Source: Rhodomicrobium sp. R_RK_3 (GTDB taxonomy: Bacteria > Pseudomonadota > Alphaproteobacteria > Rhizobiales > Rhodomicrobiaceae). From it: a stretch of DNA of 64,000 bases. The stretch spans positions 124,001 to 188,000 of the forward strand of contig NZ_MWLK01000006.1 in assembly GCF_002198715.1 (NCBI RefSeq), given 5' to 3'. Shown here piece after piece: positions 1-64,000 of the stretch. The position numbers were made by a program, and so were the translations under genes. Positions within the stretch are counted from its first letter, which is position 1. Each line of letters starts with the position of its first letter. The notes beneath the pieces are model-generated. The model saw only the letters and a program-made list of their open reading frames with translations, had not been told where the DNA came from and ran no database searches.

Positions 1-1023
1 CTGCTCGACAGCGCCACGATGCTGGCCGACCTGGAAGCGCTGGCCGAGGTTTGCGACGCGGGCACGAAACTGATCGTCATCGGCCATGTCAACGATGTCC
101 GGCTCTACCGCGAGCTGCTGCGCCGCAATATCAGCGATTATCTGGTGGCCCCGATCCAGCCGCGCCAACTCGCCGACAGCGTCTCCGCCGCGCTGTCGGG
201 CCAATCCGCCGAGCCGCTCGGGCGGGTGATCGCCTTCATCGGTGCGAAAGGCGGCTGCGGGGCGAGCACGATCTGCCACAACACCGGCTGGACGCTGGCC
301 GAACAGCTCAAATCCGAGACCGTGATCGCCGATTTCGACCTCGCTTACGGTACGCTCGGCCTCGACTTCAACCAGGACCCCGGCCACGGCATGGGCGAAG
401 CGCTGGCCGCCGGCGAGCGGCTCGACGCAGCCATGCTCGAAAAGCTGATGACACGCTGCTCCGAGCGGCTTGGCCTGCTGACGCCGCCCTGCACGCTCGG
501 CGCGGCCGACGAGATTGCGCCCGACAGCGCCGAGCACCTCGCCGACCTGCTCAGCCAGACCGTGCCCTTCACCCTGCTCGACCTGCCGCGCGACTGGCGC
601 GGCTGGGCGCGGGCGCTGGTCGCGCGGGCCGACGACATCGTCATCGTCGCCGAGCCGGATCTGGCCAACCTGCGCAACGCCAAGAACATCATCGACGCCG
701 CCCGCGCCCTGCGCATGACCGACAAGCCGCCGATCCTGGTGCTGTCGAAGGCGGGCACGCCGCGCCGTCCGGAGATTTCCGCGCGCGATTTCGCTGCCGC
801 CGTCGATCTGGAACCGGCGGCGATCGTCGAATTCGACGCCCAGCTTTTCGGCGCGGCGGCCAATAACGGCCTGATGATCGGCGAGACGTCTCCGAAGGCG
901 AAAGTGTTGGAGCTGTTCCGCGCGCTCGCCGCGACGCTCGGCGGCAAGGCCCCGGCGGCGGGGCAGTCCTCCGGCCTGATCCGGCCGCTGATCGAACGGC
1001 TCGGCCGCCGACGCGCGCTATGA
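1..1023 (+). CDS. cpaE: Tad/Flp pilus assembly protein CpaE (TadZ), 5' end outside window
   Basis: The frame is open from base 1 with no convincing start, so the N-terminus lies upstream. The visible part begins inside a receiver-like domain (first ~60 residues) and continues into a MinD/ParA-type ATPase domain. The P-loop reads GAKGGCGAST (about residue 75 from the first Met), with Ala where ParA proteins have the second Lys, a departure common in CpaE proteins. The family acts as a localisation factor that places the Tad pilus machine at the cell pole. The stop overlaps the cpaF start by 4 bp (ATGA), indicating translational coupling in one operon. Confidence 0.9.
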   Translation: MLDSATMLADLEALAEVCDAGTKLIVIGHVNDVRLYRELLRRNISDYLVAPIQPRQLADSVSAALSGQSAEPLGRVIAFIGAKGGCGASTICHNTGWTLAEQLKSETVIADFDLAYGTLGLDFNQDPGHGMGEALAAGERLDAAMLEKLMTRCSERLGLLTPPCTLGAADEIAPDSAEHLADLLSQTVPFTLLDLPRDWRGWARALVARADDIVIVAEPDLANLRNAKNIIDAARALRMTDKPPILVLSKAGTPRRPEISARDFAAAVDLEPAAIVEFDAQLFGAAANNGLMIGETSPKAKVLELFRALAATLGGKAPAAGQSSGLIRPLIERLGRRRAL

Positions 1024-2399
1024 GCCGCGCGGCGTTCGGAAAGCGGCTGGGGCAGATGGCGCCCGCGCCGGAAGCTGTGAAACCCCGCGCCGCCGGACGC
1101 GGCTTTGTCCGCTCGGACCGGCATCACGCGATCAAGAAAGCCACCTTCGAGGCGCTGATCGACGGCATCGATCTCGGCGAGCTGGCGTCACTGGCCGCCC
1201 CCGAGGCGCGCAAGGAGATCCGCGAGCTGGCGGGCGACATCCTGCGCGGCGGGACGGCGGTGCTGACGGCCACCGAACGCGATGACATCCTTGAGGACAT
1301 CTGCAACGACGTGCTCGGCTTCGGCCCGCTCGAGCCGCTGCTGGCGCAGGACGCCATCACCGACATCATGATCAACGGCGCCCGCGAGTGCTTCGTCGAG
1401 ATCGACGGGCGGGTCAGCCCCGCGCCCGTGCAATTCGCCGACAACCAGCAGCTCGCCAATATCTGCCAACGCATCGCCAGCCGCGTCGGCCGCCGGGTCG
1501 ACGACACCGCGCCGATCTGCGACGCGCGGCTCCCCGACGGCAGCCGGGTGAACATCATCTTCCCGCCCCTCGCCCTCGACGGCCCGGCGCTGACCATCCG
1601 CAAATTCCGCCGCGAGCGACTGACTCTCGGCCAGCTCGTTGCGCTCGGCGCGCTGTCGGCGGAGGCCGAGGCGCTGCTCGGCATCATCGCCCGCTGCCGC
1701 TGCAACATCCTGATCTCCGGCGGCGCCGGCTCGGGCAAGACCACCCTGCTCAATTGCCTGACCGCCCATATCGACCCGGCCGAGCGCATCATCACCTGCG
1801 AGGACGCCGCCGAATTGCAATTGCAGCAGCCGCATGTGGTGCGGCTCGAAACCCGCCCGGCGAATCTGGAAGGCGAGGGCGCCGTGACCATGCGCGACCT
1901 CGTGCGCAACTGCCTCCGGATGCGGCCGGAGCGGATCATCGTCGGCGAGGTGCGCGGCGCCGAGGCGTTCGACCTGCTCCAGGCGATGAACAGCGGCCAT
2001 GACGGCTCGATGTCGACGCTGCACGCCAACGCGCCGCGCGAGGCCATGCACCGGCTCGAAGGCATGGTCTTGATGGCCGGTTTCGCCCTGCCCTCGCGCG
2101 CCATCCGGCAGATGATGGCCGGCGCGGTGGACATCGTCATCCAGACGGCGCGGATGCGGGACGGACGGCGGCGCGTCACCCACATCGCCGAAGTGGTCGG
2201 CATGGAGGGGGACGCCATCAGCGTGCGGGATCTCGTCCGCTTCGAGGTGCTGGGCGAGGACGCGGACGGCGCGCTGGTCGGCCGGCATCGCTTCACCGGC
2301 ATTTCGAAGCCGCGCGTTGCCGAACGCGCGCGCGATTTCGGCCTGGAACGGCAGCTTGCCGAGATTCTGGCGGCGCGCACGGGAGGCGGCGATGGCTGA
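1020..2399 (+). CDS. cpaF: Tad/Flp pilus assembly ATPase CpaF (TadA)
   Basis: 459-residue type II/IV secretion ATPase that powers assembly and retraction of the Flp pilus from the cytoplasmic face. Walker A (GGAGSGKTT) lies near residue 235. Further on come the Asp-box/Walker B and His-box region with IIVGEVRGAEAFDLL and SMSTLHANAPREA (about residues 305-340), typical of secretion ATPases. The N-terminal ~110 residues form the usual CpaF leader region with LGFGPLEPLL before the N-domain. It starts at ATG 1020 overlapping cpaE and ends inside the first codons of tadB, so the three genes form a coupled unit. Confidence 0.96.
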   Translation: MSRAAFGKRLGQMAPAPEAVKPRAAGRGFVRSDRHHAIKKATFEALIDGIDLGELASLAAPEARKEIRELAGDILRGGTAVLTATERDDILEDICNDVLGFGPLEPLLAQDAITDIMINGARECFVEIDGRVSPAPVQFADNQQLANICQRIASRVGRRVDDTAPICDARLPDGSRVNIIFPPLALDGPALTIRKFRRERLTLGQLVALGALSAEAEALLGIIARCRCNILISGGAGSGKTTLLNCLTAHIDPAERIITCEDAAELQLQQPHVVRLETRPANLEGEGAVTMRDLVRNCLRMRPERIIVGEVRGAEAFDLLQAMNSGHDGSMSTLHANAPREAMHRLEGMVLMAGFALPSRAIRQMMAGAVDIVIQTARMRDGRRRVTHIAEVVGMEGDAISVRDLVRFEVLGEDADGALVGRHRFTGISKPRVAERARDFGLERQLAEILAARTGGGDG

Positions 2400-3366
2400 G
2401 GCGGATGGGGCGGCGCTGCTGGCGGCGATCAGCGCGGCGGCGGTCGTATGCGGAGCGTTTTTCGCGGTGCTGTTTCCGGCGGCGCTTGGCGACCAGCGCA
2501 GCGCGGTATTCGAGGCCCTGCTGAAAAGCCGCTCCACCGAAGCCGTACCCGTCACGCGACCGACACGGCGCGCCCAGGCAACGGCCCTCAGATCGATCGC
2601 CCTGCGAAGACGGGCGGACCGGGCGTCGCGGCTTCAGGCGCAGATCGCGGCGGCGGGCTTGAGCTGGACCGCCGGGCAATATCTCGGCCTGTGCGCCATC
2701 GTCGGCGGTGTCGTGCTTTACACCGGCCTCGCGCTGCAATCCGGTCCCGCGACAGCGCTCACGGGGGCCTTGATTGCGGCGGTGCTCCTGCCGCAGCGCT
2801 ATCTCGATTACCGGGCCGAGCGGCGCAAGCAAGCCTTCCTCACCGCCTTCGCCGCCGCCGTCGACATGATCCTGCGCGGGGTAAAATCGGGGCTGCCGCT
2901 GATCGACTGCCTCGCCATCGCCGCCGCCGACGCCGACGATCCGGTGCGGCACGAATTCGCCGCGATCCTGGCGCAGCTCAAGGCCGGCGTGCCGCTCCCG
3001 GCGGCGGCGGAAAAACTCGCCGCCGCCATGCCGGCCGCCGAAATCCGCTTCTTCGTGGCGATCCTCTCCGTGCAAAGCCAGAGCGGCGGCAATCTCTCCG
3101 AACCGCTCGCCAATCTCTCGCGCGTGCTCCGCGACCGCCAGCGGCTCGCCGCCAAGGTGCGCATCGCCAGCGCCGAAATGCGGACATCCGCGATGGTCAT
3201 CGGCGCCCTGCCCTTCCTGGTGATCGCGGCGACGGCGATTTTCGCGCCCGCCTATATCTCGATGCTCTGGTCGAACGAGGCCGGACGCCGGGTCGCGGCG
3301 TTCTGCGCGGTGTGGCTGCTGCTCGGCATCCTGGTCCTGCGCCGCATGGCGCGGATCGAGCCGTGA
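2392..3366 (+). CDS. tadB: Tad/Flp pilus inner-membrane platform protein TadB
   Basis: A 324-residue T2SS-F family membrane protein. ATG 2392 was chosen because it follows GGAGGCG and overlaps the cpaF stop; an in-frame ATG further upstream lies inside cpaF. A membrane segment lies near residues 8-28, a pair near 95-135, and two more at the C-terminus. The cytoplasmic T2SSF domain contains the family stretches DMILRGVKSGLPLIDCL and SGGNLSEPLANLSRVLRDR. TadB and TadC form the inner-membrane platform on which CpaF works. Confidence 0.93.
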   Translation: MAEADGAALLAAISAAAVVCGAFFAVLFPAALGDQRSAVFEALLKSRSTEAVPVTRPTRRAQATALRSIALRRRADRASRLQAQIAAAGLSWTAGQYLGLCAIVGGVVLYTGLALQSGPATALTGALIAAVLLPQRYLDYRAERRKQAFLTAFAAAVDMILRGVKSGLPLIDCLAIAAADADDPVRHEFAAILAQLKAGVPLPAAAEKLAAAMPAAEIRFFVAILSVQSQSGGNLSEPLANLSRVLRDRQRLAAKVRIASAEMRTSAMVIGALPFLVIAATAIFAPAYISMLWSNEAGRRVAAFCAVWLLLGILVLRRMARIEP

Positions 3367-3376
3367 GGAGGCCGCC

Positions 3377-4426
3377 ATGCCGCCGCTTTTGAGCAATGCC
3401 GATTTCGCCATGCTGCTGGCGGGTGCCGCCGCATTCGCCGCCGTGACCGCGCTCACCATGCCCGCCGATACCGACCAGCGCGTGAGGCAGAGGCTGCGCC
3501 GCATCGCGGGCAAGGAGCGGCGCGCCAATCCGCCGGCACGCCCGGCGGGCAAGCTCAGGCGCGAGCGGCCCGGTGCGCTGGCACGGCTGATGCGCAAGCT
3601 TCGCGGCGAGGCAAGGCGCGGACCGCAGGATCTCGCCGCCCGGCTGCGCATGGCCGGACTGCGCGGCCCCGGCCCGGAAGCGCTGTTCCTGCTGCTGCCG
3701 GCCGCCGCCCCTGCCCTGCTATTCCCTGGAGCGCTCGTCGCGCTGCTCTCCCCCGCCTCGCCGCTCCCTGCCGTCCAGGCCGTCCCGCTTGCTATCGCCG
3801 CGGCCGCCCTCGGCTACGCCCTGCCGCGCCTCGTCCTCGACCAGCTCATCGCGCGGCGGCAATCCGCCATCCTGCGCGCCTTCCCCGACGCGCTCGACCT
3901 GCTGCTGATCTGCGTGCAATCCGGCATGTCCGTCGAAGCCGCGCTCGCCAAGGTCACGCGCGACATCTCCGGCCAATCCGCCGCTCTGGCGGAAGAACTC
4001 AGTTTGACCTTGGCCGAGCTGTGCTATCTGCCCGCCCGCTGGCGCGCCTACGCCAATCTCGGCGAACGAACCGGCATTGCCGCCGTAAAGCTCATCACCA
4101 CCGCCCTCGTCCAGGCCGAGCGGCATGGCAGCTCCATCGCCCAGGCGCTGACCGCCGCCGCGCTCGAATGCCGCGAGGCGCGCGCCGCCGAGGCCGAGCG
4201 CAAGGCCGCCGCCCTGCCGACATTGCTGGCGGTGCCGCTGGTCGTGTTCTTCCTGCCGGTGCTGCTGACCGTCATTCTCGGACCGGCGCTGATCGAGGCG
4301 GGCGACGCACTGCGCGTGCATGGCCGCCAGTTCATTGCCCCGGGCGCGGAAATTCGCGCGACGCATCGGCCAGCCGCGTCGTCCAGCCACCCGCCCGCGC
4401 CACTGTCCGGGCCGGGAGCCCCATGA
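3377..4426 (+). CDS. tadC: Tad/Flp pilus inner-membrane platform protein TadC
   Basis: 349-residue T2SSF family protein, ten bases after tadB. A membrane segment at residues 10-28, hydrophobic pairs near 100-150 and a C-terminal segment (LLAVPLVVFFLPVLLTVI) match TadC; the motif LDLLLICVQSGMSVEAAL is the T2SSF signature. The last ~35 residues after GPALIEAGDALR are Pro/Ser/His-rich and not membrane-like. They overlap the 3' end of the convergent TadD-like gene by 95 bp. This tail is probably a read-through extension rather than a conserved part of the protein. Confidence 0.92.
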   Translation: MPPLLSNADFAMLLAGAAAFAAVTALTMPADTDQRVRQRLRRIAGKERRANPPARPAGKLRRERPGALARLMRKLRGEARRGPQDLAARLRMAGLRGPGPEALFLLLPAAAPALLFPGALVALLSPASPLPAVQAVPLAIAAAALGYALPRLVLDQLIARRQSAILRAFPDALDLLLICVQSGMSVEAALAKVTRDISGQSAALAEELSLTLAELCYLPARWRAYANLGERTGIAAVKLITTALVQAERHGSSIAQALTAAALECREARAAEAERKAAALPTLLAVPLVVFFLPVLLTVILGPALIEAGDALRVHGRQFIAPGAEIRATHRPAASSSHPPAPLSGPGAP

Positions 4427-5114
4427 AGCGGGCAATCGCCTCGCCGCCGGCCTGCTTCAGCGCGCGCGGCAGTCTTTCGCCCGCCAGCCGCTCGGCGAGG
4501 TCGAAATCGCCTTGCACGGCGACCGCCACCGCCAGATTGCGCTTCATCCGCGCCGCATGGGCCGGCTTCAGCGCCGGCGAGGCCAGCGCCTGCCGCAACA
4601 CGGCGGCCGCTTCCGCCGCGCGGGCCTCGATCAGATAGCTGATGCCGAGATTGTTGAGCACGACGGGTTCCTGCGCCGAGAGCGAGCGCGCGAGCAGCAT
4701 CGCGCCGCGCGCCTCCACATGCTGCCCGCCGCGCTCGTCGAGCACGCCTTGCGCGGAGAGGGCACGCCAGTCATTCGGGTTCGCGGCCAGGGCGCGCGCC
4801 AGCAACAGCTCGGCCAACTCGTCCTCGCCCATCAGCACCGCCTGGCGGCCATAGGCGGAGAGCAGGCCCGGATCGTCCGGGTAGCGCCGGTGCGCCGCGC
4901 CGAGCAGCGCGAAGGCTTCGGCCTCGGAGCCCGCCGCATGCAGTGCGGCGGCGCTCTCCACCGCCTCGGCGGGCGAAGGAAAACCCGCGTTCGAAGTGAG
5001 ACGCGGGTTGCTCAGGCGATGCCATAGGGCCGGCTCCGGCGATCGTTCACCGCAGCCGGCGGCGAGGGCGGCGAAGGCGCAAAACGCGCCCAACATCGCA
5101 AATCGTATCCACAT
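4332..5114 (-). CDS. TadD-like TPR lipoprotein
   Basis: 260-residue predicted lipoprotein: the signal peptide ends in a lipobox (LAAGC, Cys at about residue 21), followed by TPR-like helices. Recognisable TPR features include AFALLGAAHRRYPDDPGLL, LLARALAANPNDWRAL and LNNLGISYLIE. TadD proteins are outer-membrane-associated pilotin-like partners of the CpaC/RcpA secretin. Here the gene faces the pilus operon instead of following tadC in the same direction, and their 3' ends overlap by 95 bp. A TATAAT box lies 18 bp before the ATG. Confidence 0.82.
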   Translation of the reverse strand: MWIRFAMLGAFCAFAALAAGCGERSPEPALWHRLSNPRLTSNAGFPSPAEAVESAAALHAAGSEAEAFALLGAAHRRYPDDPGLLSAYGRQAVLMGEDELAELLLARALAANPNDWRALSAQGVLDERGGQHVEARGAMLLARSLSAQEPVVLNNLGISYLIEARAAEAAAVLRQALASPALKPAHAARMKRNLAVAVAVQGDFDLAERLAGERLPRALKQAGGEAIARFMGLPARTVARAGGWTTRLADASREFPRPGQ

Positions 5115-5131
5115 TTTGCCAAAGTCCTTGA

Positions 5132-5137
5132 ATTATA
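5132..5137 (-). promoter_or_regulatory. candidate -10 box of the TadD-like gene
   Basis: Reading on the minus strand the hexamer is TATAAT, an exact sigma-70 -10 match, ending 18 bp before the ATG at 5114. No clear -35 hexamer is present at 17 bp spacing, which suggests an activated or weak promoter. The dyad at 5146-5166 covers the region where the -35 would be. Confidence 0.45.
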
Positions 5138-5145
5138 GACTTCAG

Positions 5146-5166
5146 TAAAATGAGATTCGCATTTTA
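5146..5166. promoter_or_regulatory. perfect 7-bp dyad, candidate operator upstream of TadD-like gene
   Basis: TAAAATG and CATTTTA form a perfect inverted repeat around a 7-nt centre (AGATTCG). It sits in AT-rich DNA directly upstream of the -10 box at 5132-5137, the position of a -35/operator region. This is visible in the sequence. A role as a regulator site (for example for a Fur-superfamily protein, whose sites are AT-rich dyads) is inference. Confidence 0.4.
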
Positions 5167-5190
5167 GAGAAATAAGTAGAATCAACGGCA

Positions 5191-5221
5191 AACGCCACCG
5201 GCCTCGCAGACCGGTGGCGTT
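5191..5221. terminator. strong hairpin between the GST gene and the TadD-like gene
   Basis: Eleven-bp perfect stem (AACGCCACCGG with CCGGTGGCGTT) around a 9-nt loop. It lies 29 bp past the GST stop on the minus strand. The T-run after the stem is weak in both directions, so it may be a Rho-independent terminator for the GST gene or an RNA-stabilising hairpin. Confidence 0.6.
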
Positions 5222-5249
5222 CATCCTCGCGGCAATCTGCACAGGCTGA

Positions 5250-5897
5250 TTATTCCGCCCGCGCCGCTTCTTCCCAGGCCTGCATCTCGGGCATGGCCAG
5301 CATGGTGTCGCGGTAGCGGGCGGCGCTGCCATCGTCGCCGAATTCGGACAGCTCGACTTGATAGGTCCGGAAGCGGCTCGCAACCGGCGCGTACATGGCG
5401 TCGGCCAGCGAGAAGGCGCCGAACAGAAAATCGCCGCCGCCGCCGAATCTGCGCCGGCAATCCCCCCAGATCGCGACAATCCGCGCAATATCGGCGCGGG
5501 CCTGTCCGCTGGCATTGTCCGGGAAGCCCAAACTGCTGGTGAAATCCATCGGGAACTCGTTCCGGAGTGCCTGAAAGCTCGAATGCATCTCGGCCGATAC
5601 CGACCGCGCGATGGCCCGCGCGTCGCGATCCGCCGGCCATAGGGATTTATTTGGATGCTGTTCAGCCAGGAACTCGATGATGGCGAGGCTATCCCCGATA
5701 GCGAGGCCGCCCGTCTTCAGCACGGGGATCTTGCCGGATGGCGAATGGGGGAGGATTTCCGACAAGGTTTCGGGCCGGCGCAAACGGATCATGGTTTCCT
5801 TGAAGGGAATGCCGAATGCGGTGAGCGCCAGCCATGGACGCAGGCTCCAGGAAGAGTATCTCTTGTCGCCGATGATCAGCTCGTAATCTTCGCCCAT
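5250..5897 (-). CDS. glutathione S-transferase family protein
   Basis: 215 residues. The N-terminal thioredoxin-like domain starts YELIIGDKRYSSWSLRPWL and contains the cis-Pro segment GKIPVLKTGG; an all-alpha domain follows. The RYSSWSLRPWL segment is characteristic of a bacterial GST group of unknown substrate. ATG 5897 was chosen because GGAG lies 9 nt before it; ATGs at 5906 and 5945 are less well placed. The gene is divergent from the M17 aminopeptidase, with 68 bp between the starts. Confidence 0.88.
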   Translation of the reverse strand: MGEDYELIIGDKRYSSWSLRPWLALTAFGIPFKETMIRLRRPETLSEILPHSPSGKIPVLKTGGLAIGDSLAIIEFLAEQHPNKSLWPADRDARAIARSVSAEMHSSFQALRNEFPMDFTSSLGFPDNASGQARADIARIVAIWGDCRRRFGGGGDFLFGAFSLADAMYAPVASRFRTYQVELSEFGDDGSAARYRDTMLAMPEMQAWEEAARAE

Positions 5898-5965
5898 ACC
5901 GCCCATCTCCAGATTTGTTTTTACCCAAGACTTTCCGATCAACACCAGAATCGTTGCAAAGAGAG

Positions 5966-7390
5966 ATGATGTTACCCGCCCTCAATGAGCTCGCAACCCA
6001 AGTCGCCGCGCTGTTCATCGACGAGAACGCCGGCGAGCCGACCTGCCCGATCTGGTTCGCCGACAGCCTTAAGGAGCCCGAGGCGCTCGCGCAAGAGCTT
6101 GCGCCGCGCGACCACGCCTGGCTGAAGGCGATCGACTTCAAGCCCGCGCCGGGCAATTGGGCGCTGCTGCCGGGCGAAGACGGGCTGGGCGGCGTGGTGT
6201 TCGGCAGGGACGGGCATGATTGGGCGAGCCCGCTGCAGGCCGGCAGCCTGCCGCCGGTGCTGCCGAAGGGCGGCTATCATTTTGCCGGCGCGGCCGAGAA
6301 TCCGGAGCTGGCCGCCATAGCCTGGGCGCTCGGCGCCTATGCCTTCCAGCATTACCAGTCGAACGGGGCGCGCGGCGAACGGCGCCTGCGGCTGCCGCCG
6401 GGCGTCAGCAAACCCGATATCGTCAGCATCGCCGCCGCCATCTGGCTCGGCCGCGATCTCATCAACACGCCCGCCAACGATCTCGGCCCGGCCGAGCTGG
6501 AGGATGCGGCGCGCGGCGTCGCCAGCCATTTCGGCGCCAAATGCGACGTCATCACCGGCGACGACCTGCTGGCCGAAAACTTTCCGCTGATCCATGCGGT
6601 GGGCCGCGCCAGCTCGCGCGAGCCGCGCCTGATCGACATCCGCTGGGGCGACGAAGCCGCGCCGAAAGTCACGCTGATCGGCAAGGGCATCTGCTTCGAC
6701 ACGGGCGGGCTGAATATCAAGCCCGGCGGCTCGATGGCGCTGATGAAGAAGGACATGGGCGGCGCGGCGACGGCCCTGTCGCTGGCGGCGATGATTATGA
6801 GCGCCGGGCTCGGCCTGCGGCTGCGCGTGCTGATCCCGACGGCAGAAAATTCCATCTCCGGCAATGCTTTCCGGCCCGGCGACGTGCTCAAGAGCCGGGC
6901 GGGCCTTACCGTCGAAGTCGGCGACACCGATGCGGAGGGACGCCTGGTGCTGGCCGATGCGCTGGCACTCGCCGATGCCGAGCAGCCCGAGAGCCTGTTC
7001 AGCTTCGCGACGCTCACCGGTTCCGCCCGCGTTGCGCTCGGCCCGGAACTGCCGCCGGTCTATTCCACCGATGCCGCGCTCGCCGCCGCGCTCACCGAAA
7101 CCGGCCGCCGCCTCGGCGACCCGATGTGGCCGATGCCGTTCTGGCAGCCCTATGACATGCTGCTCGACAGCCGCATCGCCAATGTCAGCAGCATCTACCC
7201 CGAACCCTTCGCCGGATCGGTGATGGCCGCGTTGTTTTTAAAGCGCTTTGTGAAAGCGGCGACGCGGTATACGCATTTCGATATATATGGCTGGGTGCCA
7301 AAGCCGCAGCCGGGCAAGCCTCATGGCGGGGAGCCGCAGGCCGCCCGCGCGGTGTTCGATCATCTGAAGAGGACGTTTCCGAGAGCATGA
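5966..7390 (+). CDS. leucyl aminopeptidase family protein (peptidase M17)
   Basis: 475-residue cytosolic M17 metallo-aminopeptidase. The C-terminal catalytic domain contains the two-metal signature parts VTLIGKGICFDTGGLNIK, LMKKDMGGAA, NSISGNAFRPGD and DTDAEGRLVLADAL, which carry the Lys/Asp/Glu ligands and the catalytic Arg. The N-terminal domain is divergent, as in the short PepB-like group. The start at the first of two tandem ATGs (5966/5969) follows a weak AGAG site. The stop overlaps the NlpC/P60 gene by ATGA, so the two are coupled. Confidence 0.92.
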   Translation: MMLPALNELATQVAALFIDENAGEPTCPIWFADSLKEPEALAQELAPRDHAWLKAIDFKPAPGNWALLPGEDGLGGVVFGRDGHDWASPLQAGSLPPVLPKGGYHFAGAAENPELAAIAWALGAYAFQHYQSNGARGERRLRLPPGVSKPDIVSIAAAIWLGRDLINTPANDLGPAELEDAARGVASHFGAKCDVITGDDLLAENFPLIHAVGRASSREPRLIDIRWGDEAAPKVTLIGKGICFDTGGLNIKPGGSMALMKKDMGGAATALSLAAMIMSAGLGLRLRVLIPTAENSISGNAFRPGDVLKSRAGLTVEVGDTDAEGRLVLADALALADAEQPESLFSFATLTGSARVALGPELPPVYSTDAALAAALTETGRRLGDPMWPMPFWQPYDMLLDSRIANVSSIYPEPFAGSVMAALFLKRFVKAATRYTHFDIYGWVPKPQPGKPHGGEPQAARAVFDHLKRTFPRA

Positions 7391-8256
7391 ATTCAGGTCC
7401 GCTCGATCCGCGGCGTCATGTCATCCGGGAGGACATGGCCGCCGCCTCGCTGAAGGAGAGGGTCCGCGCGCCGCGCTATTCGCAGGGCGAGCTGCGCCAG
7501 GTTGTCGGCGCTGTCGCGCCGGTGCGCATCGTGCCGCGCTTCGACGCGCCGCTGACGACCGAGGCGCTGTGCGGCGAACTCGTCACCGTCTATGACGCCG
7601 CCGAGGGCTGGGCCTGGGTGCAGCTCGAACAGGACAACTATGTCGGCTACATGCCGATGGACAATCTCTCCGCCACCATCGAGGAGCCGACCCATTGGGT
7701 GTCCTCGCGCGGCACCTTCGTCTATCCCGCGCCCGACATGAAGCGGCCGCCGATCATGCGGCTGAGCTTCAATTCCAAGGTGACGGTGGTCGGCCGCGAG
7801 GGCCGCTTCCTGGAGCTGGGGCGCGGCGGCTTCGCCTTTGGCGGCCACCTGCAGACGATGGAGGACAAGGGCAAGGATTTCGTCCGCCTCGCCGAGAAGC
7901 TGATCGGCACGCCCTATCTGTGGGGCGGGCGCTCGGGCGCCGGCATCGACTGCTCGGGCCTGGTGCAGACCTCAATGCAGGCGGCTGGCCTCTCCGCCCC
8001 GCGCGACAGCGACATGCAGGAGGCCGAGATCGGCGCCCCGCTGCCCGAGAAGGATCTCGATAAGCTCGCGCGCGGCGATCTGGTATTCTGGCGCGGCCAT
8101 GTCGGCATGGTGCAATCGGCCGAATGGATGATCCACGCCAGCGGCCACCAGATGGAGGTCGTGGTCGAGCCGATCCGCCGCGCCGTCGAGCGCATCGCCA
8201 CCACCCACGGCGACGTCACCACCATCCGCCGCATCGCCGGGCTGAAGCTGGGCTGA
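7387..8256 (+). CDS. C40 family peptidase (NlpC/P60) with N-terminal SH3-like domains
   Basis: 289 residues. The N-terminal half has two SH3-like segments (PVRIVPRFDAP..., GYMPMDNL, then VSSRGTFVYPAPDM). The C-terminal NlpC/P60 domain has the catalytic Cys in GIDCSGLVQ (about residue 190), the His in GHVGMV (about 238) and a following IHASGH. Such enzymes cleave the D-Glu to meso-DAP bond of muropeptides. The absence of a signal peptide and the coupling to the M17 aminopeptidase point to cytoplasmic muropeptide recycling, as for YkfC-type proteins; that role is inference. Confidence 0.92.
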   Translation: MNSGPLDPRRHVIREDMAAASLKERVRAPRYSQGELRQVVGAVAPVRIVPRFDAPLTTEALCGELVTVYDAAEGWAWVQLEQDNYVGYMPMDNLSATIEEPTHWVSSRGTFVYPAPDMKRPPIMRLSFNSKVTVVGREGRFLELGRGGFAFGGHLQTMEDKGKDFVRLAEKLIGTPYLWGGRSGAGIDCSGLVQTSMQAAGLSAPRDSDMQEAEIGAPLPEKDLDKLARGDLVFWRGHVGMVQSAEWMIHASGHQMEVVVEPIRRAVERIATTHGDVTTIRRIAGLKLG

Positions 8257-8576
8257 AGCCTGCGGCTCCAATCAATGTCAGGTCTCCTGGACACATCCGC
8301 CCAGTCGGGGTGCTTGCGTCGCTCGGCGTTGACATAGGGGCAGAGCGGGATGATCTTCACGCCCTCGGCGCGGGCGTCCTCGACGAGCCGGGTGGCCAGC
8401 GCGAGACCGAGGCGCAGACCGCGAAACTGCTCGGGCACGCCGGTGTGGTCGGCGCTGATGAGATTGGGGCCGAGGCGGCTGTAGACCAACTCGCCCTCCC
8501 CTTCGATGCCTTCGACGCGCGCCACATAGCGGCCTTTGCTCGGGCCGACTTCGCGGGTGATGGTGACGTTGCTCAA
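7914..8576 (-). CDS. GNAT-like acetyltransferase with apparent stop-codon loss
   Basis: The conserved part (about 95 residues, 8576 to ~8290) is a small GNAT of the NATD1/YjdJ type: LISADHTGVPEQFRGLRLG is the acetyl-CoA loop region and IIPLCPYVNAERRKHPDWADV is the family's C-terminal end. Relatives stop within a few residues of that point. Here the frame stays open for another ~375 nt, antisense to the NlpC/P60 gene. A neighbouring frame reaches TGA at 8278, as expected if one base was lost near 8290. TTG 8576 follows GGAGGGG by 8 nt; an in-frame ATG lies at 8615 without a site. Confidence 0.7.
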   Translation of the reverse strand: MSNVTITREVGPSKGRYVARVEGIEGEGELVYSRLGPNLISADHTGVPEQFRGLRLGLALATRLVEDARAEGVKIIPLCPYVNAERRKHPDWADVSRRPDIDWSRRLQPSFSPAMRRMVVTSPWVVAMRSTARRIGSTTTSIWWPLAWIIHSADCTMPTWPRQNTRSPRASLSRSFSGSGAPISASCMSLSRGAERPAACIEVCTRPEQSMPAPERPPHR

Positions 8577-8610
8577 GTGCGTTTCCCCTCCGCTTGTCAA
8601 TATCCACCTT

Positions 8611-8718
8611 GTCATTCCCGCGAACGCGGGAAACTAGTAGGCCGCAGCACTAGCGGTAAGGCGATGCCTCACGGCCAAATCCGGCCCTTTACTGGATCCC
8701 CGCTTCCGCGGGGATGAC
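8611..8718. repeat. palindromic intergenic repeat, family A copy 1
   Basis: About 108-bp element between the GNAT and pirin genes. It begins GTCATTCCCGCGAACGCGGG and ends CCCCGCTTCCGCGGGGATGAC, so the ends are imperfect inverted repeats; the right arm contains TACTGGATCCCCGC, shared with the copy at 33111-33212. Such Hyphomicrobiales elements often read as REYWIPAFA-type peptides in translation, and are not genes. Confidence 0.8.
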
Positions 8719-8731
8719 AAAAAATACTCCG

Positions 8732-9667
8732 CTAATCCGGCAGCGGGATGAACTCGGCTTCATCGCCTGGCGGGAGCTGGAAGCGGCCATGCGCCCAGTC
8801 GCCGCTGCGCCAGGCGTCCTTGGCGGCCTCGATCTTCTCCTTGGAGGAGGCGACGAAATTCCACCAGATATAGCGCGGGCCGGGAAACGTCTCGCCGCCC
8901 AGCAGCATCAGTCGCGAGCGCTTGAGCGCCGTCACCGTGATCGCATCGCCCGGGCGGAAGACCATCAGGCGGCCGGCCTCGAATGTCTGGCCGGCGATCT
9001 CGATCTCGCCCTCCAGCACGAACAGGCCGCGATCCTCGTGATCGTCGGGCAGCGGCAGCCGCGCGCCCGCCTCCAGCAGCGCATCGGCATAGAACATCTC
9101 GGAAAAGGTCTTCACCGGCGCCCGCTCGCCGTAGGCGGTGCCGAGGATCAGGCGCACGGTCTTGCCCTCGCCCTCGATCAGCGGCAGCTCGGCCGACGGG
9201 CGGTGCTCGAAACCGGGATCGACCTCCTCGTCCCGATCCGGCAGCGCCACCCAGGTCTGGATGCCATAGAGCGAGGATTTCGGCTGCGCCCGGACCGCCG
9301 GGCTGGTGCGCTCGGAATGCGAAATGCCGCGCCCGGCGATCATCCAGTTCACGTCGCCGGGAAAGATCTCTTTCTGCGTCCCCAGCGAGTCGCGGTGCAG
9401 GATGGAGCCGCTATAGAGATAGCTGACGGTGGCGAGACCGATATGGGGATGCGGGCGCACGTCGATGCCCTGGTCGGTCAGAAATTCGGCCGGGCCGAAC
9501 TGGTCGAAGAAGATGAAGGGGCCGACCATCTGCCGCTGCGCCGAGGGCAGCGCCCGCCGCACCTCGAAGCCGCCGAGGTCGCGGGCGCGCGGCACGATCA
9601 CCGTTTCGATGGCATCGATTTCGGCCCCCATGGGGTAATGCGGCTCGAGAGCGGGGTTCCAGCTCAT
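8732..9667 (-). CDS. pirin family protein
   Basis: 311-residue bicupin. The N-terminal cupin holds the pirin signature [17 protein letters not shown] (metal His) and [16 protein letters not shown]. The C-terminal cupin has [21 protein letters not shown] and the YIWWNFV ending region typical of the family. Bacterial pirins bind a metal and have been tied to quercetin 2,3-dioxygenase activity or protein partners; the substrate here is unknown. It appears to be a single-gene unit. Confidence 0.93.
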
Positions 9668-9832
9668 ATTTGCACCCTATCCGAAGGAAAACCTTCATTG
9701 ATTTCAGCTTTGCTTAAGCCTAGCTGTGTCCCGGTAAAAGACAATTCCTCTCACCCGAGCCTCGCGAAAGCGTGAGCAAAGCCCAATGGGCTCGGTCGAG
9801 CAACTCCACCGGGCGAGCGGAGACCCGCGACG

Positions 9833-11572
9833 ATGAAGGCGCTTCTGCAGACATATTGGCGCGCGCTCGGCATGCTGAAAAACGAATATTGGCTGACGGC
9901 TTTCCTCGTCGTCGCCAATGCCGTGCTGGCCGTGGTGCAGCTCGCCGAGCCGATCCTGTTCGGCCGGGTGGTCGACGCGCTGGCCAGCAACAAGCGCTCG
10001 ATGTCGCTGATCGGCCTGTGGGCGCTGCTCGGCTTCTTCGGCCTGCTCACCAGCGTCTTTCTGTCGGTCTGGGCCGACCGGCTGGCGCACCGGCAGAAGC
10101 TTGCGACGCTTGCCGCCGCCTTCGACCGCGCCATCACCTTGCCGATCAGCTACCATGCCGAGCGGGGCACCGGCCGGGTGGTGCGCATCATGCTGGCGGG
10201 CGCCGACACGCTGTTCGTGCTCTGGCTGACCTTCATGCGCGAGCATCTGTCCGCCATCATCAGCATTCTGCTGCTGATCCCGACCGCGCTGCTGATCGAT
10301 GCGCGGCTCGCCGGCATCCTGCTGCTGCTCGCCATCGTTTACACCTTCTTCAACATCTTCGTCATCCGCCAGACCGAAGCGGGGCAGTCCGCCATTGAGG
10401 TGCATTACCAGGACATGTTCGGCCGCGTCGGCGACGTCATCTCGAACGTTCCGATCGTGCAGAGCTATGCGCGGCTGACCGAGGAGCAACTGGCGCTGCG
10501 GGCGCTGATGCAGCAGGTGCTGTTCGCGCAATATCCGGTCTTGACCTGGTGGGGCCTCCTGACCGTCGTCACCCGCGCGGCGGCGACGATTTCGATGGTG
10601 GCGATCTTCGCCGTAGGCTCGCTGCTCGCCTCGACCGGCCAGGTAACGGTCGGCGAGATCGTCAGCTTCGTCGCCTTCGCCGCCCTCCTCATCGGCAAGC
10701 TCGACCAGATCTCCAGCTTCGTCTCGCGCCTGTTCAGCCAGGTGCCGACGCTGGGCGCTTTCTTCGACCTGCTCGACGCCAGCACCACCATCGTCGAAAA
10801 GCCTGACGCCGTGCCGTTGAAGGATGTCAGCGGCTCGGTGCGCTATGAGGGCGTCACCTTCCGCTTCGGCCCCGAGACCAGCGGCGTCTATGACCTCGAT
10901 TTCGAAGCCAAGGCGGGCGAGACTGTCGCCCTGGTCGGCCATACCGGCGCGGGCAAGACCACGGCGCTTGCTCTGCTGCAGCGCCTGCGCGATCCCGGCA
11001 AGGGCCGCATCACCATCGACGGCATCGACATCCGCGACGTGACACTCGCCTCGCTCCGGCATTCGATCGCCGTGGTGTTCCAGGAGGTCGGCCTGTTCAA
11101 CCGCTCGATCTATGAAAATATCCAGATCGGCCGCCCCGGCGCCACCCAGGAGGAGGTCGAGGCGGCGGCGAAAATGGCCGAGGCGCACGAATTCATCATC
11201 GCCAAGCCCGGCGGCTACCAGTTCGTCATCGGCGAGCGCGGAACGGCGTTGTCGGGCGGCGAACGCCAGCGTGTCGGCATAGCGCGGGCTATCCTGAAGA
11301 ACGCGCCCATCCTGATCCTCGACGAAGCGACCAGCGCCCTTGACGTGGAGACCGAAGCGCATATCAAGCGCGCCTTCGACAATGTCCGCATCGGCCGCAC
11401 CACCTTCATCATCGCCCACCGCCTGACCACCATCATCAACGCGGACAAGATTTTGGTCTTCCGCGCCGGACGCATCGTCGAGGCCGGCACCTATGATGAG
11501 CTGGTGCGCCAGGGCGGCGCCTTCGCCAGCCTTGTGCAGACGAGCTCGCTGCGGCCTGCCGGCGCCCAATGA
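9833..11572 (+). CDS. ndvA: cyclic beta-glucan ABC exporter NdvA/ChvA type
   Basis: 579 residues, one ABC half-transporter with an N-terminal six-helix membrane domain (about 1-320) and a C-terminal ATPase. Walker A is GHTGAGKTT (about residue 370), the ABC signature LSGGERQR (about 472) and Walker B ILILDEATSALD (about 490). Length and the N-terminal sequence LLQTYWRALGMLKNEYWLT match NdvA/ChvA, which export cyclic beta-1,2-glucan to the periplasm in rhizobia and relatives. The glucan synthase gene ndvB/chvB is not in the window. Confidence 0.88.
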   Translation: MKALLQTYWRALGMLKNEYWLTAFLVVANAVLAVVQLAEPILFGRVVDALASNKRSMSLIGLWALLGFFGLLTSVFLSVWADRLAHRQKLATLAAAFDRAITLPISYHAERGTGRVVRIMLAGADTLFVLWLTFMREHLSAIISILLLIPTALLIDARLAGILLLLAIVYTFFNIFVIRQTEAGQSAIEVHYQDMFGRVGDVISNVPIVQSYARLTEEQLALRALMQQVLFAQYPVLTWWGLLTVVTRAAATISMVAIFAVGSLLASTGQVTVGEIVSFVAFAALLIGKLDQISSFVSRLFSQVPTLGAFFDLLDASTTIVEKPDAVPLKDVSGSVRYEGVTFRFGPETSGVYDLDFEAKAGETVALVGHTGAGKTTALALLQRLRDPGKGRITIDGIDIRDVTLASLRHSIAVVFQEVGLFNRSIYENIQIGRPGATQEEVEAAAKMAEAHEFIIAKPGGYQFVIGERGTALSGGERQRVGIARAILKNAPILILDEATSALDVETEAHIKRAFDNVRIGRTTFIIAHRLTTIINADKILVFRAGRIVEAGTYDELVRQGGAFASLVQTSSLRPAGAQ

Positions 11573-11812
11573 CAATCGGGTGGGGGTGAGAAAGGGGGCC
11601 GGTCAACCCTGACCGCGTCCGTTGGAGGTTCGGCCGCGATCCTGCCCCCTTTCCCGAGCCGGGAAACGGGCGCCGATCGCCATGGTTCCAGCTTTGCCCC
11701 GGGCGCTTCGGCCACAGTCCCGCGCCCTTCGCCGCAGCCAAGGAACCGTGCTCAGGCCAGCGTGTTGCCCAGCGGTAACCCGGGATGGCGCGGGAGACAC
11801 GGGAGCCGGACC

Positions 11813-12313
11813 ATGGACGATATGAGGACGCTTTTCGAAGCCGGGCTGAAGGACATCTACTTCACCGAACACGCCGTACTGGCAATACTGCCGAAGCTCG
11901 CGGCCAGGGCCAATTCGGTCGAATTGCGCGTCATGCTCGATGACCACCTGCAAGAGACCAAGGACCAGATCGAGCGGCTGGAGGAGGTGTTCGGCCTGAT
12001 CGCCAGCCCGCCCGAAGGCAAAGAGTGCCCGGCGCTCAAGGGGCTCGTGCAGGAGACCGAGGAGGCCATCGCCGGCTCGCGCGACCCGGTCGTGCTGGAT
12101 GCCGCGATGATCGGCTGCGCCGAGGCCATCGAACATTATGAGATCGCGCGCTATGCCACCCTGATCGCCTGGGCCGAGCAGCTCGACCTGATCGAGATCG
12201 CCGAGATTTTGGAAGACAGTCTCGAGGAAGAGGAAAGCGCCGACCAGAGGCTGACCGCCCTGGCCCTGCGCGGGTTCTCCGCCACGCCGCATTTGCCGCG
12301 CGCGACGCATTGA
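11813..12313 (+). CDS. YciE/YciF-type ferritin-like protein (DUF892)
   Basis: 166-residue helical protein. It starts MDDMRTLFEAGLKDIYFTEH and has repeated helix pairs with Glu/His positions (DDHLQETKDQIERLEEVF, CAEAIEHYEIARY, EILEDSLEEEE), matching the DUF892/YciF ferritin-like fold. These proteins are stress-induced in enterobacteria; a metal-binding four-helix bundle is known for YciF. ATG 11813 follows GGGAG. No partner genes of the usual general-stress cluster are adjacent. Confidence 0.9.
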   Translation: MDDMRTLFEAGLKDIYFTEHAVLAILPKLAARANSVELRVMLDDHLQETKDQIERLEEVFGLIASPPEGKECPALKGLVQETEEAIAGSRDPVVLDAAMIGCAEAIEHYEIARYATLIAWAEQLDLIEIAEILEDSLEEEESADQRLTALALRGFSATPHLPRATH

Positions 12314-12681
12314 CAGGCTGGACTTTGCACTGACGCTCCGAGAGCGCGACCGCTTAGGAATTGCCTTCCGCGATTTGAGCATGGGGCGCCGCCCCGACGC
12401 TTGCATCGAGGCGCAGAGGGCTGGTGGAAAAGCCGCCGGCGCCATCGGGACCAGCCAGCAGGGAATAGCGATGCGGACGGTGCGCGCCATCGCCCGATTT
12501 GCCAGAAGCGGCGGGGCCCGGGGCCAGTTTCCCGTCATCGCGGCATCCGCCGCCGGAGGGGAGCCCTAGGCAAGGGCTCAAAACAGGGTTGACGGAAGGG
12601 AACGGACGAAGTACCTATTTCTGAAACCCGGCCTATTTTAGAGACACTGTAACAAACTATACAGCGATTTCAGTAGGTTAG
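12314..12681. other. intergenic region without a recognised gene (368 bp)
   Basis: No supported gene is seen. Short open frames on both strands here lack ribosome sites and read like GC-rich noise. The last ~80 bp before the tRNA are AT-richer and include TGTAACAAACTATACAG, a plausible promoter area for the tRNA. Confidence 0.5.
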
Positions 12682-12755
12682 TGGGGGATCGTCTAATGGT
12701 AGGACAGCGGACTCTGACTCCGTCAATCTAGGTTCGAGTCCTAGTCCCCCAGCCA
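12682..12755 (+). tRNA. tRNA-Gln (anticodon CTG)
   Basis: The cloverleaf can be folded by eye. The acceptor stem TGGGGGA pairs perfectly with TCCCCCA. The D-loop is CTAATGGTAGGACAG, the anticodon loop holds CTG (ACTCTGACTC), and the T-arm contains GGTTCGAGTCC. The 3' CCA is encoded (12753-12755). It reads CAG codons. Downstream I find no integrase and no repeated tRNA tail, so there is no sign of an island at this site. Confidence 0.97.
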
Positions 12756-12865
12756 GCTTCTTCCCAGCGCGCGGTTTCCCTCACCCAGGACTCTAAGGAC
12801 TGGCAACCTCTCACCTAGCTGTCGTATAGCAAGATGCGAGGGGTAACTGCATCGGGAGGGGGACC

Positions 12866-13006
12866 ATGCGCACAATACTTCCGTTAATTCTCGTTCCGGC
12901 TTTGGCGGCAGCAATCGCCTACGGGCTGACGCGCAGCCGGGCCGCCGCCGTGGCGGCCGGCGTTGTCGTGCTGGGCGGGATGCTCTTTATCGGCATTACG
13001 AGCTAG
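12866..13006 (+). CDS. 46-residue hydrophobic membrane peptide
   Basis: A short frame, MRTILPLILVPALAAAIAYG then a second hydrophobic run to TAG at 13004. GGGAGGGGG lies 5-10 nt before the ATG, a strong ribosome site. Two predicted membrane segments are separated by a basic TRSR loop, giving a small hairpin membrane protein. No family recognised. The good site and amino-acid pattern support a real gene; function unknown. Confidence 0.6.
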   Translation: MRTILPLILVPALAAAIAYGLTRSRAAAVAAGVVVLGGMLFIGITS

Positions 13007-13059
13007 GCTGTGGCCAAGGCGGCCGACGAGGACGCCGGTTGGAGGAATGAGGGCACCAG

Positions 13060-13449
13060 ATGATCGAAGGCTCTTGTCATTGCGGCGCCGTTCGCTGGAG
13101 CTTTGAAGGGCTCCCCGAGGCGGCCACCGCCTGTAATTGCACGGCCTGCCGGCGCTATGGGACGCTGTGGGCCTATGATTACGAGGATGGCCGGATAAGG
13201 GCGTCGGGCGCGACGCGGCCTTACGTCCGGGGGCGCAACCTGGCCTTCCATTTTTGTCCCGAATGCGGGTGCGTCGCCTATTGGCGGGAACTCTCGCCGG
13301 GGGAGGATGGCCGCCGCCGCATCGCCGTCAATCTCAGGCTCGCGGAGCCGGCGGCTGTGGCCGCCATCGTCGTCGACCATTTCGACGGGCTGAACAGCTT
13401 CGAAGACCTGCCGCGCGACGGGCGATGCGTTGCGGACATGTGGTTCTGA
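13060..13449 (+). CDS. GFA family protein (zinc-binding, CENP-V/Gfa fold)
   Basis: 129 residues with the three cysteine pairs of the Gfa fold: GSCHCGAVRW (residues 4-13), CNCTACRRYG (about 27-36) and FCPECGC (about 66-72), which bind two zinc ions. The family is named after glutathione-dependent formaldehyde-activating enzyme, but most members have unproven activity. ATG 13060 lies 53 bp after the membrane peptide gene in the same direction, so they could be co-transcribed. Confidence 0.9.
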   Translation: MIEGSCHCGAVRWSFEGLPEAATACNCTACRRYGTLWAYDYEDGRIRASGATRPYVRGRNLAFHFCPECGCVAYWRELSPGEDGRRRIAVNLRLAEPAAVAAIVVDHFDGLNSFEDLPRDGRCVADMWF

Positions 13450-13471
13450 CCGGTCACCGCCGGAACCGGCC

Positions 13472-14878
13472 TCAAGGTTGGCCGACAGCCTTCCGCCTGA
13501 GCCATTCGCGCATCTCGCCGATCTCCCGGCTTTGCGTCTCGATGATCTCGCGCGCGAAATGGTGGTTCTGCGGGTCCTTGCCGAATTTCAGCACGATCTC
13601 CGCCATGTCGACCGCGCCCTGGTGATGGGTGAGCATGCCGCGCACGAAGGCGATGTCGGGGTCGGCATGGCCGATGCCTTCCATCATCGGGCCGTGCATC
13701 CGCTCCATCGCCAAGCGGTTGGCGGCCTCGGCCGTCGCCGCAGCGGCTGCCGCGCTCGGGGCCGCGTGCGGATATTCCGGGTTCGGCGTATGGGTCAGAT
13801 GCTCGGCGGACGTCGCGCCGGTTTCGCCCTCGATGCCGTAAATGGCGATGTGAAGTCCCCAATATCCGGCGACGAAGGTGACCAGGGCAACGGCAAGGCC
13901 CGCCGGAACGCCGGCGAGAGCGCGCTTCAGAGCCGGCAGGACGTGGATTTCCCGCGTGTGGTCGGCGGCGATAGCGACGATGATCGCCATGATGAGCGCA
14001 TGTCCGATCAAGTCGGTGCGGCCGAACGGATAGACGGCGGCATTGAAGATGATGAAGAGCGCGATCGCCGACAGCCGCCGCACCAGCGGGGTCCACAGCA
14101 GGCCGAATCCCATGGTGAATTCCGCGACGCCAGCCATCGGGATGAACATCTCGCGCGGCATGCCGAAAGTGAGGAAGGGTTTTTCGTCGACCAGCGGCGT
14201 GAACCAGTCCGGATAGGCGAATTTTTCCAGGCTCGACCACATCAGGGCGATGGCCACGCCGTAGCGCAGCGCCTCGAAGCGGTGCTTGCGCCATTCCGGA
14301 TTTGCGGATGCCTCGAGCACCAGATAGGCGGCAACCCCGAGCCCCAGCGCGAGGTAGTCGAGCAGGTGGAAGACATCGTAATCGCGCAAGGCGAGCAGCC
14401 AGAGCCCGATGATGCCCGCCGCCGCGATCGGCTGCGTCCGCCGGGAAAAGATCATGCCGGCGATCAGGAGCTGGGTCCACGAAACCCACTCCGCCGGGGT
14501 GCGCAGGTCGGGCGTCAGATAGACGCCGCCGACGGCGAAGATCGCCACGAAGAAGGCGGCGATGACGACGCGGACGAAATCATCGAGCCGGCTCCAGAGC
14601 GGATCGGTCAGACGGTCGAGGCGGGTCAGGATGATTTCGCCGGCGCTCGACCTCTCGATGGCGCGGGTGACGAGGAAAAAGGCGAGAACGAGCGCGATCC
14701 CGGTCCAGAACCAGACATTGCCAAGCGTCGCCCCGATCGGCTGCGGCGGCGCGCCGACGATATAGGGCGCGAACCATTTCACATGCGCCCGCGCCGGCGA
14801 GGCGATGAGCGCGCCGGCGGCGACGGTCAGCGCGGCGGCGGCCCAAAGAGACGGCTGGAAGCGCGAGGCATGGGTCAT
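13472..14878 (-). CDS. polytopic membrane protein fused to a DUF305 domain
   Basis: 468 residues. The signal-like N-terminus and first segment give AHVKWFAPYIVG, followed by about eight further membrane segments to residue ~350 (DoxX-like spacing, for example MPREMFIPMAGVAEFTMGFG). After an Ala-rich linker (SAAAAAATAEAA) comes a DUF305 domain with HGPMMEG, GMLTHHQGAVDMAE and HHFAREIIETQSREI. DUF305 is a periplasmic four-helix fold often found with copper genes, normally a free secreted protein. The fusion would place it on a membrane anchor. Function of the membrane part is unknown. Confidence 0.82.
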   Translation of the reverse strand: MTHASRFQPSLWAAAALTVAAGALIASPARAHVKWFAPYIVGAPPQPIGATLGNVWFWTGIALVLAFFLVTRAIERSSAGEIILTRLDRLTDPLWSRLDDFVRVVIAAFFVAIFAVGGVYLTPDLRTPAEWVSWTQLLIAGMIFSRRTQPIAAAGIIGLWLLALRDYDVFHLLDYLALGLGVAAYLVLEASANPEWRKHRFEALRYGVAIALMWSSLEKFAYPDWFTPLVDEKPFLTFGMPREMFIPMAGVAEFTMGFGLLWTPLVRRLSAIALFIIFNAAVYPFGRTDLIGHALIMAIIVAIAADHTREIHVLPALKRALAGVPAGLAVALVTFVAGYWGLHIAIYGIEGETGATSAEHLTHTPNPEYPHAAPSAAAAAATAEAANRLAMERMHGPMMEGIGHADPDIAFVRGMLTHHQGAVDMAEIVLKFGKDPQNHHFAREIIETQSREIGEMREWLRRKAVGQP

Positions 14879-14983
14879 CGATGGCGGTCCTTTAGCTGGT
14901 CGCGGAACGGATGTCTGTGAGAAGGGTCAGGCGGAAAGCGGGGCGGTTGACACCACCGATGAGAAGATGCCGGTCAGTGCATT

Positions 14984-15106
14984 TCAATCGTCCAAGTCTT
15001 TCAGTGGCTTGTAAGCCTCGCCCGGCTCCTCGCCACGCTGGGATCGCCGGAACAACCATAGCGGATCGCCGATGCGGCTGCTTTTCAAATTCTTGCTTTT
15101 TTGCAT
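14984..15106 (-). CDS. 40-residue charged peptide, hypothetical
   Basis: Short frame from ATG 15106 to TGA 14984: MQKSKNLKSSRIGDPLWLFR, then a charged tail ending KPLKDLDD. GGAGGG sits 6 nt before the ATG, which is the main support. No family recognised. It lies in the 331-bp gap between the divergent DUF305-fusion gene and the gene at 15210; the rest of that gap shows nothing clear. Confidence 0.45.
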   Translation of the reverse strand: MQKSKNLKSSRIGDPLWLFRRSQRGEEPGEAYKPLKDLDD

Positions 15107-15209
15107 GCAGAACCCTCCGCGTCGAGAGATCTGCGATAGGATGAGGTGTTCGCAATCGATGTAAGCCGGTACCCGAATCAAGGGCCGCCAGCCGTTCCAC
15201 GGGGGAAGT

Positions 15210-15734
15210 GTGACGAGGATGAAGGCGACTAGCGAGACATCGATCGATTACCCGGCGGACCGCATTGACCTCGTCGGCTGGCTGGCCAACCTGTCCGACC
15301 GCGACTTTCAGGCATGCTCGCCCGCCCATCGCGCCGCCGGAGCCTTCCGCGAGGATGGCAGGCTGGGGACGGTCAATGTCGAGAGCGTCGGCGGCCATTT
15401 GCTGATCCAGCACTATCTCGCCGCCAAGACCGCCCCCGATCATGTCGTCATGCATTCAAGAAATAGCCGCGTCTACATCATGCATCTCGCGCCCGCCACG
15501 ATCGAGGTGATCTGGACGCTCGAGGTCGAGCCCAAGGATGCCAGCAGCGCTCGGTTCCGCTGCACGGTCGAGGCGCGCATGCCGACGCTGCTGCGGCTCG
15601 TCGCGACCATGGGCCTGCTGCCACTCTTCCTGCGCTGGCATGTGGAGGGAGAAACCCCGCTTTTCGCCAAGGACATTGCCCGGAAGATCGGCGGGGTCCT
15701 CGGACCTGGCGCCCGCAAGGCCGGGACGACCTGA
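15210..15734 (+). CDS. hypothetical protein, possibly SRPBCC-like
   Basis: 174 residues, not recognised with confidence. The central pattern (GTVNVESVGGHLLIQHYLA, SRVYIMHLAPATIEVIWTLE, RFRCTVEARMPTLLRLVATM) alternates strands and ends in a long helix, as in START/SRPBCC lipid-binding folds. No signal peptide. GTG 15210 or ATG 15219 could be the start; the GGGGGAA at 15201 fits the latter slightly better. It is alone on its strand, upstream of the AraC regulator. Confidence 0.6.
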   Translation: MTRMKATSETSIDYPADRIDLVGWLANLSDRDFQACSPAHRAAGAFREDGRLGTVNVESVGGHLLIQHYLAAKTAPDHVVMHSRNSRVYIMHLAPATIEVIWTLEVEPKDASSARFRCTVEARMPTLLRLVATMGLLPLFLRWHVEGETPLFAKDIARKIGGVLGPGARKAGTT

Positions 15735-15905
15735 CGCGCCGCCCGCGGCGGCCTGCTAGCCCTGGCGGCCCTCGTACACCCCGTTTGAGGGCGCCTGCTC
15801 ACCTTGCGTGTCCTCTCGACCACGGCTAAGCTTTGCCAGGGGCGTTGAGCAACGTCGCAATAGAGATTGGCATTTTCGAGTAATGCACCTGCCTGCAATT
15901 TTGAG

Positions 15906-16874
15906 ATGCGCCAGCCCATGCCGGACTCTCCATCGGCCGATCCTGACGACAGGCAGGGCCTCGCCTTTTGCGATGTGGCGGCGTCCGACGCCGCGCCCCG
16001 ATATCTTGAAAGCGACATCATCGCGCCGACCCGGAGCATCGGTCTCGGCGCCAAGACCACGCTGAAGGCGACCTTCTGGCACGCCACCATCGAGGAAACC
16101 GCGCAGCTCGGCGACCTGGACTTTGCCAGCGTCGCCTTGAACACCGGCGGCGGCCGGGTCTGGCGCAATGACGAGGCGACACCGACCGACGTCGGGGCGA
16201 TTGCCATGCAACCGTTCGAAGGCGCGCGCTGGCGCTTCGAGCATCCCGTCAGCTTCGTGCATCTCTACGTGCCGTTCACACTGCTCGGCGCCGTCTGCGA
16301 GAGCCTCTTCGACCGGGAACTTGCCCATGCCGAAGTGCGGATGCCGTCGGGCATCAGGGACGATCGCCTGTGCAACGCGGCGCGCACTGTCCAGTACGGT
16401 CTTGCCTCGATCGAGCCGACCAATCTCATTCTGGATAGCTGGGCGCTGATCCTCTCCGATATCCTGGTGCGGCGCTTTTCGAGCCACGCCGGACGCCCGG
16501 TGCGCACGTCCTTCGGCAAGATCCCGGCGCGCGGCGTCGCGCATGTCATCGACTATATCGAAGCCAATATCGACCGGGATCTCGATCTGGCGTCGCTGGC
16601 CGGGGTCGCGGCGATGAGCGTCTATCATTTTGCCCGGCGCTTCAAGGAGACGGTCGGCATGAGCCCGCACGCCTATGTGCTCTCACGGCGCATCCGGCGC
16701 GCCCGCGAGATGCTCGACCGGGGCGGAACCAGTCTGGCGCATGTGGCGGCGGCCTGCGGTTTCTCCAGCCAGGCGCATTTCACCACGGCCTTCCAGCGCG
16801 ATCTGGGCGCGACGCCCGGCGAATACCGGCGCGCCATGCAGACCGGAGCGCCCGCCTCGGCAATGGGGCGCTAG
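15906..16874 (+). CDS. AraC family transcriptional regulator
   Basis: 322 residues. The C-terminal ~105 residues form a double helix-turn-helix: LDLASLAGVAAMSVYHFAR is the first, VAAACGFSSQAHFTTAF the second, followed by the family tail GATPGEYRRA. The N-terminal ~210 residues are a sensor of unknown ligand. ATG 15906 is chosen although its ribosome site is weak; the frame is open upstream to a TTG at 15867. The following gene, a strictosidine-synthase-like propeller, is a possible target by position only. Confidence 0.88.
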   Translation: MRQPMPDSPSADPDDRQGLAFCDVAASDAAPRYLESDIIAPTRSIGLGAKTTLKATFWHATIEETAQLGDLDFASVALNTGGGRVWRNDEATPTDVGAIAMQPFEGARWRFEHPVSFVHLYVPFTLLGAVCESLFDRELAHAEVRMPSGIRDDRLCNAARTVQYGLASIEPTNLILDSWALILSDILVRRFSSHAGRPVRTSFGKIPARGVAHVIDYIEANIDRDLDLASLAGVAAMSVYHFARRFKETVGMSPHAYVLSRRIRRAREMLDRGGTSLAHVAAACGFSSQAHFTTAFQRDLGATPGEYRRAMQTGAPASAMGR

Positions 16875-16988
16875 GCGCGGGATCATCCGGGGAGAAATTC
16901 GCAAGTTTTTGAAATACGCGGAACGCCCGACCTGCTAAGCGCTGCCCGGTTGCGACTGCGCGAGGCTGGGGCACTTCCGGAGGCCGTA

Positions 16989-18140
16989 TTGACTTTGCTG
17001 AACGACGAGCGGACAGGCAGGCGCGCGGCACTTCCGGTGCTCTACAAGGCCGCCGGCATCGTGGCGCTGGTGCTGGCCGGCGCGGTTGCCTATTTCTGCT
17101 TCTGGCCGATTCCGGCCGAACCGGTTTCCTGGCCGGCGCAGACGCCGCCCGGCTATACTGGGGCCTTCGCGCCCAACACCCGCCTGGCGGCGCTGCGGAC
17201 GATCGATCTCGGACAGGAAATCGGGCCGGAGCACATCGCGATCGGACCTGACGGCAAGCTCTATGCCGCGATGTTGAGCGGCAATCTGCTGCGCATGGAC
17301 CCGGACGGCAGCAAGCCGGAGGTCTTCGCGAATACGGGCGGACGCGTGCTCGGCTTCGCCTTCGATGCGCAAGGCCGCATGATCGCCGCCGACGCCGTGA
17401 AAGGGCTGCTCGCCATCGGCCCGGACGGGCGCGCCAGCGTGCTGGCCGATCAGGTGACCCCCAGCGATCCGGTCAGCTACGCCAATTCCGTCGTCGTGGC
17501 GCCGGACGGGACCATCTATTTCACCAATGCCTCGACGCGCTTCTCTCCCCCGCAATGGGGCGGCACCTATGAAGCCAGCGTGCTCGACATTCTGGAGCAA
17601 TCGGCGACCGGCCGCGTGCTCGCCTATGATCCGGCCGCCGGGCGGACGCGGATCGTCGCGCACGGCCTCTCCTTCGCCAACGGCATCGCCCTGGGCGCCG
17701 ACGGCCGCACCCTGTTCGTCAACGAGACCGGCCGCTACCGCGTCTGGAAGATCGACGGCGGCGCGAGCAATCTCAACGTCCAGAGCGGCTCGCCACAGGC
17801 GAGGATCCTGCTCGACAACCTGCCGGGCTACCCGGACAACCTGATGCGCGGGCGCGATGGCCGCATCTGGGTCGGGCTGTTCAAGCCGCGCAATCCGGCG
17901 GCGGATTCGCTCGCCGAAAAGCCGTTCCTGAGGAAGGTGCTGCTGAGGCTGCCGCGATCGCTTCTGCCGCTCGGGGAGTCTTACGGCCACGTCTTCGCCA
18001 TCGACGAGGACGGCCGGGTCACCGAGGATCTGCAAGACCCGAGCGGCGCCTATCCGGAAACCACGGGCGCCACCGAGACGGCGGAGCGCCTCTATATCCA
18101 TAGCCTGCATGCGCATGGCATCGGCTGGCTGCCGCGATGA
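16989..18140 (+). CDS. SMP-30/strictosidine-synthase-like beta-propeller, membrane-anchored
   Basis: 383 residues. One N-terminal membrane anchor (AGIVALVLAGAVAYFCFWPI) is followed by a six-blade propeller with repeats such as IGPDGKLYAAML, APDGTIYFTNAS and LGADGRTLFVNETGRYRVW. The last is typical of the strictosidine-synthase/APMAP group, enzymes or hydrolases acting on lactones and esters. TTG 16989 follows GGAGG by 5 nt and is the best start; no ATG fits. The stop overlaps the next gene by ATGA. Confidence 0.82.
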   Translation: MTLLNDERTGRRAALPVLYKAAGIVALVLAGAVAYFCFWPIPAEPVSWPAQTPPGYTGAFAPNTRLAALRTIDLGQEIGPEHIAIGPDGKLYAAMLSGNLLRMDPDGSKPEVFANTGGRVLGFAFDAQGRMIAADAVKGLLAIGPDGRASVLADQVTPSDPVSYANSVVVAPDGTIYFTNASTRFSPPQWGGTYEASVLDILEQSATGRVLAYDPAAGRTRIVAHGLSFANGIALGADGRTLFVNETGRYRVWKIDGGASNLNVQSGSPQARILLDNLPGYPDNLMRGRDGRIWVGLFKPRNPAADSLAEKPFLRKVLLRLPRSLLPLGESYGHVFAIDEDGRVTEDLQDPSGAYPETTGATETAERLYIHSLHAHGIGWLPR

Positions 18141-18805
18141 GGGGCATTGGCGGCAACCGGATAGCCGAGGCGTTCGGGATGCATTGGATGGCTGACAGGC
18201 TGGCGCGAGCGGCTCGCTTGGGATTGATCGCGGCCGCCGCGATATTTGGCGTCGTCACGATGCCCTCCACCGGGGCAGCGCTCGCCGGCGACGCGCCCCG
18301 GCCGGCGGCGTCGCTGGAGGAGATCTACATTCTCCGCAGTATCAGGGAACCGCGCGAGCCCGCCGATGGCTGGTGCGCCTCCGCCAGAACGGGATTCGAG
18401 CCGTTTCCAGCGGATGCCGAGCGCTTCTTCTCGTTCTGGAGCCTCCAGCTCAATCTGGAGGACGGAAAGGTGGCCGACGCGAAGGCACGGCGGGTCGCCG
18501 AACTCCGCGCCTGCTTCGGCGCCACCAGCGAACGGCCGCGCCAAAACTTCTATGCCGAGGTGAGCTTGGGCTCGCTGTCCTTTCGCGGCGTCGGCGAGTG
18601 CCTGGCGCTCAAGGTCGATTTCCCCGAGGCCGGCCTGTTTCCCGTCCGCTGTCAGCTCGTCCTCAGCGGATTGCCGGCCCCCTATGTCGGCGGGGTTCTG
18701 ACGACGAACACGCTGACGAGCAAGGCGCCCTTCGGCGGCGACACCGATCCACCCGGATACACCCAGGCCTCGATCGCCACGATCCGCCTATGGAAGTCGC
18801 GCTAG
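18137..18805 (+). CDS. exported hypothetical protein
   Basis: 222 residues, no family recognised. A hydrophobic signal segment (LGLIAAAAIFGVVTMPSTG) ends near residue 50, so the mature protein is about 170 residues. Four Cys (GWCASA, RACFG, GECLAL, VRCQL) could form two disulfides in the periplasm. It is translationally coupled to the propeller gene, suggesting a shared role. ATG 18137 is used because of the overlap; ATG 18179 is an alternative. Confidence 0.65.
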   Translation: MRGIGGNRIAEAFGMHWMADRLARAARLGLIAAAAIFGVVTMPSTGAALAGDAPRPAASLEEIYILRSIREPREPADGWCASARTGFEPFPADAERFFSFWSLQLNLEDGKVADAKARRVAELRACFGATSERPRQNFYAEVSLGSLSFRGVGECLALKVDFPEAGLFPVRCQLVLSGLPAPYVGGVLTTNTLTSKAPFGGDTDPPGYTQASIATIRLWKSR

Positions 18806-18988
18806 CGAACCGCTCCGCGACCAGCGATCCGCTGCCTGAGCGAAATAGACGATCTCCTGTCCGCCATTGGTCATAATCGTCTTTGAGTTTCCAGAACCCC
18901 AGGCTTTCACAATATTAGTGACGTCTCGCTCCGGCTGAACAAGCCCCGACAAGTCTCCGCAGTAAGTTTCGTTCGTGTTACTCTCCAA
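18788..18988 (-). pseudogene. possible remnant of a small exported protein
   Basis: On the minus strand a frame opened after TAG near 19057 reads KLGQLFGLLESNTNETYC and later VTNIVKAWGSGNSKT and NGGQEIVYFAQ. This resembles the C-terminal part of small proteins with an AWG-P-x-T, NG...-Y-pattern. No ATG and no ribosome site were found (a TTG at 18988 is the best start). It may be a decayed gene end. The reading frame overlaps the 3' end of the gene at 18137 by 18 bp. Confidence 0.25.
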
Positions 18989-19068
18989 AAGTCCGAATAA
19001 CTGCCCGAGTTTGAAAACAAGCCGGGATGTTCGGATCCTGATTCGTGTTACATTCTAGGGAGGTAGCA

Positions 19069-20178
19069 ATGAACAGACGCAAATTTCTGGCAATGACGGC
19101 GGCTGCGGCGGCCGTCACCGCGAAAGCGGCCTCTGCCGCAACCGCGATCCCGCCCGGGCAAACGGGGGCCCCGACCCCGTCGACCGCGCCCCTCCCGCTG
19201 GGGCCGCTGCCGGGCAGCCGCTATCCGGATTCCCGCCTGGAATCCGCCAAGCCCGCCGCCACATTCGGGCCGAACGGCTTCCCCGCCTTCGCCGGCACCA
19301 TGGCCGTCGAGCGCGTCGCCACCGGCTTCCGCTGGGCCGAGGGGCCGGTCTACTTCCCGGCCGGGCGCTATGTGCTGTTCAGCGACATTCCCAATAACCG
19401 CATCATGCGCTTCAGCGAGGATGACGGTCATCTCAGCGTCTACCGCCAGCCGTCGATGAATTCGAACGGCAACACCATCGACCGGGAGGGGCGGCTGATC
19501 ACCTGCGAGCATAGCGGCCGGCGGGTGACCCGCACCGAGCTCGACGGCTCGATCACCGTCATCGCCGACAAATATAATGGCAAGCGGCTGAACTCGCCGA
19601 ACGATGCGGTGGTCGCCGCCGACGGCTCGATCTGGTTCACCGATCCGGTCTACGGCATCGGCGGGTTTTACGAGGGCATCAAGGCCGATCCCGAGCAGGA
19701 AAAGCGCAATGTCTACCGGGTGGATCCGAAATCGGGCGAGATCCGGGTGGTCGCGGATGATTTTGTGGAGCCCAACGGCCTCTGCTTCTCGCCCGACGAG
19801 AAGAAGCTCTATGTCTGCGACACCGGCTTCACGGACGGGCCGCAGAACCCCTCGCATATCCGCGTCTTCGACGTCGAGCATGTGGGCGGCAAGCTGGTCA
19901 ACAGCAAAGTCTTCGCCGACATGCCCAAGCCCGCCATCACCGACGGCGTGCGTTGCGACACGGGCGGCCGGGTCTGGTGCTCGGTGGGCTGGGGCGATCC
20001 GAACGAGGACGGCGTGCGCGGCTACACGGCCGAGGGCGAATTGCTCGGCAAGATCCACATACCCGAAACCGTCGCCAATCTGTGCTTCGGCGGCCAGCAG
20101 CGGAACCGGCTGTATATTTGCGGCTCGACCTCGCTCTATGCCGTCTATACCAGCGTGCAGGGCGCCCTGAAGCCTTGA
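19069..20178 (+). CDS. SMP-30/gluconolactonase family protein, Tat-exported
   Basis: 369 residues. The N-terminus MNRRKFLAM followed by an Ala-rich stretch is a twin-arginine signal. The propeller has family motifs: RWAEGPVYFP, SNGNTIDREGRL, KRLNSPNDAVVAADGSIWFT and VEPNGLCFSPDEKKLYVCDTG, which carry the Glu/Asn/Asp metal ligands of gluconolactonase/regucalcin. It is expected to hydrolyse sugar lactones in the periplasm; the substrate is not shown. AGGGAGG lies 5 nt before the ATG. A second propeller gene lies 0.9 kb upstream. Confidence 0.9.
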   Translation: MNRRKFLAMTAAAAAVTAKAASAATAIPPGQTGAPTPSTAPLPLGPLPGSRYPDSRLESAKPAATFGPNGFPAFAGTMAVERVATGFRWAEGPVYFPAGRYVLFSDIPNNRIMRFSEDDGHLSVYRQPSMNSNGNTIDREGRLITCEHSGRRVTRTELDGSITVIADKYNGKRLNSPNDAVVAADGSIWFTDPVYGIGGFYEGIKADPEQEKRNVYRVDPKSGEIRVVADDFVEPNGLCFSPDEKKLYVCDTGFTDGPQNPSHIRVFDVEHVGGKLVNSKVFADMPKPAITDGVRCDTGGRVWCSVGWGDPNEDGVRGYTAEGELLGKIHIPETVANLCFGGQQRNRLYICGSTSLYAVYTSVQGALKP

Positions 20179-20405
20179 CCCGGGCCGGGGCACCGCTGGC
20201 GGTGTGTTGATCCCGTTCGCCGGACATCGCAGATTGCGGGCTGCCCTATCAGGCGGCCCGTAAGCATTTTGGCGGGGCGGCGATCCCTCAGACCGCCGCG
20301 CGCAGCGTTTGGGAACCGCGACTGTCCTCCATCGTTTTCGCACGAATGTCCGGTCAAGGTTTGCTATAGAGCTGCCAGTTCTGGCGGTTCCGGGAATTTG
20401 CTCGC

Positions 20406-21401
20406 ATGATAACGCTCTACGCAGTCGAGAATAGCGGCTTGCAGAAGCTCGCCTCCACGGTGGAGCTGAAGGACCGCTTCGGCAAGGCCACCTGGATCGA
20501 CCTGCAGGACCCGACAGCCGAGGAAGAGGTGACGGTCGAGCAGACCCTGGGCCTCAATATCCCGACGCGGGAGGAAATGCGGCAGATCGAGGAATCCTCG
20601 CGGATCTACGAGGAGCATGGCGGGCTGTTCATGACCGGCATCGTCATCGCGGGCATCTCCGAGCGCCGTCCGGTCCGTGCCGAGGTCATGTTCGTCGTGA
20701 CGCCGCAGCATCTGGTCACCATCCGCTATTCCGATCCGCTGCCCTTTCAGACCTTCCAGCAGAAATGCGCCCGCAAGCCGGAGGATCACGCCACCAGCGA
20801 TCTGCTTTTCGTCTCGCTGGTCGAGCAGATCGTGCAGCGCGTCGCCGACGTGCTGGAGAAGGTCACCGCCGATCTCGACGGCGTCGCGCATGAACTGTTC
20901 GGCGACCTGAATGACTCGCAGGGCGGCGCCAAGGCGCTGCAGCCGCATATCGATTTGCAGCGCGTCGTCCGCAAGCTCGGCCATTTCAGCGCCTTGCTGG
21001 CCAAGCTCGGCGAAAGCCTTTTGAGCTTCAGCCGCGTGCTGGCGTTTTTCCAGCAAAGCACCGAGGAGTGGCTGCAGAAGAGCGCCAAGGCGAAGGCCAA
21101 GTCGCTGACCCGGGACATCACCTCGCTGTCCGAATATTCGGCCCGCCTCGCCTCGCAGATCGGCCATCTGCAGGATGCGACCTTCAACCTGCTCAATATC
21201 GAGCAGAGCCGCATCATCAAGGTGTTCTCCATCGCCGCCGTGGTCTTCCTGCCGCCGACGCTGGTGGCGACGATTTACGGCATGAACTTCAAATATATGC
21301 CGGAGCTCAATTGGGCGCTCGGATATCCGTTCGCGCTGATCCTGATGGTGATCTCCGCCATCGTGCCGATCTATTGGTTCAAGCGAAGCGGGTGGCTGTG
21401 A
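20406..21401 (+). CDS. corA: CorA family magnesium transporter
   Basis: 331 residues. A large N-terminal cytoplasmic domain and long coiled helix end in two membrane segments at the C-terminus. The signature YGMNFKYMPELNW, containing the Gly-Met-Asn selectivity motif, lies between them (about residue 297). CorA proteins form pentameric channels for Mg2+ and sometimes Co2+ or Ni2+. It is a single gene after a 227-bp gap with no recognised feature. Confidence 0.93.
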   Translation: MITLYAVENSGLQKLASTVELKDRFGKATWIDLQDPTAEEEVTVEQTLGLNIPTREEMRQIEESSRIYEEHGGLFMTGIVIAGISERRPVRAEVMFVVTPQHLVTIRYSDPLPFQTFQQKCARKPEDHATSDLLFVSLVEQIVQRVADVLEKVTADLDGVAHELFGDLNDSQGGAKALQPHIDLQRVVRKLGHFSALLAKLGESLLSFSRVLAFFQQSTEEWLQKSAKAKAKSLTRDITSLSEYSARLASQIGHLQDATFNLLNIEQSRIIKVFSIAAVVFLPPTLVATIYGMNFKYMPELNWALGYPFALILMVISAIVPIYWFKRSGWL

Positions 21402-21566
21402 CTGGGGATAGCCCCTGCTCCCGCCGAGGCTTCGCCCGCGCGGCTAAGCTATTCATCCGCCTTATTCTTTTACACCGCTAATCAATCACATTTCCCACCA
21501 TGCAGTTGACAGGCTGCGGCGCGCGCGGGCTACTCGCTTTTTCTGTCGTCGCGGGAGCACGATCCA

Positions 21567-22865
21567 ATGACACTCAAAATCTCATGCGCCAAGTTCTGCC
21601 GAACTCTAGCCGCTGCTGCCGGCCTGCTGCTTGCCGCCGCGCCCGCCGTCCAGGCCGCCGATCCGGCCGCCGTCGTAAAGACTTATGCCGATATCGCGCA
21701 GGCCGGCTATGAGGACGCGGTCTCAACCGCCAAGACACTGCAAGCCGCTATCACCGCCTTCCTGGCCAAGCCGACGCCGGAGACCCAGAAGGCCGCGCGC
21801 GAAGCCTGGCTCGCCGCCCGCGTTCCCTACATGCAGACGGAGGCGTTCCGCTTCGGCAACAAGATCGTCGACGATTGGGAAGGCAAGGTGAATTCCTGGC
21901 CGCTCGATGAAGGGCTGATCGACTATGTCGACACCGCCTATGGCATCGAATCCGAAGAGAACGCGCTCTATGCCGCCAACGTCATCGCCAATGACAAGCT
22001 GACGCTCGGCGGCAAGGATATCGATGCCTCCAAGATCACCAAGACCCTGCTGGCGGACGAGCTGCATCAGGCGGGCGGCGTCGAGGCCAATGTCTCGATC
22101 GGCTATCACGCCGTGGAATTCCTGCTCTGGGGCCAGGATCTGAACGGCACCGGGCCCGGCGCCGGCGATCGCCCCGCCACCGATTTCGACGTCAAGAACT
22201 GCACCGGCGGCCATTGCGAACGCCGCGCCGAATATCTGCGCGTCGTCACCGATCTGCTGGTCGAGGATCTGGAATGGATGGCCGCGCAATGGGGACCCAC
22301 GGGCGATGCGCGCAAGGCCGTGACCGAGGACCCGGCCAAAGGCGTCGTCACCATCTTCACCGGGCTCGGCTCGCTCTCCTACGGCGAGCTGGCGGGCGAG
22401 CGCATGAAGCTCGGCCTGCTGCTGCACGATCCGGAGGAGGAGCATGATTGCTTCGCCGACAACACGCATAATTCGCATCACCTGAACATTGTCGGCATGC
22501 GGAATGTCTATCTCGGCTCGTATAAGCGCGTCGATGGCAGCACGGTCGCGGGCGCCAGCCCGGCCGATCTGGTGAAAGCCGCCTCGGCCGAGGGCGACCA
22601 GACTTTGCGTGCGGCGCTGGATGCCAGCCTTGCCGCCGCCGCCGCCCTGAAGCAGCGCGCCGAGAGCAAGGAGCGCTACGACCAGATGATCGGCGAGGGC
22701 AATGCCGAAGGCAACGCCGTGGTGCAGACCGTCATCGACAAGCTGCTCGATCAGACCAAGGCGGTCGAGCGCGCCGTCGCCGCGTTGAAGCTCGAGGCGA
22801 TCACCTTCGAGGGCTCCGACAGTCTCGATGATCCCAGCAAGGCGATGAAGGGCAAAAAGGGCTAA
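21567..22865 (+). CDS. imelysin family periplasmic protein (peptidase M75-like)
   Basis: 432 residues with a signal peptide (cleavage after VQAA, about residue 28). The imelysin/M75 motif GYHAVEFLLWGQD (GxHxxE) is at about residue 175, and the second family region VGMRNVYLGSYKRVDG is near 310. Imelysin-like proteins are iron-regulated and bind metal in the periplasm or outer membrane; peptidase activity is doubtful. GGGAG lies 9 nt before ATG. First gene of a four-gene set with a di-heme oxidoreductase, a second imelysin and a DUF1513 protein. Confidence 0.92.
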   Translation: MTLKISCAKFCRTLAAAAGLLLAAAPAVQAADPAAVVKTYADIAQAGYEDAVSTAKTLQAAITAFLAKPTPETQKAAREAWLAARVPYMQTEAFRFGNKIVDDWEGKVNSWPLDEGLIDYVDTAYGIESEENALYAANVIANDKLTLGGKDIDASKITKTLLADELHQAGGVEANVSIGYHAVEFLLWGQDLNGTGPGAGDRPATDFDVKNCTGGHCERRAEYLRVVTDLLVEDLEWMAAQWGPTGDARKAVTEDPAKGVVTIFTGLGSLSYGELAGERMKLGLLLHDPEEEHDCFADNTHNSHHLNIVGMRNVYLGSYKRVDGSTVAGASPADLVKAASAEGDQTLRAALDASLAAAAALKQRAESKERYDQMIGEGNAEGNAVVQTVIDKLLDQTKAVERAVAALKLEAITFEGSDSLDDPSKAMKGKKG

Positions 22866-22935
22866 CACCCTCGCGGCGCGGCGGATTTTGGCGACAAGGC
22901 TTCCGCGCCGCATGAATCCATTGCAATAAGGAGCG

Positions 22936-24483
22936 ATGAAAACACCCATGCGCTGGGGCGCCCGCCGGCCACGCCGATCGAGCATGCCGGGGGCCAGAGA
23001 CCGCCGGCTGGTTTTTCTCGCGAGCGCCTTCCTTGCCGCCGGCCTGCTGCGCGGCGCGGGCGCGGCCGGACTCGACGACCCGCAGGCGCAGGCCACCGCC
23101 GGTGCCGCGCTCGAGCCCGGCGAGGAATTGCCCGGCGGCGCGGCGACTTCGCGCAAGAGCGTCAACACACTCGACGCTTTCTCGCACGCCTCCGGCAATC
23201 TCGAATTCAAGCGCGAATTCGACTTCAAGATCGGCAATGGCATCTTCACCAAGCTCTGGGTCTCGGCGCCGGCCTCGACGAAATCCTCCGATGGGCTCGG
23301 GCCCCTCTACAACGCCAAATCCTGCCAGTCCTGCCACATCAAGGACGGACGCGGCCATCCGCCCCGCGCGAACTGGCCCGAGAGCGACGCCATCTCGATG
23401 CTGCTGCGGCTGTCGATCCCGGGCGAGGCGCAGCCTTCCGACAAGGCCGAATTCGGCGTCCTCGCCGACACCAAGCCTGAGCCGACCTACGGCACGCAAT
23501 TGCAGGACCTCTCGATCCAGGGCCAGATCGCCGAGGGCAAAATCCATGTCGACTATGCCGAGAGCGAGGTCGTGCTGGCCGACGGCGAGAAGGTCAGCCT
23601 CCGCAAGCCGGCCTATTCCATCGACAATCTCGGCTACGGCCCCTTGCATCCGGATACGCAGATCTCGCCGCGCATCGCGCCGCCGATGATCGGGCTCGGC
23701 CTGCTCGAAGCCATCCCGGAAGCCGCGATCCTCGCCCGCGCCGACCCAGGCGACAAGAATGGCGACGGCATTTCCGGTCGGCCGAACTGGGTGCGCGAGA
23801 GCGGCGGCGGCGCGGCGCGGCTGGGACGGTTCGGCTGGAAGGCGGGCAATCCGAGCATCGCCCAGCAATCCGCTGAAGCTTTTGCCGGCGACATCGGCAT
23901 TTCCAGTCCGCTGCTCGACAAGCCCTCGGGCGAGTGCACCGAGAAGCAGCCCGCCTGCCTCGGCGCGCCGAACGGCAACAGCCCGCCGGAGACCGGCGCC
24001 GAGATCAACAAGGAGCTGTTCGACCTCGTCGTCTTCTACTCGCAAAACCTCGCCGTGCCGGCCCGCCGCGACCCGGCCGCCGCAGAGGTGTTGCAAGGCA
24101 AGCGCCTGTTCAGCGCCATCGGCTGCGCCGCCTGCCACGCCCCCTCATCGACGACGGGCGACGCGCCGAACGCCCCGCACCTCTCCAATCAGACCATCTG
24201 GCCCTATACCGACCTGCTGCTGCACGACATGGGCGAGGGCCTTGCCGACAACCGGCCCGAGCGCGAGGCGAACGGGCGAGAATGGCGCACGCCGCCGCTC
24301 TGGGGCATCGGCCTGACCCAGACCGTCAACGGCCACACATTTTTCCTGCATGACGGGCGGGCGAGGAGTATTGTCGAAGCTATCCTGTGGCATTCCGGCG
24401 AGGCTCAGACATCGCGCAATGCCTTCGCCGCGCTGCCGAAAGTGGACCGTGACGCGCTGATCGCATTCGTGAATTCGCTGTGA
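22936..24483 (+). CDS. di-heme oxidoreductase (DHOR/thiol oxidoreductase family)
   Basis: 515 residues, exported by an N-terminal signal (after a long basic leader). Two c-type heme sites are visible: CQSCHIKDGRG near residue 130 and CAACHAP near residue 397. The family sequences DGLGPLYNAKSCQSCH, DPGDKNGDGISGRPN and LWGIGLTQTVNGHTFFLHDGR match the DHOR/MauG-like group. In many bacteria this protein sits between two imelysin genes, as here, and is believed to handle periplasmic iron redox. AAGGAG lies 5 nt before ATG. Confidence 0.93.
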   Translation: MKTPMRWGARRPRRSSMPGARDRRLVFLASAFLAAGLLRGAGAAGLDDPQAQATAGAALEPGEELPGGAATSRKSVNTLDAFSHASGNLEFKREFDFKIGNGIFTKLWVSAPASTKSSDGLGPLYNAKSCQSCHIKDGRGHPPRANWPESDAISMLLRLSIPGEAQPSDKAEFGVLADTKPEPTYGTQLQDLSIQGQIAEGKIHVDYAESEVVLADGEKVSLRKPAYSIDNLGYGPLHPDTQISPRIAPPMIGLGLLEAIPEAAILARADPGDKNGDGISGRPNWVRESGGGAARLGRFGWKAGNPSIAQQSAEAFAGDIGISSPLLDKPSGECTEKQPACLGAPNGNSPPETGAEINKELFDLVVFYSQNLAVPARRDPAAAEVLQGKRLFSAIGCAACHAPSSTTGDAPNAPHLSNQTIWPYTDLLLHDMGEGLADNRPEREANGREWRTPPLWGIGLTQTVNGHTFFLHDGRARSIVEAILWHSGEAQTSRNAFAALPKVDRDALIAFVNSL

Positions 24484-24490
24484 GGTTTTG

Positions 24491-25549
24491 ATGCGTGCGC
24501 TGCTGGGTTTGTTGATCCTCGCCGCCGGCATGGGCACGGCGAGCGCTCGGACCATCGGCGAGAAGGCCGTCGAGAACCACATCCGCCCGGCCTATCAGCG
24601 GCTGGCGACCGCGATGGCCGATCTTAGCACGGCGACGAATGCGTATTGCGCTGGCGGCGGGGACCGCGCAGCGCTCGATGCCGCGTTCAAGCAGGCGGTT
24701 CTCGGCTGGTCGGGCGTCGAGCATCTGCGCTTCGGCCCGATGTTGGCGGACAACCGCTTCGAGCGCTTCATGTTCTGGCCGGACCCGAAAAGCCTCGGCC
24801 GCAAGCAGCTCAATGCCGCGCTCGCCCAGAAGGATCAGACCGTGCTAAGCCCGGCGACATTGGGTGAGAAAAGCGTGGCGCTGCAAGGCTTGACCGCCTT
24901 CGAAGCGCTGATGTGGAGCGGCGACGCGGAAGGCGTGACCGCCTCCACGCCCGAGGACCAGGCCTTTGCCTGCCAGTTCGCCAAATCCATCGCGGCGCAT
25001 CTTACGCGGGTAGCGGCGGCGGTGCGCGACGAATGGGCCGTTAATGACGGCTTTGCCGCTAATCTGACCGCGCCGGGGCCGGAAAAACTCTATCACAACG
25101 ACAAGGAAGTCACGCTGGAGCTGTTCAAGGCGTTCACCACCGGCTTGCAGCAGACCCGCAATGCCAAGCTCAACCGCGTGCTGATGGGCAATCCGCAGGA
25201 AGCCCGGCCGCGCCGCGCCGCCTTCTGGCGCAGCGGCAATGCCGTCGCCTCGATCGAGGCCAATATCGAGGCCATCGAGGATCTGTATCGCAATGCCGGG
25301 CTCGGCGAGATCGTCAAGCAGGCCGGCACCGGCGAGGAGCGCTCGACGCTTGACCAGTTCGACCTGATCGAAAAGGCGCTGGACGGGCTGACCGGCACGC
25401 CGATCGCCGATGTGACGGCATCGAAGCCGAGCTGGGAGAAGCTGAATTCTGTCGTGTTCGGCCTGATTAACATTCAGGTGACGGGTGGACAGGCTATCGT
25501 AACCGGCGCAGCTCTGCCGATGAGCTTCAACGCGCTGGACGGAGATTGA
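24491..25549 (+). CDS. imelysin family protein, second copy
   Basis: 352 residues with a signal peptide ending SASA (about residue 18). Helical pattern with WSGVEHLRFGPML (GxE/H-type site), a second region LTAFEALMWSGDAEG, and C-terminal helices, as in short imelysin-like/Irp-type lipoproteins. It starts 7 bp after the di-heme oxidoreductase stop with GAGG before the ATG, and ends just before DUF1513, so all four genes are one operon. It is only distantly related to the first imelysin (21567-22865). Confidence 0.87.
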   Translation: MRALLGLLILAAGMGTASARTIGEKAVENHIRPAYQRLATAMADLSTATNAYCAGGGDRAALDAAFKQAVLGWSGVEHLRFGPMLADNRFERFMFWPDPKSLGRKQLNAALAQKDQTVLSPATLGEKSVALQGLTAFEALMWSGDAEGVTASTPEDQAFACQFAKSIAAHLTRVAAAVRDEWAVNDGFAANLTAPGPEKLYHNDKEVTLELFKAFTTGLQQTRNAKLNRVLMGNPQEARPRRAAFWRSGNAVASIEANIEAIEDLYRNAGLGEIVKQAGTGEERSTLDQFDLIEKALDGLTGTPIADVTASKPSWEKLNSVVFGLINIQVTGGQAIVTGAALPMSFNALDGD

Positions 25550-25551
25550 GC

Positions 25552-26676
25552 ATGAACATCTCGCGCCGCGATTTTCTCGCCGGAGCGCTCGCCGCGGGCG
25601 CGCTGCCGATGCTGCCGGGAGCGGCCTTGGCTTTGGCCGATGCGCCGAGCCTCTACGCCGCCTCCCGCCGCGAGGCCGACGGCTCCTACGCCGCCGTGCT
25701 GTTCACCGCCGAGGGCGACCGGGCGCGTCTCGCCCTCCCGGCGCGCGGCCACGACCTCACCTTCCGCCCCGGCACCGGCGATTGCGTCGTCTTCGCCCGC
25801 CGCCCCGGCACTTTCGCCGCCGTCTTCTCGCGCGATGACGCCGCCCGGCCGCCGCTCTGGTTCTCCGCGTCGGAGGGCCGCCATTTCGACGGCCATGGCG
25901 TCTTCTCCGGCGACGGCCGCCTGCTCTATTCCACCGAGAACGATTTCACCGGCGATGCCTCGCGCGGCGTCATCGGCGTGCGCGACGCGGGCGCGGGCTA
26001 CAAGCCGGTCGGCGAATTCCCCAGCGCCGGCATGGACCCGCACGACATGGCGCTGCTCTCCGATGGCCGCACGCTGGTCGTCGCCAATGGCGGCATCGAG
26101 CTGGACCCCGAGACCGGCCGCACCCCGCTCAACCTCGCGACGATGGAGCCCTCACTGGTCTATATCGACACCGCGACCGGGGACATTATCGAGAAGCATG
26201 TGCTGGACAAGGCCCTGCACAAGCTCTCCATCCGGCATCTGGCCGTCGCGGCGGGCGATCTGGTGGCGTTCGGCTGCCAATATGAAGGCGCGGCCGAGGA
26301 CTTCCCGCCGCTCGTGGGCTTCCACCGGCTCGGCGAGCGGCCCCTGCTGATGGCGCCGCCGCATGAGATCCATCGCGGGCTGAAGAACTATATCGGCTCG
26401 GTCGCGGCGGATGCCTCGGGCACGCTGATCGCAGCCTCCGCGCCCAAAGGCGGCCGCATCACCTTCTGGGACGCCGAAAGCCGCCGCTTCCTCGGCGAAG
26501 AGCGCCTGATCGACGGCTGCGGCGTCGCCGACGCGGCCGAAGCCGGCAATTTCGTCCTCACCAGCGGCGAAGGCTGCGTCATCGAGCATTCCCTAAAGAC
26601 CGGCGCCAGCCACGCCGACGCTTCGCTCGACTGGTCCGGCGTGAGCTGGGACAATCATGTGATCCGGCTTTGGTGA
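25552..26676 (+). CDS. DUF1513 domain-containing protein, Tat-exported
   Basis: 374 residues. The twin-arginine signal is SRRDFLAGALAAGALPML. The mature domain is a beta-propeller-like DUF1513 with DPHDMALLSDGRTLVVANGG, SIRHLAVAAGDLVAFGCQYEG and NYIGSVAADASGTLIAASAPKGG. DUF1513 proteins commonly end imelysin/di-heme oxidoreductase operons, which supports a periplasmic role in iron handling; the exact activity is unknown. The ATG is 2 bp after the previous stop. Confidence 0.9.
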   Translation: MNISRRDFLAGALAAGALPMLPGAALALADAPSLYAASRREADGSYAAVLFTAEGDRARLALPARGHDLTFRPGTGDCVVFARRPGTFAAVFSRDDAARPPLWFSASEGRHFDGHGVFSGDGRLLYSTENDFTGDASRGVIGVRDAGAGYKPVGEFPSAGMDPHDMALLSDGRTLVVANGGIELDPETGRTPLNLATMEPSLVYIDTATGDIIEKHVLDKALHKLSIRHLAVAAGDLVAFGCQYEGAAEDFPPLVGFHRLGERPLLMAPPHEIHRGLKNYIGSVAADASGTLIAASAPKGGRITFWDAESRRFLGEERLIDGCGVADAAEAGNFVLTSGEGCVIEHSLKTGASHADASLDWSGVSWDNHVIRLW

Positions 26677-26827
26677 TCCAGTAACACCCGATCGAGTCGC
26701 TCGCGCTCCGAACCGTCGGATGCGACCGCGTGCGCTACCCATCCCCATCGTGGCGCACCGCATTGGCGCGCTCCCCAGGAAGCGCTTGACTCCCTGGATC
26801 TGCCTTTGTATTTAACCAGCTCGCTAA

Positions 26828-26843
26828 TTAACCAATAGGTATA
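26828..26843. promoter_or_regulatory. imperfect dyad TTAACC-AATA-GGTATA, candidate operator
   Basis: It lies 26 bp before the SRPBCC gene and overlaps a TATA-rich promoter-like stretch. Many SRPBCC (AHSA1) genes are controlled by a neighbouring ArsR-type repressor that binds such dyads. No ArsR gene is adjacent here, so the assignment is inference. A second TTAACCA lies 16 bp upstream in the same direction. Confidence 0.3.
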
Positions 26844-26868
26844 TAACGCGCCGTTAGAGGAATCCCGC

Positions 26869-27336
26869 ATGACCGAAAGATCCGCCTCGCACGCCACCTT
26901 CGTCATCGAGCGGCGCTTCACCGCCTCGCCCGCGCAAGTTTTCGCCGCCTGGGCCGATCCGGTCGCCAAGAAACGCTGGTTCGGCGGCGATGCCGGCTGG
27001 GAGGAGCGCCATTACGAGCTGGATTTCCGCGTCGGCGGGCGCGAGTACAATTCCGCCCGGCGCACCGGCGGCCAGCGGCATATCTACGAGGCGCGCTATC
27101 AGGATATCATCCCCGATACCCGCATTATCGCCACTTACGACCTGCATCTGGATGCGACGCGCATTTCCGTCTCGCTGATGACGGTCGAGTTCAAGCCGGA
27201 CGGAACGGGCACGCGGCTGGTCTTTACCGAGCAGGGCGTCTTTCTCGACGGCCACGACATTGCCGACCAGCGCCAGATGGGCACCGAGTGGCTGCTCGAC
27301 GCCCTCGCCGCCGACCTGGAACGCAATGCGGGCTGA
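26869..27336 (+). CDS. SRPBCC/AHSA1 family protein
   Basis: 155 residues of the activator-of-Hsp90-ATPase-like START fold: it opens FVIERRFTASPAQVFAAWADP, continues KKRWFGGDAGW and LDFRVGGREY, and ends with the C-terminal helix TEWLLDALAADLERNAG. Small bacterial members bind unknown hydrophobic ligands. It is followed 23 bp later by a GST gene in the same direction, a pairing that is common for this family, so the two probably share a transcript. Confidence 0.9.
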   Translation: MTERSASHATFVIERRFTASPAQVFAAWADPVAKKRWFGGDAGWEERHYELDFRVGGREYNSARRTGGQRHIYEARYQDIIPDTRIIATYDLHLDATRISVSLMTVEFKPDGTGTRLVFTEQGVFLDGHDIADQRQMGTEWLLDALAADLERNAG

Positions 27337-27359
27337 GCCCGCCAAATCGGAGAGCCGCC

Positions 27360-28007
27360 ATGCCGCTCACGCTATACTATCATCCGCTGGCCTCGTATTG
27401 CCATAAGGTGCTGATCGCGCTCTATGAAAACGAGACGCCGTTCACGCCGCACCTCGTCGATCTCGGCGACCCGGAGGCCCGCGCCAAATTCGCGGCGCTC
27501 TGGCCGCTCGCCAAGATGCCGGTGCTCCGCGACGAGGCGAAGGACCGGACGGTGCCGGAATCCTCGATCATCATCGAATATCTGGAGCAGCATTATCCCG
27601 GCCCCGCCCCGCTGATCCCGGCCGACCCCGATCTGGCCCGCCACGCCCGCTTCGGCGACCGCTTCTTCGACATCTATGTCCATACGCCGATGCAGAAGGT
27701 GGTCGAGGACCGGCTGCGCCCGGAGGGGCGGAAAGACCCGCATGGCGTCGAACAGGCGATGGCGGCGCTGCGGCAGGCCTATGGCATGATCGACCGGCAG
27801 ATGGCGGCGAGCCGATGGGCGATGGGCGAGAGCTTCAGCATGGCCGATTGCGCCGCCGCGCCGGCTCTGTTCTACGCCGACAAGCTGCTGCCGCTCGGCG
27901 GCCATCCTAATGCCGCCGCCTATTTCGAGCGGCTGCGCCAGCGGCCCTCCTTCGCCCGCGTCCTGCGGGAGGCCGAGCCGTATTTCGCGATGTTCCCGCA
28001 AGCATAG
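27360..28007 (+). CDS. glutathione S-transferase family protein
   Basis: 215 residues. The N-terminal thioredoxin fold reads LTLYYHPLASYCHKVLIALYE, with KMPVLRD holding the cis-Pro and PESSIIIEYLEQ the glutathione-binding Glu-Ser pair. The helical C-domain has GESFSMADCAAAPALFY. CGGAGAG lies 5-10 nt before ATG 27360. It follows the SRPBCC gene and probably detoxifies small electrophiles; the substrate is not known. Confidence 0.92.
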   Translation: MPLTLYYHPLASYCHKVLIALYENETPFTPHLVDLGDPEARAKFAALWPLAKMPVLRDEAKDRTVPESSIIIEYLEQHYPGPAPLIPADPDLARHARFGDRFFDIYVHTPMQKVVEDRLRPEGRKDPHGVEQAMAALRQAYGMIDRQMAASRWAMGESFSMADCAAAPALFYADKLLPLGGHPNAAAYFERLRQRPSFARVLREAEPYFAMFPQA

Positions 28008-28018
28008 GCGCGCGGCCG

Positions 28019-28222
28019 TCAGAACCTGCCGATCAGCCATAGGATGACCGACAGCACCAGGCTGATCAGCAGGCTGGTGACGATCGGCAAATAGAGCCGG
28101 AAATTTTCGCGTTCGATGACGATGTCACCGGGGAGGCGGCCTAGGCCGAGCCTCCCCGCATAGCCCCAGAGCAGCCCCGCGACGATCAGCACGATGCCGG
28201 CAATAATCAGGGCCTTTCCCAT
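28019..28222 (-). CDS. DUF2905 family small membrane protein
   Basis: 67 residues. Two membrane segments (ALIIAGIVLIVAGLLWGYAG and IVTSLLISLVLSVILWLIG) flank the conserved LGRLPGDIVIERENFRLYLP, which is the DUF2905 signature. Function unknown. GAGGGAG lies 9 nt before the ATG. The gene converges on the GST gene, 11 bp away, and is divergent from arginase. Confidence 0.9.
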   Translation of the reverse strand: MGKALIIAGIVLIVAGLLWGYAGRLGLGRLPGDIVIERENFRLYLPIVTSLLISLVLSVILWLIGRF

Positions 28223-28351
28223 GGCAGGCACTCCCTCGGCGCCGGATCGGCTGTGGAGAAAGCCCGCGGCGGCATGCGCCGGCAGGCTCGCCACGCCATA
28301 AATTGCGCCATATATAAGCATAATTCCGCAATATCTGGAGGCTTGGCTAAT

Positions 28352-29296
28352 ATGATCCTGCGCCGCATCGGCATTCTCGGGGCACCGGTCGAGACCGGCG
28401 CTACCCAGCGCGGCGCGGCGATGGGCCCGGCCGCCTTCCGCACCGCCGAACTGGCGGAGGCGCTGACCGCGCTCGGCCATGAGGTCAAGGATTTCGGCGA
28501 CGCCGCGCCCGACCGGCTCGAAGGCTTTCGCCCCGGCATCACCCGGATGCTGAATTTCGAGCAATCCGCCGCCTGGGCGCGCGCCTTGCGGCGGCAGACC
28601 ATCGCCATCCAGGAAGCGGGCTGGATGCCGCTCTGCCTCGGCGGCGATCATTCGATCTCGATGGGCATCGGCGCGGGCCTTGCCGAATTCGCTGCCTCGC
28701 GCGAGCGCGAGCAATTCCTGCTCTGGCTCGACGCCCATCCCGATTTCAACACCATGCAGACCTCCGTCAGCGGCAATATGCACGGCGTGCCGGTGGCTTT
28801 TCTATGCGGCCTGCCCGGCTTCGACGCGCTGCTCGGCCGCCCGCTGGAGACGCCGCTCAACCCGCATAACGTCATGATGATCGGCATCCGCTCCATCGAT
28901 CCGCCGGAGCGCGAGCTGCTGATGCGGCACGGGCCGACCGTGCACGACATGCGCGCCATCGACGAGCACGGCATGGCCCGTCTCTTGGCGCCGTTCCTGG
29001 AGCGCATCGCCAAGCGCAACGGCCTTTTGCATGTCAGCCTCGATGTCGATTTCCTCGATCCGGACGTCGCGCCGGGCGTCGGCACCACGGTTCCCGGCGG
29101 CGCCACCGTGCGCGAGGCGCATCTGGTCATGGAGATGCTGCACGATAGCGGCCTCGTCAGCTCGCTGGAGCTGGCCGAGCTCAATCCCTTCCTCGACGAG
29201 CGCGGCCGCACCGCCACCTTGATGACCGATCTCGCCGCCAGCCTGTTCGGCCGACGCACCATGGACCGCCCGACGCGGAGCCAATGGGTGGGCTGA
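28352..29296 (+). CDS. rocF: arginase
   Basis: 314 residues, ureohydrolase family; arginase converts L-arginine to ornithine and urea. Mn-binding motifs are [12 protein letters not shown] (about residue 95), [11 protein letters not shown] (about 125) and [17 protein letters not shown] (about 230). The N-terminus [19 protein letters not shown] is typical of arginase rather than agmatinase. DAHPDFN replaces the usual DAHGDIN-type sequence but keeps the Asp/His ligands. ATG 28352 is preceded by GGAG at 11 nt. Confidence 0.92.
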
Positions 29297-29371
29297 TCGG
29301 GGCCGGCCGCAACCGAGCGGCCCTTCCCTGGGGACCGGCAGGCCAGCGCCCGCCGGTTGCCGGTTCCTCGC

Positions 29372-30706
29372 TTACGGCGTCAGCCGCACCGTCGGGGTGA
29401 AGGGCAGATCGGTCTGCGGCGTCTTCAGCGCCAGCAACTGGGCCAGCAAGCTGATGATCCGCTTGGTATTCTCCGCGCCCTCGGCGGGGACGCAGTAATG
29501 CTTGCCGAAATCCTCGACCTCCGTGAAGCAGGGCACCGAGCCGCCCTCGACGATGGTCAGCACGCGGGAATCCTCCTTGCCGGTGCCGTCCAGCCGGACG
29601 CGGTCCATGGCGCCCTCGGCCAAGATCCGGCCGAGGAACTGATAGATGCCGTAGGTCGAGCGCGTCGAGATCTCATAATATTGCTTGGCGCCGGAGAATT
29701 TTTGCGGCGCCGCCTCGCCACCCGGACGCAGCGACCGGGGCGTATAATCCTGCGCCGGCGACGGCGCCGATTGAACGATCAGGCGATTGACCGAAAGGCC
29801 CTCGGAGGCAGCGGACTTACCGCGCCGGCCTTCGCCGTCCTCGGACTTCGGCCAGGGCGTCTTGCCGCAAATCGGATTGAGCCCTTGCGCCAGCGGTCCG
29901 CGCGGGCGCTTGCGCACCCCTTCGAGGACTTCGCGTCTTGCCCGGTCGGCCAGCACCGGATCGAAGCACGGCCGGCCTTCGGTCTTGGGGACGCTGCGCG
30001 GCCGCCCATCCGAACCCGGCTGCTGCTTCTCGACGACGCGCGTCTCGACGCGGAAGCCGGTGTCGATGGCCGCATCGACATAATCGACGAAGCACCAGCG
30101 ATGCGCCCCGAGCGTCTCGCAGGATTTCTCCTCCGACGGCTCGTTGCGGAACTCGACGGTCTTCGAGCCCTGCGTCACGCGGACCGCATCGGCGAACAGC
30201 CAGAACAGCAGCTCGCGCGGATAGCCCTGGCGCTCGAAGAAATTCAGCGTCACGTCGTCAACGGGCGTCAGCAGCGCGCTGTAGAAATCCTTGTTCTCCA
30301 GGATGGCGATGTCGAAATTGCTGTTCGCCGCGACGCTGCCGTTCAACGTGCTGTTGCCGAGCGTCACCTGCCGCTGGTTCGGTACCTTGTCCGGCCCGAT
30401 CAGGAAGGACGGCAGGCCGACGCCCAGGCTGGTCGAAGTGGTGCCGCCGATCTTGGAGAAGGCCACGAAATTCAGCGGCTCGGCCTTGGAGGCGCGCACG
30501 ATGTTCAAAAGGATGGCCTGATTGCGGGCTGCGTCGGTGCTGCGGTTGATGGTGTCGTAGCGGCCATCGACGGTCGAATCGGTGAAGGCGCAGGCGGCGA
30601 GCGGCAGGCAGATCAGCAGGCCGGCAAATTTGGCGAAGGCGCGGTTCAAACTGCGCCCGAAGGCTCCGCGCCGCAAATCGGCGAACGAAACGGATAAAGC
30701 AGACAT
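29372..30706 (-). CDS. conserved lipoprotein of unknown function
   Basis: 444 residues. An N-terminal basic segment and hydrophobic run end in a lipobox (LPLAAC, Cys near residue 40). The opening mature sequence, [20 protein letters not shown] and [20 protein letters not shown], is a recognisable alphaproteobacterial pattern with no assigned function. Four Cys and conserved ends ([40 protein letters not shown]) suggest a folded periplasmic or outer-membrane-associated protein. ATG 30706 follows GGGGGAG by about 8 nt. The upstream 553-bp gap implies its own promoter. Confidence 0.7.
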
Positions 30707-31259
30707 AAAACACACTCCCCCAAACGTGCTTTCTGCGGGGGGAGCGGCCGGTGCCGCACACCGAACGCAACTGCCAACGGAAACCGAAATCCCATCCGTC
30801 GCCCAAAGTCCCCCGCCGGGAATTTATCGCAAGAGTCCGGCGCGGACCATAATGCAATCGCGCACGGGCGAAAAAGCAGGCGGGTTTGCCAATAAGAGTG
30901 GCAAATCGGGTACGACACTCAGAGCGTGCAAAGAACAGAGGGGGAACTATTCTTGTGATGATCGTCATAGAATATCAATGACTTGCGGCAGACAATTCAA
31001 TACATAGCTGCGGAGGCTGGACACAAGACGGCAAGCGGCGTCAGCCTTGCCTAGACCGAAATTTCCGCCTTGTGCGGCGCCGCAACGCAGATCTGCGCAA
31101 TCAACATGACGCGCCCAAGTGCTCTGTACAACTCAGCCGACGCCACGTATCAAATGCATCAAGCATTTGTCGCACCGCACCATCGGCCGCGCCGAGATGC
31201 GCCTCAATCAGGCGATCCGAAACCGGGCAATGACACCCGAATTCTGAAAGACCCTACGC
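30707..31259. other. long intergenic region (553 bp) between divergent genes
   Basis: No supported gene. The middle (30830-31020) is AT-richer than the surroundings. It must hold divergent promoters for the unknown lipoprotein gene and the DEAD-box helicase, and a long 5' leader of the helicase is plausible; helicase leaders often carry cold-regulation elements, but no specific structure is proven here. Weak candidate ribosome site only (AAAGACC) before ATG 31260. Confidence 0.5.
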
Positions 31260-33098
31260 ATGACAGAGTTCGACGGCATCGTTCCGGCGCTTGGCCAGGC
31301 GCTCAGCAAACGCGGCTATGCCGAACTGACGCCGGTGCAGCGCGCGGTGCTCGCCCCCGAGCTGACCGGCAAGGACGCGCTGGTCTCGGCGCAGACCGGC
31401 TCCGGCAAGACCGTCGCTTTCGGCCTGGCGCTCGCGCCCGGCCTCCTGGACGGGGCCGAGCGCTTCACGCATGGCGGCGCGCCGCTCGCCCTCGTGATCG
31501 CCCCGACGCGGGAGCTTGCCTTGCAGGTCAAGCGCGAGCTGGAATGGCTGTATGAGCCGACCGGCGCGACCATTGCCTCCTGCGTCGGCGGCATGGATAT
31601 GCGCGGCGAACGCCGGGCGCTGGAACGGGGCGCGCATATCGTCGTCGGCACGCCGGGCCGCCTGCGCGACCACATCACCCGCAATTCGCTCGACGTCTCC
31701 GAGCTGAAGGCCGTGGTGCTTGACGAGGCCGACGAAATGCTCGATCTCGGCTTCCGCGAAGACCTGGAATTCATCCTGGAGGCAACGCCGACCGAGCGGC
31801 GCACGCTGATGTTCTCCGCCACAGTGCCGCGCTCGATCGTCGATCTCGCCAAGCGATATCAGCGCGACGCCGTGCGCATCACCGCCGCCGGCGAGCAGAA
31901 GCAGCATCTGGACATCGAATATCGCGCCCTGCTGGTCGCATCGCACGAGAAGGAAAATGCGATCGTCAACGTGCTGCGCTATTTCGAGGCGAAGACCGCC
32001 CTCGTCTTCTGCGCGACGCGCGCTGCCGTCAGCCATATGACGGCGCGGTTCAGCAATCGCGGCTTTTCGGTGGTGGCGCTGTCGGGCGAACTCAGCCAGT
32101 CCGAGCGAACCCACGCGCTGCAGGCGATGCGCGACGGCCGCGCCCGCGTCTGCATCGCCACCGATGTCGCCGCGCGCGGCATCGATCTGCCCAATCTGGA
32201 ACTGGTCATCCACGCCGACCTGCCGACCAATCGCGAGGCGCTGCTGCACCGCAGCGGGCGGACGGGCCGCGCCGGCCGCAAGGGCGTCAGCGTGCTGATC
32301 GTGCCGCAAAGCGCGCGCAAACGCGCCGAACGCCTGCTGATGAGTGCCGGCATCAATGCCAATTGGGCCAAGCCGCCTTCCGCCGACGACGTCATCCGCC
32401 GCGACGACGAGCGCATCCTGGCCGATCCGGCCTTGACCGAGCCGCTGAAGGAGGACGAGACCGCCTTCGTGCAGGAATTGCTGGCACGGCACGGGGCCGA
32501 GCAGGTCGCCGCCGCCTTCGTGCGCCGCTACCGGGCGGGGCAATCGGCGCCGGAGGATCTGCTGGATGTCGCGCCGGCGCCGCGGTCGGCGGCCGAGCCG
32601 AGGAAGCCCCAGCGCACCGAATTCGGCGACAGCGTCTGGGTCTCGATCTCGGTCGGGCGCAAGCAGAATGCGGAGCCGCGTTGGCTTTTGCCGATGCTGT
32701 GCGGCGCGGGCAAGATCACCAAGCGCGACATCGGCGCGATCAAGATCCAGCCCGACGAGACCCATGTCCAACTCGCGGCGGACAGCGTCGACCGCTTCTT
32801 CGCCGCCATCGGCCCGAGCCGCACGCTGGAGAACAGCATCAAGGTCAAGCGCATGGATTCCGCGCCGGAGCAGACCGAGGACGGACGCGGGCGTCCTCCA
32901 CATTCTGGCAAGTCCTTCGCCGACCGGAAGGCTGGTCCGCCGCGCGGCAAGCTGGAAGGCGCAAAGCGCAAGTTAGGGCATCAGCCGGATGCGGCCACCC
33001 GCCCCGGCGCCGGAGATGACGGCAAGCCGCGCAAGAAGATGAATCCATCCAAGGCGCGCCGGGCCGCCGCCCGCGCTCGGCCTGCGGCGGGCGGGTAA
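31260..33098 (+). CDS. DEAD-box RNA helicase of the DbpA type
   Basis: 612 residues. Motifs in order: Q motif VQRAV..., motif I AQTGSGKT (about residue 43), GTPGR, motif II DEAD (about 157), SAT, then in domain 2 ATDVAARGID and HRSGRTGRAGR (about 330). The C-terminal DbpA-type RNA-binding domain runs from about 455 to 530 (VWVSISVGRKQNAEPRWLLP, KRDIGAIKIQPDETHVQLA). A basic Lys/Arg-rich tail follows. DbpA acts on 23S rRNA in large-subunit assembly, so ribosome biogenesis is the likely job. Confidence 0.92.
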   Translation: MTEFDGIVPALGQALSKRGYAELTPVQRAVLAPELTGKDALVSAQTGSGKTVAFGLALAPGLLDGAERFTHGGAPLALVIAPTRELALQVKRELEWLYEPTGATIASCVGGMDMRGERRALERGAHIVVGTPGRLRDHITRNSLDVSELKAVVLDEADEMLDLGFREDLEFILEATPTERRTLMFSATVPRSIVDLAKRYQRDAVRITAAGEQKQHLDIEYRALLVASHEKENAIVNVLRYFEAKTALVFCATRAAVSHMTARFSNRGFSVVALSGELSQSERTHALQAMRDGRARVCIATDVAARGIDLPNLELVIHADLPTNREALLHRSGRTGRAGRKGVSVLIVPQSARKRAERLLMSAGINANWAKPPSADDVIRRDDERILADPALTEPLKEDETAFVQELLARHGAEQVAAAFVRRYRAGQSAPEDLLDVAPAPRSAAEPRKPQRTEFGDSVWVSISVGRKQNAEPRWLLPMLCGAGKITKRDIGAIKIQPDETHVQLAADSVDRFFAAIGPSRTLENSIKVKRMDSAPEQTEDGRGRPPHSGKSFADRKAGPPRGKLEGAKRKLGHQPDAATRPGAGDDGKPRKKMNPSKARRAAARARPAAGG

Positions 33099-33110
33099 TC
33101 AATTAAACGC

Positions 33111-33212
33111 AATCCTCGCGAAGGCGGGGATCCAGTATTCACGAAGCCGGAATTGGCTTGCTGCCTGACCTCTGGCGCTGCGGCGTACTGGATCCCCGCC
33201 TTCGCGGGGATT
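33111..33212. repeat. palindromic intergenic repeat, family A copy 2
   Basis: 102-bp element just after the helicase gene. The left arm CCTCGCGAAGGCGGGGATCC and the right arm GGATCCCCGCCTTCGCGGGG are near-perfect inverted repeats, extending to about 26 bp. The right arm matches copy 1 at 8611-8718 (TACTGGATCCCCGC...CGCGGGGAT). The two middles differ. Confidence 0.85.
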
Positions 33213-33304
33213 TCGAAATATCTCTTTGTATTGAGCTGGGTCCGCTGCTGTTGAATTGTGCGACATGCCGGGCGCGGTTCGCCATTTCTGATCCGCGCGA
33301 TGGC

Positions 33305-34726
33305 CTAGTTCGCGACCCTTAGCACCAGCACCCAATCCCCATCGCCGGCCGCATTCTGCCCAGGCGGCGTGAAACTCTTACGCCCCCCCGACGTCTCGAC
33401 CGATCCCCCCGCATCCGTCTCCTTGCCGCTCGACGGATCGATCCAGCGCGCCGAGACCACCTTGCCGTCAAACTTACCGAGATCTATCGAAATCTCGCGC
33501 GCCGTCGGCAAATAGACTAACGCTAGCTTCCGGTCCGCCGTCAGCGCGCCTACGGCTTGCTCCATGCCCTCCGCTCGGCCCGCAACGACCAGCGTGCCGT
33601 CCAGATCCGGCCGCAGCTCCCACCAGGGCACGCCCTGGAACAGGTTCACCAGATGCGTCATGCTCTGCGCGCCCTGGCTGCCGAGCGCGTGCCACCAGTC
33701 GGTCGGGGCGGGGAAGAGGCCGGGATGGCCGAAATGCCAGATCGGATTGTTGCCGAACACCTGCCCCGACGCGCCGCATAACAGCGCCGAATAAGCATGC
33801 TGCCGCACACGCTGGGGACCGGCATCGTGCTCGTCCTCATAGGTGCTCTCGATGAGGAAGGCCGGACGCCCGCCGGGCTCCCGGTAAGCCTCGGCGGCGC
33901 GCTGGCAGACCGGCTGATAGGTGTAGAGGGTGGTCAGGTCGAGCCAGGGCGAGCCGCGCCAAAATTCCGGCACGACGGTCTCCGGCCCATTATGCGCGGT
34001 GTGCAATTGCTGGGGCGCAGCGGCTTTCAGCCCGGCGGCGACGGCGCCGACCAGCGCCTTGTCGGGCGGGTCGTAATCGCCGCCATTGACCCAGATGATA
34101 TTGTCATACCCGGCATAGCGACGGCCGAGAAATTCGCCGTAGCCGCGCATCGCGTCGGGACCGGCCTTCGCCATGCTCCGCCACCAGCCCTGGTCGTCGC
34201 CGGAAAAGCCGATATAGGCCGGGGTCAGCAGCACCATGAAGCCCATCGCGCGGGCGCGGCCCAGCACCCAGTCGGCGTGGCGGAAATAAGCCTCGTTCGG
34301 CTTGGTGAAATCGCCCGGCTCGGTGAAGGGCGCGTCGCCATTGGCGTTGCTCGGCGCCTTGCGGGCGAATTGATGCTCGATGAGGTTGACGAGCAGCGTG
34401 TTGAAGCCGCGCGCGTGCCGGTCGGCCAAATAAATGTCGACCTCGGCGCGGGTCAGATCGGCGATCAGCGACCAGGCGGCGTCGCCCTGGATCAGGAACG
34501 GGGCGCCGCCCGCATCGACGAGATACCGCTTGCCCGCCTCGACCTTGAGCGGAAAAGCGGCGGCCGGCCTCGGATCGGCCAGGACGAGGCCGGAGCTTCG
34601 CGCACCGCGCCCCGGCAGGTGAGCCAGCATCGCGGTGACGGCGACGGCGCTCGCCGCGATCAGCGCGAGCAAGGCGAGGGCGGCGAGCGGCCTGCGTCGC
34701 GGGAGGCGGCGAAAAAACCGGGCCAT
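33305..34726 (-). CDS. DUF4038 (apiosidase-like) glycoside hydrolase, membrane-anchored
   Basis: 473 residues. An N-terminal basic membrane anchor (RRPLAALALLALIAASAVAV) precedes a TIM-barrel-type domain that starts YLVDAGGAPFLIQGDAAWSL, the DUF4038 signature, with HARGFNTLLVNLIEHQFA, VNGGDYDP and PAFLIESTYEDEHDAG. A C-terminal beta domain follows (LVYLPTAREISIDLG). Relatives in GH140 cut apiose side chains of plant cell-wall polymers; the substrate here is unproven. ATG 34726 is used; an upstream ATG at 34834 would add an odd Arg-rich leader. Confidence 0.83.
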   Translation of the reverse strand: MARFFRRLPRRRPLAALALLALIAASAVAVTAMLAHLPGRGARSSGLVLADPRPAAAFPLKVEAGKRYLVDAGGAPFLIQGDAAWSLIADLTRAEVDIYLADRHARGFNTLLVNLIEHQFARKAPSNANGDAPFTEPGDFTKPNEAYFRHADWVLGRARAMGFMVLLTPAYIGFSGDDQGWWRSMAKAGPDAMRGYGEFLGRRYAGYDNIIWVNGGDYDPPDKALVGAVAAGLKAAAPQQLHTAHNGPETVVPEFWRGSPWLDLTTLYTYQPVCQRAAEAYREPGGRPAFLIESTYEDEHDAGPQRVRQHAYSALLCGASGQVFGNNPIWHFGHPGLFPAPTDWWHALGSQGAQSMTHLVNLFQGVPWWELRPDLDGTLVVAGRAEGMEQAVGALTADRKLALVYLPTAREISIDLGKFDGKVVSARWIDPSSGKETDAGGSVETSGGRKSFTPPGQNAAGDGDWVLVLRVAN

Positions 34727-35213
34727 GGGCTTGCACGCTCCAAAAATCCGCGAAACCGGCCGGGGTCCGCAACCTCGTCCGGCCCCGCGATTCGATAGCG
34801 CGGATGCGCGCCGCCGCCAAGTGACGTTCGCCACCTTTGCCCGCTTGACGCGCGCACCATCGTCAAGACGTAGCTCCGCACAAAAATGCCCCGCCCTCCG
34901 GTCATGACACCGGAAAGCGAGGCACGGGCCAGGCTAAATCCTGACTAGAACAGCGGTGATGGCGCAGAAGGCCAGCGCGACGCTCACGAGCGTGATGGTT
35001 TTGGCGCGCGAGAACGGCGCTTCCAGGAAGCCGACATAGAGCATGCCGGCGCGCTGGCGGAAACTGTCGAGGATCGGCTCGTGGGCCTAAAGTCCAAGCC
35101 GGCGCGCCTGGCGCGGGGGCCTGTTGGTGGAGCCGTCCGGCCCAGCAACGCGCGCCCTTTGCGGCCAAAAGAAACACTGCCCAAATTTCGCATTATTGCT
35201 TAGTATTTAGCGC
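34727..35213. other. intergenic region with gene remnants (487 bp)
   Basis: No full gene. It holds a short minus-strand frame (34934-35044) that looks like a real C-terminal membrane tail, and a small inverted repeat CCGGT...ACCGG near 34900-34915. The region 35080-35160 is GC-rich without a clear frame. A promoter for the DUF2946 gene probably lies in the AT-rich 35160-35213. Confidence 0.4.
34934..35044 (-). pseudogene. 36-residue membrane peptide or C-terminal gene remnant
   Basis: The frame reads MLYVGFLEAPFSRAKTIT then a hydrophobic segment VSVALAFCAITAVLV before TAG. It stays open upstream to a TAG at about 35087-35089, giving DSFRQRAG before the Met. The amino-acid pattern is coding-like but there is no ribosome site before the ATG, so it is more likely the leftover 3' end of a lost membrane-protein gene than an intact small gene. 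Confidence 0.35.
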
Positions 35214-35606
35214 ATGATGATTGGGCTAAATCCGCGTCGCATGGCATTCGGAGCGCTGGCCGCATGGCTCGGCGTGTTCGTCGTGCTGCTGCGCGCTGTG
35301 ATCGCGCCGGGCGTGATGCCCGATCCGGCCGCCGCCGCGCGGGGCGAGTTCAAACTCGTGCTTTGCAGCTCCGGCGACAGCCGCTCGCTGCCCGCCGATC
35401 CGAGCGACGACCAAAACGCGGATCATCGACACGCTGCCACGCTCTGCCCCTATTCCGCGCTTGGCCATCTGGCGACCGCCGCCGATCATGCCCTCCCGGC
35501 AGGCGAACAATTCGCGCCCGCCCTGGCCACGCGCGCCGGTCAGGACGCCGCCCTGCCCTTCCGTCTCGACGCGCACAGCGCCCGGGCACCCCCGTATTTC
35601 TCCTGA
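35214..35606 (+). CDS. DUF2946 family protein
   Basis: 130 residues. A hydrophobic N-terminal segment (FGALAAWLGVFVVLLRAVIA) is followed by EFKLVLCSSGDS and the His/Asp-rich stretch DDQNADHRHAATLCPYSAL, which are the DUF2946 hallmarks with paired Cys. Members are found next to copper-handling and TonB-type genes. Here it heads a set with a PCu(A)C chaperone, YcnI and CopC-CopD, supporting a role in periplasmic copper. Confidence 0.82.
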   Translation: MMIGLNPRRMAFGALAAWLGVFVVLLRAVIAPGVMPDPAAAARGEFKLVLCSSGDSRSLPADPSDDQNADHRHAATLCPYSALGHLATAADHALPAGEQFAPALATRAGQDAALPFRLDAHSARAPPYFS

Positions 35607-35701
35607 GACTTCTGCCCATGCTTATGCCCGCTGCCTTCGGGCCGGACACATAAGCCGGGCGCACATCATTCGATACGCCAAAGCCCTCAGGAGCTTAAAC
35701 C

Positions 35702-36199
35702 ATGCTGCATTTCCGCAATATTTTGCGCGCCTCTCTCTTATCTGCCGCGCTGACCATTACCGCCGCCCCTCTTGCCGCCCATGAATTCAAGGCCGGCAGC
35801 CTCGAAATCGATCACCCCTGGACGCGGGCGACACCCACCGGCGCCAAGACGGCCGCCGGCTACATGACCATCACCAATCACGGCACCGCGCCCGACCGGC
35901 TGGTCGGCGGCTCGGCGGACGGCGTGGAGACGGTCGAAGTGCATCAGATGTCGGTCGAGAACGACCTGATGAAGATGCGCAAGCTGGATGACGGCGTCGA
36001 GATCAAGCCGGGCGAAACCGTCGAGTTCAAGCCCAGCTCCTACCACCTGATGATGATGGGCCTGAAGAGCGGTTTTAAGCAGGGCGCCATGATCAAGGGC
36101 GCGCTCGCCTTCGAGAAGGCCGGCAAGGTTCCCGTGGAGTTCGAAGTGCAGGCGATCGGCGCGACCGGCGCTGAAGCGCACGGCCATCACAAGCATTAA
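35702..36199 (+). CDS. copper chaperone PCu(A)C
   Basis: 165 residues with a signal peptide ending PLAAH (about residue 24). The Cu(I)-binding pattern is complete: HQMSVENDLMKM (His-Met then Met) and YHLMMMGL (His-Met), matching the H(M)X10MX21HXM motif. The C-terminus GAEAHGHHKH adds a His-rich tail. PCu(A)C proteins deliver copper to the Cu(A) or Cu(B) site of cytochrome oxidase. Next gene starts 18 bp later. Confidence 0.95.
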   Translation: MLHFRNILRASLLSAALTITAAPLAAHEFKAGSLEIDHPWTRATPTGAKTAAGYMTITNHGTAPDRLVGGSADGVETVEVHQMSVENDLMKMRKLDDGVEIKPGETVEFKPSSYHLMMMGLKSGFKQGAMIKGALAFEKAGKVPVEFEVQAIGATGAEAHGHHKH

Positions 36200-36216
36200 G
36201 CGCGCGGGGACCATTG

Positions 36217-36735
36217 ATGCTGAAATCCATTCTCGCGGCCGCGCTGCTCGCGGCCGGGACAGCGCCCGCCCTCGCCCATGTCACATTGGAGGCCAAGGAA
36301 GCGCCGGTTGCGTCGGGCTATAAGGCGGTCTTCCGCGTGCCGCATGGCTGCAAGGGCGCGGCGACGGTCAAGCTGCGCGTGCAGATCCCCGAAGGGGTCA
36401 TTGCCGTCAAGCCGATGCCGAAGCCGGGCTGGTCGCTGGAAACCGTGAAGGGCAAATATGCAAAGTCCTACCCCTATTATCACGGGGTGACGCTGAGCGA
36501 AGGCGTCAAGGAAGTCGTCTGGAGCGGCGGCAAACTGCCCGATGACTATTATGACGAGTTCGTCATGCAGACCAGCCTCACCGCCGATCTGGCGCCGGAG
36601 ACGGTGCTCTACTTCCCCGTCGTGCAGGAATGCGAACAGGGCGTCGAGCGCTGGATCGAGATCCCGGAAGCGGGCAAATCGGCGGCGGATTACGAAAAGC
36701 CGGCGCCGGGCGTCAAGCTCTTGCCGAAGAAATGA
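36217..36735 (+). CDS. YcnI family copper-associated protein (DUF1775)
   Basis: 172 residues; signal peptide to ALAHVTLEAKEA, so the mature protein starts at the His used as a metal ligand. Family signatures are FRVPHGCKGAATVKLRVQIP, VKPMPKPGWSLET and the Trp/Tyr-rich DDYYDEFVMQTSL. YcnI binds Cu(II) through a mono-histidine brace. The stop overlaps the CopC-CopD start by ATGA, so the genes are coupled. Confidence 0.94.
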   Translation: MLKSILAAALLAAGTAPALAHVTLEAKEAPVASGYKAVFRVPHGCKGAATVKLRVQIPEGVIAVKPMPKPGWSLETVKGKYAKSYPYYHGVTLSEGVKEVVWSGGKLPDDYYDEFVMQTSLTADLAPETVLYFPVVQECEQGVERWIEIPEAGKSAADYEKPAPGVKLLPKK

Positions 36736-38318
36736 GGCGGATCGCGCTGATCCTTTTGGCCATGGCGGCGCTGCTCGCTTCGGGCGCGCCTGCCTTTGCC
36801 CATGCGGCGCTGGTGGGGTCGGAGCCGGCGGATGACGGCGTCGTCGCGGCGGCGCCACAGCGCCTGACGCTGACCTTCAACCAGCCCATTGCGCCGCTGG
36901 TGCTGAAGCTGATCCGCCCCGATGGCAGCGCGGTCGCGCTGGACCATTTCGCGCTGGAGGGCAACAGGCTCAGCATCGACGCGCCGCCCGGGCTGGGCGC
37001 CGGGACGCATGCGCTGAGCTGGCGCGTGGTCTCCGAGGACGGGCATCCGGTCGGCGGGTCGCTGCTGTTCTCGATCGGCGCGCCGAGCGCGGGGCCGCTG
37101 CCGGATATTGACGAAGCCGTCGATTGGCCGGTGCGGCGCGCCCTTTGGGCCGCGAGGGTCTTGCTCTATGCCGGGCTGTTCTTCGGCGTCGGCGGCGCGT
37201 TTTTCGCGGCGTGGATCGGCGACGGCGGCAGAGGCGCAAGGAGTCTCGCCGCCGGTGTGATGGGGCTGGGCTTGCTCGCGGTTGGGATTTCGGTCGGACT
37301 GCAAGGCGTCGATGCGCTCGGTGCTTCGCTCGACGGGCTCGGCAGGCGGATCGTTTGGGCAACCGGCTTCGCAACGAGTTTTGGCGACACCGCGTCTCTC
37401 GCCGCTATCGCCCTCGTCGGCGGATTGCTGGCCCTGCTGCCGAGGGGCTGGCCCGCCAAAGCACTGTCCCTCCTCGCCCTGATCGCCGTCGGACTGGCCC
37501 TCGCCGCCAGCGGACATGCGAGCGCCGCGCCGCCGCAATGGCTCACCCGCCCCGCCGTCTTCCTGCACGGCATCGCCATCGCCTTCTGGGCGGGTTCGCT
37601 GATACCGCTCGCCACGCTCCTTGCCACGAACGGGCCCGACTCGATCGCCGCCCTCCGCCGCTTCTCCGCGTCGATCCCCTTCGCCATCCTGCCGCTGCTC
37701 GCGGCCGGCATCCTGCTCGCCTTCGTCCAGGTGCAGAGCCCCGATGCGCTTTGGACCACCGCATACGGCCAGATCCTGCTCATCAAGCTGGCTTTGCTCC
37801 TCGCCTTGCTCGCCTTTGCCGCCGCCAACCGCTACCGCTTCACGCATCGGACGCTGGGCGGCGATGTCGGCGCGTTCCACATTTTGCGCCGCTCCATCCT
37901 GATCGAAACCGCGCTGATGCTCGCCATCTTCGGCGTCGCCGCCGCCTGGCGCTTCACGCCGCCGCCCCGCGCCCTCGCCGAAGCTGCCGCAAAGCCCGCC
38001 GCGATCCACATCCACACCGCCAAGGCGATGGCCGATTTCACCCTCACCCCCGGCCGCGCCGGCACCACCACCGCATCCATATTCCTGATGACGGGCGATT
38101 TCGGCCCGCTCGCCGCCAGGGAGCTGACGCTGGTGCTCGCCAACCCCACCGCCGGCATCGAGCCGATCCGCCGCCCCGCCACCCGCCCCGGCGACGGCAC
38201 CTGGGCCGTCGACGGCCTCACCATCCCGCAAGCCGGGCGCTGGCAGGTCGAGCTCGAAATCCTGGTGACCGATTTCGAGCTCCTAAAGCTCGACGGCGAA
38301 ATCGACATCCGGCGCTAA
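36732..38318 (+). CDS. CopC-CopD fusion, copper uptake membrane protein
   Basis: 528 residues. The N-terminal CopC domain follows the signal peptide (mature start HAALVGSEPADDG; EDGHPVGGSLLFSIG at its end) and carries the N-terminal His copper ligand. The CopD domain has eight or so membrane segments (about 150-430), including WLTRPAVFLHGIAIAFWAGS. A C-terminal soluble beta domain resembles YtkA-like (FTLTPGRAGTTTASIFLMTG). Together these import copper from the periplasm. Confidence 0.93.
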   Translation: MRRIALILLAMAALLASGAPAFAHAALVGSEPADDGVVAAAPQRLTLTFNQPIAPLVLKLIRPDGSAVALDHFALEGNRLSIDAPPGLGAGTHALSWRVVSEDGHPVGGSLLFSIGAPSAGPLPDIDEAVDWPVRRALWAARVLLYAGLFFGVGGAFFAAWIGDGGRGARSLAAGVMGLGLLAVGISVGLQGVDALGASLDGLGRRIVWATGFATSFGDTASLAAIALVGGLLALLPRGWPAKALSLLALIAVGLALAASGHASAAPPQWLTRPAVFLHGIAIAFWAGSLIPLATLLATNGPDSIAALRRFSASIPFAILPLLAAGILLAFVQVQSPDALWTTAYGQILLIKLALLLALLAFAAANRYRFTHRTLGGDVGAFHILRRSILIETALMLAIFGVAAAWRFTPPPRALAEAAAKPAAIHIHTAKAMADFTLTPGRAGTTTASIFLMTGDFGPLAARELTLVLANPTAGIEPIRRPATRPGDGTWAVDGLTIPQAGRWQVELEILVTDFELLKLDGEIDIRR

Positions 38319-38419
38319 GGCAAATTTTTTTTCGCGGATTTAAAACCCGCGCCGAAACGCCCCGTATCTCGGACAACGGCAGCGAATTCCCGCGGACCGT
38401 TTTTCGAGGAGAGAACACC

Positions 38420-39430
38420 ATGCGTTATTATCTCGCGGCGGCGGCGGCCCTGGCTTTGCAAGTGTCGAGCGCCCATGCCGAAACCATTTTCGCCCTGGTC
38501 GGCACCGACCTCCTGGCCACCATCGACAGCCGCACCGGCAAGACCACCGGCCTCACCAAGATCGAAGGCGCCGGGCCGATCCTCGGCCTCGACATCCGCC
38601 CGGCGGATGGCCAGCTCTACGCGCTTGCGGGCGACGGCAGCGTTTCGACCATCGACCCGGCATCCGGCCGCGCGACGCCGAAATCCCAACTCGACACGCC
38701 GCTGCCCGAAGGCGCGAAGATCAGCGTCGATTTCAATCCGGTCGCCGACCGCATGCGCATCATCGGCAGCGACGGCACCAATCTGCGCGCCAATGTCGAT
38801 GACGGCAAAGTGGCGACCGACAAGCCTCTGACCTTCGCCGCGACCGAGCCGGCGATCGGCGGCTCGCCGATGGTGATCGCGGGCGCCTATGTGAATGCGG
38901 TGAAGGGCGCCAAGGAAACCACGCTCTACGATATCGACGCCGCAACCGGCGGCCTGTTCCGCCAAGCGCCGCCGAATGACGGCATCCTGAGCGGCATCGG
39001 CTTGCTCGGCATCGATGCCGAGACCATCGCCTTCGACATCTCGACCGACGGCATGGGCGTGAATTCGGCGATGCTGCTGGCGAAGGGCAATCTCTATTCG
39101 GTCGATCTGGCGAGCGGCAAGGTAGGCGGCGGCAAGGCGATCGCCGGGCTTCCCTCCGACGTGCGCGACATCGCCGTGCTGCCGGCGGCGGGGATGAAGC
39201 GGGTCGGCGGCGACATGATGATGAAGTCGCAAGCCGGCGCCGATATGACCGCCTCCTACCTGCCGCCTAAGGGCATGGTCGCGGGCGAGCCGAAGCCCAC
39301 CGGGCAGATGAAGGCGGGCTACGAGAAGCAGCCGCAATACCGCACCGAGCGCAGCATGAAGCGCGACGCCTATTCCGCCCCCAAAGCCAAGCGCGGCGGC
39401 CCGAATTGCGAGCGCGAAGAGCATTATTGA
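38420..39430 (+). CDS. DUF4394 domain-containing exported protein
   Basis: 336 residues; signal peptide ends SSAHAET (about 21). The DUF4394 domain follows with ATIDSRTGKTTGLTKIEG, LGLDIRPADGQLYALAG, SVDFNPVADRMRIIGSDGTN and LRANVDDGKVATDKP. It is a beta-propeller-like periplasmic domain of unknown function. The last ~70 residues are rich in Lys/Pro/Tyr (MKAGYEKQPQYRTERSM) and look disordered. GAGGAGAG lies 6 nt before the ATG. It follows CopC-CopD by 101 bp and may be separately transcribed. Confidence 0.88.
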   Translation: MRYYLAAAAALALQVSSAHAETIFALVGTDLLATIDSRTGKTTGLTKIEGAGPILGLDIRPADGQLYALAGDGSVSTIDPASGRATPKSQLDTPLPEGAKISVDFNPVADRMRIIGSDGTNLRANVDDGKVATDKPLTFAATEPAIGGSPMVIAGAYVNAVKGAKETTLYDIDAATGGLFRQAPPNDGILSGIGLLGIDAETIAFDISTDGMGVNSAMLLAKGNLYSVDLASGKVGGGKAIAGLPSDVRDIAVLPAAGMKRVGGDMMMKSQAGADMTASYLPPKGMVAGEPKPTGQMKAGYEKQPQYRTERSMKRDAYSAPKAKRGGPNCEREEHY

Positions 39431-39532
39431 GTAGCGTGGTGCGGGCGGGCCGAGCGAGGCCGCCCGCTCTCGATGACCGGCTCCGTGGCGGACGGGGCCG
39501 GTCGTTGCGTCATTGCGATGCGCCTCCCGAAG

Positions 39533-39630
39533 CGTCGCCCCGGCCGAAGAGCCAGGGCCTACAGGCGTCCCCGCTTGCCGCAGTGCCCGCGGAGAGGCGA
39601 GTGGGCCACGGCTCTTCGGCCGGGGCGAGG
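39533..39630. repeat. palindromic intergenic repeat, family B copy 1 (mosaic)
   Basis: Left arm GTCGCCCCGGCCGAAGAGCC, core CTTGCCGCAG, right arm GGCTCTTCGGCCGGGGCGAG. The right arm is the inverse of the left, so this copy carries the same end twice, unlike copies 2 and 3. It lies in the 313-bp gap before the cytochrome b gene, which otherwise shows nothing clear. Confidence 0.8.
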
Positions 39631-39743
39631 CAGGAGCGGACCTCCGCCCGTATTACGAAAAAGTGCGCAATCGATCTCAATCCAGCGCGAAACTTCCGCT
39701 GGCAGACACAGTATAGTCCCGCGAGGACCGAACGGAGGCTTCC

Positions 39744-40469
39744 ATGCCCCAGCCATCGCCGAAACTGCTGATTCGGCGGCATTCCGCCGTCACCCGCGTG
39801 ACGCATTGGGTCAACGCGCTCTGCCTCGCGGTGCTGCTGATGAGCGGGTTGCAGATCTTCAACGCTCATCCCGCCCTCTATTGGGGCAATATCTCGACCT
39901 TCGACAACCCGCTCGCCCTCATCGGCCCCTTCCCCGGCTGGGCAACGCTCCCCTCCTATCAGGATCTCGCCAGCGGGCGGCTCTGGCATTTCTTCTTCGC
40001 CTGGCTGCTCGTCATCAACGGCGCGGTCTATCTTCTGGCCTCGCTCGTCAGCCGCCATCTCAGCCGCGACCTCCTGCCGACGCGCGCCGAACTCGCCCAT
40101 GTCGGCCAAGCGATCCGCGAGCATATCCGCCTCCGCTTCCCCCAGGGCGAGGAGGCGCGCCGCTATAACGTGCTGCAACAGCTCGCCTATCTCGCGGTGA
40201 TCGTCGTCCTCGTGCCGCTCGTCATCGTCACCGGCCTTTGCATGTCGCCGCGCCTCAACGCCGATTTCCAATGGCTGCCCGCGCTGTTCGGCGGACGGCA
40301 ATCGGCGCGCACGGTGCATTTCCTCGCCGCTTCGGGGCTGCTCGCCTTCTTCATCGTGCATGTTGCGATGGTGCTGGCCTCGGGCTTTTGGAACAATCTG
40401 CGGTCGATGATCACCGGCCGCTATGCCATCGAAACGGGAGACGGCCATGCCGATCGCGCAAAATCTTAA
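39744..40469 (+). CDS. cytochrome b/b6 domain protein, electron partner of the Mo oxidoreductase
   Basis: 241 residues, four membrane helices. Conserved His ligands are in TRVTHWVNALCL (about residue 20), RLWHFFFAWLLV (about 90), LQQLAYLAVIV and HFLAASGLLAFFIVHVAMV (about 190-215), as in the Ni-Fe hydrogenase/formate dehydrogenase type b cytochromes. The 3' end overlaps the downstream molybdopterin gene by 23 bp. It most likely passes electrons to that enzyme from the quinone pool. Confidence 0.9.
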   Translation: MPQPSPKLLIRRHSAVTRVTHWVNALCLAVLLMSGLQIFNAHPALYWGNISTFDNPLALIGPFPGWATLPSYQDLASGRLWHFFFAWLLVINGAVYLLASLVSRHLSRDLLPTRAELAHVGQAIREHIRLRFPQGEEARRYNVLQQLAYLAVIVVLVPLVIVTGLCMSPRLNADFQWLPALFGGRQSARTVHFLAASGLLAFFIVHVAMVLASGFWNNLRSMITGRYAIETGDGHADRAKS

Positions 40470-41226
40470 CCGCAGGGCGCTGCTGAAGATGGCAGGCGGC
40501 CTCGGCGCCGCGCTGCTTACCGGCTGCGACCAGCTCACCCAGGACCAGACCGTGCGCCGCATCCTCGGCGCGGCCAACCCGGTGGACCAGACCGTGCAGC
40601 GGGCGCTCGGCCCCAACGCGCTCGCCGCCGAATTCGACGAGGCCGATCTGTCGCCAAAGTTCCGCCCGAACGGCAGCACCGATCCGGACAACGCAGCCTA
40701 TCAAGCCGCCGCCGGCCAGGGCTTTTCCGACTGGCGGCTGAACGTGACCGGCCTCGTCGGGCGTCCGGCGCAGTTCTCGCTCGCCGATCTGCGCGCCCTG
40801 CCGTCGCGGACGCAGATCACCCGGCATGATTGCGTCGAAGGCTGGAGCTGCATCGGCAAGTGGAGCGGTACCCGGCTGTCGGCGCTTTTGGAGAAGACCG
40901 ATCTCAAACCCACCGCGCGCTACATCGTCTTCCACTGCGCCGACGCCCTGCCGAGCGGCGATTTCAGCCCGCCCGTCCCCTATTACGAGAGCATCGACCT
41001 CAACGACGCCTGGCACGAGCAGACCATCCTCGCCTATGAAATGAACGGCCAGGACTTGCCGGTCGCCCATGGCGCGCCGCTGCGGCTGCGCGTGGAGCGC
41101 CAGCTCGGCTACAAGCACGCGAAATATGTGATGGCCATCGAGGCGGTGGAGAGCTTTGCCAATATCGGCGGCGGCAATGGCAGCTACTGGGCCGATAACG
41201 GCTATTCCTGGTATGCGGGAATATGA
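40447..41226 (+). CDS. molybdopterin-dependent oxidoreductase (sulfite oxidase/YedY fold)
   Basis: 259 residues. The Tat-type N-terminus NLNRRALLKMAGG runs into a lipobox-like LLTGC. The oxidoreductase Mo-binding domain has ITRHDCVEGWSCIGKWSGT, where the Cys of DCVEGW is the expected molybdenum ligand, then YIVFHCAD and PLRLRVERQLGYKHAKYVMAIE. Together with the cytochrome b gene this resembles MsrP/MsrQ-like and related pairs; the substrate (sulfoxide, sulfite or other) is not shown. Confidence 0.92.
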   Translation: MPIAQNLNRRALLKMAGGLGAALLTGCDQLTQDQTVRRILGAANPVDQTVQRALGPNALAAEFDEADLSPKFRPNGSTDPDNAAYQAAAGQGFSDWRLNVTGLVGRPAQFSLADLRALPSRTQITRHDCVEGWSCIGKWSGTRLSALLEKTDLKPTARYIVFHCADALPSGDFSPPVPYYESIDLNDAWHEQTILAYEMNGQDLPVAHGAPLRLRVERQLGYKHAKYVMAIEAVESFANIGGGNGSYWADNGYSWYAGI

Positions 41227-41311
41227 CCCCCCCTTGGTTCCCCAGGTGGCGGTATTGAACGGAGCAAAGCGACGCGCCGCGGGTTGGCCGGGCGCATCGC
41301 ATTTGAAAAGA

Positions 41312-41545
41312 CTAGTTGAGGCGGACCAGACGCCCCGGAATTCCACGGCTCATCTGCCAACCGAAGCAATAGCCGTCACATGACTTGCAAGTATAGCCGC
41401 AGGCGCATGTGCCTCTCGGACACTGCAATCCTAATTTCGGCGCGTTTGATCGAAAGAAACACCAATCGCCCGCGTAGCTGGGGCTCGGCGCTCCAACGAG
41501 CATCAAAAGCGAAAGCAGCGAAAACATCAATACCATAGGACGCAT
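41312..41545 (-). CDS. cysteine-rich small secreted protein
   Basis: 77 residues. A signal peptide (MVLMFSLLSLLMLVGAPSPS, cut near YAG) leaves a ~50-residue mature peptide with seven Cys: GDWCFFRS, LQCPRGTCACGYTCKSCDGYCFGW. AGGAG lies 6 nt before ATG 41545, a strong ribosome site. The DNA is AT-richer than its neighbours. No family recognised; a disulfide or metal-bound mini-protein is likely. It points away from the ECF sigma gene. Confidence 0.72.
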   Translation of the reverse strand: MRPMVLMFSLLSLLMLVGAPSPSYAGDWCFFRSNAPKLGLQCPRGTCACGYTCKSCDGYCFGWQMSRGIPGRLVRLN

Positions 41546-41884
41546 GATACACTCCTAGCGCCAAAGCACAGAACACTATCACATGCCACCTATACTCCTC
41601 GATCGACCTGTCTGGCGCAAAAAATACTGTTTGTCTAAGCAATCAGTGAAAGTAAATTGCGGAAAAACCGTTGATAAAGATGGAAAGTTATTGGAGAATT
41701 CGTCCAAAAGGCGTGTTGTTGGATTTTCGATTTATTGATTATTGATCTCAATCGAATCGGGATGAAGGCGGGAGCCAGGTTGCGCCGGTTGTGCCCGGCA
41801 CGGCGAAAGCGCTCCGCATACGGCCTTCCCTGTCCGATAAAATCCCGGTAAAACGCGGGCGGACGCGGCCTGGAGGGGAGTTTG
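41546..41884. other. AT-rich intergenic region (339 bp) upstream of sigma factor gene
   Basis: No gene supported. The stretch 41600-41760 has clearly lower GC than the rest of the window (TTTATTGATTATTGATCTC). It should hold divergent promoters for the Cys-rich peptide gene and the ECF sigma operon. I could not pick out a sure ECF -35/-10 pair. Confidence 0.45.
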
Positions 41885-42448
41885 GTGGCACCGCCAACGG
41901 GGACAACGGATCTCGTCGTGCTGATGCGGCGCGTCGCGGCGGAGGATCGCGAAGCATTTCAAATGCTTTTCCGCGCCACTTCAGCGAAACTCTACGGCAT
42001 CGTCTTCCGTATCTTACGCAGGAAGGATCTCGCCGACGAGATCGTGCAGGAGGCGTATTTGCGAATCTGGCGCCGCGCGGAGTCGTTCGATCCGGGCTCC
42101 GGCTCGCCGATCACCTGGATGGCGGTAATCGCGCGCAATCTGGCGCTGGACGAGGTGCGCCGCGCCCAGCCCGTCTCGATCGAGGAGCGGCCGGAGCTGA
42201 TGGATGTGCCGGACGAATTCGTCCACCCGCTCGATGCGCGCGAGAAGAGCGAGACCTGGGCGCGGCTGATGGCCTGCCTCGACGGCATCGAACCGGACCG
42301 GCGCGAAATGGTGCTGCTGGCCTATCATCACGGCATGTCGCGGGAAGAGCTCGCGGCGAAATTCGGTGCGCCGGTAGCGACGATCAAGACCTGGCTGCGG
42401 CGCAGCCTCATGCAACTCAGGGCGTGTCTCGGCGATGAACGAGCTTGA
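41885..42448 (+). CDS. ECF RNA polymerase sigma factor
   Basis: 187 residues of sigma-70 regions 2 and 4 only. Region 2 is LYGIVFRILRRKDLADEIVQEAYLRI (split by the -10 recognition helix), and region 4 is VLLAYHHGMSREELAAKFGA followed by TIKTWLRRSLMQLRACL. GTG 41885 follows GGAGGGGAG. It overlaps the anti-sigma gene by 14 bp. ECF/anti-sigma/fasciclin sets respond to envelope or redox stress in related bacteria. Confidence 0.94.
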   Translation: MAPPTGTTDLVVLMRRVAAEDREAFQMLFRATSAKLYGIVFRILRRKDLADEIVQEAYLRIWRRAESFDPGSGSPITWMAVIARNLALDEVRRAQPVSIEERPELMDVPDEFVHPLDAREKSETWARLMACLDGIEPDRREMVLLAYHHGMSREELAAKFGAPVATIKTWLRRSLMQLRACLGDERA

Positions 42449-43142
42449 CGATATCGACGCCCTCGCCGGCGAATATGTGCTCGGCACGCTGGATGCGGCC
42501 GAACGCGCCGCCATCGCCGCCCGCCGCCGGCGCGAGCCCGCGCTCGACCGCGCCATCCTGCGCTGGGAGAGCCAGTTCGCCCCGCTCCTCGACGCGGGTG
42601 AGCCGATAGCGCCGCCCGCCGACCTGTTCGCGCGCATCGAGACGCGGCTCGGCCTGCCCGAGCGTGAGCGCCCCGGCAATGTCGTCGAGTTGCGCCGCAA
42701 GCTGAGCCTGTGGCGGTCGGTTGCGGCGGCGAGCACGGCGCTGGCGGCCTCGCTGGCATTCTTCATCGCTTGGCAGGGGATCCACGCGCCCGCGCCGGAG
42801 ACCCGCCTCGTCGCCGTGCTGCAGAAGGATTCCGCCTCGCCCGCCTTCCTCGTCACCGTCGACCTGCCGACGCGGACGCTGACGGTCAAGCCGCTGACCA
42901 GCCCGGCCGCGCCCGACAAGAGCTACGAACTCTGGCTCATCAATGCCAAGCTCGGCGATCCCCGGTCGCTCGGCGTGATCTCGGCCCCGCTCACCGTCAG
43001 CCAGCGCCTGCACGGCTACGACCCGGCCACCATCGAAGCCTCCGCCGTCGCCATCAGCCTCGAGCCGAAAGGCGGCTCGCCGACCGGCAAGGTGACGGGC
43101 CCGGTGCTCTATAGCGGCCCGCTGATCAGCGCGCCGTTCTGA
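42435..43142 (+). CDS. RskA-type anti-sigma factor
   Basis: 235 residues. The N-terminal zinc-less anti-sigma domain starts DDIDALAGEYVLGTLDAAER; one membrane segment (SVAAASTALAASLAFFIAW, about residues 95-113) crosses the inner membrane. The periplasmic C-terminal domain is RskA-like (PDKSYELWLIN, LGVISAPLTV, SLEPKGGSPTGKVTGPVLYSG). It would hold the upstream sigma factor inactive until a periplasmic signal releases it. Confidence 0.93.
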   Translation: MNELDDIDALAGEYVLGTLDAAERAAIAARRRREPALDRAILRWESQFAPLLDAGEPIAPPADLFARIETRLGLPERERPGNVVELRRKLSLWRSVAAASTALAASLAFFIAWQGIHAPAPETRLVAVLQKDSASPAFLVTVDLPTRTLTVKPLTSPAAPDKSYELWLINAKLGDPRSLGVISAPLTVSQRLHGYDPATIEASAVAISLEPKGGSPTGKVTGPVLYSGPLISAPF

Positions 43143-43207
43143 CGGCCGATCTCCGCGGCCAAAGGCTCTCTCGTTGGAGACCTTTTACAAAACTCGGCAA
43201 ATCACCC

Positions 43208-43318
43208 CGTCGCCCCGGCCGTCAGAGCCGGGGCCTACTCGCATCTCCTCTTGCCGCAGTGCTCGCGGTGCCGGGGTTGGGTCCCGGCTCGGCCTGACGG
43301 CCGTCCGGGACGACGGGA
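43208..43318. repeat. palindromic intergenic repeat, family B copy 2
   Basis: Starts CGTCGCCCCGGCCGTCAGAG and passes CTCGCATCTCCTCTTGCCGC before ending GGGTCCCGG...CCGTCCGGGACGACGG. Copy 3 (53206-53316) matches it in reverse complement across the whole length. It sits between the anti-sigma and fasciclin genes. Confidence 0.85.
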
Positions 43319-43441
43319 GGGGAGGTTCAGGGCCACCGCCCCGCTCACCACTCCGTGATCCCCGCATCTGAAACCCTGCCGTCCCGCCTCCGTAACTTCG
43401 CCAGCTCCGAACATGGAGCCCAAGCAAATCGGAGAAGTGAG

Positions 43442-44020
43442 ATGTTGAAATCTGCAAAGACCCTCGTCGCCATCGCGGCCATCGGCGCGGCGGCTTTCGG
43501 CGCGGCGACCAGCCTATCGGCGGCCCAGCCTGAGACCACGGTGATGGTCGGCGGCGCGCCGATGTTCCCCTCGAAGACCATCGTCGACAACGCCGTCAAC
43601 TCCAAGGACCACACCACCCTCGTCGCCGCCGTCAAGGCCGCCGGCCTTGTCGACACGCTGAAGGGCCCCGGACCGTTCACGGTGTTCGCGCCGGTGAACG
43701 CCGCCTTCGACAAGCTCCCCGCCGGCACGGTGCCGACGCTGCTGAAGCCCGAGAACAAGAAGACGCTCGCGGGCGTGCTCACCTATCACGTCGTCTCCGG
43801 CCGCTTTACCGCCGACGAGCTGATGGCCAAGGCCGGCGCAATGGGCGGCAGCTTCACGCTGAAGACCGTGCAGGGCGGGACCCTGACCATCGAGAAGACC
43901 TCGGACACGCAGCTTTCCGTCATCGATGCGAAGGGCGGCAAGGCCAGCATCACGATCTCGAATGTGCTGCAGTCGAACGGCGTCATCCACGTCATCGACG
44001 GCGTGCTGCTGCCGAGCTGA
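43442..44020 (+). CDS. fasciclin domain-containing exported protein
   Basis: 192 residues; signal peptide ends SLSAAQ (about 29). One fasciclin (FAS1) domain: HTTLVAAVKAAGLVDTLKGP, GPFTVFAPVNAAFDKLPAGT, LAGVLTYHVVSGRFT and the C-terminal ISNVLQSNGVIHVIDGVLLP. FAS1 domains mediate adhesion and are common targets of ECF sigma/anti-sigma pairs in bacteria. It lies 300 bp after the anti-sigma gene, separated by a family B repeat. Confidence 0.95.
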   Translation: MLKSAKTLVAIAAIGAAAFGAATSLSAAQPETTVMVGGAPMFPSKTIVDNAVNSKDHTTLVAAVKAAGLVDTLKGPGPFTVFAPVNAAFDKLPAGTVPTLLKPENKKTLAGVLTYHVVSGRFTADELMAKAGAMGGSFTLKTVQGGTLTIEKTSDTQLSVIDAKGGKASITISNVLQSNGVIHVIDGVLLPS

Positions 44021-44077
44021 GCCCCGGCGGCCGCGACCTCAACCCTGCGTTACAATCCAATTGATGGAGTAAAGCCC

Positions 44078-44368
44078 ATGAAGACGACCTTCATCGCATT
44101 CGGCTTTGCGGTCATGGCCGCGATTGCCGGCAGCTCGGCCGCCAGCGCGGACGGCGCGCGCCCCGTCACCTATTACGGCGACGGCTACAGCTCCCATTAT
44201 AATTATGGCCACTCCGATTACGGTTCGGACCGGCATTATTGGAAGCCCTCGCATTACCGCTGGCACAAGCACCGCTACTGGCATCGCCATTGGCACAAGG
44301 ACCATTGGCGCTATCAGCGCTACTGCTACGACCACTCCTATAGCTGGCGTTGCCATCGCCATTGGTGA
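44078..44368 (+). CDS. His/Tyr/Trp-rich small exported protein
   Basis: 96 residues; signal peptide to SSAASA (about 25). The mature part is unusual: HYNYGHSDYGSDRHYW, then WHKHRYWHRHWHKDHW and a final CYDHSYSWRCHRHW, giving about 13 His and many Tyr/Trp in ~70 residues. Two Cys near the end could pair. Such composition suggests metal binding, by inference only. A hairpin terminator at 44388-44410 follows. Confidence 0.75.
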   Translation: MKTTFIAFGFAVMAAIAGSSAASADGARPVTYYGDGYSSHYNYGHSDYGSDRHYWKPSHYRWHKHRYWHRHWHKDHWRYQRYCYDHSYSWRCHRHW

Positions 44369-44387
44369 TTGTTCAGGACATGGCATG

Positions 44388-44410
44388 AGCGGCCCCTCTC
44401 CGGGGCCGCT
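44388..44410. terminator. bidirectional hairpin terminator between convergent genes
   Basis: Perfect 9-bp stem (AGCGGCCCC and GGGGCCGCT) around a 5-nt loop, followed by TTCTATG. It lies 20 bp after the His-rich gene and immediately before the stop of the minus-strand flavin oxidoreductase, so it can serve the plus-strand gene and probably the long minus-strand operon. Confidence 0.75.
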
Positions 44411-44411
44411 T

Positions 44412-45806
44412 CTATGAAAAGCTGTGGCTGGCGAAGGGATGATACGCCACCTCGCCCTCGATGGCGGGGACATGGTAATAGCCGGGGAGCACGGCCGCTT
44501 TCTGGCGCTCGGCGATGGCCCGCACGATGAAATCCGCATCGCGCCCGACGCCGATGAAACGGCCCGATCCCCAGCTATGCAGCCAGGGCAGCCCGACCAC
44601 ATAGACGCCGTCGATGGCGGTGACGCCGCGCTGATGGATCGGATAGCCGCTTCCGTCGAACATCGGCAGACGCACCCAGCCGTAATCCGAGCGGAAGCCT
44701 GTGCTCCACACGACGCTGGTGATGCCCGCCGCGACCGGATCGAGTTGCAGATGCGCCTTGTCCGGGATCGCCGGGGAAAAGGCGCGCTGCCACAGCCTGC
44801 GCGGCGGGGCCTCCGCCGCCGGATTCGCCGGATCGCCAGGCCGCCAGACCGGCTCGTAGCGGCCGCCGGGCGGCGCGGAAATGCCCGCCTCGTCAATATG
44901 CTTGTCGATCAGCGCGCAAATGCCGTTATAGACCGCGTCGGCGGCGTCGAGATTTTTTTCCAGATCGTCCTCGAAGCCGATGACACCCTCGCTGATCCGC
45001 CGCAGGCGTCCATAGAGCCGCATGCCTTCGCCGGCGAATTTGCGCAGGTCGATGTCGCGGCCGCCTCCACGTCCGGTCAGATAGTGGTTGGCCTTCTTGC
45101 GCACGCCTTCCTTCAGCGGATGCTGATGCACGGGCAGGTCGTACTGGCCGAGATCGGCGAGCCAGTCGACAGCGTCGCGGCCGCGATAGAAGCGCGGACA
45201 GCGCGGCGCGCTGCCGACCACCAGATGCACCCGCTGCCCGCTCAGATGCAGATCCTCCGCGATCTGGCAGCCCGACTGCCCTGAGCCGACCACCAGCACC
45301 TCGCCGTCAGGTAGCTGCGCCGGATTGCGATATTGCGAGGAGTGGAGCTGCGCGATGCCCGCCGGCAGCGCCTCGGCGCCGCGCGGAATATTCGGCCGGT
45401 GATAGCCGCCGACCGCAAGCACCACCGCGTCCGCCGTGATCGCGCCGCCGCTGGTTTGCAGGCGGAACGCCGCGCCGTCGCGCTCGAGCCGCTCGACGCC
45501 GATGCCTTCCGCGACCGGCAGATCGCAGCTTCGCGCATAGTCCTCGACATAGGCGACGATGTCGTCCTTGGGCATGAAGCCGTGCGGTTCGCCGCCGCGA
45601 TAGGGATGGCCCGGCAATTGGCACTGCCAGTTCGGCGTGACGAGGCAGAAGCTGTCCCAGCGCTCATTGCGCCAGGAATGGGCGATGCGATGGCGCTCCA
45701 GGACGATATGGGCGATGTCGCGCGCCTTCAGATGGTAGCTCGTCGCCAGCCCCGCCTGACCGCCGCCGACGATGACGACCGGGTAATGCGGCGCGAGTGC
45801 CGTCAT
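44412..45806 (-). CDS. MSMEG_0569 family flavin-dependent oxidoreductase
   Basis: 464 residues, last gene of the eight-gene operon. Two dinucleotide folds: FAD at [17 protein letters not shown] (about residue 10) and NADP-like [17 protein letters not shown] (about 170). The ending includes [17 protein letters not shown], typical of this group. It resembles flavin monooxygenases. Its start overlaps the preceding gene by ATGA. The substrate is unknown; the operon context points to nitrogen-starvation or cyanide/nitrile metabolism. Confidence 0.9.
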
Positions 45807-46114
45807 GACCGGCCCCCCGGCAATACGGCAGCGGCCTCCTCCAGCCGCTCGACCGTCACCACCGAGTCGGGCGCGAAGCGCGCGGCCTGCTCCTCGATGC
45901 GCGAGAGCTGGCTCAGGGCCCGGCCGCAGGGGAAGCCGTATTGGGCCTTGACGCGATTGCTCGCCAGCAGCAGCGCCTCGCGGGTGCGCATGAGGAATTT
46001 CGGCAGCGGGTAGGCCGCGCCCTCGGCCAGGAAATCGCGCACCACAAGCGAGGGCGAATAGCAGCGCTCGACGCTGCCATCGGGCCAGCGGATGGAGAAA
46101 TGCATCTCAGGCAT
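45803..46114 (-). CDS. MSMEG_0570 family nitrogen starvation response protein
   Basis: 103 residues: it opens [20 protein letters not shown] and continues [19 protein letters not shown] and [17 protein letters not shown], which define this small family in Nit1C clusters. No signal or membrane segment. ATG 46114 overlaps the glycosyltransferase 3' end by 8 bp and its stop overlaps the flavin oxidoreductase start. Function unknown. Confidence 0.9.
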
Positions 46115-47273
46115 GGACGGGCTCCGCGAGTTCGGCATAGACGGCGAGATGGCGCTCGGCGACCGTCGTCCAGTCGTGCCGCGCCGCCAGTTCATGGCCG
46201 CGCGCGATCCATGTGCGGCGGGCGGCGGGCGCCAGCGAGGCGACCATCGCCTCGGCGATCGAGGCCGGCTCCTGCGGATCGCACCACGCGACATCGCCCT
46301 CGCCGAGATATTCGGTGAAGGGCGCGATGCGCGAGGTGACAACAGGCACGCCGCTCGCCATGGCTTCCAGCACGACGAGGCCAAAACCCTCCTTGACCGA
46401 TGGAAAGACCAGCGTGTCGGCACTGCGGTAGAGGGCGGCCATCAAATGCTGCGGCAGGGGTCCGGTGAGCTGCACGGCGTCCGACGGCAGTCCGCTCTGG
46501 GCGAGCGCGGCGTCGAACTGGCAGCGCCAGGCGGTATGATCCAGGACGGATGCGCCGCCCGCGATGACGAATTGCGCATCCGGAAAAGTGAGGCGGACGC
46601 GGCAAAAGGCGTCGAACAGCCGAAGCGTGTTCTTGCGCTCCTCGACGCCGCCGATCGATAGGAACACCGGCCGCCCGGTCAATTTCAAGGTCCGCCGCAG
46701 AATGGCGTCGGTGCCGTCGGGGACGGGCGAGAATTCCCGGCGCCTGACGCCATTGCCAACGATGGGCGCCGCCAGCCCGAAATCGCGCGCGAGCACGTCC
46801 TGCCAGGTGCGGCTGACGACGAAATGACGGTCGGCCGAGGTGATGGCGCGCAATTGCATGGCGTGCAGGCGCGGATCGTGGAAGCTGTCGATGTGATGCA
46901 CGGTGCGGGCAAAGCCGGGGATCAGCCCGCGCTCCTTCAGCGTGGCCAGCGCATTGCCGGAAATGCCGTCCTGGGCGTGCCAGACGTCGAAGCCTCGATT
47001 GGCGGCGTTCTCGAAATAGCTGACATATTCGCCGGCGCGGATCTCGACCATTTCGGCGACATCGCTGCCGATGGGCGAGGCCGGCACCGAAACGGTGCGG
47101 CAATCGGAGGGCCGGAAGAAGCCGCGCCCGCTCGGATCGGGGGCGTGCAGCACGGCGATATGGCCGAGTTCGGTCAGCGCATCGGCGAGGGCGAGGGCGT
47201 GGACGACGCCGCCGCGCGGATTGGTGGAATGGGCGAGAATGGCGATGCGAAGTCGTGGCGTCGTGGCGGTCAT
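46107..47273 (-). CDS. MSMEG_0565 family glycosyltransferase
   Basis: 388 residues, GT-B fold of the GT4 type. The N-domain is LRIAILAHSTNPRGGVVHAL; the donor-binding C-domain has FLSIGGVEERKNTLRLFDAF and the E-x7-E motif KEGFGLVVLEAMASGVPVV. It is part of the Nit1C operon; the acceptor is not known. Its ATG overlaps the AIR-synthase-like gene stop (ATGA). Confidence 0.92.
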   Translation of the reverse strand: MTATTPRLRIAILAHSTNPRGGVVHALALADALTELGHIAVLHAPDPSGRGFFRPSDCRTVSVPASPIGSDVAEMVEIRAGEYVSYFENAANRGFDVWHAQDGISGNALATLKERGLIPGFARTVHHIDSFHDPRLHAMQLRAITSADRHFVVSRTWQDVLARDFGLAAPIVGNGVRRREFSPVPDGTDAILRRTLKLTGRPVFLSIGGVEERKNTLRLFDAFCRVRLTFPDAQFVIAGGASVLDHTAWRCQFDAALAQSGLPSDAVQLTGPLPQHLMAALYRSADTLVFPSVKEGFGLVVLEAMASGVPVVTSRIAPFTEYLGEGDVAWCDPQEPASIAEAMVASLAPAARRTWIARGHELAARHDWTTVAERHLAVYAELAEPVHA

Positions 47274-48247
47274 GACAGCTCCCTTACTGTACAGCCGATA
47301 AACGGCGTCCTGGCATGATCCCAGACGGTTTCGCGCTGGGCTCGCTCGGAAATCGTGATGGCGCTGCCGGCCGTGATCGCGCCGATCTCGGCTGCGGCGA
47401 TGCCGCGCGCCTCGAAGCGGGCCACGATCGCGGCGGCCTCCGCCGGCGATGCGGCGATCAGATAGCCGAAGCTCGGAAAGGTTTCCAGCCAGCGCTCCAG
47501 CGGGACCTCGGCGGGCCGGGGGATCGCGGCGAGGTCGATGGCCGCGCCGACGCCGGAGCATTCGGCCAGCATCAGCGCGGTGCCGATCAGCCCGCCCTGG
47601 CTAATGTCCTTGGCGACGCGCGAGAGGCCCGCCTCCGCGATCTCGGGCAGCAAAGCGAGGTCGGCGCGCAGGCGTTCGGCCGGCGCCGTGGTCGCGGCCT
47701 CCCAATTGGAGAAGGGCTCGCGATAGCGGCCGCGCAGATCGATGGCGGCGATCAGCCGGTCGCCGGGCCTGGCGTCGAAGCTGGTCAGCAGCTTTTTCGC
47801 GCGGCCCAGGACGGCGACCGACAACTGGCTCGACGCGCAGCGCAAATTGGTATGGCCGCCGACCAGCGGCACGCCGAACGCCGCCGACGCCGCACGCAAA
47901 CCGGCCAGGATCGGCTCGCCCTTGGCATCGCCATCGGCCCAGAGCGCATCGACGACGGCGAGCGGCCGTCCGCCCATGGCGGCGACGTCGGAGAGATTGA
48001 CCATCACCCCGCACCAGCCCGCGAACCAGGGATCGGCGGCGACGAACGCGTTGATGAAACCCTCGATGGCGAACAGCAGGAAACCGTCGCCATCCGGGAT
48101 CGCCGCGCAATCGTCGCCGACCGCGACCGCCGCGCCGCCCGCCAGCCCGAGCCGCGCCATTGCGCCGGCAATGTCGCGCTTGGCGGCGAAGCCCCGGCTG
48201 TCGCGCAGGCGCTCGGCGAGTTCGGCGAGGCGGCGGCTTTCGATCAT
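47270..48247 (-). CDS. Sll0787 family AIR-synthase-like protein
   Basis: 325 residues of the PurM/ThiL/SelD ATP-binding fold. The N-terminal Gly/Asp region is AVAVGDDCAAIPDGDGFLL, then VNLSDVAAMGGRPLAVVDAL and VPLVGGHTNLRC. The closest named group is the Sll0787 family, found only in Nit1C-type clusters. These folds activate carboxyl or amide groups by ATP, so it may phosphorylate an intermediate in this pathway. ATG 48247 overlaps the GNAT stop. Confidence 0.9.
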   Translation of the reverse strand: MIESRRLAELAERLRDSRGFAAKRDIAGAMARLGLAGGAAVAVGDDCAAIPDGDGFLLFAIEGFINAFVAADPWFAGWCGVMVNLSDVAAMGGRPLAVVDALWADGDAKGEPILAGLRAASAAFGVPLVGGHTNLRCASSQLSVAVLGRAKKLLTSFDARPGDRLIAAIDLRGRYREPFSNWEAATTAPAERLRADLALLPEIAEAGLSRVAKDISQGGLIGTALMLAECSGVGAAIDLAAIPRPAEVPLERWLETFPSFGYLIAASPAEAAAIVARFEARGIAAAEIGAITAGSAITISERAQRETVWDHARTPFIGCTVRELS

Positions 48248-48789
48248 GCGGCGAGCCTCTTCGGCAGCGAGAGGAAGCCGGTTTCGGCATCGGCGATCGG
48301 CGGATAGTGGCTGAGATCGGCCCGCATGTGATGATGCGGGCGGCCATGGATCTCGATCTCGGCCAGCGTCTCCCAATGCAGCTTGTGAAACAGCGGCGCG
48401 TTCTGGCTCTGGACATGGGCGAGGAAGCATTTGCAGCCGCGCGCGTGGGCCGACGACACCGCCAGCCGGATCAGCCCCGCGCCGATCTGCCCGACCTTGC
48501 GGTAGCGCTCGGCGACGGCGAGGCGCGAGCCCCACCACAGCCCCGGCTCGGCCTCATGGATGCGCACCGTGCCGACCACTTCATCGGAGTCAAGGCCGAG
48601 GAAGGAGAGCGCCACCAGCGGGATGGCGATGCGGTCGATCTCGTCGCGGTCGTCGTCCTCGAACAGGCCCTGCTCGTCGCAGAAGACGCGGCGGCGCAGC
48701 GCGGCGGCATCGCGGAATTCCCAAGGCTCGGTCGCGTATTTGACGCGGTAGGCGCTGGCGATGAAGGGCAGGAAGGGGTCGAAGATCAC
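48244..48789 (-). CDS. MSMEG_0567/Sll0786 family N-acetyltransferase
   Basis: 181 residues, GNAT fold. VKYATEPWEFRDAAALRRRV and VFCDEQGLFEDDDRDEID are the family's N-terminal signature; the acetyl-CoA loop region is YRKVGQIGAGLIRLAV. The start is GTG 48789, which overlaps the radical SAM stop (GTGA). It is one of the eight conserved Nit1C genes; the acceptor is not known. Confidence 0.9.
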   Translation of the reverse strand: MIFDPFLPFIASAYRVKYATEPWEFRDAAALRRRVFCDEQGLFEDDDRDEIDRIAIPLVALSFLGLDSDEVVGTVRIHEAEPGLWWGSRLAVAERYRKVGQIGAGLIRLAVSSAHARGCKCFLAHVQSQNAPLFHKLHWETLAEIEIHGRPHHHMRADLSHYPPIADAETGFLSLPKRLAA

Positions 48790-49928
48790 AGCGTCGCCCT
48801 CCGCTCATAGGTCGACAGCGCCGAGCAGGCGCCGCACTTGGCGCAGCCGGCCTTGACGTCGGCCGCCCGCAAGCCGCCCGCGTGCAGCATCTCGGCGAGC
48901 GGCTTCAGAATGTCGTGCATGAAGCCGGGCGCGGGCGCCGGGTGGCTCTCCATCGGCGTGCCGGAAATCGGCACGAACGGCACGACGAAGGGATAGACGC
49001 CGAGCGCGATCAGCCTGGCGCTGATGTCGAGGATGGCTTCCCTGGTATCGCCGAGGCCGGCGAGGATATAGGTCGAGACCTGGCCGCGGCCGAAGACCGG
49101 CACGGCGGCGGCGAAGGCTTCGAAATAGCGCGCGAGCGGCACTTGCGCCTTGCCGGGCATGATGCGCGCCCGCAGCTCCGGCGTGACGACCTCCAGATGC
49201 ATTCCGAGCGCGTCGACGCCCGCCGCCTTCATGCGCTCGAACCAGATGTCGTCGCCGGGCGGCTCGCATTGCGCCTGGATCGGCAGCGCGACGGCAGCTT
49301 TCACGGCGGCGGCGCTTTCGGCCAGCATCGCCGCGCCGCGATCCTCGCCGCGCGGCGTGCCCGTGGTCATCACCATATGCGAGACCCCGTCCAGTTCGGC
49401 GGCGGCCTTGGCGACTTCGGCCAGTTGCGCTGGGGTCTTGCGCTCGATGGTGCGGCCCGCCGCGAGCGACTGGCCAATGGAGCAGAACTGGCAGGTCTTG
49501 GTGCGGCTCTGATAGCGGATGCAGCTTTGCAGCACGGTGGTCGCCAGCACGTCACGGCCATGCAGGACGGCGATCTTCCAATAGGGGATGCCGTCGGCGG
49601 TGGTCAGGTCGTAGAAGCGCGGGCGGCTCGGGAACAGCACCTCGCTGACCGGCACGCCGTCGCGCAGCAGGCGGCCGCGCCCGGCGGCGTCCGGCTTCTC
49701 GACGGTGAACGGGCTCTCGAAAGCGGGGGCGGTGTGCACCGGCACCATGACCGTCATGCCGTCGAGCGTCATCGCCTTGTGGTCGGACGGGCCCGCCCCG
49801 CCGCGCCGGCTTTCGGCGCCGGCTTTCGGGTCAGCCAGCCGCGCTCCCAGCGATTGCAACTCGTTGATGAGGGTCTCCGTCCGAACCGGCTTCTCCAGCG
49901 TCTCTGACTTCTGCGGGGACGGGCTCAT
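48786..49928 (-). CDS. MSMEG_0568 family radical SAM protein
   Basis: 380 residues. The iron-sulfur motif is unusual: [18 protein letters not shown], a C-x9-C-x2-C spacing instead of C-x3-C-x2-C. A (beta/alpha) SAM barrel follows ([14 protein letters not shown]-like strand ends, [13 protein letters not shown]), and a C-terminal [11 protein letters not shown] may bind another cluster. ATG 49928 has GGGAG 8 nt before it. It overlaps the nitrilase 3' end by 98 bp. Part of the Nit1C operon. Confidence 0.92.
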
Positions 49929-50907
49929 CGGCATTACTCCCAAGGCTGGCGGCAAACAAAGGCGCGGCAGTGGCGGCGGCGGCGCGCATGGGCACGGCGG
50001 CGGCGCTGTCGAGGACGAGATGCAGCAATTCGGGCCGCGCATAATGGCCGACCGAATCCATCATGCGCTTGCGCTTCAGGATGAGACCCATGTCGAGATC
50101 GGCGATCACCAAGCCCTCGCCGTCCTTGAGCGGCGGCGCCAGATGCACGCCTTCCGGCGAGATGATCGCGGTCATGCAGCCGCCGCGCAGCGGCCCGCGC
50201 AAACTTTCATCCGGGGCGATGGCGGCGATCTGGGCTTCGCTCAGCCAGCCGGTCGCATTGACCACGAAGCAGCCCGATTCCAGCGCGTGATGCCGGATCG
50301 TCACCTCGATCTGGTCGGCGAAGATCGGCCCGACCAGCGAGCCGGGAAATTGCGCGACGTGGATCTCCTCGTGCTGCGCCATCAGCGCGTAGCGGGCGAG
50401 CGGATTGTAATGCTCCCAGCAGGCCAGCGCGCCGACGCGCCCGGCGGCGGTCTCGACGACGGTCAGGCCGGAGCCGTCGCCCTGCCCCCAGATCATGCGC
50501 TCGTGGAAGGTCGGCGTGATCTTGCGGCGCTTCAGCACGATCGCGCCATCGGCGTCGAAGACGAGCTGGGTGTTGTAGAGCGTGCCATGATCGCGCTCGT
50601 TCACCCCGAGCACGACCACCATGGCGTGCGCCTTCGCCGCCGCGGCGACCGCATCCGTGACGGGACCCGGCACCACGACGGCATTGTCATAAAGGCGCAG
50701 ATGCTCCGCGCCGGTCTTGAAAGGCGGGTAGATGAAGGAGAAATAGGGATACCAGGGCACGAAGGTTTCTGGGAAAACCGCCAGCCGGACGCCCTTGGCG
50801 CCGGCCTCGGCGATCGCCGCCAGCACCTTGTCCACCGTGCCGCCGGGCCTCTCCAGCTCCGGCGAAAGCTGCACGGCGGCAACCCGGATCATTCGTTTCT
50901 CGGCCAT
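49831..50907 (-). CDS. Nit6803-type nitrilase of the Nit1C cluster
   Basis: 358 residues, carbon-nitrogen hydrolase fold. The catalytic triad is visible: Glu in [12 protein letters not shown] (about residue 47), Lys in [20 protein letters not shown] (about 130) and Cys in [12 protein letters not shown] (about 165). Relatives include Synechocystis Nit6803; in Pseudomonas fluorescens the Nit1C cluster is tied to cyanide assimilation. The last ~35 residues are Ala/Asp-rich and overlap the next gene, so they may be an unconserved extension. Confidence 0.94.
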
Positions 50908-50944
50908 CCCGGTCTCCCTTCGATCCGCCTTGGTCAGATCGCGC

Positions 50945-51427
50945 TCAGACGGTCCAGGTATGGACCATGAAGGCATTGTCCTTGCGGTGCAGCAGGATGA
51001 TGTCGAGCACGTCGAGCGGGTGGATCGGCCGGATGCCGGGGATCAGCGCGCCTTCGCCATGGCCGTAAAGCGCCTGCAGGGCGAAGCGGCAGGCATAGAC
51101 CTTGCCGCCCTCGGACATGAACTTGACCAGCGTGTTGTTGAAATTCTGCTGGCCCGGAAAGGCCTCGTCGCCGAGCTTGGGGAAGCCGCGCTGGATGCCC
51201 AGCGTCACGCCGGGACCGTAGAGCAGTACCGATGTCTCGAAGCCTTTGCGCTGGAGGCGGGTCGCTTGCAGCAGGTTGACGAAGCCGATCGAGCCTTCGA
51301 AGGCGACCGTGTGGAAGGTGACGAGCGCCTTCTCGCCGGGTTCCGCCTTGACGTCCTCAAACACCTTCTCTTCGTAATCGACGAGGTAATCACCTTTTTG
51401 GTGCGGGGCAAAAGCGACTGCGGGCAT
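50945..51427 (-). CDS. MSMEG_0572/Sll0783 family nitrogen starvation response protein
   Basis: 160 residues, first gene of the operon. Sequence highlights are [36 protein letters not shown] and [18 protein letters not shown], which match the DsrE-like Sll0783 family. In Synechocystis Sll0783 is induced by nitrogen starvation and needed for polyhydroxybutyrate accumulation. ATG 51427 follows AGGAGAGG by 3-4 nt. It is transcribed from a candidate sigma-54 promoter 70 bp upstream. Confidence 0.92.
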
Positions 51428-51496
51428 AAGCCTCTCCTGTCGTGAGCGTAACCGCTTCGCTCAGGCACTGCGCCCGGAAGCGTTGCCGTTTACGGA

Positions 51497-51514
51497 TTGC
51501 AAACTCCATGCCAA
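51497..51514 (-). promoter_or_regulatory. near-consensus sigma-54 (RpoN) promoter of the Nit1C operon
   Basis: Minus strand reads TTGGCATGGAGTTTGCAA. Against the -24/-12 consensus YTGGCACGRNNNTTGCW only one base differs (T for C in GGCAC), and the spacing is exact. The -12 element is about 72 bp before the ATG at 51427, giving a plausible 5' leader of ~60 nt. Sigma-54 control agrees with nitrogen-starvation induction known for this gene family. Confidence 0.8.
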
Positions 51515-51523
51515 TTGATCGCG

Positions 51524-51540
51524 TGCTCACTCCGTTGGCA
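51524..51540. promoter_or_regulatory. weak NtrC-like dyad upstream of the sigma-54 promoter
   Basis: TGCTCACTCCGTTGGCA has TGC and GCA ends 11 nt apart, the spacing of the NtrC consensus TGCACC-N5-GGTGCA, but the inner bases match poorly. It lies ~10 bp above the -24 box, closer than usual for an activator site. Support is weak. Confidence 0.25.
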
Positions 51541-51553
51541 CATGCGGTCAATT

Positions 51554-51569
51554 TGCATACAATTATGCA
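51554..51569. promoter_or_regulatory. perfect inverted repeat, candidate activator/repressor site
   Basis: TGCATA-CAAT-TATGCA is a perfect 6-bp dyad, 40 bp upstream of the -24 element on the operon side and 207 bp before the divergent MocR gene. It resembles GntR-type dyads (ATTTGCATACAATTATGC). The rest of the 348-bp gap shows no gene. Confidence 0.5.
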
Positions 51570-51775
51570 GTCAATAGGCGGAATTGGCATTCCCGCTTCC
51601 GCCTTGCCGCCGCGCTCGCCTGCCTCGGAAACAGCCCTTTGCATTTTTTCCCGGCAGTGCAGAAGGCTCTGGACTATGCTTGGCGCGGCCCGATATTTGC
51701 ATCGCAACGGGCTGAAAGCGCCGCAGGGCCGCAGGGCACGCGGTGGTGCAGATCGCCTATAGTCGATAAGGGGTT

Positions 51776-53173
51776 TTGAGCGCGCCGATGCCTGATTGGC
51801 TTCCAGACCTGACCGGCAACGACAAGCCCCGCTATCTCGCCATCGCGGACGCTATCGCCAGGGACATCAAGAGCGGCCGCCTCGCCCCGCTCGACCGGCT
51901 GCCGCCGCAGCGCCAGCTCGCGCGCCGTCTGCGCGTGGATTTCACCACCGTCGCGCGCGGCTATGTCGAGGCGCAAAAGCGCGGATTGATCGAATCGCGC
52001 GTCGGCCGGGGCACCTTCGTCCGCCAGGCGCAGCGAAAGGTGCGGACGGCGGCGGCGGCGCGGCGGCCGGAGCTGGTCGATTTCTCGATGAACCTGCCGC
52101 CGGAGCCGGACGATCCCTTGCTGCTGGCGCGGATGGAATTGGGCCTGGAGGCGGTCGGCCAGGATCTGGTCGCGCTGATGCGCTATCAGGGCTTTGGCGG
52201 ATCGGACGCGGCCAAGGACGGCGCGCTGAAATGGCTCGCCCAGCGCGCGCTGACCCCGGCGGCCGACCGGCTGTTCATCACCCCTGGCGCCCATCCGGCG
52301 CTGCTCGGCATTTTCACAACGCTCGCCCGCAGCCGCGACCTGATCCTATCGGAGGCGATCACCTATCCCGGTGCGCGGGCACTGGCGGCGCAGCTCGGGC
52401 TGGAGCTGCGCGGCCTGCCGATGGACGAGGCGGGGATCGACCCGGACGCCTTCGCCAAGGTCTGCGCCGAGCGGACGCCAAAGGCACTCTATCTCAACCC
52501 GACCCTGCAAAATCCGACCACCCTGACCATCCCGCCCGAGCGCCGCGCCGAGATCGTCGCCGTCGCCCGGCGCTATGGCGTGCCGATCGTCGAGGACGAT
52601 GCCTATGGCTTCATCCCCGTAGATGGCCCCGCGCCGTTCACGGCCCTCGCGCCCGAACTCACATGGCATGTGGCGGGACTCGCCAAATGCCTTGGTGCAG
52701 GCTTGCGGCTCGCTTATGTCATCACGCCGGACGCCCGCTCCGGCTGGCCCTTCGCGGCGGCCTTGCGCGGCGCGGTGGTGATGGCCTCGCCGCTCACCGA
52801 AGCGCTCGCCACGCGCTGGATCGAGGACGGCACGGCGGATGCCCTGCTGCGCTTCATCCGCAAGGAGACCATGGCGCGGCAGGCGCTCGCCGCCGAAATG
52901 CTGCCCGCCGGCAGCTATCGCGCCGACCCGCTGAGCTTCCATCTCTGGGTACCGCTCAGCCCGCCCTGGACCCGCTCGTCCTTTGTCGGCCATATGCGGG
53001 CGAGCCGGATCGGCGTCGTCGCCAGCGACGCCTTCACGGTCGACGGCACGCCCATCGAGGCCGTGCGCGTCTGCCTGGGCGGCCCGACCGAGCGCAGCGG
53101 CGTGCGCAGCGCGCTGGAGTTCATGGCCCACGCGCTGACGGAGTCGCCCGCATTCACGTCGAGCTTTCTGTAA
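51776..53173 (+). CDS. MocR-type regulator (GntR helix-turn-helix fused to aminotransferase)
   Basis: 465 residues. The N-terminal winged helix is PRYLAIADAIARDIKSGRLA, PPQRQLARRLRVDFTTVARG and GRGTFVRQ (about 15-85). The rest is a class I aminotransferase fold; LNPTLQNPTTLTIPPERR and the PLP-Lys region AGLAKCLGAGLRLAYV (Lys near 303) are clear. MocR proteins sense PLP-bound ligands and usually control a divergent operon, here the Nit1C genes. TTG 51776 or ATG 51788 could be the start. Confidence 0.92.
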   Translation: MSAPMPDWLPDLTGNDKPRYLAIADAIARDIKSGRLAPLDRLPPQRQLARRLRVDFTTVARGYVEAQKRGLIESRVGRGTFVRQAQRKVRTAAAARRPELVDFSMNLPPEPDDPLLLARMELGLEAVGQDLVALMRYQGFGGSDAAKDGALKWLAQRALTPAADRLFITPGAHPALLGIFTTLARSRDLILSEAITYPGARALAAQLGLELRGLPMDEAGIDPDAFAKVCAERTPKALYLNPTLQNPTTLTIPPERRAEIVAVARRYGVPIVEDDAYGFIPVDGPAPFTALAPELTWHVAGLAKCLGAGLRLAYVITPDARSGWPFAAALRGAVVMASPLTEALATRWIEDGTADALLRFIRKETMARQALAAEMLPAGSYRADPLSFHLWVPLSPPWTRSSFVGHMRASRIGVVASDAFTVDGTPIEAVRVCLGGPTERSGVRSALEFMAHALTESPAFTSSFL

Positions 53174-53205
53174 AGAGCGGGATCGCTTGGGCCACCGTTC
53201 GCCCC

Positions 53206-53316
53206 TCCCGTCGTCCCGGACACCGCGAAGCGGTGAGCCGGGACCCAATGGCTGATCCGCGATCGCTGCGGCAAGAGGATATGCGAGTGGGCCCCGGCTC
53301 TTCGGCCGGGGCGACG
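53206..53316. repeat. palindromic intergenic repeat, family B copy 3
   Basis: Reverse-complement match to copy 2 (43208-43318) over its length: it runs CGTCGTCCCGGACACCGCGA, then CGGCAAGAGGATATGCGAGT, and ends GGCTCTTCGGCCGGGGCGAC. It lies between the MocR and LysR genes. Confidence 0.85.
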
Positions 53317-53409
53317 GATGAGAGGTTTCCGGAATACTCAGAGGGCCCGCGGGGCGAGCGGGACATTGCAGCGAGCCGTTGCGTCAGCCCTTCCATCATT
53401 GCCGACCAC

Positions 53410-54315
53410 CTACAGCGCCGCCTGTGTCACCCGCTCCTTCAGCCGGGGCGCGGCGAAATCGAGGAAGGCGCGCAACTTCAGCGGCAATAGGCCTTGCCCG
53501 GCATGGACGAGGCTGATCGGCCAGGGTGCGGGCTCGAAGGCTTCGAGGGCGGTCGCGAGCCGGCCCGCCCGCACCGCGTCGGCAATCTGGTAGGACAGCA
53601 CCCGCGTCACCCCGACGCCGCCGATGGCCGCGTCGATGGCGGCTTCCGCCGTGTTGACGACCAGCCGCGAATGCAGCGGCACCAGCATCTCGGCATTGCC
53701 GTTGCCGAAACGCCAGGCCTCGGGCGCGGTCAGGCCCTGAAAGGCGATGCAGTCATGCGTGCGCAGCTCGTCAGGGCTGGCCGGCAGCCCCCGCGCCGCC
53801 CAATAGGACGGACTGGCGCAGATCACGCGGCGGATCTCGCCGATGCGGATGGCGACGAGGCTGCTGTCGGGCAGGCGGCCGATGCGGATGGCGAGGTCGA
53901 TATGGTCGTCGAGGATATTGACGAGGCGGTCGGCGAGCACCAGCCGGATGTCGATCTCGGGGAAGCTTTTCAGAAATTCCGAGATCACCGGCAGCACATG
54001 CAGGCGACCGAACACCACCGGGGCGGTGACGACCAGATTGCCCTTGGGCGCGCTATATTCGCCCATCGCCGCGCGCTCGGCCTCGCCCAGATCCTCCAGA
54101 ATGCGCTTGCAGGCGGCGACATAGGCGAGCCCGGCGTCGGTCAGCGTGAGCTGGCGGCTGGTCCGGTTCAGGAGCCGGGTCTTCAGATGCGCTTCCAGGT
54201 CGGAGATCTTGCGGCTGACCGTCGTCAGTGGCATGCGCAGCTTGCGCCCCGCTGCCGACAGGCTGCCGGCTTCCACCACGCTGAGCAGGATCGACATGGA
54301 GTCGAAACGATCCAT
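53410..54315 (-). CDS. LysR family transcriptional regulator
   Basis: 301 residues. The helix-turn-helix is at about residues 17-36 (GSLSAAGRKLRMPLTTVSRK), followed by the linker ISDLEAHLKTRLLNRTSRQL. The C-terminal periplasmic-binding-like sensor has VVTAPVVFGRLHVLPVI, the LDDHIDLAIRIGRL region and ALEAFEPAPWPISLVH. ATG 54315 starts the usual MDRFDSMSILLSVVEAGS; longer frames add an unsupported leader. Targets are unknown; crtZ lies 115 bp upstream on the same strand. Confidence 0.93.
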   Translation of the reverse strand: MDRFDSMSILLSVVEAGSLSAAGRKLRMPLTTVSRKISDLEAHLKTRLLNRTSRQLTLTDAGLAYVAACKRILEDLGEAERAAMGEYSAPKGNLVVTAPVVFGRLHVLPVISEFLKSFPEIDIRLVLADRLVNILDDHIDLAIRIGRLPDSSLVAIRIGEIRRVICASPSYWAARGLPASPDELRTHDCIAFQGLTAPEAWRFGNGNAEMLVPLHSRLVVNTAEAAIDAAIGGVGVTRVLSYQIADAVRAGRLATALEAFEPAPWPISLVHAGQGLLPLKLRAFLDFAAPRLKERVTQAAL

Positions 54316-54429
54316 CGGACCTTCCACTTTTCGGTAGGCACGTCCAACAGACTGCCATCTACCGCGAATAAATGGAAGGCGTCGGGCGGAAAACGCATGG
54401 TGAAAGGCCAAGATGCGGGCCATCGGGCC

Positions 54430-54933
54430 TTAATGGACCGTGCGGTCCTCCGCGACGATGTCCTTGGCGGCTTGGCTCTTCAGCTTGGCGGCCAGCTTTT
54501 CCGGCGGCGGCGAATAGAGGAAGCCGAAGGAGACCGAGCCCTCCTTGCCGGGGACGGCATGATGCAGCCGGTGTGCCTGATAGATGCGGCGCAGATAGCC
54601 GTTGCGCGGCACGAAACCATGCTCGACGCGGCGATGCACCAGCACGTCATGCACCAGGAAATAGACGGCGCCATAGGCCGCCATGCCCAGGCCCGCCCAG
54701 AAATACGGGCTGTAATAGAAGGTGCCCGCGATAATCAGCGCGAGCGAAATGCCGGTGAAGAAGAAGCCGAACAAATCGTTCAGCTCGAACCAGCTCTTGC
54801 GTGGGCGGTGATGCGATTCATGCAGGTTCCACAGGCTGCCATGCATGACATATTTATGCGTCGCCCAGGCAACGCCTTCCATGCCGAGAAACACGCCCAG
54901 GAAAACCGTCAGGCTGATCAACCATTCGGGCAT
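54430..54933 (-). CDS. crtZ: beta-carotene hydroxylase CrtZ
   Basis: 167 residues, four predicted membrane segments. The His-rich iron motifs are complete: WATHKYVMHGSLW (HKxxMH), HESHHRPRKSWFELND, VHDVLVHRRVEH and YQAHRLHHAVPGKEG. CrtZ adds hydroxyls at C-3 and C-3' of beta-ionone rings, giving zeaxanthin. It follows crtE (54972-55889) on the same strand 38 bp later, so the two probably share a transcript. Confidence 0.94.
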   Translation of the reverse strand: MPEWLISLTVFLGVFLGMEGVAWATHKYVMHGSLWNLHESHHRPRKSWFELNDLFGFFFTGISLALIIAGTFYYSPYFWAGLGMAAYGAVYFLVHDVLVHRRVEHGFVPRNGYLRRIYQAHRLHHAVPGKEGSVSFGFLYSPPPEKLAAKLKSQAAKDIVAEDRTVH

Positions 54934-54971
54934 CGCTTACCCCTTATCCGAACCGCATCGCCCGGCCAAAT

Positions 54972-55889
54972 TCAGCCGAGCCCCCGCACCGATTTCAGCT
55001 TATTCTCCAGCCCCGCGATCAAGCCCATGGCGAAATGTCTCAGCGCGGTCTCATCGCCGCCGCTGCAGGAGATCAGCGAGGAGGCGTCCTCGATATAGTT
55101 CTGCGCCTCGCGCCGCGCCGCATCCAGCCCAATGGTCAGCACCAGCGAGGGCCGGCCGTGATCCTGCGACACATCCTTGCCCGCGCTCTCTCGATTGTCG
55201 GTCGCATCGATGAGGTCGTCCAGGATCTGGAAGGCGAGGCCGAGTTTCAGGCCGAAATCACGCAGCAGCCCGACATGGGCCTCATCCGCCCCCGCCGCGA
55301 CCGCACCCATTTCGCCCGCCGCCGAGAACAGGGCGGCCGTCTTCCTTGCATGGACCAGCGCAACATCCTCGCGGGTCGCCTCGGCGGGCGCCCATTTCAA
55401 ATCCTGCTCCTGGCCCGCGACCAGCCCCTCCGAGCCGACCGACCGGCTCAGAATCTCCGCCAGGCGGACCTTGGCGCCGGCATCCAGCGTTTCATCCTCG
55501 GCGATGATGCCGAAGGCGCGGTTGAGCAGCCCGATGGCGGCCAGAATCGCCGTCGCCTCGCCATAGACGCCGTGATTGGCGGGCCGGCCGCGCCGCAGCG
55601 AGGCGTTGTCCATGGCCGGCAGATCGTCGAGGATCAGCGAGGCGGCGTGAACCATCTCCAAGGCGCAGGCCGAGCTCAGCGCCTTTTCCTCGTCGCCTCC
55701 CAGATGCATCGCCGCGAACAGCGTCAGCAGCGCGCGCACGCGCTTGCCCGGAGCAAGCAGCGTATGGCGCATGGAGCGGTGGAGGTCGGCAGGGCGCTGC
55801 TCGGGCGGCGGGATGAGCGCGTCGAGTTTGATCTCGACCGCATCGCGCAGCTCCCGCATCGACTGTGTCAGGTTCTCATTGCTCAGCAT
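54972..55889 (-). CDS. crtE: polyprenyl synthetase, probable GGPP synthase CrtE
   Basis: 305 residues. First Asp-rich motif SLILDDLPAMDNASLRRG (DDxxxxD form), with FARM region KRVRALLTLFAAMHLGGDEE before it; the second motif is FQILDDLIDATDNRE (DDLID). It condenses IPP to make geranylgeranyl diphosphate for carotenoids. GGPP rather than farnesyl product is inferred from the crt context. It is divergent from fni (224-bp gap). Confidence 0.9.
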   Translation of the reverse strand: MLSNENLTQSMRELRDAVEIKLDALIPPPEQRPADLHRSMRHTLLAPGKRVRALLTLFAAMHLGGDEEKALSSACALEMVHAASLILDDLPAMDNASLRRGRPANHGVYGEATAILAAIGLLNRAFGIIAEDETLDAGAKVRLAEILSRSVGSEGLVAGQEQDLKWAPAEATREDVALVHARKTAALFSAAGEMGAVAAGADEAHVGLLRDFGLKLGLAFQILDDLIDATDNRESAGKDVSQDHGRPSLVLTIGLDAARREAQNYIEDASSLISCSGGDETALRHFAMGLIAGLENKLKSVRGLG

Positions 55890-56113
55890 GGAGCAAGCTC
55901 ATATACCCTCATTGCGTCCCGTATTATCGCGTGATTATCGCGGAAATTCTTGTCGAACGGGCGGCGGTGGTGACAAATATTTTACCGATGCAGCGCGGCA
56001 TGAGGATGACGAATGGCTGCCTCCATGCGTCGTCTTAACTCAACGCCATTTGACCTTTCGCCGTTTTAGCTTTACGCCCCCTTGTCCACGGCACGCAATG
56101 GAAAAGGAATTTT

Positions 56114-57133
56114 ATGTCCGACATGCTCCGGCGCAAGGACGAACATTTGAACGTCGTCCTGACGCAGAATGTCCGCACGGCCGGAACCACGGGCTTCGAG
56201 GCCGTGCAGTTCGAGCATGTCGCCCTGCCGGAAATGCATCTCGACGATGTCGATCTCTCGGCCGCTTTTTTGGGCCGCCGGATGCAGGCGCCGCTGCTGA
56301 TCAGCTCGATGACGGGCGGTCCGGCCAAGGCCGCCGCCATCAATGAAACGCTGGCGCGCGCCGCCGGCCAGCTCGGCATCGCCTTCGCGGTCGGCTCGCA
56401 GCGCGTAGCGATCGAGGATGGCGGCTCGTTCGGCTTCGGGCGCGAATTGCGCGGCTTCGTCGGGGAGATGCCGCTTCTGTCGAATCTGGGCGCGGCTCAG
56501 CTCGCCCAGCCCGGCGGTGCCGAGATGGCGCGCCGCGTCGTCGAGATGATCGGCGCCGACGCCCTCATCATTCATCTCAATCCGCTGCAGGAAGCCGTAC
56601 AGCATGGCGGCGACCGCGACTGGTCGGGCCTGCTCGGCCGCATCGAGGCGCTGGTCAAGACCCTGCCGGTGCCGGTCATTGTCAAGGAAGTCGGCTCGGG
56701 CATTTCCGGGCCGCTGGCAAAACGGCTCTGGGACGCCGGCGTGCGCATCATCGACGTCGCGGGCGCGGGCGGCACGAGTTGGGCCGCCGTCGAGGCGGGG
56801 CGCGCGCCCAATGCCCGGCTGCGCGCCGTCGCCGAGACCTTCCGCGACTGGGGCATTCCGACCGCCCGCGCCGTCGCCGATGTGCGGGCGGCCTGCCCCG
56901 ACGCGGTGGTGATCGCGTCCGGCGGCATCCGCAGCGGGCTCGACGCAGCCAAGGCCATCCGGCTGGGCGCCGATCTGGTCGGGCAGGCGGCGGGCGTGCT
57001 GTCGGCCGCGTTGCAAGGCGTCGACGCCGTCACCGCGCATTTCGAGGACCGCATCGCCGAGCTGCGCATCGCCTGTTTCTGCACCGGCAGCCCGACATTG
57101 AACGACCTGCGGCAGGCGCCGCTCATCCCTTGA
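56114..57133 (+). CDS. fni: type 2 isopentenyl-diphosphate delta-isomerase
   Basis: 339 residues, FMN-dependent TIM barrel. It opens RRKDEHLNVVLTQNVRT, then PLLISSMTGGP (FMN phosphate), FAVGSQRVAIED, VIVKEVGSGISGPLA and the Gly-rich DVAGAGGTSWAAVE. It converts IPP to DMAPP and so supplies CrtE with both substrates. It is followed 10 bp later by crtI in the same direction, giving one transcript. Confidence 0.95.
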   Translation: MSDMLRRKDEHLNVVLTQNVRTAGTTGFEAVQFEHVALPEMHLDDVDLSAAFLGRRMQAPLLISSMTGGPAKAAAINETLARAAGQLGIAFAVGSQRVAIEDGGSFGFGRELRGFVGEMPLLSNLGAAQLAQPGGAEMARRVVEMIGADALIIHLNPLQEAVQHGGDRDWSGLLGRIEALVKTLPVPVIVKEVGSGISGPLAKRLWDAGVRIIDVAGAGGTSWAAVEAGRAPNARLRAVAETFRDWGIPTARAVADVRAACPDAVVIASGGIRSGLDAAKAIRLGADLVGQAAGVLSAALQGVDAVTAHFEDRIAELRIACFCTGSPTLNDLRQAPLIP

Positions 57134-57143
57134 GGTTCCCCCC

Positions 57144-58649
57144 ATGCTGAACTCACCCGCCGGGAACGGCGCCGCGCCGCACGCGGTCATCATCGGCGGC
57201 GGCCTTGGCGGCATGGCGGCGGCGCTCCGGCTTCGCGCCAAGGGCTACCGCGTCACGCTGTTCGAGCGCGGACCAATGCTGGGCGGGCGCGCCCAGGTCT
57301 TCGAGCGCGACGGCTTCCGCTACGATGCCGGGCCGACCGTCATCACCGCGCAATTCCTGTTCGAAGAGCTGTTCGCGCTGTTCGGCCGGCGCATGGAGGA
57401 TTACGTCACGCTGGTGCCGCTCGACCCGTGGTACCGCTTCCGCTTCCCGGACGGCGACACTTTCGACTATGGCGGCACCGTCGAGGACACGCTGGCCGAA
57501 ATCCGCCGCTTCGAGCCCGCCGACGCCGACGGCTATCTGCGCCTGCTTGCCCATTCCGAACAGCTCTTCAACGCCGGCTTTACAGGTCTCGCCGACCAGC
57601 CCTTCCACAATTTCTCGACCATGCTGTCGCAGGCCCCGGCGCTCGTAAAACTCGGCGCGCACCGCACCGTCTGGCAGATGATCGCCAAATATCTGAAGAA
57701 CCCGAAATTGCGGCAGGCTTTTTCGATCCAGCCGCTCCTCGTCGGCGGCAGCCCGTTCGACACGACCAGCATTTACGGGCTGATCCATTTTCTCGAGCGC
57801 AAATGGGGCGTGCATTTCGCCATGGGCGGCACCGGCGCGATGATCGCCGGCATCGGACGCCTGATGGAGGAGACAGGCATCGACGTGCGGCTGAACGAGA
57901 CCGTCGCGCGCGTGACGCTGGAAGGCCGCAAGGTGACGGGGGTGAGCTTGGCGAATGGGCGGACGGTGCCTGCCGAGATCGTCGTGTCGAACGCCGATCC
58001 GATGCATCTGTTCACCGAGATGCTGCCGTCGAACAAGCTCGGCGCGGGTGCGCGGCTGAAGATGCGCGCGGCGCGGCTGTCGATGGGCCTGTTCCTTCTC
58101 TATTTTGGCACGCGGCGGCAATACCCGGAGGTCGCGCATCACACCATCTGGCTGGGCGAGCGCTTCCGCGAATTGCTGGACGACATTTTTAAGCGCGGCA
58201 CGCTGGCAGACGATTTCTCGCTCTACATCCACCGCCCGACCGCGACCGATCCGAGCTTTGCGCCCGAAGGCTGCGACAGCTTTTACGCGCTCTGCCCAGT
58301 GCCCAATCTCAGCGCCGGCCTCGATTGGAGCGTCGAGGGCCCGCGCCTGCGCGGCAAGATCGTCGAAGCGCTCGACCGCACCATCCTGCCCGGCTTACGC
58401 GAGACCATCACGGCGGAACTGATGCTGACACCGGCCGACTTCAAGCAGAATTATCTGAGCTATCAGGGCAGCGGCTTTTCGATCGCGCCTTATTTCACCC
58501 AGAGCGCCTGGTTCCGCTTCCACAACCGCGCCGAAGGCATCGACGGCCTCTACCTCACCGGCGCCGGAACGCATCCGGGGGCGGGGATGCCGGGCGTGCT
58601 GTGCTCGGCCAAGGTGATCGACAAGCTGATCCCGGCGGTGGCGCGCTAG
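57144..58649 (+). CDS. crtI: phytoene desaturase CrtI
   Basis: 501 residues. FAD-binding fold at VIIGGGLGGMAAALRLRAKG (about 12-31), then GGRAQVFERDGFRYDAGPT, the family sequence YGLIHFLERKWGVHFAMGG, and the C-terminal signature YLTGAGTHPGAGMPGVLCSA. CrtI desaturates phytoene to lycopene or neurosporene. Four dehydrogenation steps cannot be assured from sequence. Its stop overlaps the convergent small gene by 4 bp. Confidence 0.96.
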   Translation: MLNSPAGNGAAPHAVIIGGGLGGMAAALRLRAKGYRVTLFERGPMLGGRAQVFERDGFRYDAGPTVITAQFLFEELFALFGRRMEDYVTLVPLDPWYRFRFPDGDTFDYGGTVEDTLAEIRRFEPADADGYLRLLAHSEQLFNAGFTGLADQPFHNFSTMLSQAPALVKLGAHRTVWQMIAKYLKNPKLRQAFSIQPLLVGGSPFDTTSIYGLIHFLERKWGVHFAMGGTGAMIAGIGRLMEETGIDVRLNETVARVTLEGRKVTGVSLANGRTVPAEIVVSNADPMHLFTEMLPSNKLGAGARLKMRAARLSMGLFLLYFGTRRQYPEVAHHTIWLGERFRELLDDIFKRGTLADDFSLYIHRPTATDPSFAPEGCDSFYALCPVPNLSAGLDWSVEGPRLRGKIVEALDRTILPGLRETITAELMLTPADFKQNYLSYQGSGFSIAPYFTQSAWFRFHNRAEGIDGLYLTGAGTHPGAGMPGVLCSAKVIDKLIPAVAR

Positions 58650-58939
58650 CGCTCATCCTCTGCCGGCTTGGTGGCGGGCCACTTCCCGCCCGGCTCTTTC
58701 GGCCTCTGCTTGATGAACTTCATGGCGCCCGGCACGCGGGTCAGCCGCGCCACCGCGTCGATATAGGCGAGCAGCGATTCGCCCTCGATATGCGCCGGAT
58801 TGCGCGGCCCGGTCCGCCCCATGAACTCGGCGACCCGAAACCGGCACTCCCGCAGCGCCACCAGCAGCGGCTTGTAGTCGAACTCCGTCAGACTGGGATG
58901 CGCGAAAAGATCGGCCTTGTCCGGCTTGTCGTCGGTCAT
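58646..58939 (-). CDS. conserved small hypothetical protein
   Basis: 97 residues: after DDKPDKADLFAHPSLTEFDY it has LLVALRECRFRVAEFMGRTG and LLAYIDAVARLTRVPGAMKF, ending in a Pro/Lys-rich tail. No signal or membrane segment. ATG 58939 follows GGAG by 8 nt. No family recognised, but the pattern looks conserved. Upstream its ORF continues into AT-rich, non-coding-like sequence. Confidence 0.7.
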   Translation of the reverse strand: MTDDKPDKADLFAHPSLTEFDYKPLLVALRECRFRVAEFMGRTGPRNPAHIEGESLLAYIDAVARLTRVPGAMKFIKQRPKEPGGKWPATKPAEDER

Positions 58940-59351
58940 ACGCGTCACTCCGATGTTCTTGTTTTGTTCATATTCGGTTAAGCATAAAAAGTCAAGTGGA
59001 GCCTTATTTTCGCAGCAGCCCTGCTTTTCCGGGGCCCCCGGCAATATTTCTACGGCAAGCATTACCGCAAGCTTCAATTCACAGGTTAACACACGCTAAA
59101 GTAGAAACTCCGTGCTTTATGTTGCGCTCCGGCCACCGTCCGTAATTTCCGCAAGTATTCATTGTGGCGGGTTTATGTTTCGATTGCGGCACACGGATTC
59201 CAATGATTATCGTCTGTGCATTGTAAGCGTTTATGGAAGCTCCTTGTCCCCTTCGGGGGCATTTACGGAATTGAATTGAACAAAGACTGGGCAGCGAATT
59301 TCGCGCTTATGGGCTAGGCGCCGCTGCCGGGGCATTATGTGAGGGATGATA
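58940..59351. other. AT-rich intergenic region (412 bp) upstream of YadA-like gene
   Basis: No supported gene. The sequence has clearly lower GC and many T-runs. A short hairpin with a UUCG loop (CCCC-TTCG-GGGG) lies at 59248-59259. The region should hold the promoter of the autotransporter; no exact sigma-70 pair stands out. Confidence 0.45.
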
Positions 59352-60950
59352 ATGAAGCAGCAGATTAAACGTCTGGCGGTCTCCGCCAGCGCGGTGGCAC
59401 TTTTGGCCGCTTTCTCACAGCCGGCCTTCGCCGCCCGCTGCGCGACGGGCGTGAGCACAACCTCCACGGAAGTTGTCAAGGATATCGACGTAGATACAGG
59501 CTCAGCGATCACCGACGTCGGACTCGAGACGAGCACGGTGAGCGTCGTGGACGAGGTGACTCAGACCAAGAACCCAGCCGTCAAGGCTGACTTAGGCTTT
59601 TTGGGAACCTACACGATCATTCCTGCAGGTCTCGTCGTAACCAATGTCGGCAGCTCGGAAACACCGGTGCTGGAAGACGCGACTTTGACGACTGAGACAG
59701 GCGAATTTGTAACAAATGTGACTGCTTCTCACGTAAATGTCATCAACAGCGTGACGCCCAGATACAGCGGGGCCAGCGACGCAGGCTCGATCAATTCATT
59801 CGCCTGCGGTCAGAATTCGGACGTCCGCGGCAGTATCGGCGCGACCGCCATTGGTCCGAACGCAAGCGCCTCGGAGGCGCTGCTATCGAGCGCATTCGGT
59901 TCCGGCGCGCAGGCCGACGATAGCGCGTTCTCGACCGCAACCGGCGCTTTGGCCAATGCGAGCGACAGCTTCGGTTCCACCGCGACCGGCGCCTCGTCGG
60001 ATGCCAGCGACAGCGTCGGCTCGACGGCGACCGGCGCCTTCTCAAATGCCAGCAACAGCATCGGCTCGACCGCGACCGGCGCGGGCGCGAATGTCGCCTA
60101 TAGCATCGAATCGACCGCCACGGGCGCGGGCGCGAATGCCGCATTGAGCATCGGCTCCACCGCCACCGGCGCCGATGCCAGCGCTTCGCTCAGCATCGGG
60201 TCCACGGCAACCGGCGCGCATTCCAACGCGGCGCTCAGCATCGGCTCCACGGCAAACGGCGCGTTCTCCGACGTCTCCGGCACGGCGTTCGCCACCGCAA
60301 GCGGCTTTGGCTCCGAGGTTGCCGCGTTCACTCAAGGCGGAACGGCTTATGGCGCGTTTTCCCGCACCTCCGGCAATGCCGCAACCGCGATCGGCGCGGG
60401 GTCGGAAGCAGGTGAGAACGCTACGGCGCTCGGCGCGGGCACGTCCGCCAATGCGAACGGCTCGGTCGCCGTCGGCCGCGACAGCTCCGGCAATGGCGCC
60501 GTCGCCTCGAAGGAGAACGAGTTCGTGCTCGGCACCGCGAACCACACTTATACCGCTCCCGGCATAACCTCCGATCTCAGCCGCGAGCGTCAGACCGGCC
60601 CGCTGGAAGTCGTAACCACCGACTCGAATGGACATCTTGCCTCCGATGGTGGCCAGATCTTCCGTGAGCTCGGCGAGCAGGGCGCCGGCATCGCTATCGC
60701 CACCGCGCTGGAAAACCCCGACCTCGTCGGCAATGAGACCTTCGGCCTTGCCGCAAATGTCGGCTTCTTCGAGGGCAATTCGGCGCTGGCCGTGGCCGCG
60801 ATGGGCGTGATCGGCCAGAACTTCATGGGGGGCAACGAGCGCTGGGCGATTTCAGGCGGCGTCGGCGTCAGCTTGAACGAAAACAATTATGGCGGCCATC
60901 AAACCGATCGCACGGTTGCCGGCCGCGCCGGTGTGCAAGTCTCCTGGTAA
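59352..60950 (+). CDS. YadA-like trimeric autotransporter adhesin
   Basis: 532 residues. Signal peptide ends QPAFAARC (about 27). A unique N-domain to ~190 is followed by eight 15-residue head repeats (59919-60278) of the type SIGSTATGA, then further YadA head segments (NAATAIGAGSEAGENATALG, GSVAVGRDS). The C-terminal 80-90 residues form the four-strand membrane anchor, from GAGIAIATALENPDL to AGRAGVQVSW. Little coiled-coil stalk is visible, so it is a short adhesin. ATG 59352 follows GAGGG by 6 nt. Confidence 0.87.
   Translation: MKQQIKRLAVSASAVALLAAFSQPAFAARCATGVSTTSTEVVKDIDVDTGSAITDVGLETSTVSVVDEVTQTKNPAVKADLGFLGTYTIIPAGLVVTNVGSSETPVLEDATLTTETGEFVTNVTASHVNVINSVTPRYSGASDAGSINSFACGQNSDVRGSIGATAIGPNASASEALLSSAFGSGAQADDSAFSTATGALANASDSFGSTATGASSDASDSVGSTATGAFSNASNSIGSTATGAGANVAYSIESTATGAGANAALSIGSTATGADASASLSIGSTATGAHSNAALSIGSTANGAFSDVSGTAFATASGFGSEVAAFTQGGTAYGAFSRTSGNAATAIGAGSEAGENATALGAGTSANANGSVAVGRDSSGNGAVASKENEFVLGTANHTYTAPGITSDLSRERQTGPLEVVTTDSNGHLASDGGQIFRELGEQGAGIAIATALENPDLVGNETFGLAANVGFFEGNSALAVAAMGVIGQNFMGGNERWAISGGVGVSLNENNYGGHQTDRTVAGRAGVQVSW
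59919..60278 (+). repeat. eight tandem 45-bp repeats in the YadA-like head
   Basis: Eight in-frame units of 45 bp (15 residues) start at DSAFSTATGALANAS and end at LSIGSTANGAFSDVS. The invariant core is STATGA (one unit has STANGA). The next 15 residues (GTAFATASGFGSEVA) look like a decayed ninth unit. Conservation is stronger at protein than at DNA level. Confidence 0.85.
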
Positions 60951-60969
60951 GACCGCGCCCATCAAGCTT

Positions 60970-61001
60970 GGGCCACCGGATCTGCCGGTGGCCCATTTTC
61001 T
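60970..61001 (+). terminator. Rho-independent terminator after YadA-like gene
   Basis: Perfect 10-bp stem (GGGCCACCGG and CCGGTGGCCC) around a 5-nt loop, followed by ATTTTCT. It lies 20 bp past the stop at 60950, so it ends the autotransporter transcript. Confidence 0.88.
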
Positions 61002-61069
61002 CGCCTGCTCACCGCCCGGAAACGGTGTGGCCGGATCATGGAAATTCCGACCGAAAGGGCTGACGGGAG

Positions 61070-61960
61070 ATGGGGCGAGTTCGGGCAGGATCGCTATCGA
61101 TGGCCGTCTTGATGCTCGTCATGGCCGAACAGGCGGCGGCCCAGCAACAGCAGAGGAAACAGCCCGCTCCGCAAGCGCCCGCGCAACCGGCCCAGCCCAC
61201 GACGCCGGCCATGCCCGACGCCATCAAGCTCAATCTGCTGATCCGCTCCTCGATCATCGCGCTCAATCAGGCCAATCAGACCGGCAATTACACCGTGCTG
61301 CAGGACCTCGGCGCGCCCGCTTTCCGCGCGGGCAATGATTCGGCCCGGCTGGCCCAGATCTTCGCGGCGCTGCGCCAGCGGCAGATCGATTTGTCGCCTG
61401 TCCTTTTCTTCACGCCGAAGCTGCTCGCAGAGCCGCAATTGAACCCCAATGGCCTGCTCCGGCTCTCGGGCTATTTCCCAACGACGCCGGAACGAGTGAA
61501 TTTCGAGCTGATCTTCCAGCGCATCGGCACCGACTGGCGCATCTACGGCATCGGCGTCAATCTCAGCCCGGCCGATGTCACCGCCGCACTGGCCGACCAG
61601 CCGCAGGCCGCCGCGCCTCAGCCCGCGCCGCAGGCGCCGAATGGCGCGGCTCCGCGCGCCGGCCAGACCAATCCGCCGAAAGCGGCCGCCAAGCCCGACG
61701 CAGCCCCCGCGCCCGGAAAGAAGCCCGCGGCCTCGGCACAGAACGGCCGTCCCGCTCAGACGCCGGCGGCATCGGCGGCGGCGGAAAGCAAAATCCAGAA
61801 CGGCACCACGAACAATGTCGCCCGCATCGATCTGACCGCCCCGCCGCCGGGCGGGTCCGGGGCCGCGCAAGGCTGGTCGGCCGCCGAAGGCGCCGCCGCG
61901 GAGCCGGCGCAGGAGCCGTCGGGTTTTCTGGACAGTCTCAATCCGTTCAGCGGCAATTGA
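61070..61960 (+). CDS. Ala/Pro/Gln-rich exported hypothetical protein
   Basis: 296 residues, no family recognised with confidence. The signal peptide (GSLSMAVLMLVMAEQAAAQ) leads to a Gln/Pro-rich linker, then a folded domain (about 50-165: KLNLLIRSSIIALNQANQTG, NYTVLQDLGAPAFRAG, ERVNFELIFQRIGTDWRIYG). The rest is disordered Ala/Pro/Lys-rich sequence ending GFLDSLNPFSG. ATG 61070 is weakly placed; ATG 61100 is an alternative. Confidence 0.65.
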   Translation: MGRVRAGSLSMAVLMLVMAEQAAAQQQQRKQPAPQAPAQPAQPTTPAMPDAIKLNLLIRSSIIALNQANQTGNYTVLQDLGAPAFRAGNDSARLAQIFAALRQRQIDLSPVLFFTPKLLAEPQLNPNGLLRLSGYFPTTPERVNFELIFQRIGTDWRIYGIGVNLSPADVTAALADQPQAAAPQPAPQAPNGAAPRAGQTNPPKAAAKPDAAPAPGKKPAASAQNGRPAQTPAASAAAESKIQNGTTNNVARIDLTAPPPGGSGAAQGWSAAEGAAAEPAQEPSGFLDSLNPFSGN

Positions 61961-61975
61961 CGGCGCCCGCCAGCC

Positions 61976-62761
61976 TCAGCCTTGGCGCGCGGCGACCTGT
62001 CCCAGCCAGATCCGCATGAAGCGGTCGAGCCATGCCCGCTGCGGCTCGCCATGCACGCAATGCGCCATGATGTGCTCGGCGCGCGAGCGCGCCCCCGGCG
62101 AGGCGAGGCGATGGGCGGCGACGGTGGTCCAGCGGTGGATCATGGCCAGCGTCATCTCGGGGTGGAACTGCACGCCGAACGCCTTCTCGCCATACTGAAT
62201 CGCCTGGTTCTCGAACTGGCTTCCGCTGGCCAGCCTGCGTGCGCCCCACGGCAGCGTAAACCCCTCCTGGTGCCATTGATAGACCTGATCCGGCCACTGC
62301 GTCAGCGCGGCGCCCGCCTCGCTCGGCGTGATCGGATAATAGCCGACCTCGATGATCTTGCCGGGATGGCTGCTGACCTCGGCCCCGAGATGCTTGGCCA
62401 GCATCTGCGCGCCGAGGCAGACGCCGAAGAACGGCTTGTTCTCCCGCAGCGGCACGGCGAGCCAGTCGATTTCGGCGCGGATATAATCGTCCGGATCATT
62501 GGCGCTCATCGGGCCGCCGAACACCACGGCGCCCGCATGTCCCGCCAATGTCGGCGGCAGCGGATCGCCGAAGCGGGGACAGCGTATATCGAGCCGGTAG
62601 CCGTTGCCGGTAAGCCATTGGCCGATGGCGCCGGGATTGGTTTCGCGCCGGTGCACGATGACCAGCAGCTTTTTTGGCGCTGCGGGTCCGGACCCGAGCA
62701 TGGCAATGCCGCCGGCATCATCGTCGGCGGAATTTTCGTCTTCGACCTGGCGCATGGGCAT
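61976..62761 (-). CDS. class I glutamine amidotransferase
   Basis: 261 residues. The catalytic Cys is in FFGVCLGAQMLAKHLG (about residue 115) and the His-Glu pair in GVQFHPEMTLAM (about 205). An N-terminal sequence KLLVIVHRRETNPGAIGQWL and VVFGGPMSANDPDD also fit GuaA-type domains, without the synthetase part. The group often acts as gamma-glutamyl hydrolase or an unassigned amidotransferase. Start uncertain: ATGs at 62761, 62755 and 62701 all lack a good site. Confidence 0.88.
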   Translation of the reverse strand: MPMRQVEDENSADDDAGGIAMLGSGPAAPKKLLVIVHRRETNPGAIGQWLTGNGYRLDIRCPRFGDPLPPTLAGHAGAVVFGGPMSANDPDDYIRAEIDWLAVPLRENKPFFGVCLGAQMLAKHLGAEVSSHPGKIIEVGYYPITPSEAGAALTQWPDQVYQWHQEGFTLPWGARRLASGSQFENQAIQYGEKAFGVQFHPEMTLAMIHRWTTVAAHRLASPGARSRAEHIMAHCVHGEPQRAWLDRFMRIWLGQVAARQG

Positions 62762-62792
62762 TTTGGCAGATTGAGCGATCGCGTCCCGAAAC

Positions 62793-63659
62793 TCAATAGC
62801 GCCGTTTCAAAATCGTGCCGACGAGCGGGGTCAGGAAGCGGTGCGGGATGACCTGGGTCCAGAACGCGTTGAACGAGGGCATCAGCCCCGGCACGATGAT
62901 GGTGCGCCGGCCGATGAAGCCGCTATGGATGATCCGGGCGGCCATCTCCGGCGGCATCATCGCAAGCTTCAGATAGAGCGCCTTGCCAACGCCCATCCGC
63001 TCGTGGAAGCGCGTCGCGACGGGGCCCGGCGCCGCCGCCGAGATGCGCACGCCGCGTCCGGCATTCTCATAGGCCAGCGCCTCGGTGAAGGAGACGACAT
63101 AGGCTTTGGAGGCGTAATAGACGGCCTGATAGGGGCCGGGCGTGTAGCCGCCGAGCGAGGCGATGTTGAGGATGCCGCCCCGCCCGCGCAGCAGCATGGC
63201 CGGCAGAAAGGCGCGGGTGAGCATGGTCAGCGCTTCGATATTCAGCCGGCAGAGCGCCAGGATGGTCTCGGCCTTCTGCCCGGCGAAGGCGCCGCCGAGA
63301 CCGAAGGCGGCATTGTTGACGAGGATGTCGGCATAGAGGCGGTGACGGTCCAGCGCCTTGCCAATAGCGGCGGCGGCATCCGGCAGGGTCAGATCGACGG
63401 CGGCCACATGCACCTCCGCGCCGTGATCGCGGCGCAGCTCGGCGGCGGCGGCTTCGAGCCTTGCAACGGTGCGCGCCACCAGCAGCAGCGCATGGCCGCG
63501 CGCGGCGAATTCATTGGCCAGATGCCGGCCGATGCCCTCGCTGCCTCCGGTGATGACGCAAACGGGCTTGCGGCCTGCATCCTCCGGCAGCGGCCCCTCG
63601 GCGCCACGTAGATGCCGCCGCGACCACAAGGTCTCCAGCCGTTGCAGCCAATTGGTCAT
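62793..63659 (-). CDS. short-chain dehydrogenase/reductase
   Basis: 288 residues, SDR fold. The nucleotide motif is VITGGSEGIGRHLANEFAAR (about residues 35-54); NNAAFG follows near 112 and the active-site Ser/Tyr/Lys are in ILNIASLGGYTPGPYQAVYYASKAY (Tyr and Lys in YYASK). An N-terminal extension of ~30 residues precedes the fold. ATG 63659 overlaps the TerB-like gene stop, so the two are coupled. Substrate unknown. Confidence 0.92.
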   Translation of the reverse strand: MTNWLQRLETLWSRRHLRGAEGPLPEDAGRKPVCVITGGSEGIGRHLANEFAARGHALLLVARTVARLEAAAAELRRDHGAEVHVAAVDLTLPDAAAAIGKALDRHRLYADILVNNAAFGLGGAFAGQKAETILALCRLNIEALTMLTRAFLPAMLLRGRGGILNIASLGGYTPGPYQAVYYASKAYVVSFTEALAYENAGRGVRISAAAPGPVATRFHERMGVGKALYLKLAMMPPEMAARIIHSGFIGRRTIIVPGLMPSFNAFWTQVIPHRFLTPLVGTILKRRY

Positions 63660-64000
63660 GCCCGGCTGTACTCGGCGCGGACGATCTGCTTCATCTCCAT
63701 GCGCTCGCGCGCGGGCACGGCGAGCAATTCGGCGGTGCGCCAGATCAGATTGTCCTCGAGCGCGGTCAGCTCGCCATCGGCATAGACGGCGCGCCACATC
63801 ATGCCGATGATCTCGCGCTTCTCCTCGGGCGAAAGCCGGTCGCGCAGCACGGAGGTGAAGCGGAAAATATCGACCGACTCGCGCTCGCGCTGCTGCGCCT
63901 GGGTGAGCAGGCGGTTGAGGCCGGCTTCGTCGAGATTGTAATGCGAGGCGAGCAGCGGCTTCAGCCGTCCCATCTCGTCCTCGCGCACGGTGCCGTCGAT
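63656..64000 (-). CDS. TerB-like protein, 5' end outside window
   Basis: The visible 114 residues continue in frame to the last base of the window (DGTVREDEM before GRLKPLL). Family features are LSPEEKREIIGMMWRAVYADGELTALEDNLIWRTAELLAV, broken here into a TerB-type helical domain with the Asp-rich ADGELTALEDNLI stretch. TerB domains bind calcium and occur in tellurite-resistance and many unrelated proteins. The start lies outside the window. Confidence 0.85.
   Translation of the reverse strand: MDGTVREDEMGRLKPLLASHYNLDEAGLNRLLTQAQQRERESVDIFRFTSVLRDRLSPEEKREIIGMMWRAVYADGELTALEDNLIWRTAELLAVPARERMEMKQIVRAEYSRA

Follow-up and report, generated by a model that had tools for sequence, protein, structure and literature searches.

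Between positions 21567 and 26676 of the window (the whole 64,000-nucleotide stretch analysed here), the ORF list shows four genes in tandem on the + strand. The first (21567–22865) encodes an imelysin (imelysin 1; Pfam PF09375, E 9.5e-85) whose GxHxxE motif reads GYHAVE. It is followed by a DHOR (DUF1111) di-haem oxidoreductase (22936–24483; PF06537, E 2e-109) with two CxxCH c-haem motifs, read from the sequence as CQSCH at 130–134 and CAACH at 397–401, then by a second imelysin (imelysin 2, 24491–25549; PF09375, E 1.2e-44), in which the motif is GLTAFE and its histidine is absent, and finally by a DUF1513 protein (25552–26676; PF07433, E 6.2e-106) with a Tat signal (TAT_signal, E 1.9e-5). 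The imelysin 2 and DUF1513 frames are listed from upstream TTG codons at 24488 and 25546; with the next ATG codons, read from the translations at 24491 and 25552, as starts, the intergenic gaps are 70, 7 and 2 bp. This is the arrangement given by an earlier sequence-only reading, and the Pfam matches bear out its description of two imelysins, a CxxCH di-haem enzyme and a Tat-signal DUF1513 protein, the signal sequences of the first three being judged by eye only.

That reading, in which no published description of the operon appeared, also held that the gene order recurs in alphaproteobacteria. The recurrence is real and reaches beyond that class: among 102 distinct related loci, which were chosen by similarity to the window's imelysin 1 and therefore do not amount to a census (L073 and its duplicate L042 count as a single locus), 91 contain all four genes, 88 of these 91 have them collinear on one strand, and the related loci include Bordetella, Achromobacter and Pollutimonas. 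Imelysin 1 was matched in 24 relatives, of which 23 contributed neighbourhoods (G014, a partial match, was left out), and the tree was built from 56 loci. Genes 3 and 4 (imelysin 2 and DUF1513) are jointly present or jointly absent in every one of the 102 loci, so the comparison newly identifies them as a pair that is inherited together. Across 61 genomes of the same order, DHOR is present in 24 of the 25 that have imelysin 1 vs 4 of the 36 that lack it. None of seven same-family genomes (two of them less than 90% complete) gave a match to either imelysin 1 or DHOR.

A second new point from the comparison is that the stretch separating gene 1 from gene 2, only 70 bp in the window (22866–22935), is an accessory slot, which in some relatives holds bfd-bfr, porin-like or multicopper oxidase genes. 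The bfd-bfr pair occupies it in 19 of the 102 loci, plus L067, which is cut by its contig end; the multicopper oxidase genes occupy it in L056, L057 and L138. These oxidases would suit a set that handles copper or some metal other than iron, as would EfeM, another M75 protein, which binds both Zn (Kd 3.4 µM) and Cu (Kd 4.1 µM) (PMC9174327). The presence of bfd-bfr in the same slot argues against such a role, as does the iron regulation of relatives (PMC3143127, PMC4618611, PMC3413700 and PMC13066512, all in part, and PMC10434189; here and below, "in part" marks sources of which a portion of the text was available), and we regard it as very improbable.

The closest solved structure to imelysin 1 is 7xrx (ICMP; 7xrx_A, E 6.2e-123), and imelysin 2 has no solved relative at E 0.001. 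At the motif position of imelysin 2, no histidine is found in any of 74 rows, with the G kept in 70 and the E in 69. For imelysin 1, A1 includes 21 of the 24 rows, and the motif count excludes 11 of 77 extracted rows that have an internal stop in the extracted stretch. A peptidase function was set aside following PMC3143127 (in part), which also reports, with data unshown there, that thermofluor assays of two solved imelysin-like proteins gave no binding of haem or of ferric ion. Ferric iron added to EfeM up to about 5:1 caused no significant spectral change (PMC9174327).

Both CxxCH motifs of DHOR are invariant in all 47 aligned rows (47 of 75 extracted, thinned at 78% identity). The structure model, compared with solved structures with an eye to the di-haem cytochrome c peroxidase/MauG fold, has a pLDDT of 85.2, and its single match below E 0.001 is a weak one, 5c2v_C (E 2.4e-4, TM-score by target 0.35); the best matches in a PDB profile search were short stretches, with no credible relative among them. 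MauG and MbnH are di-haem enzymes that oxidise a residue of a partner protein. Were DHOR an enzyme of this type, it would oxidise an aromatic residue of an imelysin or of DUF1513, and the modified protein would then bind metal. The nearly constant company of DHOR and imelysin 1 described above fits this idea, as do the invariant Trp and Tyr residues that imelysin 1 carries in the aligned relatives. These aromatics are equally kept in three loci where no DHOR adjoins imelysin 1, although that comparison does not discriminate because the genomes concerned have a DHOR elsewhere. Given also that the model has no close solved match, we think a protein-modifying DHOR quite unlikely.

The DUF1513 protein is a predicted beta-propeller and has five invariant histidines (alignment of 50 of 72 extracted rows, thinned at 78% identity). 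Conserved histidines number six, only three of them at strand starts. The 50 fold matches listed (Z 27.7–31.8) are propellers of many kinds, in which WD40 proteins stand close to nitrous oxide reductase and to a selenium-binding protein; the fold is therefore uninformative about function. A PDB profile search gave short stretches as its best matches and no credible relative, and our literature search found no paper naming the family. One conceivable arrangement, to which we give little credence, is that the five invariant histidines make up a site for metal or haem, DUF1513 then being a metalloprotein and redox partner of DHOR, with the histidine-less imelysin as adaptor. On this view the set would act not as a passive binder but as a periplasmic iron-redox complex of a new kind.

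An Irr-type (ICE) box, found de novo, lies upstream of the operon in 40 of the 102 relatives, where about 0.8 would be expected. The region upstream of the window copy, from corA to the operon (21402–21566), has no ICE or Fur site in either consensus or matrix scans; a matrix search here had been suggested earlier, and its outcome agrees with the impression by eye that no convincing Fur or Irr site is present. The genome nevertheless encodes IrrA and has a one-mismatch ICE upstream of EfeUOB; the absence of the box from this copy, set against its frequency in relatives, is a further new observation. A solute-binding protein gene of putative substrate also stands behind a predicted Irr box. Genome-wide, ICE-like sites with at most two mismatches number 9 vs 10 for the reversed pattern, and the six one-mismatch sites carry weight by their place only. 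The Mur-like consensus was at shuffle level in all regions scanned, and no sigma-70-like promoter was found in 20300–27000 (0.7 expected). A 17-bp palindromic motif shared in the window's clade was rejected as too weak (13.4 bits per site vs 11.7–12.9 in six shuffles); the motif sampler is a weak tool, since it failed to recover known ICE sites in 3 of 9 control regions trimmed to 200 bp. Term searches in the main texts of a Caulobacter iron transcriptome paper and a Brucella Irr DAP-seq paper turned up no imelysin. The earlier claim of iron regulation thus stands for relatives, by published data and by the Irr-type boxes, and finds no Fur or Irr site to support it at the window copy, on which other regulators may act. 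The earlier idea of a control of the iron oxidation state tied to uptake stays conjectural.

Iron regulation might itself reflect only how iron and oxidative stress are connected, in which case the set would be an envelope peroxide defence, with DHOR (described by Pfam as a putative peroxidase) acting mainly on peroxide and the imelysins holding free metal. Leptospira genes of this kind are indeed up on lethal H2O2 (PMC7567364, in part) and in the absence of the peroxide regulators PerRA and PerRB (PMC8638851). However, the same genes (lruB, the di-haem oxidoreductase and the second imelysin) are strongly induced by the iron chelator dipyridyl (PMC13066512, in part), and relatives have Irr-type boxes or are under IscR (PMC4618611, in part) or Fur (PMC3143127, in part) control. 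We judge peroxide defence unlikely as the main role.

Our preferred reading is that the window set is a copy of the PA4370–4373 type and probably a module of the cell envelope produced in response to iron starvation, its iron-dependent expression being taken from the papers on relatives and its biochemistry being what we infer. Imelysin 1 would bind a divalent metal or an iron complex through its GxHxxE site, and DHOR, a di-haem enzyme of c type that would be located in that compartment too, could act in electron transfer with the bound iron, the ligand of that iron or a partner protein as its target. Imelysin 2, lacking the histidine, may serve the DUF1513 propeller as an adaptor or as a binder of an altered substrate, the two forming a second, separable unit. 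A separate transporter in the inner membrane would take in the freed iron, and EfeUOB and the solute-binding protein gene are candidates for it. Counted against this iron module are the lack of a membrane transporter in the four-gene set, the missing Fur or ICE site, the same-family genomes devoid of imelysin 1 and DHOR matches, the negative ferric and haem binding results for imelysin-like proteins and EfeM, and the peroxide and perRA perRB responses in Leptospira. An iron response of such operons is published in three phyla, in a literature that leaves the chemistry open; the slot for iron-storage or oxidase genes, the two separable gene pairs, the Irr-type box and the invariant DUF1513 histidines offer handles for tests.

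The operon type is already known in print (PA4370–4373 and RSP_1548–1543), and the window set is a further copy. PA4373 of P. aeruginosa is presumably a DUF1513 protein. It closes an operon in which an imelysin, a DUF1111 protein and a GxxxxE imelysin come in the same order as here (PMC3143127, in part), and the window set has all four elements: an M75 protein with GxHxxE, a DHOR with two c-haem motifs, a GxxxxE imelysin and DUF1513. PA4370–4373 is called Fur-regulated (PMC3143127, in part), unlike the window copy with its lack of Fur or Irr boxes in our scans. EfeUOB and EfeM resemble the set in that an iron system there combines M75 proteins with a haem peroxidase. The genome has a separate EfeU-EfeO-EfeB set (on contig C19) with an EfeM-like protein; its EfeB is a DyP peroxidase and not a DHOR, at odds with how PMC3143127 (in part) puts it. 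No FTR1-type permease or DyP peroxidase is found among the 10 proteins scanned at 16950–28004, and the window set is not an EfeUOB system. The Leptospira lruB operon shares the order imelysin, di-haem oxidoreductase, imelysin and is induced by iron limitation, but DUF1513 is unmentioned in the available portion of that source (PMC13066512), and window imelysin 1 scores 128 bits on the LruB model, against a cut-off of 850. In B. thetaiotaomicron, low iron raises the expression of a locus that combines porin, thiol oxidoreductase and M75 genes by 69- to 324-fold (PMC10434189). In R. sphaeroides, hemP-irpA-bfd-bfr-RSP_1545-1544-1543 likewise has irpA, then a thiol oxidoreductase with two c-haem sites, and ends in a signal-peptide protein and a hypothetical protein (PMC4618611 and PMC3413700, in part); it differs in having hemP and bfd-bfr, where only 70 bp separate genes 1 and 2 of the window. 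There, irpA (RSP_1548) rises about 4-fold in low iron in the wild type and 19.7-fold in an irr mutant (PMC3413700, in part), and RSP_1548–1543, interpreted as cotranscribed, are raised in an iscR mutant, RSP_1545 falling under the authors' cut-off (PMC4618611, in part). From their position, RSP_1544 and RSP_1543 would correspond to imelysin 2 and DUF1513.

The sequence-only reading had placed four genes on the + strand of the window (21567-26676), and their positions, strand and gaps of 70, 7 and 2 bp, counted from ATG starts, were all borne out. Pfam assigned them, in order, to the imelysin, DHOR (DUF1111), imelysin and DUF1513 families, all far above cut-off, and found a Tat signal on the DUF1513 protein. 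The histidine of GxHxxE is missing from imelysin 2. When solved structures were searched by sequence, imelysin 1 matched the ICMP entry 7xrx (E 6.2e-123), which we take to be a P. aeruginosa protein, and no solved relative was found for DHOR, imelysin 2 or DUF1513. The predicted DUF1513 structure (mean pLDDT 92.9, mostly beta) matches solved seven-bladed propellers. Five of its histidines (69, 117, 166, 231 and 371) are invariant in 50/50 aligned rows and His 113 is kept in 47/50; in the DSSP string, His 69, 113 and 166 are each the second residue of a strand and the others lie within strands, and we infer that these histidines would converge at the propeller axis. Our literature search found no mention of DUF1513 or PF07433. 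The DHOR model (pLDDT 85.2) gave one PDB match at E <0.001, hydrazine synthase 5c2v chain C, presumably a di-haem protein.

A CorA-type transporter gene (Pfam; 20406-21401) lies on the same strand, with 165 bp between its end and the operon; when 23 related loci were searched with a CorA query, none gave a match in the surroundings of the operon. Further upstream lie two SMP-30/strictosidine-synthase-like proteins (16950-18140 and 19045-20178), the second with a Tat-like start, NRRKFL, by eye.

Combining 23 loci from genomes of the window's order with the best 80 of at least 590 named loci gave 102 distinct loci, 91 of which carry the full four-gene set. It is collinear on one strand in 88 of the 91; in the other three (L064, L075 and L088), imelysin 2 and DUF1513 stand together in a divergent unit. 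The remaining 11 loci are incomplete: in four (L048, L067, L090 and L115) the contig stops close to the gene, another five (L055, L073, L080, L091 and L105) have imelysin 1 and DHOR but neither of the other two genes, and two (L035 and L049) have imelysin 1 alone, although DHOR is present on another contig of their genomes. Imelysin 2 and DUF1513 are co-present or co-absent in 102/102 loci. Across 200 genomes sampled from the window's phylum, DUF1513 scored above cut-off in 37, all with at least two M75 genes (48 genomes had any M75 gene), and 36/38 DUF1513 genes have an M75 gene less than 500 bp upstream. Because of this co-occurrence pattern in the loci and the phylum survey, imelysin 1 plus DHOR and imelysin 2 plus DUF1513 look like two separable units. 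Imelysin 1 and DHOR had no match in 7/7 genomes of the same family (two of them less than 90% complete), so the operon looks sporadic within the family.

The gap between imelysin 1 and DHOR serves in some of the related loci as an accessory slot. Bacterioferritin and its ferredoxin occupy it in at least 19/102 loci, and additionally in L067, where the contig ends; the bacterioferritin exceeds its NCBIfam cut-off and the ferredoxin falls just under the Pfam one (24.3 bits vs 26). Other occupants are OprB (L036, L075), a multicopper oxidase (L056, L057, L138), ApbE (L047) and proteins without a Pfam match that are porin-like by eye (L040, L064, L065, L073). Bacterioferritin and the ferredoxin were searched with one query each, so their counts are lower bounds. 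The DHORs of the multicopper oxidase loci are the least like the window's (38-40% identity). For R. sphaeroides, irpA-bfd-bfr is already published (PMC4618611), as is a porin adjoining thiol oxidoreductase and M75 in B. thetaiotaomicron (PMC10434189); in the portions of the literature on these operons that we consulted, we found no description of the slot as such.

A dyad search with no motif supplied returned TTTAGAA-N3-TTCTAAA at the top, which we take to be the Irr iron control element (ICE). With up to 3 mismatches it lies upstream of imelysin 1 in 40/102 loci, against about 0.8 expected in shuffles; a Fur consensus with up to 5 mismatches occurs in 5 of 103 regions, the window's being counted among the 103 (0.6 expected). 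Inspection by eye had found no convincing Fur or Irr site before the window copy, and consensus and matrix scans agreed: its best ICE match has 5 mismatches, its matrix score is -7.7 bits, vs at least 19.1 for the 40 training sites, and its best Fur match has 7/19 mismatches, the same as shuffles. In a tree of imelysin 1 and DHOR from 56 loci, the window groups, with low support (0.69), with Methyloligella and Hyphomicrobiaceae loci (L064, L065, L075 and L088) that likewise have no ICE at up to 3 mismatches; its genome and a Hyphomicrobium MAG (L042, the same as L073) belong to the same order. Four Hyphomicrobiaceae loci (L064, L073, L075 and L115) have similar palindromes about 34 bp upstream of imelysin 1, of the form CAGGG-N7-CCCTG in L064 and L075; none was placed near the window's imelysin 1. 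Separately, L059-L063 (Bordetella, Achromobacter) have a common 17-mer, CAAACGAAAATTGTTTA, about 90 bp upstream of imelysin 1, which may reflect mere relatedness, since the species are close.

The window genome encodes IrrA (NF045678, 212 bits, cut-off 150) and two more Fur-family proteins. It has six one-mismatch ICE sites: one starting 99 bases upstream of EfeU, two upstream of a solute-binding protein gene, and one each upstream of an Nfu-type scaffold gene, a hydrolase gene and, with one short ORF between, a ferritin-domain gene (its Dps model match is below cut-off). The count of two-mismatch sites was not above control. Judging from IrrA and these placed sites, none of them before the operon, an Irr system seems to be present in this genome, with the operon, by this test, outside it.

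This type of operon is already known. P. aeruginosa PA4370-4373, described as Fur-regulated, contains two imelysins, the second of the GxxxxE type, and a DUF1111 protein, with its biochemistry left open (Xu et al. 2011, PMC3143127). A table for R. sphaeroides gives, in order, the iron-regulated protein RSP_1548, bfd, bfr, RSP_1545 (labelled "probable thiol oxidoreductase with 2 cytochrome c heme-binding sites"), RSP_1544 and RSP_1543; its authors interpret RSP_1545-1543 as cotranscribed with hemP-irpA-bfd-bfr and report these genes raised without IscR, RSP_1545 falling below their cut-off (PMC4618611). The R. sphaeroides Irr paper reports irpA up in low iron (PMC3413700). The porin/thiol oxidoreductase/M75 locus of B. 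thetaiotaomicron is reported to rise in low iron by 69-fold (text) or 63-fold (table) to 324-fold (PMC10434189). The Leptospira gene lruB forms, in its authors' reading, one operon with genes for a di-haem oxidoreductase and another imelysin, and an iron chelator induces all three (PMC13066512); the genes are also reported as induced by lethal peroxide (PMC7567364) and up in a perRA perRB mutant (PMC8638851).

We consider the operon most likely, on balance, to be an iron-starvation envelope module, and we infer the enzymatic steps that such a role would involve. The same genome also carries an EfeU-EfeO-EfeB set with an EfeM-like protein (L058:7939-12165, contig C19). Its EfeB is a DyP peroxidase, and therefore belongs to a different family from the operon's DUF1111 protein; here the Efe system and the operon work in parallel.
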